NCBI GenBank assembly: GCA_947450355.1
Contig: CANFVB010000008.1
Span: 1 to 33,878 of the forward strand
Direction: 5' to 3'
From: Bacteroidota bacterium
Lineage (GTDB): Bacteria; Bacteroidota; Bacteroidia; Flavobacteriales; Flavobacteriaceae
DNA length: 33,878 bases
Shown one piece after another: positions 1 through 33,878 of this stretch (the stretch's first letter is position 1; each line of letters opens with the position of its first letter). The notes under the pieces are model-generated. The model saw only the letters and a program-made list of their open reading frames with translations, made no database searches and was not told the DNA's origin. Position numbers and translations under genes: made by a program.

Positions 1-11
1 AAACATAAATT

Positions 12-866
12 ATGGCTTGGTTTAAAAGAACAGAAAAAGGAATTACTACGGCAACGGAGGACAAAAAAGATGTTCCGAAAGGATTGTGGTATAAATCCCC
101 AACAGGGAAAATTATCGATGCCGAAGAATTAGCGAGAAACCTTTGGGTTAGTCCAGAAGATGGTTTTCACGTTAGAATTGGAAGTAAAGAATATTTCGAA
201 ATTTTATTCGACAACAACGAATTCAAAGAATTAGATGCTAAAATGACCTCTAAAGATCCTTTGCATTTTGTGGATACCAAAAAATATGCCGACCGATTGA
301 AAGATGCTATGGAAAAAACCAAATTGAAAGATGCGGTTCGTACTGGTGTTGGAAAATCAAAAGGAAAAGATTTGGTAGTTTGCTGTATGGATTTTGCCTT
401 TATTGGTGGTTCTATGGGAGCTGTTGTAGGAGAAAAAATTGCTCGTGGAATTGATTACGCTATAAAAACCAAAACACCATTTGTAATGATTTCAAAATCA
501 GGTGGCGCAAGGATGATGGAAGCTGCTTATTCCTTAATGCAATTGGCAAAAACATCCGCAAAATTAGCGCAATTGGCCGATGCTGGAATTCCTTACATTT
601 CTTTATGTACTGATCCAACTACGGGAGGAACCACTGCTTCTTATGCGATGTTAGGTGATATAAATATTTCTGAACCGGGCGCTTTAATTGGATTTGCTGG
701 CCCAAGAGTGGTGCGAGATACTACTGGAAAAGATTTGCCAGAAGGATTTCAAACTGCCGAATTTGTTTTGGAACACGGTTTTTTAGATTTTATTACCCCA
801 AGAAAAGAATTGAAAGATAAAATTAATTTATATATCGATTTGATTCAGAATATAAATGTGAGATAG
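12..866 (+). CDS. accD: Acetyl-CoA carboxylase carboxyltransferase subunit beta
   Basis: 284-aa ORF with recognisable AccD sequence ([11 protein letters not shown]..., [60 protein letters not shown]). Confidence 0.97.
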
Positions 867-887
867 GTTTTTTTATCACAAAGAGAC

Positions 888-920
888 AAAAAAACACAAA
901 GTTATGCTTTGTGTTTTTTT
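888..920 (+). terminator. Rho-independent terminator downstream of accD
   Basis: AAAAAAACACAAAG-TTATG-CTTTGTGTTTTTTT: 14-bp stem, 5-nt loop, T-run. Confidence 0.8.
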
Positions 921-1040
921 TATGGAAAATAATGCCTAATTGAAAAATTTACATCTGACTATCTCTATTTTAAATTCATAAATAATTAAAGATATTAAAA
1001 CATAAAAGTTGTTATTTTCAAACTATTTGAAGAATTCAAT

Positions 1041-1048
1041 TACTTTTG
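1041..1048 (+). promoter_or_regulatory. Putative Bacteroidota -7 promoter element (TACTTTTG) for the kdpD-like operon
   Basis: Exact TAnnTTTG match about 55 nt before an in-frame ATG (1103); no well-spaced -33 TTTG seen. Confidence 0.45.
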
Positions 1049-1102
1049 CTATATCAAGAAACAAAATTGATTTTGAGAAAATTTGAAACAAAAAAATATT
1101 CA

Positions 1103-2155
1103 ATGACAATGCAATACTTTATTAGTATTGTATTGGTATTCATAGTTTCTTTTATCTGTTTTTTCACTTCAAAATACATCGATTATCGAATAACGGCATT
1201 AATTCTACTAATGACAGTTTCTCTTGTTGCGATGGTTTTTGATATTTTACCAGTCTTGTTAACTGCTATTTTAAGCGGTTTGATTTTAAATTTCTTTTTT
1301 ATTCAGCCTCTATTTACATTTCATATTACAAATACTGAAGATATTTTATTGTTTCTAATGTATTTCATTATAGCATTAGTAAATGCAGTTTTAACATTCA
1401 AAATAAGAGAAGCCGAAAGTAAAGCACGAGATAAAGACGAAAAAGAAAAAACAATAAAACTCTACAATACATTACTCAATTCATTATCTCATGAGTTGCG
1501 AACACCAATATCTACAATCATTGGAGCGATTGATACACTTAAAGAAAATAAAACCAAACTTTCAGAAACAAATCAAAATGAACTTCTCGAAGAAATTGAC
1601 AAAGCAAGTATTAGACTGAACAGACAAGTTGAAAATTTGTTAAATATGAGTCGATTAGAAACTGGAATGTTAAAACCAAAACAAGATTGGTGTGATATCA
1701 ATGAACTCATTTTTACAGTAATTCAAAAAATAACGCCTGTAAAAAATCATCATATTATTAGCTTCATTCCAAATGAAAAACTACCATTATTTAAGTTAGA
1801 TTCTGGATTGATTGAAGAAGTGATTCAAAATTTAGTAACTAACGCAATTCAATATACCCCAAAAAACACAATTATAAATATTGATGCAACCTATGAATTT
1901 GATAATTGCATTATTTCAGTTTCAGATAATGGAAAAGGATTTCCCGAAAACGAAATTCAATTTGCTTTTGATAAATTTTATAGATTGCCAAACACAAAAA
2001 CTGGTGGAAGCGGACTTGGATTGTCAATTGTAAAAGGATTTGTTGAAGCCCTTAATGGAACTATAAAATTAGAATCCAATATAAATTCAGGTACTTGTTT
2101 CACAATAAAAATTCCAAGCGAAACAACTTATTTAAATAATCTTAAAAATGAATAA
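1103..2155 (+). CDS. KdpD-like sensor histidine kinase (DUF4118 transmembrane region + HisKA + HATPase) lacking the N-terminal KdpD/Usp domains
   Basis: KdpD-type TM block (YRITALILLMTVSLVAMVFDILPVLLTAILSGLILNFFFIQPLFTFHI), H-box SLSHELRTPISTIIGAIDTL, G-box GGSGLGLSIVKGFVEALNG. The ORF track starts at TTG 1046, which overlaps the promoter-like TACTTTTG, so ATG 1103 is preferred. Confidence 0.88.
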   Translation: MTMQYFISIVLVFIVSFICFFTSKYIDYRITALILLMTVSLVAMVFDILPVLLTAILSGLILNFFFIQPLFTFHITNTEDILLFLMYFIIALVNAVLTFKIREAESKARDKDEKEKTIKLYNTLLNSLSHELRTPISTIIGAIDTLKENKTKLSETNQNELLEEIDKASIRLNRQVENLLNMSRLETGMLKPKQDWCDINELIFTVIQKITPVKNHHIISFIPNEKLPLFKLDSGLIEEVIQNLVTNAIQYTPKNTIINIDATYEFDNCIISVSDNGKGFPENEIQFAFDKFYRLPNTKTGGSGLGLSIVKGFVEALNGTIKLESNINSGTCFTIKIPSETTYLNNLKNE

Positions 2156-2825
2156 AGCTGAAATATTAGTTATTGATGACGAAGCACCAATCCGAAAGTT
2201 ATTAGAAATAACATTAGAAAGTAACGACTATAAAGTTTGGCTTGCAGAAACAGGAAAAGAAGGAATACTAATGGCTGTAAATCATCCTCCAGAATTAATA
2301 TTGTTAGATATTGGTTTGCCTGACAAGAGTGGGCATGAAATACTAAAGGAACTTCGAACCTGGTACAACAAAGCAATAATAATTCTATCCGTACAAAATA
2401 GCGAAGGAGATATTGTGAAAGCACTTGATAATGGCGCAACTGATTATTTAACAAAACCTTTTAGAAGTGCCGAACTTTTAGCCCGTATTCGCTCAGTTAT
2501 TCGCAGAAATCAAACCAATGATGATTGCAGTATTTTTACTTGCAGAGATTTACAAATAGATTTTGGAGCAAGAATCATAAAACGAAATGACGAAATGCTA
2601 AAACTTACAGCAACCGAATACAATTTATTAGCGTTATTTATGAAAAATGAAGGTCGGGTTCTGACACATCAATACATCCTTAAAGAAATTTGGGGAAATA
2701 GTTATCAAACAGAAACACAATATTTGAGAGTTTTTGTTGGAACATTGCGCAAAAAAATAGAGGAAAACCCAAACCAACCAAAATATATTATTACAGAAAG
2801 CGGTGTTGGATATCGTTTTAGTTAA
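2148..2825 (+). CDS. kdpE: KdpE-like OmpR-family response regulator
   Basis: REC domain (ILVIDDEAPIRKLLEITLESNDY, LLDIGLPDKSGHEILKELR, TKPF) plus winged-helix C-terminus (YLRVFVGTLRKKIEENP...ITESGVGYRFS); overlaps the kinase gene by 8 nt. Confidence 0.9.
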   Translation: MNKAEILVIDDEAPIRKLLEITLESNDYKVWLAETGKEGILMAVNHPPELILLDIGLPDKSGHEILKELRTWYNKAIIILSVQNSEGDIVKALDNGATDYLTKPFRSAELLARIRSVIRRNQTNDDCSIFTCRDLQIDFGARIIKRNDEMLKLTATEYNLLALFMKNEGRVLTHQYILKEIWGNSYQTETQYLRVFVGTLRKKIEENPNQPKYIITESGVGYRFS

Positions 2826-2923
2826 TCTTTATAAAATCTTTATAGCAAGTACACCTTTTTTTATATTCTACAAATATCCTTTTATAGAACTTTGTATCAT
2901 TAAAATTTTTAACAATATACATA

Positions 2924-4900
2924 ATGAATACAACAAAAAACAGTGTGGCGAGCAAAGTAACTGCTGCATCCCTTTTAGTAGCTCTTGGAATTATTTATGG
3001 CGATATTGGAACAAGTCCTTTATATGCATTAAGAGCTGTTATTGGAAGTAGAACAATTGATCTAACGCTTGTATATGGTGGTGTTTCTTGTATTTTTTGG
3101 ACACTTGTTTTTCAAACTACCATTAAATATGTATGGCTCACACTTCGAGCTGATAATCATGGCGAAGGCGGTATTTTTTCACTTTACGCATTGGTTAGAC
3201 GCTATGGAAAAAAGTTGGTCATTCCAACAATACTTGGAGCAACTACATTACTTGCTGATGGAATTATTACACCCCCAATTTCAGTTTCTTCAGCAATAGA
3301 AGGTCTTGGAATGGTTAATGGTCTTGAAAATACAATCGTCGCTGGAAATGCATTAACTATTGGGATTGTCGTCGCTATATTGTCATTATTATTCTTTTTT
3401 CAACGATTTGGAACACAAGTAATAGGTAAATTTTTTGGTCCAATTATGACAATTTGGTTTTCAATGATTCTTATTGTTGGAATTAATCAAATAATTATAC
3501 ATCCTGATATTATCAAAGCATTAAATCCATATTATGGTTATAATCTCTTAGTAAACTACCCTAGTGGTTTTTGGCTTTTAGGGGCAGTTTTCCTATGTAC
3601 TACAGGGGCAGAAGCATTATATTCCGACTTGGGGCATTGCGGTATTAAAAACATTCGTATTACTTGGATTTATGTGAAAATAAGTTTAGTTGTCTGTTAT
3701 TTAGGACAGGCAGCTTGGTTGATGCATCAGGGAGTTGCTTTATTGAATGGTAGAAATCCATTTTTTGAAATCGTACCAAGTTGGTTTTTACTTCCAAGTA
3801 TTATCATTGCAACTTGTGCAACAGTAATAGCTTCACAAGCATTAATAAGTGGAAGTTTTACATTAATTAGTGAAGGAATGAACCTTAATTTTTGGCCAAG
3901 AGTTACAGTTAAACAACCAAGTGATAGTAAAGGTCAAGTGTATATTCCAAGTGTAAATAGTATTCTTTGGTTTGGGTGTGTTTTAATGATGGTTTACTTC
4001 AAAGAAAGTGCCCACATGGAAGCAGCTTATGGTTTTTCTATTACCATAACAATGCTTATGACAACACTTCTTTTAAGTTATTTTATCAAATACCGATTGA
4101 AATGGGATAGAATTTATGTAATCTTATTTCTAACCGTTTTCGGAACAATCGAAATTGCGTTTTTTATTGCCAATGTAGCTAAAATAAAAGAACGTTGGAT
4201 GTTTTTATTTTTTGAATTATTTATATTTTCAGTAATGTACATTTGGTATTATGCTCGAAAAATTAATAATACATTTCTGAAATTTGTAGAATTAGGGAAA
4301 TACAGCAATCAATTAACCGAGTTGAGCGAAGACGATGCTATTCCAAAGTTTGCTACACATTTAATCTACTTATCTAAGGCAGATAGAAGACATGAAATTG
4401 AAGAAAAAGTAATCAAGTCTATTTTTGCAAAAAAACCAAAACGGGCTGATGTTTATTGGTTTTTACATATAAATAGAACCGAAGACCCATTTACATTATC
4501 CTATGATGTTTCAGAATTAGTTGATGACAAAGTAATAAAAGTAAACATCAATGTTGGTTTTAGAATACAACCAAAAACGGAGTTGTATTTCAAAAATATT
4601 GTCAAAGAATTAGTAGCAAATAAAGAGCTTAATTTGCATATTCGTCCAGACGGCTCAAGTAAATACAACAATGAACCTGACTTTAAATTTGTTGTAATTG
4701 AGAAGTTTTTATCTATCGAAAACGAATTTGCTTTACGCGAAGGATTGCTATTAAAAGGTTATTTTCTTTTGAAACGTATGGGATTAAGTGATGAAAAAGC
4801 ATTTGGATTAGAAAAATCTGATGTTGAAATAGAACAAATTCCTTTGGTTTATCAGCCTATAACAAATATAAAGTTAGATAGAGAAAATAGACACCAATGA
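2924..4900 (+). CDS. kup: KUP-family potassium transporter
   Basis: GIIYGDIGTSPLYALRAV, ADNHGEGGIFSLYALVRR, LLADGIITPPISVSSAIEG, TTGAEALYSDLGHCG are Kup hallmarks. Confidence 0.96.
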   Translation: MNTTKNSVASKVTAASLLVALGIIYGDIGTSPLYALRAVIGSRTIDLTLVYGGVSCIFWTLVFQTTIKYVWLTLRADNHGEGGIFSLYALVRRYGKKLVIPTILGATTLLADGIITPPISVSSAIEGLGMVNGLENTIVAGNALTIGIVVAILSLLFFFQRFGTQVIGKFFGPIMTIWFSMILIVGINQIIIHPDIIKALNPYYGYNLLVNYPSGFWLLGAVFLCTTGAEALYSDLGHCGIKNIRITWIYVKISLVVCYLGQAAWLMHQGVALLNGRNPFFEIVPSWFLLPSIIIATCATVIASQALISGSFTLISEGMNLNFWPRVTVKQPSDSKGQVYIPSVNSILWFGCVLMMVYFKESAHMEAAYGFSITITMLMTTLLLSYFIKYRLKWDRIYVILFLTVFGTIEIAFFIANVAKIKERWMFLFFELFIFSVMYIWYYARKINNTFLKFVELGKYSNQLTELSEDDAIPKFATHLIYLSKADRRHEIEEKVIKSIFAKKPKRADVYWFLHINRTEDPFTLSYDVSELVDDKVIKVNINVGFRIQPKTELYFKNIVKELVANKELNLHIRPDGSSKYNNEPDFKFVVIEKFLSIENEFALREGLLLKGYFLLKRMGLSDEKAFGLEKSDVEIEQIPLVYQPITNIKLDRENRHQ

Positions 4901-5169
4901 AAACCGATTTATCATGGGTGCTATATGAAAAATATTTCAAACTAAAAAATCAACTAATTGAGGTTGAATTAAAAAATCATAAATTGATAAGAGGAAAATT
5001 TATTGGTTTTTTCAGAGGCAATTCAACCTACATTTCAAAATGGCATTTAGTTGATGCAAATGTACTTTTCGGATTAGATTCATTTGGTTTTTTAGTAGGG
5101 GAAATTATTAGTCAAAAAGACATTTTCAAAATTAAGTTTTTGGAAGACAACTCAATTATGAATTTTTAA
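4897..5169 (+). CDS. Small (90 aa) hypothetical protein, possible Sm-like/SH3-like beta-barrel, overlapping the kup stop
   Basis: ATGA overlap with kup; sequence LKNQLIEVELKNHKLIRGKFIGFFRGN...VGEIISQKDIFKIKF resembles the Sm1/Sm2 pattern. Fold assignment is inference. Confidence 0.7.
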   Translation: MKTDLSWVLYEKYFKLKNQLIEVELKNHKLIRGKFIGFFRGNSTYISKWHLVDANVLFGLDSFGFLVGEIISQKDIFKIKFLEDNSIMNF

Positions 5170-5178
5170 ACAAAAAAA

Positions 5179-6555
5179 ATGAAAACTAAAATTATTACTC
5201 TTTTATTGATAACCCTTGCGGTTTGTAAAAGCAATGCTCAAACTGAAAAATCAAAAGATTCGATTTCTGAAAAAATACCTTTTGATGGAATGGACATGAC
5301 GTGGCAAAACGGTTCAGACAGAAGAACATCGCCACCAGTATTAACTACAAAATATTTCACTGGAAATATTATGTTTGATGCCAACTATACGCATTCCTAT
5401 AACAATCCAAACGACAATACAGTGGTAGGTTCTACCGCTTTAGCAAGAAACAATGAAATGCAGGTATCGAGTGTTAACCTTGGTGGCGAATTTAATTATG
5501 AAAATGCCAGAGCAAAAATAATGATGCAATTTGGCACTCGATCCACAGTTATTCCTCGAAACGATTATAGTGTTTATAAAGGGCAATATCAACTTGACAA
5601 TGCGTATCGCTATTTATCAGAAGCCTATGCGGGGTATCACTTCAACAAATGGTACGGAATTAATGTGGATGCGGGTATGTTTATGTCTTATATTGGACTA
5701 AATTCTTATTATCAGGTAGAAAACTGGGAATATCAAGCTTCATTCACATCTGACAATACACCCTGGTTTTTTAATGGATTAAGGGTTCAAGTTTTCGCAA
5801 CAAAAAAACTAAAATTTGAAGGTTGGCTAATCAACGGATGGCAAAGTTATGGCAAATTCAATAGTATGCCAGGAATTGGAGGAAATGTAACTTGGTGTCC
5901 AAACGAAGCGGTAAAATTATTAACAAACGATTATTACGGAACAGATGCTGCGGGATTAAAAAACAGAGTTCGTTTTCATTCTGACAACAGTTTATTGGTT
6001 CGTTATTTCAATAATCCAAAATCAAAAGGCATAAGTAAAGCTGCTTTTTCAAGCACTTTCAATATTGGTTTTGAAAAAGGCGATGGCGTAAATGGATTTG
6101 ATTCGAGTGACCCAAATAATCCTGCTCAATATTTTATAAGTGGTATGGCTTACAATAGAATTTGGTTCAATAATGACACATTCGCATGGACTTTTGGTGG
6201 CGGATACATGACAAATCCAGGGAGATATCTGGTTTTATATCCAACAGGTCAAGCCAGTCCATTACCAAACCCAAGTAATCCAACTCAAACTGCAGGTGCT
6301 TTCCCGTTTTCGGCAAATCCTGGTGATGAGTTTAAAGGCTTTGATTGCTCAACCGGTTTTGATTATATGCCAAACCAAAGCATTACCTTTAGAGTAGAAT
6401 TTGTACATAGAGAAGCAAATGTCCCTTATTTTGCTGGCTCTGGCGGCGTTACATCTCCAACTGGATATACCACTACTCCATTGCCTTCTGATTGGAGACC
6501 CGATTTAGTTAAAATGGAAAATAGAATTATTTTTGCTGTATTGTTTAGAATATAA
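5179..6555 (+). CDS. Outer-membrane beta-barrel porin (OmpL-like/bbp2 type)
   Basis: Signal peptide (MKTKIITLLLITLAVCKSNAQ), PFDGMDMTWQNGSDRR...TTKYFTGNIMFDANYTHSYNNPNDNTVVGSTALARNNEMQVSSVNLGGEFNYENARAKIMMQFG typical of flavobacterial K+-operon porins; alternating beta-strand pattern. Confidence 0.85.
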   Translation: MKTKIITLLLITLAVCKSNAQTEKSKDSISEKIPFDGMDMTWQNGSDRRTSPPVLTTKYFTGNIMFDANYTHSYNNPNDNTVVGSTALARNNEMQVSSVNLGGEFNYENARAKIMMQFGTRSTVIPRNDYSVYKGQYQLDNAYRYLSEAYAGYHFNKWYGINVDAGMFMSYIGLNSYYQVENWEYQASFTSDNTPWFFNGLRVQVFATKKLKFEGWLINGWQSYGKFNSMPGIGGNVTWCPNEAVKLLTNDYYGTDAAGLKNRVRFHSDNSLLVRYFNNPKSKGISKAAFSSTFNIGFEKGDGVNGFDSSDPNNPAQYFISGMAYNRIWFNNDTFAWTFGGGYMTNPGRYLVLYPTGQASPLPNPSNPTQTAGAFPFSANPGDEFKGFDCSTGFDYMPNQSITFRVEFVHREANVPYFAGSGGVTSPTGYTTTPLPSDWRPDLVKMENRIIFAVLFRI

Positions 6556-6569
6556 ATGTGAGAAAGGTT

Positions 6570-6596
6570 AATAATCCCGAAATAATCGGGATTATT
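6570..6596 (+). terminator. Hairpin terminator-like element downstream of the porin
   Basis: AATAATCCCG-AAATAAT-CGGGATTATT, 10-bp perfect stem. Confidence 0.6.
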
Positions 6597-6641
6597 TATA
6601 ATAAACTCAATCTTATTTGGTTTTTCGTGTTAAAAGAATCC

Positions 6642-6830
6642 AATTATAAACTCAGAATTATTAATTATACCTTTTGACAATCTAATTATAGTCTTTGATC
6701 CTATAATTATAGCCTCTGAGTATCTAATTATACTCTTTGAACTTATAATTATACTCTTTTAGTATAAAATTATACTCTTTGAACTTATAATTATAGCCCC
6801 GTAGTATCTAATTATACTCTTTGAGTATAA
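6642..6830. repeat. 21-nt-period tandem array of nine AATTATA-centred palindromic units
   Basis: AATTATA occurs at 6642, 6663, 6684, 6705, 6726, 6747, 6768, 6789, 6810, always 21 nt apart; consensus AATTATACTCTTTGAGTATAA; last unit holds the perfect hairpin TTATACTC-TTT-GAGTATAA. Confidence 0.95.
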
Positions 6831-6862
6831 AATAACAAGCTTAAAGGGTAAAAACTCTAATT

Positions 6863-8113
6863 CTACATCCCCGTTCTAATGGCTTCCACAGGATCTAATT
6901 TGGATGCTGATATAGCAGGCAAAATCCCTGAAATTAATCCGATTAATGCAGCTAATCCAGTTCCTAAAAGGACATTTCCAAAACCTAATACAAATTCAAA
7001 ATCCAAGACATTGGTTAAAATAATAGAGATTATCCAAACCAAAAACAGTCCAATTAATCCGCCAATTACAGATAAAATAACAGCTTCAAATAGAAATTGG
7101 AATAATATAAATCGGTTTTTGGCACCCAATGATTTTTGAATTCCAATTAAATTCGTGCGCTCTTTTACAGAAACAAACATAATATTGGCAATTCCAAAAC
7201 CACCAACCAACAAGGAAAATCCACTTATAATCCATCCTACAAGATTCATTTTAGAAATAATTCCGTCAATCAAATCGGTAAATCCTGATAAAACATTGAT
7301 GAAAAAATTATCAATTTCTCCCGTTTTCATTCCTCGATAATTTCTTAATTTTTGGGTAAGTTCCGCTTTATAGGCCTCCATATCAATGCCTTTTTCTGGC
7401 TTGATAAGAATTACCGGAGTCATTGCATCATTATTATCGCCATACAACCTTCGTATAAAATTGACAGGCAAATAAACCGAAGTATCATTATTGTCTCCAA
7501 ACATTCCTGCGCCTTGTTTTTTTAGAACCCCAACAACCGTAAATTTTTGCCCGTACAAACGGACTTTTTTACCAATTGGATCACTGCCCTCAAAAAGTCC
7601 TTGCGCAACTTCATATCCCAAAACGACTAATGCTGCTCCTGAATTGGATTCGGATTCATTGAAAAATCTACCTTCATTAAATTCTAATCCTTGGATGTCA
7701 ATAAATTCATAAGAAACGGGAACAACATTGACATCACTTACAATATTTGCATCAAATTTCACCGATTGACTTCCCGTGAACATTTGATAACACATTTGGT
7801 TTGTGTGGTTTACTGAGCCTTTCAAATATTCGTATTCGTCGTATTTCACATTCGGGAATTGCTCTCTTTTCCATTGTGGAATTTCAGAAGGGCCGAAAGA
7901 AAAGCGCATCAAATATATCGTGTTTTTATCTAAACTGCTTAAATCTTTTTTGATTTTTCTATCTAAAGAATCTACCGCAGCAAGTACCGCAATGATAGAG
8001 AAAATACCAATTGTAACTCCTAATAATGAAAGTAAAGTTCGTAATTTGTTGTTTCGCAATGCATTCATAGCAAACCTAAAACTCTCTTTCAGCAACCGAA
8101 GATAAACAATCAT
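6863..8113 (-). CDS. MacB/FtsX-type ABC transporter permease
   Basis: N-terminal NALRNNKLRTLLSLLGVTIGIFSIIAVLAAVDS, periplasmic MacB core, C-terminal GFGIANIMFVSVKERTNLIGIQKSLGAKNRFILFQFLFEAVILS...SASKLDPVEAIRTGM. The ORF may start at 8158; MIVYLRLLKESFRFAMNALRNNKLRT (8113) is the more typical start. Confidence 0.93.
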   Translation of the reverse strand: MIVYLRLLKESFRFAMNALRNNKLRTLLSLLGVTIGIFSIIAVLAAVDSLDRKIKKDLSSLDKNTIYLMRFSFGPSEIPQWKREQFPNVKYDEYEYLKGSVNHTNQMCYQMFTGSQSVKFDANIVSDVNVVPVSYEFIDIQGLEFNEGRFFNESESNSGAALVVLGYEVAQGLFEGSDPIGKKVRLYGQKFTVVGVLKKQGAGMFGDNNDTSVYLPVNFIRRLYGDNNDAMTPVILIKPEKGIDMEAYKAELTQKLRNYRGMKTGEIDNFFINVLSGFTDLIDGIISKMNLVGWIISGFSLLVGGFGIANIMFVSVKERTNLIGIQKSLGAKNRFILFQFLFEAVILSVIGGLIGLFLVWIISIILTNVLDFEFVLGFGNVLLGTGLAALIGLISGILPAISASKLDPVEAIRTGM

Positions 8114-8288
8114 ATCGTGTGTATTTTTATAGTGTAAAATTCCATATTTTTTTCTCAATAACCTAATGGAACTAATTATAAGTTATAAATTATGAATGCA
8201 AATAAATCACAAAAAATTGGAAGAGTAAATTTACAAATAAGTTGTTGTTTTCTAATACGTAAATTACCGATAAATCTAATAAAAAAAC

Positions 8289-8296
8289 TATTTTTG
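8289..8296 (+). promoter_or_regulatory. Putative Bacteroidota -7 element (TATTTTTG) upstream of purH
   Basis: TAnnTTTG match 23 nt upstream of the purH ATG. Confidence 0.45.
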
Positions 8297-8318
8297 CACT
8301 TTTAAATCTAACTACACA

Positions 8319-9845
8319 ATGAACACTACAAAAACAATTCAATCTGCCTTAATTTCAGTTTTTTCAAAAGACGGATTAGAGCCAATCGTAAGAAAATTAC
8401 ACGAACAAAATGTAACGCTTTATTCCACTGGAGGAACCGAAGATTTCATAAAAAACCTAGGAATCCCAGTAGTTCCTGTTGAAGATGTAACTTCTTACCC
8501 ATCCATTCTTGGTGGTCGTGTAAAAACATTGCACCCAAAAATTTTCGGAGGAATTTTGAACCGTCAAGACAATGAAAGCGACGTGCAACAAATGGAAGAA
8601 TTCAATATTCCACAGATTGATTTGGTAATTGTTGACTTATATCCCTTTGAAAAAACGGTTGCCTCGGGAGCTTCTGAAGCAGATAGTATTGAGAAAATCG
8701 ATATTGGTGGTATTTCGTTAATTCGTGCTGCCGCAAAAAATTTCAAAGACACCGTAATTGTTGCTTCAGTAAATGAATACAGCCAACTTTTAGATTTAAT
8801 TACCAATCAAAATGGCGCAACTACAGTAGAAGATAGAAAACTATTTGCTACAAAAGCATTCCACGTTTCCTCTCATTATGACGCCGCTATTTTTAATTAT
8901 TTCAATACAGATGAAACCTATTATAAAGAAAGTATTGCCAACGGTCAAGTTTTGAGATATGGAGAAAATCCGCATCAAAAAGGATATTTCTTTGGAGATT
9001 TTGACGCAATGTTTACCAAATTACACGGAAAAGAATTGTCGTATAATAATTTATTAGATGTTGATGCTGCGGTAAATTTGATATTAGAATTTAAAGATGA
9101 AAATCCAACATTTGCAATATTAAAACACAACAACGCTTGTGGATTGGCTACAAAAAACACCATGAAAGAAGCCTATTTAGCGGCTTTGGCTTGCGATCCA
9201 ACTTCTGCTTTTGGAGGTGTTTTAATTGCAAACGGAAAAATTGATGTTGCTACTGCAAATGAAATAAATTCCTTATTTTGCGAAGTGGTAATTGCTCCAA
9301 GTTATGATGAAGAAGCAATTGCGATTTTGGAACAAAAGAAAAACAGAATTATCTTGGTTCAAAAAGAAGTTGAATTACCAACAGAACAAGTTAGAACTTG
9401 CTTGAATGGACTTTTGGTTCAGGATAAAAATTATATTACAGATACTATATCTGATTTAAAAACAGTTACAATTACAGCACCAACTTCTCAAGAAATTGAA
9501 GATTTGATATTTGCTTCTAAAATTTGCAAAAACACAAAATCAAACACGATTGTTTTTGCAAAAAACAAAACCTTAATTGCTTCGGGAACAGGTCAAACCT
9601 CAAGAGTTGACGCATTGAAACAAGCAATTGAGAAGGCAAATACATTTGGTTTTGATTTGAATGGAGCCGTAATGGCAAGCGATGCTTTTTTTCCTTTTCC
9701 TGATTGTGTGGAAATTGCAAAACACGCTGGAATCACCGCCGTTATTCAACCCGGAGGTTCTATAAAGGACGAATTAAGCATAAATTATTGCAATGAAAAT
9801 AAAGTTGCAATGGTATTTACAGGAACACGTCATTTTAAACATTAA
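8319..9845 (+). CDS. purH: Bifunctional phosphoribosylaminoimidazolecarboxamide formyltransferase/IMP cyclohydrolase
   Basis: ALISVFSKDGLEPIV, STGGTEDFIKNLGIPV, RVKTLHPKIFGGIL, LRYGENPHQKGYF, LKHNNACGLA, SDAFFPFPDCVEIAKHAGITAVIQPGGSIKD. Confidence 0.98.
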   Translation: MNTTKTIQSALISVFSKDGLEPIVRKLHEQNVTLYSTGGTEDFIKNLGIPVVPVEDVTSYPSILGGRVKTLHPKIFGGILNRQDNESDVQQMEEFNIPQIDLVIVDLYPFEKTVASGASEADSIEKIDIGGISLIRAAAKNFKDTVIVASVNEYSQLLDLITNQNGATTVEDRKLFATKAFHVSSHYDAAIFNYFNTDETYYKESIANGQVLRYGENPHQKGYFFGDFDAMFTKLHGKELSYNNLLDVDAAVNLILEFKDENPTFAILKHNNACGLATKNTMKEAYLAALACDPTSAFGGVLIANGKIDVATANEINSLFCEVVIAPSYDEEAIAILEQKKNRIILVQKEVELPTEQVRTCLNGLLVQDKNYITDTISDLKTVTITAPTSQEIEDLIFASKICKNTKSNTIVFAKNKTLIASGTGQTSRVDALKQAIEKANTFGFDLNGAVMASDAFFPFPDCVEIAKHAGITAVIQPGGSIKDELSINYCNENKVAMVFTGTRHFKH

Positions 9846-9851
9846 TTTGTT

Positions 9852-9859
9852 TAACTTTG
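9852..9859 (+). promoter_or_regulatory. Putative Bacteroidota -7 element (TAACTTTG) upstream of mreB
   Basis: TAnnTTTG match in the purH-mreB intergenic region; no clear -33. Confidence 0.45.
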
Positions 9860-9901
9860 TACGTAATTTTTTTTAAACATAACTAAACCCTTAAAAGACT
9901 T

Positions 9902-10930
9902 ATGGGATTTTTTGATTTCATGACTGAGGATATCGCGATAGACCTTGGTACCGCAAACACATTAATCATTCACAACGGTAAAGTTGTCATTGATTCTCCT
10001 TCCATTGTAGCTCGTGATAGAATTTCAGGCAAAATTATTGCTGTCGGAAAAGAAGCGAATTTGATGCAAGGTAAAACTCATGAAAATATAAAAACCATTC
10101 GTCCCTTAAAAGATGGAGTTATTGCAGATTTTGATGCATCGGAAAAAATGATAAGTATGTTTATCAAAAGTATTCCTGCCTTGAAAAAAAGAATGTTTAC
10201 GCCTGCCCTTCGTATGGTGGTTTGTATTCCATCTGGAATTACAGAAGTGGAAATGCGTGCCGTTAAAGAATCTTGCGAAAGAGTAAACGGAAAAGAAGTA
10301 TATTTAATTCACGAACCAATGGCAGCCGCTATCGGAATTGGGATTGATATTATGCAACCTAAAGGAAATATGATTGTTGACATCGGTGGTGGAACAACTG
10401 AAATTGCAGTAATTGCACTTGGAGGAATTGTTTGCGATAAATCGGTGAAAATTGCAGGTGATGTTTTCACAAATGACATTGTATATTATATGCGTACGCA
10501 ACACAACTTATTTGTTGGAGAAAGTACGGCTGAAAAAATAAAAATTGAAATTGGTGCTGCCATAGAAGATTTAGAAACTCCCCCAGAAGATTATTCTGTT
10601 CAAGGGCGTGATTTATTGACAGGAAAACCAAAACAAGTTGTTGTTTCTTATAGAGAAATTGCAAAAGCATTGGACAAATCGATTCAAAGAATTGAAGATG
10701 CAGTAATGGAAACATTATCTCAAACACCCCCAGAATTAGCAGCCGATATTTACAATACAGGTATTTATCTTGCAGGTGGTGGTTCAATGTTGCGCGGTTT
10801 GGATAAAAGGATTTCTCAAAAAACAGATTTACCTGTATATATTGCTGAAGATCCTTTAAGAGCGGTTGTTCGAGGAACCGGAATGGCGTTGAAAGACATT
10901 CCAAGATTTAGAAGTATTTTAATAAAATAA
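9902..10930 (+). CDS. mreB: Rod shape-determining protein MreB
   Basis: AIDLGTANTLI, VVCIPSGITEVEMRAVKESCE, HEPMAAAIGIGIDI, MIVDIGGGTTEIAVIALGGIV, GTGMALKD. Confidence 0.99.
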   Translation: MGFFDFMTEDIAIDLGTANTLIIHNGKVVIDSPSIVARDRISGKIIAVGKEANLMQGKTHENIKTIRPLKDGVIADFDASEKMISMFIKSIPALKKRMFTPALRMVVCIPSGITEVEMRAVKESCERVNGKEVYLIHEPMAAAIGIGIDIMQPKGNMIVDIGGGTTEIAVIALGGIVCDKSVKIAGDVFTNDIVYYMRTQHNLFVGESTAEKIKIEIGAAIEDLETPPEDYSVQGRDLLTGKPKQVVVSYREIAKALDKSIQRIEDAVMETLSQTPPELAADIYNTGIYLAGGGSMLRGLDKRISQKTDLPVYIAEDPLRAVVRGTGMALKDIPRFRSILIK

Positions 10931-10942
10931 TACGCATAGTAG

Positions 10943-11767
10943 ATGCAGCAAATATTCAATTTTATATTTAAAAACAGTAATCGCTTGCTGTTTTTGCTGC
11001 TTTTGTTAGTTTCGTTAGTCTTAACAATTCAATCGCATTCTTTTCATAGAAGCAAGGTCATTTCATCTGCCAATTTTCTTAGTGGTGGTGTTTATGAACG
11101 AATTAATCGTGTAAGTGAATACCTAAATTTACAAACTCAAAATGAAATTCTTGCAACAGAAAATGCACGTTTGAAAAGCTTATTATTCAACATCAAAGAT
11201 TCCACTTTAGTTCCAAAAATTGATAGTATAAAAGGAGTGGACAAAGTAAATATTATTGTTTCAAAAGTGATTCATAATTCTTACAATGTCTATGAAAATT
11301 ACATTACCATAAATAGTGGAGAAAAAGCTGGAATTAAAGCCGATATGGGCGTTATAAATAGTTTAGGAATCGTAGGGATTGTAGATAAAACTTCTCAAAA
11401 TTATGCTACGATTGTAAGTATTTTAAATCGAAAATCTCAAATTAACGCTAAAATTAAGAAAACAAATCATTTCGGTTCCCTAATTTGGGACGGAAAAAGT
11501 ACTGGATTTGTTCAGCTAATTGATGTTCCAAGATTAGCAGCTATTAGAAAAGGAGATACCATTGTAACTGGCGGACAATCGGTTATTTTCCCAGAAAACA
11601 TCAATATTGGTACCATCGATAAAATTTACATTGACAATCAAACCAATTACTATACTCTTAATGTGAAATTGTTTAATGATATGACCAATTTGGGTCACGT
11701 GTATATTATTAAAAGTAAAAATCGAGAGGAAATTATTAATTTAGAGAAAGAAACGAAAAATGAATAG
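10943..11767 (+). CDS. mreC: Rod shape-determining protein MreC
   Basis: N-terminal TM, coiled region, MreC beta domain (NYITINSGEKAGIKADMGVINSLGIVGIV); position after mreB. Confidence 0.95.
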   Translation: MQQIFNFIFKNSNRLLFLLLLLVSLVLTIQSHSFHRSKVISSANFLSGGVYERINRVSEYLNLQTQNEILATENARLKSLLFNIKDSTLVPKIDSIKGVDKVNIIVSKVIHNSYNVYENYITINSGEKAGIKADMGVINSLGIVGIVDKTSQNYATIVSILNRKSQINAKIKKTNHFGSLIWDGKSTGFVQLIDVPRLAAIRKGDTIVTGGQSVIFPENINIGTIDKIYIDNQTNYYTLNVKLFNDMTNLGHVYIIKSKNREEIINLEKETKNE

Positions 11768-12266
11768 TGCTGTCATAATGAATTTCGTTCGGTTTTTCTT
11801 GTTGCTTACCGCACAGATCGTTATCTTCAATAATATTGATTTATTTGGTTATATAAACCCATTTCCATACATCCTTTTTATAATTTTATATCCTGTAAAC
11901 GGAAATAAACCAATGCTGATTATTTCAAGTTTTTTATTAGGAATCACAATGGATTTATTTAGTAATTCTGGCGGAGTTCACGCAGCATCTTGTTTGATAT
12001 TAGCCTATTCAAGACCGTATCTTTTTAAATTTGCATTTGGATTAAGTTATGAATATCAAACTGTTAGAATCAATGATGTCTTGACTCCAGAACGATTTTC
12101 GTTTTTATTACTCGCTGTAATTGTGCATCATTTTACACTATTTATATTGGAAGTTTTTCAATTGAGTTCACTTTGGGATATTCTACTTAGAACCATTCTT
12201 GGAACCCTATTTACATTGCTAATGTGCATCGTCTTAATCTATATTTTTAAGCCAAGTCGAAGATGA
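11760..12266 (+). CDS. mreD: Rod shape-determining protein MreD
   Basis: Small multi-TM protein between mreC and mrdA, overlapping both. Confidence 0.9.
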   Translation: MNSAVIMNFVRFFLLLTAQIVIFNNIDLFGYINPFPYILFIILYPVNGNKPMLIISSFLLGITMDLFSNSGGVHAASCLILAYSRPYLFKFAFGLSYEYQTVRINDVLTPERFSFLLLAVIVHHFTLFILEVFQLSSLWDILLRTILGTLFTLLMCIVLIYIFKPSRR

Positions 12267-14197
12267 GAAAAGCGTTACTTCCCTTAATTATTATCATTGC
12301 AACTTCCTTGCTTTTGATACGTATTTTTTATCTTCAAGTTGTCAATGACACCTTCAAATTAAAATCGGATAATAACGCCATCAAGATAAAATATGACTAT
12401 CCTGAAAGAGGTTATATTTATGATAGGTTCGGAAAATTGTTGGTTGCCAATCAGCCTTCTTATGATATAATGGTCATTCCACGTGACATAAAAAAAATTG
12501 ATACCACTGAATTTTGTCAATTATTAAATATTACAAATGCATATTTCATTGAAAGAATGGCAAAAGCCAAAATTTATAGTCCCAGACTTCCGTCAGTTTT
12601 TTTACCGCAATTGAATAAGTTAGAATATGCTGCCTTTCAAGAAAAAATACGAAAATTTGAAGGTTTCTATATTCAAAAACGTTCTTTAAGAGATTATCAA
12701 GTTTCGGTAGGAGCCAATGTTTTCGGGTTTATTACACAAGCAAGTGAAAAAGAAGTTGCAAAAAATCCTTACTATAATAGCGGTGATTTAATTGGAAAAC
12801 AAGGTGTTGAACAAAGTTACGAAATCACATTGCGTGGTGTAAAAGGAGTAAAATACATTCAAAAAGATAAGTATAACAGAGAAATTGGTTCTTATAAAGA
12901 AGGAAAATACGATACTATTGCCGTTCAAGGTGAAGATATTAACTTGTCTATTTCGGCAGAATTGCAAAAATATGGAGAAGAATTAATGGTAAATAAAAGA
13001 GGTGGAATCGTTGCAATTGAACCATCAACTGGTGAAATTTTATCATTAGTAACTGCCCCTTCTTATGATCCTTCCATTCTTGTTGGAAGACAACGTTCAA
13101 AAAACTACACTTTATTGTATCGCGATTCTATTGCAAAACCACTTTTTGACAGAGGATTATTAGCAGAATATCCGCCAGGTTCTCCTTTCAAAATTATGAC
13201 CGGACTTGTTGGACTTCAAGAAAAAGTTATTGATGTTAATACAACTTTCATCTGTAATCACGGATTTTCTTATGCCAGAGGTCGATTTCAAGGATGTCAC
13301 TGTGGCGGAGGAGTTCGAGATATGCACGTAGGAATTTACAAATCTTGTAACGCCTATTTTTCAAATGTTTACTTACGAACTATCGCAAAATATGTAAAAC
13401 CTACTTATGCAGTTGATGTATGGAGTAATCATATAAAGAGTTTCGGTTTGGGACAATTTATGGGATATGATTTACCAATTGGTAAGAAAGGAAAGATACC
13501 AAATTCAAAAACCTATAAAAAAATGTATCCTGATTGGGGTTGGAGTGGAAAAACAATTATATCAAATGCAATTGGTCAAGGTGAAGTTTTGATGACACCA
13601 ATTCAATTGGCAAATATGATGGCTGCCGTTGCAAATCGCGGCTATTATTATACCCCTCATATTATCAAAAAAATTGAAGGAGAAGTTATAGATAAAAAAT
13701 TTAGAACAAAACATGTAACCACAATTGACAAAAACCATTTTGCCCCGATGATTGAGGGTTTATTTGATGTTTACAATTTAGGAACTGCCTATGCTCTTAA
13801 AGTTGAAGGAATAGACATTTGTGGAAAAACTGGAACGGCCGAAAATTTTGCAAAAATTGGTGGTATCAGAACAAAAATGGAAGACCATTCCATATTTGTA
13901 GCTTTTGCACCTAAAGATAATCCTAAAATAGCAATCGCTGTTATGATTGAAAATGGAGGTTTTGGAGCTACAATTGCTGGTCCAATTGCCAGTTTAATGA
14001 TAGAAAAATACCTCAGAAAAAAAATCACAAGAACTGATTTAGAAACACGAGTACTTAATACAAGTTTACAAGGCAGATATGCCAAATTAGGGGGACTTTC
14101 TGAAGTTGTTAAATTAGAATTACGAAAAAAAGATTCCATTTTGAAAAGCAAAACTACCGTTCCAAAACTAAAGACAGAACCTTTAAAACAAAATTAA
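12263..14197 (+). CDS. mrdA: Penicillin-binding protein 2 (peptidoglycan transpeptidase)
   Basis: YDRFGKLLVANQPSYDIMVIP, EPSTGEILSLVTAPSYDPS, GSPFKIMTGLVGLQ, KSCNAYF (SxN), GKTGTAEN (KTG). Confidence 0.97.
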   Translation: MRKALLPLIIIIATSLLLIRIFYLQVVNDTFKLKSDNNAIKIKYDYPERGYIYDRFGKLLVANQPSYDIMVIPRDIKKIDTTEFCQLLNITNAYFIERMAKAKIYSPRLPSVFLPQLNKLEYAAFQEKIRKFEGFYIQKRSLRDYQVSVGANVFGFITQASEKEVAKNPYYNSGDLIGKQGVEQSYEITLRGVKGVKYIQKDKYNREIGSYKEGKYDTIAVQGEDINLSISAELQKYGEELMVNKRGGIVAIEPSTGEILSLVTAPSYDPSILVGRQRSKNYTLLYRDSIAKPLFDRGLLAEYPPGSPFKIMTGLVGLQEKVIDVNTTFICNHGFSYARGRFQGCHCGGGVRDMHVGIYKSCNAYFSNVYLRTIAKYVKPTYAVDVWSNHIKSFGLGQFMGYDLPIGKKGKIPNSKTYKKMYPDWGWSGKTIISNAIGQGEVLMTPIQLANMMAAVANRGYYYTPHIIKKIEGEVIDKKFRTKHVTTIDKNHFAPMIEGLFDVYNLGTAYALKVEGIDICGKTGTAENFAKIGGIRTKMEDHSIFVAFAPKDNPKIAIAVMIENGGFGATIAGPIASLMIEKYLRKKITRTDLETRVLNTSLQGRYAKLGGLSEVVKLELRKKDSILKSKTTVPKLKTEPLKQN

Positions 14198-14214
14198 TTC
14201 GATATTAATTTCAA

Positions 14215-15477
14215 ATGAAAAACCAAAGCGTAACGAGTAACTTAGATTGGATTAGTGTAACTATCTATATTATTTTAGTAATATTAGGTTGGTTGAACAT
14301 TTATTCCTCTTCCCTTTCTTCTTCTGTTGAAGACGCTTCTTTATTTGATTTCAGTCAGATTTACGGTAAACAAATGATGTTTATTTTCTTTACCATTCCA
14401 CTGGTATTTATGATTTTAGCAATCGACGGAAAGTTTTATGAGAAATATTCAAGTGTGATTTTCGGAGGAGCTTTAGTATTATTAGCGGGATTATTTGTTG
14501 CTGGAAAAACAATTGCGGGACAAAGATGTTGGTATGCGATTGGAGGATTTACAATTCAACCATCTGAATTTGCAAAAGCGGCAACAGCATTGGCTCTAGC
14601 CAAATATTTAAGCGATGTTCAAGTCAATTTAAAAGACGTAAATAGACAAATTCAAGCGTTAGTTATCGTCTTCCTTCCAGTAATGTTAATTTTACCGCAA
14701 CCCGATCCAGGAAGCGCCTTGATTTATAGTATTTTCATCGTTGTTTTATACAGAGAAGGATTGCCTTCTTGGTATGTTTGGACTGGGTTTATAGCCATTT
14801 TATTATTTGTTTTATCATTAATTTTCGAGCCTTGGGCAGTCGCTTTAATGGCTTTAATTGTGATTTGTATTATTTATATTAAAAGCAGATTAGGAAATAG
14901 AAATATCATTGCAAGTGCCTTAATTTTCGTGATGATTTCTGGATTTGTATTTTCTGTAGATTATGTTTTTGACCACGTTTTTAAACAACACCACAGAGAT
15001 CGTTTCAATATATTATTAGGGAAAGAAGTCGATATGAAAGGTATTGGTTACAATACAAATCAGTCGGAAATTGCCATTGGCTCTGGAGGTTGGTTTGGAA
15101 AAGGATTCCTTGAAGGCACCCAAACTAAAGGAGGATTTGTCCCTGAACAACACACCGATTATATTTTTACAACTGTTGGTGAAGAATGGGGTTTCCTTGG
15201 TTCTCTTATTGTAATCGGATTGTTTTTAGGACTATTTTTGAGGATAATTTACCTCGCCGAAAGGCAAAAAACTAAATTCAGTAGGGTTTACGGACAATGT
15301 GTTGCAGGAATTTTGTTCATACATTTCTTTGTGAATATCGCAATGGTTGCAGGTATATTTCCAACTATTGGGGTGCCGCTTCCTTTCTTTTCTTATGGAG
15401 GTTCAGGGCTTTGGGGATTCACCATTTTATTATTTATATTTCTAAAAATGGATGCCAATAAAGTGAATGAGTGGTAG
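14215..15477 (+). CDS. rodA: Rod shape-determining protein RodA (SEDS)
   Basis: SEDS motifs: QPSEFAKAATALALAKYLS, QPDPGSALIY, FVPEQHTDYIFTTVGEEWGFLG, PTIGVPLPFFSYGGSGL. Confidence 0.97.
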   Translation: MKNQSVTSNLDWISVTIYIILVILGWLNIYSSSLSSSVEDASLFDFSQIYGKQMMFIFFTIPLVFMILAIDGKFYEKYSSVIFGGALVLLAGLFVAGKTIAGQRCWYAIGGFTIQPSEFAKAATALALAKYLSDVQVNLKDVNRQIQALVIVFLPVMLILPQPDPGSALIYSIFIVVLYREGLPSWYVWTGFIAILLFVLSLIFEPWAVALMALIVICIIYIKSRLGNRNIIASALIFVMISGFVFSVDYVFDHVFKQHHRDRFNILLGKEVDMKGIGYNTNQSEIAIGSGGWFGKGFLEGTQTKGGFVPEQHTDYIFTTVGEEWGFLGSLIVIGLFLGLFLRIIYLAERQKTKFSRVYGQCVAGILFIHFFVNIAMVAGIFPTIGVPLPFFSYGGSGLWGFTILLFIFLKMDANKVNEW

Positions 15478-15493
15478 ATGATTCACTGAAAAA

Positions 15494-15676
15494 AACACAG
15501 ATTTCACAAATTAACACAGATTCATTTAGCAAATTGTAAAATATGAGTTTGTAAAATATAGCTTAATAATACAGAGTTATTAGACTAATCAAATAATTAT
15601 AATGGTTGTAAATACTAAAAAATAAATTTCACAAATTGACACAAAAAAATCTGTGAAAATTTGTGAAATCTGTGTT
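15494..15676. repeat. 29-nt imperfect inverted repeat (two mismatches) flanking a 125-nt AT-rich segment
   Basis: AACACAGATTTCACAAATTAACACAGATT (15494-15522) versus AATCTGTGAAAATTTGTGAAATCTGTGTT (15648-15676). Confidence 0.85.
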
Positions 15677-15718
15677 ATACTATTTCAAGCGAAGCCTCAA
15701 TAAATCATAATTATTACT

Positions 15719-16513
15719 TTAAAATGCCCACGCTTTATAATCGCTTTTTCGTTCTAAATCATTTTCAATAGCGTCATTCAATTGTGGAAAAAAGTCAATT
15801 CCTGTCATTTTCTCAATAGCATCTACAGAAACCACAAACGTATTTAAAGGTGCTTTACTTTTTACACTTGGCATTAAGAAGGCAACCATTTTATACTTTC
15901 CTTTATAATTACAAAAAAGTACTTTATAAAAATAATTAGGAATTGCAACCTTTTCAAAACCAATTGTAGGCAATCCTTTTTGAAGAATTCCGCCAGTTAC
16001 AACATAAATTCCATTGTATTTTTGTGCCCAATATCTTGTTTTTTCTTCTAATTGTTTCCAAATCCCATCATTGAAATTATGCTTTTGAGGCGAAATATTA
16101 GAAGTGAAAAAAGTTTCATCATATGCTGATTTAGAAAATCTCATATCTGCGGCAGCGCACAAATGTCCTCGATCATATCCTGATTTTATGTAATTTTTGG
16201 ATTGGGCAGATTCGGTATTGACTTTTGGGTCGTCAATAAATCTTGGTCTTTTGAAATGTCCAATTCCTTCACCCGAACTTCTCAAAAAATAAGAAACCCA
16301 TTCTGCTTGTTCATATATTTCGTTATACGAAAGCGCATAATACGTGTGTTTAATGATTTGATGCGTGGTTGAAGTTGGCAAATAGGCAAAAGGAGATTGC
16401 TGAATATTTGGATTTATTGGATTGCTCTTATTACCGATTGTTGCAAATGAATAAAAGACAATACTCAGTAGGATTATAAAGGAAATAACACTATAAAATT
16501 TGATTTGTTTCAT
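15719..16513 (-). CDS. DNA/RNA non-specific endonuclease (NUC family)
   Basis: SGYDRGHLCAAADMRFSKSAYDETFFTSNISPQKHNFNDGIWKQLEEKTR: DRGH active site plus downstream N; N-terminal signal/TM segment. Confidence 0.95.
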   Translation of the reverse strand: MKQIKFYSVISFIILLSIVFYSFATIGNKSNPINPNIQQSPFAYLPTSTTHQIIKHTYYALSYNEIYEQAEWVSYFLRSSGEGIGHFKRPRFIDDPKVNTESAQSKNYIKSGYDRGHLCAAADMRFSKSAYDETFFTSNISPQKHNFNDGIWKQLEEKTRYWAQKYNGIYVVTGGILQKGLPTIGFEKVAIPNYFYKVLFCNYKGKYKMVAFLMPSVKSKAPLNTFVVSVDAIEKMTGIDFFPQLNDAIENDLERKSDYKAWAF

Positions 16514-16531
16514 ATATTAAATGTAAAAAAA

Positions 16532-16876
16532 TTATTTTTCATCCTTTGAAAAACCGTACATTATTGATTGCAAAAGTGAAAGTACAACACTGAAAAGTAA
16601 AGCTGTCCAAAAAGAATCTACGGTAAAACCTCCAACAATTTCAGAACATAATAAAATGATAATCGCATTTATTGCCAAGAGAAACAATCCTAAAGTAAAA
16701 ATTGTTACGGGAAGTGTAAACAGGATTAAAATTGGTTTTACAAATATATTTAACAACCCTAAAACAATGGCTACTATTATAGAAGTTGAAAAATTTACCA
16801 CGTGAACGCCTTTCATAAAATGAGAAATCAGCATCACTAATACAGCAGTAATCAGTATTCTAAAAAGTATTTTCAT
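16532..16876 (-). CDS. Small four-TM protein of the YvlD/phage-holin family IV type
   Basis: GLLNIFVKPILILFTLPVTIFTLGLFLLAINAIIILLCSEIVGGFTVDSFWTALLFSVVLSL is characteristic of this family. Confidence 0.88.
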   Translation of the reverse strand: MKILFRILITAVLVMLISHFMKGVHVVNFSTSIIVAIVLGLLNIFVKPILILFTLPVTIFTLGLFLLAINAIIILLCSEIVGGFTVDSFWTALLFSVVLSLLQSIMYGFSKDEK

Positions 16877-16933
16877 CGGAATATCGAATTTAAATGAGAT
16901 ATAAATTTATGAAATAAAAATTGATTCTTAAGC

Positions 16934-17728
16934 TTATTTCAGAAATTTCAATGTCAATTCTAAAAATTCTTGCGGTTTTTCGGCGTGAAGCCAATGCCCA
17001 ACATTTGGTATTGTGTCGAATGCAACTTTTGGAAAATGTTGTTTTATAGCATCAAAATCAGAATCTAAAATGTAATTTGAATTACCACCTCGTATAAATA
17101 ATGTTGGGTTTTCAAATCGTGCATTTTCTGGAAGTGCAGTTCCTATTTGGTCGATTTGGTTGTTGAAAACCGCCAAATTAAAACGAAATGCCAATTGTCC
17201 GGGTTCAACCCAATACAAACTTTTTAATAGAAATTGGCGGGTGCCAAAATCTGAAATGTATTTGGAGAGAATTTCCTCGACTTCGCCCCTACTTGGTTTT
17301 ATTGAAAAATCTACTGCGTTCAAACCTTCCAAAATAGATTGATGGTGTTGCGGATAAAATTTTGAACCGATGTCTGCAACTATTAATTTGTTGACCAATT
17401 CCGGATATTTTGTTGCCAAAAGCATCGCAACTTTTCCACCCATTGAATGTCCGATGCAATCAGTTTTTTCTAAATTATTGGCTTTGCAATAGTCTAAAAC
17501 GTCCTGAACCATTACGTCATAATTGAAAATTTCAGAATGAAAACTTCGTCCGTGGTTGCGTAAATCCAATAGATGCACTTGGAATCCTTCTTGTGCGTAT
17601 TGCGTTCCAAGGGTTTTCCAATTATCTGCCATTCCAAGAAATCCGTGGAGAATTAAAAGTGGTTTAACCACCGAAGTGGGAACTGAAACCGGTGGCATAA
17701 TAATGCTATTTAATATTGTTGTTGCCAT
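16934..17728 (-). CDS. Alpha/beta-fold hydrolase (YbfF-like)
   Basis: LLILHGFLGMADNWKTLG, HLLDLRNHGRSFHS, CIGHSMGGKVAMLLA, FIRGGNSNYI, VGHWLHAEKPQEF. Confidence 0.92.
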   Translation of the reverse strand: MATTILNSIIMPPVSVPTSVVKPLLILHGFLGMADNWKTLGTQYAQEGFQVHLLDLRNHGRSFHSEIFNYDVMVQDVLDYCKANNLEKTDCIGHSMGGKVAMLLATKYPELVNKLIVADIGSKFYPQHHQSILEGLNAVDFSIKPSRGEVEEILSKYISDFGTRQFLLKSLYWVEPGQLAFRFNLAVFNNQIDQIGTALPENARFENPTLFIRGGNSNYILDSDFDAIKQHFPKVAFDTIPNVGHWLHAEKPQEFLELTLKFLK

Positions 17729-17771
17729 TTTTAAAATTCAATTTTGAAACGAAATTATGATATTTGTTCGG

Positions 17772-17857
17772 ATTTGCGTGAGGGACGGAAGTGGAAATCC
17801 CACGCTTTTGGGCGTGGATTGTAGCGGACTGCCCGACCCTTGTGGTCACGCCCAAAT
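17772..17857 (-). repeat. REP-like structured interspersed repeat between pdxJ and the hydrolase gene
   Basis: Outer arms ATTTGCGTGA...TCACGCCCAAAT, inner hairpin AATCCCACGC-TTTT-GGGCGTGGATT, conserved-looking blocks GAGGGACGGAAGTGG and TGTAGCGGACTGCCCGACCC. The core occurs exactly at 29930-29956 in reverse complement. Confidence 0.75.
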
Positions 17858-17859
17858 TA

Positions 17860-18573
17860 TTATTTTAATTTTTGCAAATACATATTTACAACGTTGTCCA
17901 AACCGAGATATAGCGCTTCGCAAATTAAGGCGTGTCCGATGGAAACTTCCAGTAAATTCGGTATATTTTGCTTAAAAAAGAGAATGTTTTCCAAACTCAA
18001 ATCGTGTCCTGCATTAATTCCTAATTGTAATTCGTTAGCCAAATTTGCAGCGGCTATATAAGGAGCGATTCCGTTTTTATTTCCCAAACCGTATTCGTGG
18101 GCAAAACTTTCGGTGTATAATTCGATTCTTTCAGTTCCAATAATTGAGGCGCCTTTAATCATTTCTAGAGTTGGATCGACAAAAATAGAAGTTCTGATTC
18201 CGTTTCTTTGAAATTCTTGCACAATTTCCGTTAGAAAATCCTTGTGTTTAATGGTGTTCCAACCCGCATTTGAAGTAATTGCATCGTCGGCATCGGGAAC
18301 CAAAGTTACTTGCGTTGGTTTTATTTGCAATACTAAATCGATGAAATTTCGCTCTGGATTTCCTTCGATATTGTATTCGGTGTAAACAATTTCTTTCAAA
18401 TCGCGGGCATCTTGATAGCGAATATGACGCTCATCTGGGCGCGGATGGATTGTAATTCCTTGAGCACCAAATTTTTGTATGTCTTTTGCAACTTGCAATA
18501 AATCGGGAACATTTCCACCACGAGCATTTCGTAAAGTGGCAATTTTGTTGATATTTACGCTTAATTTTGTCAT
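17860..18573 (-). CDS. pdxJ: Pyridoxine 5'-phosphate synthase
   Basis: TKLSVNINKIATLRNARGGNVPDLLQVAKDIQKFGAQGITIHPRPDERHIRYQDARDL, VTLVPDADDAITSNAGWN, INAGHDLSLENI, VSIGHALICEALYLGL. Confidence 0.97.
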   Translation of the reverse strand: MTKLSVNINKIATLRNARGGNVPDLLQVAKDIQKFGAQGITIHPRPDERHIRYQDARDLKEIVYTEYNIEGNPERNFIDLVLQIKPTQVTLVPDADDAITSNAGWNTIKHKDFLTEIVQEFQRNGIRTSIFVDPTLEMIKGASIIGTERIELYTESFAHEYGLGNKNGIAPYIAAANLANELQLGINAGHDLSLENILFFKQNIPNLLEVSIGHALICEALYLGLDNVVNMYLQKLK

Positions 18574-18611
18574 TGACTTATTATATAAATGGAATTATTA
18601 TAAATTCTTGA

Positions 18612-18619
18612 CAAAAATA
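18612..18619 (-). promoter_or_regulatory. Putative -7 element (TATTTTTG on minus) upstream of pdxJ
   Basis: CAAAAATA on plus equals TAnnTTTG on minus, 39 nt upstream of pdxJ. Confidence 0.4.
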
Positions 18620-18686
18620 CAAAGTAAAACAAGTTGATTTGTGCTAAATTTTGATTATTTTGCAGTCGTTTAAACATTAAACATTT

Positions 18687-19346
18687 ATGTTAGAAATTAC
18701 CGAATATATTAACAATGATTTCAAGGCAATTGACAGTTTGGAGGGTATCGAAACTGTGAAAGATTTCTTTGATGAAGTTCATTTTTCTCACTTTCCAGTG
18801 GTTGAAGAAGGAATTTATATTGGTAGTATTGCTTCTGATGATGTGGAAACTTTTGATTCTGACAAGAAAATTATCGATTATCGCTATGCGTTGGGAGGAT
18901 TTTTTGCAAGAACAAGTATGTTTTGGATTGATGTTTTAGAAATTTTCGCAAGAAATAATACGAACGTAATTCCCGTACTTGATGATTTGAACAAATATGT
19001 TGGTTATTATGAAATTACTGATGTTATAAAAAATTTCTATGAAACGCCTTTTGTAAATGAAGTTGGAGGTATTATAATTGTTGAAAAACCAATCATTGAT
19101 TTTTCGATGAGTCAAGCGGTACAAATTGTAGAAAGCAACGAAGGAAAGATTTTAGGTTTGTATGTTTCTGGAACCACAACCGACACAATTCAAGTTACCA
19201 TTAAGATTGTTTTGGGCGGAATGAACGAGATAATTCAGTCTTTTAGACGTTATGGATATGAAATTATTTCAGAACATAAGGAAGATGTTTACCTTACGAA
19301 TTTGAAAGAGAGGTCTGATTATTTGGACAAATACCTAAATATGTAA
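18687..19346 (+). CDS. CBS-domain-containing protein
   Basis: Paired CBS pattern (FSHFPVVEEGIYIGSIASDDVE; NTNVIPVLDDLNKYVGYYEITDVIKNF); sits between pdxJ and nadK. Confidence 0.88.
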   Translation: MLEITEYINNDFKAIDSLEGIETVKDFFDEVHFSHFPVVEEGIYIGSIASDDVETFDSDKKIIDYRYALGGFFARTSMFWIDVLEIFARNNTNVIPVLDDLNKYVGYYEITDVIKNFYETPFVNEVGGIIIVEKPIIDFSMSQAVQIVESNEGKILGLYVSGTTTDTIQVTIKIVLGGMNEIIQSFRRYGYEIISEHKEDVYLTNLKERSDYLDKYLNM

Positions 19347-19379
19347 ATCAATATTTACAATAAATAATTATTATTACAA

Positions 19380-20264
19380 ATGAAAGTAGCGATTTACGGG
19401 CAATATTATCAAAACAGTACGGAACCAATTATCCGAGATATTTTTGTTTTTTTTAATGAAAATAATGTTGAAATGATTATTGAAGCGGATTTTTTAAAGC
19501 TTTTATATGACAAGCAAATTGTAAAAAAAGAATATAAAACCTTTCAGTCTTATAAAGAATTAGATTCGAGTTTTGATATTATGATAAGCATTGGCGGTGA
19601 CGGAACTATTTTGAGAGCCGCTACATTAGTTCGTGATTCTGGAATTCCAATTTTAGGTATAAACGCTGGAAGATTAGGATTTTTGGCAATGGTTCAAAAA
19701 GATGAAATCGCAGAATTTTTACAATTTGTGATTGAAAAAAAATACACCATTTCCGAAAGAAGTTTGATAAGTTTGTCCAGTTCACCCGAGATTTCAGAGA
19801 TTGAAGATATTAATTTTGCGATGAATGAAATTTCTGTAAGTCGAAAAGACACGACTTCGATGATTACAATTGAAACCTATTTAGACGGTGAATTTCTAAA
19901 TTCGTATTGGGCAGACGGATTGATTATTGCAACGCCTACAGGTTCTACAGGATATTCTATGAGTTGTGGCGGACCAATTTTAACCCCAAATGTTGCCAGT
20001 CTTGTAATTACTCCAATTGCTCCTCATAATTTAAATGCCAGACCCTTGGTAATTCCCGACGATACTGAAATTCGTCTTAAAATATCAGGTCGTGAAGAAC
20101 AGTATTTGGTTTCTTTGGATTCCAGAATTGCATCGGTTAAAAACGAATCGATATTGACCATTAAGAAAACCCCTTTCAAAATTAAAATGGTTGAAATTCA
20201 AGAAGAAACTTTTTTCAAAACCTTGCGCAACAAATTACTTTGGGGAGAAGACAAGAGAAATTAA
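19380..20264 (+). CDS. nadK: NAD kinase
   Basis: ISIGGDGTILRAATLVRDSGIPILGINAGRLGFLA, MNEISVSRKDTTSMI, YWADGLIIATPTGSTGYSMSCGGPI. Confidence 0.98.
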   Translation: MKVAIYGQYYQNSTEPIIRDIFVFFNENNVEMIIEADFLKLLYDKQIVKKEYKTFQSYKELDSSFDIMISIGGDGTILRAATLVRDSGIPILGINAGRLGFLAMVQKDEIAEFLQFVIEKKYTISERSLISLSSSPEISEIEDINFAMNEISVSRKDTTSMITIETYLDGEFLNSYWADGLIIATPTGSTGYSMSCGGPILTPNVASLVITPIAPHNLNARPLVIPDDTEIRLKISGREEQYLVSLDSRIASVKNESILTIKKTPFKIKMVEIQEETFFKTLRNKLLWGEDKRN

Positions 20265-20410
20265 CTTTTTTCATACCTATTATATACTACAATAGTTCTA
20301 ATTGCGTTTTTCAACTAAACTAAGTTGATAGAAAATCAATTGTTTTAATCAATGCAAATATAATTTTAACAGAAATGTCTAATACATTCTGTATTCGTAT
20401 TCAGAATTGT

Positions 20411-20418
20411 TATATTTG
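20411..20418 (+). promoter_or_regulatory. Putative -7 element (TATATTTG) upstream of the DUF6089-like gene
   Basis: TAnnTTTG match 21 nt upstream of the ATG at 20439. Confidence 0.45.
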
Positions 20419-20438
20419 CAAGCTATTTTCAAAAACCA

Positions 20439-21125
20439 ATGAATAGAATTTTTATATTTCTTTTTTGTCTTTTAGGCTTCGCGAGTGTGAGTGCACAAAT
20501 TCACGAAGTTGGTGTATTTCTTGGAGGTAGTAATTACATTGGAGATATTGGCCCAACAACTTATGTAGCCCCTAATGAATTGGCATTCGGATTATTATAT
20601 AAATGGAATAAAAGTCCTCGTCATTCATGGAGATTTTCCTATACACAAGCTAAAATAAAGTCAAATGATAGCGATTCAGATTCACCTGGAAGAACACAAA
20701 GAGGATATAATTTTGAAAATAACATAAAAGAAGTATCTTTAGGGCTTGAATTTAATTTTTTTGACTTCAATTTACATGAATTTATGCCTAAAGTAACACC
20801 TTACATTTATAGCGGTATAAGTTATTTTGCTTACGATGAATTGTTTTATATTAATGGAAAACAAAAAAAAGATTACACAAATGGAGCGTTGGCAATTCCA
20901 ATGACAATAGGAATAAAATCAAATGTATTTGACCATTTGATCTTGGCATTTGAAGTTGGAACAAGATTTACAATGACAGATAATTTAGATGGAAGTAATC
21001 CAAAAAATAAAAATTTAGCGCCATTGAAATTTGGAGATATAAATAGTAATGATTGGTATGTTTTTTCAGGATTTACGCTTACGTACACCTTTGGAAACAA
21101 ACCATGTTATTGTGTAAATAAATGA
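20439..21125 (+). CDS. Outer-membrane beta-barrel protein (DUF6089-like)
   Basis: Signal peptide (IFLFCLLGFASVSAQ), HEVGVFLGGSNYIGDIGPTTYVAPNELAFGLLYKWN, beta-barrel pattern; conserved position upstream of uppS/bamA. Confidence 0.85.
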   Translation: MNRIFIFLFCLLGFASVSAQIHEVGVFLGGSNYIGDIGPTTYVAPNELAFGLLYKWNKSPRHSWRFSYTQAKIKSNDSDSDSPGRTQRGYNFENNIKEVSLGLEFNFFDFNLHEFMPKVTPYIYSGISYFAYDELFYINGKQKKDYTNGALAIPMTIGIKSNVFDHLILAFEVGTRFTMTDNLDGSNPKNKNLAPLKFGDINSNDWYVFSGFTLTYTFGNKPCYCVNK

Positions 21126-21862
21126 ATTTAGTCGATATCATTAATAAAGAGAATTTACCAAAGCATCTTGCTATCATTATGGATGGCAATGGGCGTTGGG
21201 CTAAACAAAAAGGTTTAATAAGAGCTTTAGGTCATGAAAATGGAACTAAATCCGTACGAACTGTTGTGGAAACATCGGCAAAATTGGGGATTGAAAACTT
21301 GACATTATATGCCTTTTCTACAGAAAACTGGAACCGACCAAAATTAGAAGTTGAATTATTAATGAACCTGTTGATTAACTCGTTAAGAAATGAGCTTAAA
21401 ACATTACAAGACAATAATATAAGGTTAAATTCCATAGGAAATATTGATTTGCTACCAAAATCAGCTCAGAAGAAACTTCAAGAAGTAATTGAGCAGACAA
21501 AGGGGAATTCAAGAATGGTGTTGACATTGGCGTTAAGCTATGGGTCAAGGGAAGAACTCATAAATGTAGTTAAAAATATCAGTAATAAAGTTAAAAATAA
21601 TATAATTTCAATAGACAGCATAGACGAATCAATTATAAATCAGCATCTTTACACGCAAGATTTACCAGAGGTAGATTTATTGATAAGAACAAGTGGCGAA
21701 CATCGGATTAGTAATTTCTTGCTTTGGCAAATAGCTTACGCAGAATTATATTTTACAGATGTATTATGGCCTGACTTTAAAGAAGACGATTTATATGAAG
21801 CAATCATTAGCTATCAAAAAAGAGAACGTAGGTTTGGAAAAACAAGTGAACAAATTAAATAA
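21122..21862 (+). CDS. uppS: Isoprenyl transferase (undecaprenyl diphosphate synthase)
   Basis: PKHLAIIMDGNGRWAKQKGLIRALGHENGTKSV, LTLYAFSTENWNRP, LLIRTSGEHRISNFLLWQIAYAELYFTDVLWPDF. Confidence 0.97.
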   Translation: MNLVDIINKENLPKHLAIIMDGNGRWAKQKGLIRALGHENGTKSVRTVVETSAKLGIENLTLYAFSTENWNRPKLEVELLMNLLINSLRNELKTLQDNNIRLNSIGNIDLLPKSAQKKLQEVIEQTKGNSRMVLTLALSYGSREELINVVKNISNKVKNNIISIDSIDESIINQHLYTQDLPEVDLLIRTSGEHRISNFLLWQIAYAELYFTDVLWPDFKEDDLYEAIISYQKRERRFGKTSEQIK

Positions 21863-24545
21863 ATTATTAGTGTTAAATAAAAGCATACAATTATTCTTTA
21901 CGATTATATTATTCGGAAGTATTACTCAGATAGCAGCGCAAGAAAGAGTTCCATTTGATCAAGGAAAAAAATACATTTTAGCAGATGTTGAAGTTACAGG
22001 TAAAATTAGCTTTAACAAGCAAACTGTAGTTACATTTGCTGGACTTGAAAAAGGTCAAAAAATAACAGTTCCTGGAGAAGAAATCAGTAATGCCATTAAG
22101 AAATTAGGGAAATTAGGTTTATTTGGTGAAATTGATTTTTATGTAAATCAAATAAAAGGAGATAGTATTTTCCTTGAATTAAACATTAATGAATTACCAA
22201 AACTTACAAATGTAAAATTTACAGGAGTTAAGAAAAATAAAATTGAAGGGTTGATTAAAGATAATGGATTAACTGCTGGAAAAGTAGTAAATGAAAACTT
22301 ATTGACAACTACCAAAAATTATATTGAAAATAAGTATAAAAAAGACGGGTATTACAGCGCAAAAGTCAATATTAATTCAATTCAAGATACCGCAACTATT
22401 AACAGAGTAAAATTAGTTATTGCAATTGACAAGGGAGATAAAATCAAAATTAATGCAATAAATTTTATTGGAAACACTAAGTTTTCAGCAAAAACCCTTC
22501 GTAGCGCAATGTCTGATACTAAGCAAAGAAATCCAATTAGAATCTTAAAAGCTTCAAAATTCATCAAGGAAAAATACAAAGCCGATCTAGCAAAAATCAT
22601 TGATAAATACAAAGAAAAAGGTTTTCGTGATGCAAGAATAGTTTCTGACAGTGTGATTTTTAATAAGGCTAAAAACGACTTAACGATAAACGTAAATATT
22701 GAAGAGGGTAACAAATATTACTTTGGAAATATTAAGTTTTTAGGAAACACAGTTTATTCAGATCAAAGTTTGAAAAGCATATTAGGTGTCAATAAGGGAG
22801 ATATTTATAATGGTGTTTTACTTCAAAAAAGAATTGCAGACAAATCTAAGCCTGATGGTGAGGATATTACTAATTTATATCAAAATAGTGGCTACTTATT
22901 TTCCAACATTAATGCCGTTGAAGTAAAAACAGCAAACGACACTATTGATTTTGAAATTAGAGTAACAGAGGGTCCAATTGCCTATTTTAATAAGATTACA
23001 GTTGTAGGAAATGATAAAACGCATGACGAAGTAATTTACCGAGAATTAAGAACTAAACCAGGTGAAAAATACAGTAAAGAAGATTTGGTTAGTACAATTC
23101 GAGAAATTGGACAATTAGGATTTTTTGATCCAGAATCGATTGATCCAAAATTTAAAAATGTGGATTCTGCTGCAGGAACTGTTGATATTGAATATAATCT
23201 TGTAGAAAAAGGGTCAAGTCAAATTGAACTTCAAGGTGGTTATGGTGGTGGAGGTTTCATAGGAACATTGGGATTATCATTCAATAATTTCTCGATGCGA
23301 AATATTTTCAACAAAGAGGCATACAAGCCATTGCCAATGGGTGATGGACAAAAAGTTTCCTTAAGATTACAAGGAAGCACTTATTTTCAAACCTACAGTT
23401 TATCATTTTCAGAACCTTGGTTTGGAGGCAAAAAACCAGTTCAATTTAGCACGTCATTATCTTACAGTAAACAATTTCTAAATAATTACAGTACTGGATC
23501 TGTTGACAAAAGCAAAAGTTTCAATATACTTTCTGCATCATTAGGACTTGCAAAAAGATTAACAGTACCAGACGCTTACTTTGTACTTTCAAATGCGATA
23601 AGTTTTCAATATTATGACTTAAACAATTACAATACAGGATTATTTACTTTTGGAAATGGATCTTCAAGAAACTTTGCTTATACAATAGGATTAAGTAGAA
23701 ACAACAAAGGTGTAAATCCAATTTTCCCAACTTATGGTTCCGAATTTAGTGTGTCAGCTAAATTTACACCTCCATATTCATTGTTTAACAAGGTAGATTA
23801 TGCTAATTTAGGTAATGAGGAAGCTTATAAATTAAAGAATACAGGCGATGGTTATTTTGATGTAAATAACAATTGGGTTGGAAATGGTGATTATATCAAA
23901 ACAATTGTAATTAATGGATTAAGTTCCAAAGTAAAAGCTGATAATTTTACAGAAGCTGATACAGACCAAGGAAAAGTGGATCAGAAAAAATTTAATTGGT
24001 TAGAATATTATAAAATAAAGTTTAAAGCAGATTGGTTTACAAAAATTTATGGTAAATTAGTACTTCGATCTCTTGGTGAATTTGGTTTCCTAGGTTCTTA
24101 TAATAAAGACCGAGGTTTAGTACCATTTGAGAGATTTTTCGTAGGTGGAGACGGATTAGCAAATTATGCTTTAGACGGCAGAGAAGTAATTGGTTTGAGA
24201 GGTTATCCAAATCAATCATTGACACCAACAGATAGCAGAGGGGCTCAAAATGGAGCAACAGTATATAATAAATTTTCATTGGAATTAAGATACCCATTGA
24301 CCTTGAAATCAGCAGCATCAATTTATGCACTTACATTTCTTGAAGGTGGAGCAGCTTATGATCAATTTAAAAATTACAATCCATTTGTATTACAACGTTC
24401 GGCTGGATTTGGTTTAAGAGTATTTATGCCCGCATTTGGATTATTAGGAATTGATTTTGGATATGGTTTTGATGCTTTACCAATTCAAGGATTAACAAAA
24501 CCTAACGGATGGGAAACTCACTTTATAATTGGGCAACAATTTTAA
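21846..24545 (+). CDS. bamA: Outer membrane protein assembly factor BamA (POTRA repeats + Omp85 barrel)
   Basis: POTRA-like repeats, barrel motifs GLRGYPNQSLTP and C-terminal GWETHFIIGQQF. The ORF track begins at 21759 inside uppS; GTG 21846 (or TTG 21834) places the signal peptide at the N-terminus. Confidence 0.93.
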   Translation: MNKLNKLLVLNKSIQLFFTIILFGSITQIAAQERVPFDQGKKYILADVEVTGKISFNKQTVVTFAGLEKGQKITVPGEEISNAIKKLGKLGLFGEIDFYVNQIKGDSIFLELNINELPKLTNVKFTGVKKNKIEGLIKDNGLTAGKVVNENLLTTTKNYIENKYKKDGYYSAKVNINSIQDTATINRVKLVIAIDKGDKIKINAINFIGNTKFSAKTLRSAMSDTKQRNPIRILKASKFIKEKYKADLAKIIDKYKEKGFRDARIVSDSVIFNKAKNDLTINVNIEEGNKYYFGNIKFLGNTVYSDQSLKSILGVNKGDIYNGVLLQKRIADKSKPDGEDITNLYQNSGYLFSNINAVEVKTANDTIDFEIRVTEGPIAYFNKITVVGNDKTHDEVIYRELRTKPGEKYSKEDLVSTIREIGQLGFFDPESIDPKFKNVDSAAGTVDIEYNLVEKGSSQIELQGGYGGGGFIGTLGLSFNNFSMRNIFNKEAYKPLPMGDGQKVSLRLQGSTYFQTYSLSFSEPWFGGKKPVQFSTSLSYSKQFLNNYSTGSVDKSKSFNILSASLGLAKRLTVPDAYFVLSNAISFQYYDLNNYNTGLFTFGNGSSRNFAYTIGLSRNNKGVNPIFPTYGSEFSVSAKFTPPYSLFNKVDYANLGNEEAYKLKNTGDGYFDVNNNWVGNGDYIKTIVINGLSSKVKADNFTEADTDQGKVDQKKFNWLEYYKIKFKADWFTKIYGKLVLRSLGEFGFLGSYNKDRGLVPFERFFVGGDGLANYALDGREVIGLRGYPNQSLTPTDSRGAQNGATVYNKFSLELRYPLTLKSAASIYALTFLEGGAAYDQFKNYNPFVLQRSAGFGLRVFMPAFGLLGIDFGYGFDALPIQGLTKPNGWETHFIIGQQF

Positions 24546-24575
24546 AAAACATTAATTTTCTAATAAAATTAAGAC

Positions 24576-25541
24576 ATGAGAAAACAATTTTTACTAATTT
24601 TGACAATTCTAATTTCTTCTTTAACTTTTGGACAAGCTAAAGGAGTAAAAATTGGATATATCGATATGGAGTTCATTTTGCAAAATGTTCCTAATTATGC
24701 TGAAGCAAAAAACCAATTAGAACAAAAGGCACAGAAATGGAAACAAGAAATTGAAGTTAGAAAAAGTGATGTTTTAAAACTTAAAGAAGCCTTAAAAACA
24801 GAGGAGGTTTTATTAACAAAAGAACTTATAGCCGAAAGACAAGAAGAAATTTCATTTCAAGAGAATGAACTGTTAGAATACAATCAAAAACGATTTGGAC
24901 CAACAGGTGATTTAATAATTCAAAAATCAGTATTAGTTAAGCCAATTCAAGATCAAATATTCACAATAGTTCAAGACATTTCTGAAGCAAAAAAATATGA
25001 TTTTATCTTTGATAAATCCTCGGATATGACAATGCTTTTTGCATCAAAGAGATTCGACATTAGTGATCAAGTTTTACGGGTTTTAAATAGAGCCGAGAAA
25101 CGGGATCAAATGACTAAAAAACAAATAAAATTAGAAGAAGAAAAAGATGCTAAAGAAGATTTTGCAAAGGAAAATCCAGAAAAAGCAGAAAGACAGAAAA
25201 TTCTAGATGATAAAAAATTAGCTAGGGAACAACTTGCTAAAGATAAAAAGGCAGCTGCAGAGGCTAAGAAAAAAACTGCAGAAGAAAATAGAAAAAATGC
25301 GTTGTTAGATAAAGGAATCAAAAAAGTTGAAAATGTTCCTACTAATGATTCAACAAAAATAAAAATTTCTGATGCTAAAGCTAACGCAGACGCAATAAAA
25401 CAAGCCGCAGCTGCACTTAGAACAAAAACTCTAGAGGAGAAGAAAAAGAATCTTGAAGACAGAAAAAATAAAATTTTACAAGATAGAGAAGCGGCAAAAA
25501 AGGCAAAAGAAGATAAATTAAAAGTAAAACCAATAAATTAA
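24576..25541 (+). CDS. OmpH/Skp-family periplasmic chaperone with long Lys/Ala/Glu-rich C-terminal extension
   Basis: Signal peptide plus VKIGYIDMEFILQNVPNYAEAKNQLEQKAQKWKQEIE...VLVKPIQDQIFTIVQDISEAKKYDFIFDKSSDMTMLFA. Confidence 0.92.
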   Translation: MRKQFLLILTILISSLTFGQAKGVKIGYIDMEFILQNVPNYAEAKNQLEQKAQKWKQEIEVRKSDVLKLKEALKTEEVLLTKELIAERQEEISFQENELLEYNQKRFGPTGDLIIQKSVLVKPIQDQIFTIVQDISEAKKYDFIFDKSSDMTMLFASKRFDISDQVLRVLNRAEKRDQMTKKQIKLEEEKDAKEDFAKENPEKAERQKILDDKKLAREQLAKDKKAAAEAKKKTAEENRKNALLDKGIKKVENVPTNDSTKIKISDAKANADAIKQAAAALRTKTLEEKKKNLEDRKNKILQDREAAKKAKEDKLKVKPIN

Positions 25542-25556
25542 TAATTAATACTAAAA

Positions 25557-26057
25557 ATGATGAAACAATTAAAATGCTTATTAATAGCTACAATCTTTTT
25601 CTTAGGAGCAAACCAAGTTTCTGCACAATCAAAAACTGCACACGTAGAAGTAAGTGAAATTATGGCAAAAATGCCTGCAATTCTTGAAGCTCAAAAACAA
25701 TTAGAAAAACTGAGCGTAGAATACCAAGCGGTTTACAAAACTATGGGTGAAGAATACCAGGCGAAATTGAAAAAATATGAAGGTGAAGTAGCTACTGTAT
25801 CTGAAAAAATGAACGTTGAACGTCAAAAAGAAGTTCAAGACATGGAAAAAAGAATCCAAGAATACGGACAAACTGCACAAAAAGAATTGCAAACAAAAGA
25901 TACTGATTTAATGAAACCTATCCAAGAAAAAATTAAAGCTGCAATTCAAAAAGTTGGCAAAGCTAAAGGATTTCAATATGTTTTGAATTCGGAAAGTCTT
26001 TTATTAGCTGATGGTCCAAACTTGACCGCCGATGTTAAAAAAGAATTAGGTTTTTAA
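25557..26057 (+). CDS. OmpH/Skp-family periplasmic chaperone
   Basis: Signal peptide, AHVEVSEIMAKMPAILEAQKQLEKLSVEYQ...DTDLMKPIQEKIKAAIQKVGKAKGFQYVLNSE. Confidence 0.93.
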   Translation: MMKQLKCLLIATIFFLGANQVSAQSKTAHVEVSEIMAKMPAILEAQKQLEKLSVEYQAVYKTMGEEYQAKLKKYEGEVATVSEKMNVERQKEVQDMEKRIQEYGQTAQKELQTKDTDLMKPIQEKIKAAIQKVGKAKGFQYVLNSESLLLADGPNLTADVKKELGF

Positions 26058-26078
26058 TCTAACTTACAATAAATATTT

Positions 26079-26110
26079 AAAACTGCTCAATATTTGAGCA
26101 GTTTTTTTTT
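26079..26110 (+). terminator. Rho-independent terminator after the skp/ompH pair
   Basis: AACTGCTCAA-TAT-TTGAGCAGTT followed by a T-run. Confidence 0.88.
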
Positions 26111-26122
26111 AAATTTGTTTCT

Positions 26123-26899
26123 ATGATTAATAATAATCCTATTGGCTTGTTTGATTCTGGTGTTGGCGGAACTTCTATTTGGAGAGCCATCAATCATTTG
26201 TTACCAAATGAAAATACTATTTATCTAGCAGATAGTAAAAATGCCCCTTATGGCGAAAAGTCTAAAGAGGAAATCATTTTATTAAGTAAAAAAAACACCG
26301 AATTACTATTAGAACTCAATTGCAAAATTATTGTGGTGGCCTGCAATACCGCTACTACCAATGCAATTAAAGAACTTAGAGCATCGTATGACGTTCCGTT
26401 TATAGGGATTGAACCTGCAATAAAACCAGCTGCTCACAACTCAAAAACACAAACCATAGGGGTTTTAGCTACGAAGGGAACTTTGAGTAGCGAGTTGTTT
26501 AATAAAACAGTAGCACTATACCAAAACACAAAAATTGTAGAGCAAATTGGACACGGACTTGTAGAATTAATTGAAAGTGGTGCAATAGATTCTCCTGAAA
26601 TGGACGAATTACTGCATTCCTATATTACTCCAATGATTGAAAAAAATATAGATTACTTAGTCTTAGGATGCAGTCATTACCCCTATTTGATTCCGAAATT
26701 AAAAAAAATACTACCCAAAAACGTTCAAATAATAGACTCCGGAGAAGCAGTTGCAAGGCAAACACAAGTTGTATTAAAAGAAAAAATCGGCTTTAGTAAC
26801 CTTAATAAAAGTAGTCATCTGTTTTATACTAATGGAAATTCATTAGTGCTTTCCGAACTTTTAGAAAAGAAATATACGGTTTTAGAAAAAGATTTTTAA
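26123..26899 (+). CDS. murI: Glutamate racemase
   Basis: PIGLFDSGVGGTSIWRAI, YLADSKNAPYGEKS, VVACNTATTNAI, LGCSHYPYLIPKL. Confidence 0.97.
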   Translation: MINNNPIGLFDSGVGGTSIWRAINHLLPNENTIYLADSKNAPYGEKSKEEIILLSKKNTELLLELNCKIIVVACNTATTNAIKELRASYDVPFIGIEPAIKPAAHNSKTQTIGVLATKGTLSSELFNKTVALYQNTKIVEQIGHGLVELIESGAIDSPEMDELLHSYITPMIEKNIDYLVLGCSHYPYLIPKLKKILPKNVQIIDSGEAVARQTQVVLKEKIGFSNLNKSSHLFYTNGNSLVLSELLEKKYTVLEKDF

Positions 26900-27420
26900 G
26901 ATTCTTCTCCCTCTTTAAACCAACTCGAATACATTACATAATTACTCGAAATTCGTTCAATTTCACCAGCAAAATCTGATTGATCAATATCTTTTACTTT
27001 TTTTGCAGGAACACCAGCCCAAATAGTGCCTGATGCTACAACAGTATTTTGAGTTATAACAGCACCCGCAGCAACAATCGAATTACTTTCAATCACACAA
27101 TTATCCATAACTATTGCACCCATTCCTATCAATACATTATCATGAATGGTACAACCATGAACAATGGCGTTGTGACCAATCGATACATTATTACCAATGA
27201 TAGTAGGGTGCTTTTGGTAGGTACAATGAATGATTGCACCATCCTGAATATTTACTTTATTACCAATAGTTATAAAATTAACATCACCGCGAAGTACCGC
27301 ATTGAACCATACACTACAAGAAGAACCAATAGTAACATCGCCAACAATAGTTGCATTTTCGGCAACATAACAATCCTCTGGAATTGACGGCGTTATTCCG
27401 TTTATAGTTTTTATCAACAT
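26896..27420 (-). CDS. Gamma-carbonic anhydrase family protein (left-handed beta-helix)
   Basis: Hexapeptide repeats: ATIVGDVTIGSSCSVWFNAVLRGDVNFITIGNKVNIQDGAIIHCT...IGHNAIVHGCTIHDNVLIGMGAIVMDNCVI. Confidence 0.95.
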   Translation of the reverse strand: MLIKTINGITPSIPEDCYVAENATIVGDVTIGSSCSVWFNAVLRGDVNFITIGNKVNIQDGAIIHCTYQKHPTIIGNNVSIGHNAIVHGCTIHDNVLIGMGAIVMDNCVIESNSIVAAGAVITQNTVVASGTIWAGVPAKKVKDIDQSDFAGEIERISSNYVMYSSWFKEGEES

Positions 27421-27424
27421 ATTA

Positions 27425-27453
27425 TAAAAAAATAGTCCCGATAAATCGGGACT
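27425..27453 (-). terminator. Rho-independent terminator downstream of the PorP/SprF-like gene (minus strand)
   Basis: AGTCCCGA-TAAA-TCGGGACT at 27434-27453 with an A-run on plus (T-run on minus) at its left. Confidence 0.8.
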
Positions 27454-27468
27454 GTTAAATGCTTTAAA

Positions 27469-28467
27469 TTAGTTTACTGCTGGACAATTACAGTGGTATT
27501 TTTCTGGTTTACAGAATAAATTCAAACCAATTGTAATTTGGTGAAAACCACTAGAATCAAACTTTACATCTCCCAAAATTTGAGAATAGGTATAAGCAAA
27601 CATAAAGTTTTGATAATTTAAACCTAAAATAGGTGATATGTTTTGTAAATATTGAGTACCTACACCACTACCTGAAATAAATTGTGCACCGTCTAAACTT
27701 CTTCTGTAAGATAATCCACCCCAAACTTTACCAAAATCTAATTGTTTGTAAACCTTAAGGTTCATATCAATTGAACTTTCTTTCGTTTTATCTATATTCT
27801 GATACATAATTGATGGCTCCCACAACAAAGTTTCAGTATCTCCAAAAGTATAACCTGCACTTAAAATAACTTTTCTTAAATTGTCACTTTCGTAAGCTGT
27901 ATAGATGTTTCTTCTTGTTTCAACTGCATTTTTAATAGTTAAGTGTGTATAAAAATCTAAATAGTTATACGATGCACCTATGTCAAAATTGAAATACGAT
28001 TCTTTTTGAACAATTGTACCATCTACAATAGGATCGTAATTGCCAGAATTTATAAAATTAGTTTCATCTAATTGACTTTGAATTAAAACACCACTAATAC
28101 CAAAAGATAATTGATTCAAATCAACGTCATCTCTTGAAAACATGATATGGTGGGCATAAGTTAATTTAACCCCTTTTTGAGAATGGTATCCGTTTTTATC
28201 ATTAAAAACTATTATACCAGCACCATTAGAATCGTCCAATCTTGTATTAAAACTTAATGTTTGCAATTGAGGCGCATCTTCTTGACCAAACCATTGTTTA
28301 CGAGCAGTTAATCTAAGTTTTGAACAACTTGACGCACCCGCCATTGATGGGTGTATTAAATAATAATTATCCGATAAATAATCAGAATATACTGCAATAC
28401 CTTCTTGGGAGAACGAAATTTGAGCAATAAACAACAAAACAACTAAATACAACTTTTTAAAATTCAT
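27469..28467 (-). CDS. PorP/SprF family type IX secretion-associated membrane protein
   Basis: AVYSDYLSDNYYLIHPSMAGASSCSKLRLTARKQWFGQEDAPQLQTLSFNTRL...GAGIIVFNDKNGYHSQKGVKLTYAHHI is the family signature. Confidence 0.93.
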   Translation of the reverse strand: MNFKKLYLVVLLFIAQISFSQEGIAVYSDYLSDNYYLIHPSMAGASSCSKLRLTARKQWFGQEDAPQLQTLSFNTRLDDSNGAGIIVFNDKNGYHSQKGVKLTYAHHIMFSRDDVDLNQLSFGISGVLIQSQLDETNFINSGNYDPIVDGTIVQKESYFNFDIGASYNYLDFYTHLTIKNAVETRRNIYTAYESDNLRKVILSAGYTFGDTETLLWEPSIMYQNIDKTKESSIDMNLKVYKQLDFGKVWGGLSYRRSLDGAQFISGSGVGTQYLQNISPILGLNYQNFMFAYTYSQILGDVKFDSSGFHQITIGLNLFCKPEKYHCNCPAVN

Positions 28468-28613
28468 TTCTTTTTTCTTTTTAATGACAATTGTGCTTTT
28501 AAATCCCTTTATCGAATTTGATAAACATAGAAATCGATTACATAGTATGTATAATAATTTTAACTAAAATGATAAAACAACTATCCCTAATAACAAATCA
28601 ACAATGTAGCGGT

Positions 28614-28645
28614 CAAATATATAAATTTTTAGGTTAGTAATCAAA
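28614..28645 (-). promoter_or_regulatory. Putative Bacteroidota promoter (-33 TTTG, 20-nt gap, -7 TATATTTG) for the PorP/SprF-like gene
   Basis: On plus: CAAATATA (28614-28621) and CAAA (28642-28645); predicts a leader of about 140 nt. Confidence 0.55.
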
Positions 28646-28850
28646 TTCCCAACAATTATTTTAAAATTATCTTACAATAATCTAATTTCTGACTTGAAAT
28701 TAAATTAAAAACTCGTTTCAGTTAGCAAAATACACTTAAAATCAATGTGTGCTAAAATAATCAGCATATACTATTCCATATAACCTAGAAATTTGAATCA
28801 AATGATTTATCTTTACACTCACAAAATACTATTATAAAGTAAAACGCAAA

Positions 28851-29750
28851 ATGACAAAAATCACTATAAAAAGCACACAAAATCCTGCAATTCTAAAGTT
28901 TGAATTTCCCGATTTCATAACCCAAAACGAAAGTTTTGAGTTCAAAAACATTGACGAAGCCAAAGCTTCGCCTCTCGCACAGCAATTATTCTACTTGCCA
29001 TTTGTGAAAACAGTTTACATTTCTGGAAATTTCATCGCAATAGAACGCTACACCATTGTAGAATGGGAAGATGTTCAAGATGCTGTTGCCGAACAAATTG
29101 AAGAATTTGTAAATAATGGCGGCACTATTATCACAATTGACGAAAACAAAACCAAGAAACAACCTATTACAGTATATGGTGAAACGACGCCAAATCCTGC
29201 AGCTCTGAAATTTGTCGTTAGCAGAATGTTGACTAAAAACGCTGTTGAATTCAAAAATATTGATGCTACAGCAGCCTCGCCATTGGCAAAAGCCCTATTC
29301 AATTTTTCGTATGTAAAGGAAGTTTTCATCGACGAAAATTACATTTCTGTAACCAAATATGAAGTCAACGAATGGAACGAAATTACCTTGGAATTGCGTT
29401 CGTTCATCAAGCAATTCATTGAAAATGGTGGAACTGTTTTAGATGAAACCCTATTGGTAACCGATACAAAACAAGAGAAACAGCAAATTAAAAACTTCGA
29501 TAATTTAGACACTACGTCGCAACAAATTATCAATATTTTGGAAGAATATGTAAAACCTGCCGTTGCTGCCGATGGTGGAAATATCCTATTCGATTCCTAC
29601 GATGAAAAAGAAAAACGCGTGAAAGTAATCTTACAAGGTGCTTGCAACGGCTGCCCATCTTCAACTTTCACTCTAAAAAGTGGCATCGAAAACATGCTAA
29701 AAGACATGCTAAAAGACGAAGATATTAAAGTAGAAGCCGTAAACGCCTAA
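28851..29750 (+). CDS. NifU-family Fe-S scaffold protein with two tandem Nfu-N-like domains and a C-terminal NifU domain
   Basis: Internal duplication (TQNPAILKFEFP...NNGGTI / TPNPAALKFVVS...ENGGTV) and C-terminal VKPAVAADGGNILFDSYDEKEKRVKVILQGACNGCPSSTFTLKSGIENML. Confidence 0.95.
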   Translation: MTKITIKSTQNPAILKFEFPDFITQNESFEFKNIDEAKASPLAQQLFYLPFVKTVYISGNFIAIERYTIVEWEDVQDAVAEQIEEFVNNGGTIITIDENKTKKQPITVYGETTPNPAALKFVVSRMLTKNAVEFKNIDATAASPLAKALFNFSYVKEVFIDENYISVTKYEVNEWNEITLELRSFIKQFIENGGTVLDETLLVTDTKQEKQQIKNFDNLDTTSQQIINILEEYVKPAVAADGGNILFDSYDEKEKRVKVILQGACNGCPSSTFTLKSGIENMLKDMLKDEDIKVEAVNA

Positions 29751-29929
29751 GTAAGTAGAAAGTTTTAAAGTCGTAAAGTCAAAAGTCTCGAAATAGCTGA
29801 AAACTATTTAAAATCAGTCAATTACTTTGAATTAATTATATTAAATACGACGCTTTATTACACGTACTACTTAACTTTATTAGTAACAAAATAGCGTTTA
29901 GAAACACTTTTTTAAGAAACTATTCATTG

Positions 29930-29956
29930 CAATCCACGCCCAAAAGCGTGGGATTT
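29930..29956 (+). repeat. Solo hairpin core of the REP-like element found at 17772-17857
   Basis: CAATCCACGCCCAAAAGCGTGGGATTT, exact 27-nt reverse complement of 17795-17821. Confidence 0.9.
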
Positions 29957-29985
29957 TAACTATTGTCTGGGCTAAAAAACACAGC

Positions 29986-32004
29986 ATGAACGAACTACAT
30001 TCCGAAACTAGTCCCTATCTTTTGCAACACGCAAACAATCCAGTGCATTGGAAAGCGTGGAACTCCAACTCATTGGCTACAGCCCAAGAACAAAACAAAC
30101 TTATCATCGTTAGTATTGGTTATTCGGCGTGCCATTGGTGTCATGTTATGGAACACGAAAGCTTTGAAAATGATGAAGTGGCACAAACCATGAACCAGCA
30201 TTTCATCAACATAAAAGTGGATCGCGAAGAGCGTCCCGACGTGGATGCTGTTTATATGAAAGCCGTTCAAATAATGACAGGGCGAGGCGGTTGGCCACTA
30301 AATATTGTGGCACTTCCCGACGGAAGACCGGTTTGGGGCGGCACCTATTTTCGAAAAGACGAATGGATTTCAACGTTAGAACAGTTGCAAACAATTTATC
30401 AATCACAACCCGAAAAAATGATTGGGTATGCTGAAAAATTACGCCTCGGAATTGAAAGTTTAGGAATGTCAAAGGCGGAAATTTCATCGGAAACTTTAAA
30501 CCAAAATAGCATTGAACCCTTAATCGAAAAATGGATTAAAAGTTTCGATTTGGAATTTGGTGGAATGGCACGTGCACCGAAATTTATGATGCCCAATAAC
30601 TATCAATTTCTATTGCGATACGGGCATCAAAAACAAAATCAGGAAGTGTTGGATTTCGTAAATCTTACCTTGACAAAAATGGCTTATGGTGGACTTTTCG
30701 ACACCGTTGACGGCGGATTTTCTCGCTATTCGGTCGATATGAAATGGCACGTTCCTCACTTTGAAAAAATGCTTTATGACAACGGACAATTGGTTTCGTT
30801 GTATGCTGATACTTATAAACTAACGAAAAATCCTTTATACAAAGAGGTTGTCGAAAAAACATTGACCTTCATTTCGAGAGAACTAACCAATGCTGAAAAT
30901 GGCTTTTATTGTGCTTTAGATGCCGATAGTTTAAATGAAAAGCAACACTTGGAAGAAGGTGCATTTTATGTTTGGAAAGAAGCAACATTGCAAACCATTC
31001 TGAAAGATAATTTTGAATTGTTTCGTGAAGTTTTCAATGTCAATGAATTTGGTTATTGGGAAGAAGGCAATTATGTTTTAATTCAAAATCAGGAGTTGAA
31101 AGCAATCGCAATCCAAAATAATATCACTCTTTCTGAATTGCAATCTAAGAAAAAAACTTGGGAACAATTGCTTTTTATTGAACGTGAAAAAAGAAGCAAA
31201 CCAAGATTAGACGATAAAGCATTGACGTCTTGGAATGCCATAATGTTAAAAGGTTTTGTGGATGCTTATAAAGCTTTTGGCGACGAAAATTATTTAAAAA
31301 CAGCCATTAAAAATGCGGCTTTCATCATTGAAAAACAATGGACACCCGAAGGCAATTTATACCATAATTACAAGAATGGAAAAAGCACGATAAACGGTTA
31401 TCTTGAAGATTATTGTTTTGTAATTGATGCTTTTATTGCACTTTATGAAGTGACATTAGATGAAAAATGGTTGCAAAATGCCAAGCAATTAACCGATTAT
31501 TGTTTCGATTCTTTTTATGATGAAAAGGCAGGATTTTTTGCTTTTACCTCCAAAATTGACGCACCACTTATTACTACTCATTTTGAAACCGAAGACAATG
31601 TCATTCCAGCTTCTAACTCGGTGATGGCAAATAATTTATTCAAGCTGAGTATTTATTTTCATAATTCCTATTATGAAACTATTTGCATGAAAATGCTTCA
31701 ACAAATCATTCCAAACATTGATTATCCATCGGGGTATTCTAATTGGTTGAATGTATTGATGAATTATTCCGAGCAGAATAAGGAATTGGGAGTTTGCGGT
31801 GAAAAAGCGTTGGAATATATAACTAAAATCAATCAGAACTACCTTCCAAATATAGTTATTGCAGGAATAAAAGTCGCTACTTCCCTACCCTTTTTGAAAG
31901 ACCGCTTTGTTGAAAACGAAACGCTATTTTATGTTTGTCAAAATCAAACGTGTTTGTTGCCAACAACAGATTTTGAGGAAGCTTTGAAAATGGTATTTGA
32001 TTAA
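29986..32004 (+). CDS. Thioredoxin domain-containing protein (DUF255/YyaL-like)
   Basis: NELHSETSPYLLQHANNPVHWKAWN, IGYSACHWCHVMEHESFEN, VDREERPDVDAVYMKAVQIMTGRGGWPLNIVALPDGRPVWGGTYF. Confidence 0.96.
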   Translation: MNELHSETSPYLLQHANNPVHWKAWNSNSLATAQEQNKLIIVSIGYSACHWCHVMEHESFENDEVAQTMNQHFINIKVDREERPDVDAVYMKAVQIMTGRGGWPLNIVALPDGRPVWGGTYFRKDEWISTLEQLQTIYQSQPEKMIGYAEKLRLGIESLGMSKAEISSETLNQNSIEPLIEKWIKSFDLEFGGMARAPKFMMPNNYQFLLRYGHQKQNQEVLDFVNLTLTKMAYGGLFDTVDGGFSRYSVDMKWHVPHFEKMLYDNGQLVSLYADTYKLTKNPLYKEVVEKTLTFISRELTNAENGFYCALDADSLNEKQHLEEGAFYVWKEATLQTILKDNFELFREVFNVNEFGYWEEGNYVLIQNQELKAIAIQNNITLSELQSKKKTWEQLLFIEREKRSKPRLDDKALTSWNAIMLKGFVDAYKAFGDENYLKTAIKNAAFIIEKQWTPEGNLYHNYKNGKSTINGYLEDYCFVIDAFIALYEVTLDEKWLQNAKQLTDYCFDSFYDEKAGFFAFTSKIDAPLITTHFETEDNVIPASNSVMANNLFKLSIYFHNSYYETICMKMLQQIIPNIDYPSGYSNWLNVLMNYSEQNKELGVCGEKALEYITKINQNYLPNIVIAGIKVATSLPFLKDRFVENETLFYVCQNQTCLLPTTDFEEALKMVFD

Positions 32005-32256
32005 TTGGAACTGATTAGTCAAATCAAACTGCTAAAATGCTACAGTATATTTCATTTATTTCAATTGTTATTAGACTAAATGAAATAACGATCAGAAGTC
32101 AACTATCTCTTTCAGGATGTCATAATAAGGAATTAAGAATCTCATAATGTGAGTAAATTATAGGATTGCTCCGTTATCGAAATGTCAAAATAGCGCCAAT
32201 CTTTCCAGCTTTCGATTCTCGATAAAGTAATGGAAATCATACTTAATACTATTCGC

Positions 32257-32376
32257 TTAAAAACTGGCCTGTTTCAAGGAAGAGCGATACGCAATTTGGT
32301 TTGAAATTTCCTCCAAATCTGTTTTCCAAGCTTTTATGACTTTAGGATAATTACGTCTAAAATTGCTAGAAAAAGA
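32257..32376 (-). pseudogene. Possible short transposase relic (IS256/Mutator-like), very tentative
   Basis: Minus-strand LSFSSNFRRNYPKVIKAWKTDLEEISNQIAYRSSLKQASF* loosely resembles the IS256 segment (K/R)YP..(I/V)K.W...W(E/D)(E/D)L; no catalytic motif present. Confidence 0.2.
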
Positions 32377-32446
32377 AAGGTTTATTATTCTAAAAGAAAT
32401 GACAGCAATTACCTTAAAAATAAGATGTTAGGACGTTACTTATTGT

Positions 32447-32634
32447 TTGCCAAGACAAAGGAAAGGCTTCGTCCTGACGAAGAAACTAATTTACCGCGGT
32501 AACTTATATAAACTACCGCGGTAACTCACTCAATTTACCGCGGTAACTTACTTAATTTACCGCGGTAACTTGATTCATTTACCGCGGTAAAATATATGTA
32601 TCGTCCTGACAAAGCGATAAACTATCCCTGAGAA
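32447..32634. repeat. 22-nt-period palindromic array: five TTACCGCGGTAA cores flanked in register by divergent cores
   Basis: ACCGCGGT at 32493, 32515, 32537, 32559, 32581 (exactly 22 apart), spacers of 10 nt. In-register flanking 12-mers: TTGCCAAGACAA (32447), TCGTCCTGACGA (32469), TCGTCCTGACAA (32601), TATCCCTGAGAA (32623). Confidence 0.93.
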
Positions 32635-32657
32635 GTAAAAAATGTGGTAACCTTAGA

Positions 32658-33030
32658 CTAATCCCTAACATACTCTTGAGGAGAAACTCCCGTTATCGAT
32701 TTGAAGCTTTTAAAGAAGGAACTATAGGATGTAAATCCAGCCACAGAAGCCAATGACTCCATCGTATCTTTTTTTAGATAACCTTCCTCTATTAGTAGAA
32801 TGGTTTTTTGAATGCGTATTATTTTCCTAAAGTGAGAGAACTTTATTTTTGAATGATATTTAAAAATATACAACACATGACTTTTTGGAATATTTAGTTT
32901 GTTTATTAAATCGCTTGTTTAAAAATTGGTGTTTAGAAACAGATTGATTTTAACGCTTGGTTTTTCTATGTCAAGAATATAAGTTTTAGTATTGTTTACA
33001 CGTTTAAGAAAGTACCTTTTATTAATATTA
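32658..33030 (-). pseudogene. AraC-family transcriptional regulator C-terminal fragment, in-frame nonsense codon plus IS truncation
   Basis: Minus-strand reading ...YILDIEKPSVKINLFLNTNF*TSDLINKLNIPKSHVLYIFKYHSKIKFSHFRKIIRIQ...MESLASVAGFTSYSSFFKSFKSITGVSPQEYVRD*. The TAA at 32919-32921 is in frame with both flanking ORFs (33119 - 32876 = 243, a multiple of 3). Upstream is IS982-like sequence. Confidence 0.85.
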
Positions 33031-33878
33031 ACCCGTTGGGTGTAATTATTTAAAGTGAAAAAAATAGAATAAATATTGGTCAAGACACTGAAATTCAGTA
33101 TCTTGAAGTCGCTAAACAAACCAATATTTATGTCAAATATAGTGAAAAATTATTTAAGAGTTTTAGAAGTTATAAGTTCTTTGAATTGTGAATTGGAATA
33201 TAAATCTGGCGTTGGCAGAAGCCAAAAAATGTCTGATTTAGAAGTAGTTGCACTGAGTTTAACGGCTGAATTTATGTCCATTGATAGTGAAAACTCATTG
33301 TTTAAATTGATTGATGTTAGTCAAATTCCAAATTTAATTGAGCGAAGTCAATTTAATAAAAGACGAAGAAAATTATTTTTGTTTTTAGAAGAAGTAAGAA
33401 CAAAATTAGCATCACGTTTTTTAGAATTTGAAGATTATTTCATCGTAGATAGTATGCCGTTGGAGATTTGTAAATTTGCTCGTCACAGGAGAATTAAAAT
33501 CTGCAAAAATGATTTTGAAACTGCTCCTTCAAAAGGGTTTTGTGCTTCTCAAAACAATTGGTTCTACGGATACAAATTACACGGAGTCTGTTCAATAAAT
33601 GGAATTTTCCACTCATTAGATATTACAAAAGCAGAAGTTCACGATGTTCATTTTTTGAAGAATATAAAACAACAAATGTCTGATTGTGTGTTACTTGGTG
33701 ATAGAGGTTATTTATCTCAAAGCATTCAATTAGATTTGTTTCAAACAGTAAATGTCAAATTAGAAACACCAAAAAGAATAAATCAAAAAGACTATAAGCC
33801 ACAACCTTATATCTTCAGAAAATCAAGAAAAAGAATTGAAACATTATTTTCACAATTGTGTGACCAATTCAAAATAAG
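33031..33878 (+). mobile_element. IS982-family insertion sequence, left end (element continues beyond the window)
   Basis: Transposase at 33130; ACCCGTTGGGTGTAATTATTTAAAGTG at 33031 is the likely terminal inverted repeat. The partner end is outside the window, so the boundary is an estimate. Confidence 0.75.
33130..33878 (+). CDS. IS982-family transposase (3' end outside window)
   Basis: Manual translation MSNIVKNYLRVLEVISSLNCELEYKSGVGRSQKMSDLEVVALSLTAEFMSIDSENSLF...FEDYFIVDSMPLEICKFARHRRIKICK...KGFCASQNNWFYGYKLHGVCSINGIFHSLDITKAEVHDVHFLKNIK...VLLGDRGYLSQSIQLDLFQ: open to the window edge, hence absent from the ORF track. Confidence 0.93.
   Translation, partial: MSNIVKNYLRVLEVISSLNCELEYKSGVGRSQKMSDLEVVALSLTAEFMSIDSENSLFKLIDVSQIPNLIERSQFNKRRRKLFLFLEEVRTKLASRFLEFEDYFIVDSMPLEICKFARHRRIKICKNDFETAPSKGFCASQNNWFYGYKLHGVCSINGIFHSLDITKAEVHDVHFLKNIKQQMSDCVLLGDRGYLSQSIQLDLFQTVNVKLETPKRINQKDYKPQPYIFRKSRKRIETLFSQLCDQFKI

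Follow-up and report, generated by a model that had tools for sequence, protein, structure and literature searches.

A 22-bp palindromic array at the promoter of a decayed HU-HIG gene, and related candidate operator arrays in one genus of Flavobacteriaceae

The palindromic array found in the analysed DNA (33,878 nucleotides of contig CANFVB010000008.1, assembly GCA_947450355.1; the whole stretch is called the window below) belongs to the promoter of a decayed HU-HIG gene on the minus strand, which was transcribed away from the array. Judging from sequence features that recur in related genomes, it is one example of a general type of phase-locked operator array of a fast-diversifying HU-like family, functional in type. 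Gene identity, pitch, phase, symmetry, covariation and the co-occurrence of array and gene were observed directly. We consider it rather probable that these arrays are phased operators of the HU-HIG gene and candidate sites for binding by HU-HIG dimers themselves.

The original prediction described five 12-bp palindromic cores, one of them with a T->C change, at an exact 22-bp pitch, and all of its letters and coordinates proved to be exact (Table 1). The four spacers of the array are CTTATATAAA, CTCACTCAAT, CTTACTTAAT and CTTGATTCAT. A search for TTACCGCGGTAA with up to two mismatches gave 5 matches versus 0.55 expected, a number reached in none of 100 shuffles. The array was also detected by TRF, and a scan for triplets of palindromic units, with any pitch from 14 to 40 bp allowed, picked out nothing else in the window; the same scan of 1.22 Mb of other Bacteroidota DNA found no array. 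Across the 2.33-Mb assembly, the exact core is confined to two arrays (in the window and on contig C67) and one solitary site. For known structured RNAs, no Rfam match was obtained in the window at gathering thresholds. A CRISPR array was considered and rejected, given the 12-bp cores, the 10-bp spacers that share an AT-rich pattern and the lack of a cas gene in the window. A second periodic array is present at 6662-6853 of the window, with a pitch of ~21 bp and TAATTATACTCTTTGAGTATA-like, AT-rich, partially palindromic units; its flanking genes are of the outer-membrane type on one side and code for an ABC permease on the other, and it has no linked HU-HIG gene in the window.

Table 1. Features at and around the array (positions in the window; centres are relative to the transcription start of the decayed HU-HIG gene)
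Feature	Position	Strand	Remarks
Decayed HU-HIG gene	32266..32415	-	start ATG->AAG at 32415-32413; recognisable YPKVIKAWKTDLEEISNQIAYRSSLKQA at 32349-32266
Edge unit TTGCCAAGACAA (minus strand TTGTCTTGGCAA)	32447..32458	.	overlaps the end of the -7 box and the transcription start
HU-HIG promoter -7 box, TTCCTTTG	32456..32463	-	consensus TAnnTTTG, A lost; 33 bp from core 1 centre
Edge unit TCGTCCTGACGA (minus strand TCGTCAGGACGA)	32469..32480	.	centre ~-23, over the -33 region
Core unit 1, TTACCGCGGTAA	32491..32502	.	centre ~-45
Core unit 2, variant CTACCGCGGTAA (T->C)	32513..32524	.	~-67; variant shared with the C67 paralogue, in the same position
Core unit 3	32535..32546	.	~-89
Core unit 4	32557..32568	.	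~-111
Core unit 5	32579..32590	.	~-133
Distal edge unit TCGTCCTGACAA	32601..32612	.	
Distal edge unit TATCCCTGAGAA, weak	32623..32634	.	
AraC-family membrane regulator remnant (C-terminal HTH)	32658..33030	-	contig C67 carries an intact paralogue
Insertion sequence, probably IS982 family	33031..33878	+	end ACCCGTTGGGTG; DDE transposase from 33076 onward, running off the window

The HU-HIG copy in the window is a decayed fragment that was matched by tblastn and HMMER only, with its dead start codon and its damaged -7 box both at exactly the expected spacing. On the other side of the array, the insertion sequence interrupts the AraC-family remnant; the sister genome G014 lacks it at the corresponding site (L116). 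The AraC-family protein was rejected as the binder of the array: its gene is oriented with its end towards the array, and the window locus holds only a dead copy. The host genome is Flavobacterium-like: a neighbouring 672-aa protein has its closest matches mainly in Flavobacterium. One MAG contig titled Bifidobacterium breve (L010), probably mislabelled or contaminated, encodes a protein 69% identical to a Flavobacterium-like query.

An intact HU-HIG gene was identified directly downstream of such arrays in five genomes (G002, G010, G026, G095 and G205), beginning 59-81 bp from the last core centre. In these intact relatives within the genus, 3-5 palindromes with a 22-bp pitch stand directly upstream of the -7 box TAnnTTTG. 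Arrays of the TACCGCGGTA type occur in 8 of 400 genomes of the genus, and the array is thus not limited to a single strain; HU-HIG genes of the same clade (clade A) occur in 16 of the 400, and array and gene are found together in seven of the eight array genomes (P=3e-10, relatedness ignored). In a set of 300 genomes of the family, clade-A HU-HIG was detected in none outside the genus, and both clades, A and B, hardly occur beyond it. The other species reached via the named loci had no HU-HIG, and phage and plasmid records contained distant HU-HIG relatives only (28-40% identity).

HU genes too distant to have the CCGCGG core are preceded by 22-bp arrays with other cores (TGACCGCGGTCA, TCACCnnGGTGA, TGACTGCAGTCA and GGCCGCGGCC), and the arrays of clade-B HU-HIG genes consist of AAAGATGTACATCTTT-type or CCCTAGGG-type units. 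Because palindromy alone is too weak a signal for degenerate arrays, we computed the autocorrelation over 260 bp upstream of each gene. The best lag was 22 or 44 for all 18 clade-A genes and 8/9 clade-B genes, and a lag-22 identity of at least 0.64 was observed for 22/27 clade A and B genes versus 2/146 control promoters; none of the eight remaining HU-HIG genes reached this value. Among clade-B genes gathered after the first result, which are new data from related genes, 15/18 also had a best lag of 22 or 44. Upstream of the HU-HIG genes at L222 and L231-L234, composite arrays combine CCCTAGGG units and a GCTGTACAGC unit in one 22-bp register, which may hint at cross-regulation between HU-HIG paralogues.

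The -7 box TAnnTTTG of Flavobacterium psychrophilum is located at -12 to -5 (PMC9723704). We measured the phase of the arrays in 36 loci that have an exact TAnnTTTG box. The distance from array centre to -7 box was 11 bp modulo 22 in 26 of these loci and 11±1 in 35, related loci being treated as independent in the P values for this phase. The single exception (L129, 14 modulo 22) has asymmetric direct repeats as units, which were centred differently by the script. It follows from this phase that unit centres fall at about -45, -67, -89 and so on; in some loci a further centre is found at about -23, where a core replaces the promoter unit. Both the position and the phase of the arrays relative to the promoter are therefore fixed, as in operator arrays.

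The 22-bp register had also been said to continue outward into divergent edge units, which were interpreted as an age gradient. The register does extend outward: GTCNNGAC-like units were found in register in 28/38 cases at 17 related loci (binomial P ~1e-29, with related loci treated as independent). The age gradient, in contrast, is not supported. Rather than aged copies of the core, the edge units form a second conserved class with the motif GTCnnGAC, because units of this type recur at the same places in many other genomes, namely over the -33 region, at the transcription start and distal to the cores. Nor has the centre been homogenised by conversion or slippage among the units of the array, as cores are 97% identical and spacers only 57%. 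Moreover, the odd unit CTACCGCGGTAA and its adjacent spacer are common to the window array and the paralogous C67 array, and the units therefore descend individually. Unlike conversion among units of one array, conversion between the window and C67 loci may have occurred. The original interpretation was right in taking the GC-rich cores as good operator candidates and in extending the register outward.

In clade-A arrays, core identity was 0.81 versus 0.56 for spacers. The two half-sites were complementary at position ±4 in 66/69 pairs (at most 58 in shuffles) and at position ±5 in 52/69 pairs (at most 38 in shuffles), and half-site covariation was observed in clade B at ±1, ±2 and ±5. The dyad is thus preserved by compensating changes, as is expected of operators. 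The core centre varies with the HU clade (CCGCGG, GTAC or CTAG), and the half-sites change jointly while the spacers drift. Within one genome, clade-A and clade-B arrays have a core identity of just 0.08-0.44, whereas clade-A arrays of close HU relatives from different genomes reach 0.92, which implies that the core letters follow the HU lineage and not the genome. Such a pattern would be expected if dimers bound the sites and each array diverged along with the gene linked to it, although it does not name the binder, since array and gene are inherited together.

The product of the intact gene is an HU-HIG protein of 126-127 aa (PF18291, E=3e-26), and intact relatives score 84-92 bits with the PF18291 profile versus a cut-off of 26.2. 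Homology to HU/IHF is supported by Pfam, NCBIfam, a PDB sequence match, an AlphaFold model and Foldseek. The model has a mean pLDDT of 91.8 and matches 4fmr and many HU/IHF chains in Foldseek; phmmer against 5eka gave E=3e-4. The gene beside the arrays is thus a member of HU-HIG (PF18291 / TIGR01201 HU_rel), with Bacteroides vulgatus BVU_2165 (4fmr) as the nearest solved fold. The canonical RNPxTG arm with its intercalating proline is absent from these proteins, and in place of a long beta-arm, strands 79-87 and 101-110 of the predicted model are joined by a short loop; a proline is present in the loop between the arm strands in many clade-A and few clade-B proteins. Between HU proteins with GTAC-type and CTAG-type arrays, only three columns differ consistently, none of them in the arm, and no set of residues follows the change from GTAC to CTAG cores.

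In our view the arrays are most likely bound by the HU-HIG dimer, because HU-HIG is the sole gene consistently beside the arrays and a two-fold symmetric dimer would suit the dyad. For cooperativity and the sign of regulation, we infer the following model. A register-locked operator system would serve a 127-aa HU-HIG gene, with the window array as its upstream half, and each 22-bp unit, corresponding to two helical turns, would accept one HU-HIG homodimer on the dyad of its palindrome. With a two-turn pitch the dimers would be aligned on one face of the DNA, and cooperative loading might proceed from the strong upstream units to the weaker ones that cover the start site and the -33 region. HU-HIG dimers would in this way control their own promoter, most likely by repression, and make it self-limiting. 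Recognition and protein would diverge jointly within each lineage, and arrays could stay useful after the death of their own gene if HU-HIG produced from other loci of the genome bound them in trans. The missing canonical arm, the short loop in the model, the lack of consistent arm differences between GTAC-type and CTAG-type proteins, the arrays with mixed cores and the orphan arrays without HU argue against binding by HU-HIG.

The array loci are variable places of the genome, many of them with large surface-protein genes nearby. At L106, L204, L205 and L206, a clade-A HU-HIG gene with its array is the neighbour of a type II Cas9 gene that has its own conserved tracrRNA-like element (AAGGCTATATGCCG...GGGACTTTTT), and in three of these four loci a rmuC-like gene comes next; one insertion hotspot is used by both the CRISPR cassette and HU. 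In G026, one array-HU unit is followed by an integron-integrase/XerA-like recombinase (L114:5845-7314), and in a second copy (L113:7014-7268) the HU start has been fused to the integrase C-terminus by a deletion. The spot after the alanine dehydrogenase gene harbours a clade-A HU in G010 and a clade-B HU in G000 and G014, each with a different large surface protein (L107, L129 and L190), and appears to be an exchange hotspot.

It might be argued that the operator arrays of HU-HIG promoters are bound by a separate regulator encoded elsewhere, so that HU-HIG is the target gene only. Palindromes whose half-sites covary do look like those read by common HTH repressors that act as dimers, sequence preference is usually slight in HU proteins, the canonical arm is missing here, and an AraC-family gene adjoins several clade-A arrays (L089 and L107); linked descent alone would also match array and HU lineages under another binder. 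On the other hand, no gene other than HU-HIG consistently adjoins the arrays, and the AraC-family gene reads towards the array, which is therefore not located at its promoter. A separate regulator would also be expected to use one core per genome, whereas each genome has unrelated cores that follow the HU clade. We consider such a regulator unlikely, albeit a serious competitor of binding by HU-HIG. A role in recombination or mobility, as integrase sites or part of a mobile unit with HU-HIG as an accessory factor, appears quite improbable. The recombinase that follows HU in L114 and in L209, the gene fusion in L113, and the variable neighbourhoods with surface-protein genes, cas9 and tracrRNA would fit it, but an integrase adjoins just 2-3 of 18 clade-A loci, the exact register to the -7 box fits transcription, and a non-exhaustive search found no target duplication or element ends. 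Finally, a functionless minisatellite grown by slippage would explain that the unit number varies between 3 and 5 and that related arrays differ by one unit, as L115 does from the window. As the main account it is refuted, with hardly any probability left to it, by cores that are kept while spacers drift, by the compensating half-site changes, by the fixed phase to the -7 box and by the lack of comparable arrays in the 1.22-Mb background.

The assumption that HU-HIG dimers could read arrays in trans concerns arrays without a live gene, of which the window array is one. The five units, the odd second one among them, recur as another array on contig C67 of the same genome, and both arrays are adjoined on the minus strand by the remains of one gene. 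Because the two loci share the lost start codon and the damaged -7 box, the gene was probably dead before the copies diverged. Their identity is 60/60 in cores, 36/40 in spacers, 111/155 (72%) in the dead gene and 36/64 in the far flank, with the cores better conserved than the dead gene (P=9e-8) and than the spacers (P=0.02). The cores remained intact while the dead gene drifted; the array has thus outlasted its own gene, and either a role in trans or exchange or conversion between the copies is likely. In the G014 counterpart of the window locus, both intact neighbour genes end towards the array, and thus the window array is at no intact gene's promoter. Gene conversion between the loci, in place of selection for a role in trans, would bear on this puzzle of orphan arrays only; we give it somewhat less than even odds. 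It is favoured by spacers that are also well kept relative to the flanks (56-80% identity), and disfavoured by the excess of conservation of cores over spacers and by the comparison of the window with its G014 counterpart, a small sample with two spacer changes and no core change.

Orphan arrays without HU at L112 (G002), L108 (G095) and L115 (G014) likewise suggest a role in trans or sequence exchange, but they are few. At L197:1248-1325, an orphan GTAC-type 22-bp array lies 3' of an HU-like gene whose own upstream stretch has no array, and upstream of a secreted-protein gene. The window's own genome (84% complete) shows no intact clade-A HU-HIG gene; its contig C33 (L126:6965-7228) carries the 3' half of one in frame, which is 81-86% identical to intact relatives and has neither the N-terminal half nor an array.

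The prevailing view of HU-fold proteins is that they bend DNA largely without sequence specificity, and for the large HU-HIG expansion in Bacteroidota we know of no established DNA target. The arrays suggest that a supposedly unspecific protein family may have evolved specific and fast-changing DNA targets. They offer candidate HU-HIG targets close to the genes themselves, in naturally occurring specificity variants (CCGCGG, TGACCGCGGTCA, GTAC and CTAG types) that lend themselves to simple binding swaps, and the phase lock to the -7 box suits a reporter assay in Flavobacterium. Where an array has outlived its gene, one may ask what reads it. As a tentative and somewhat doubtful generalization, the HU-HIG family might comprise sequence-specific binders with lineage-diversified palindromic targets, each gene being wired to its own phased array and the arrays of dead genes being read in trans, so that several mutually private HU-DNA codes would exist in one genome, linked to surface-protein, CRISPR and integrase loci.

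A study by Burroughs and co-workers from 2017 is said to have described HU-HIG as expanded in Bacteroidetes and to have proposed that it recognises invading elements. The genes studied here differ from HU-HIG as known in the operator arrays beside them, none of which are described in the literature searched, a search outside which the main HU-HIG paper lay. Helically phased repeats beside a gene for a small DNA-binding protein are known from autoregulatory operator arrays of dimeric repressors and from plasmid iterons and partition centromeres (~22-bp, two-turn pitch), and in these systems stronger and weaker sites share one register. Our arrays resemble them in both respects, but the adjoining protein has an HU/IHF fold and not HTH or RHH, the units are perfect dyads with lineage-specific letters in exact phase to the Bacteroidota -7 box, and the arrays are chromosomal and multi-copy. 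The IHF and HU sites in REP/BIME elements also combine an HU-family protein with repeated palindromic DNA; in contrast to these, the arrays described here are promoter-locked, short-cored and gene-linked, and they are not scattered, the exact core being confined in the genome to two arrays and one solitary site.
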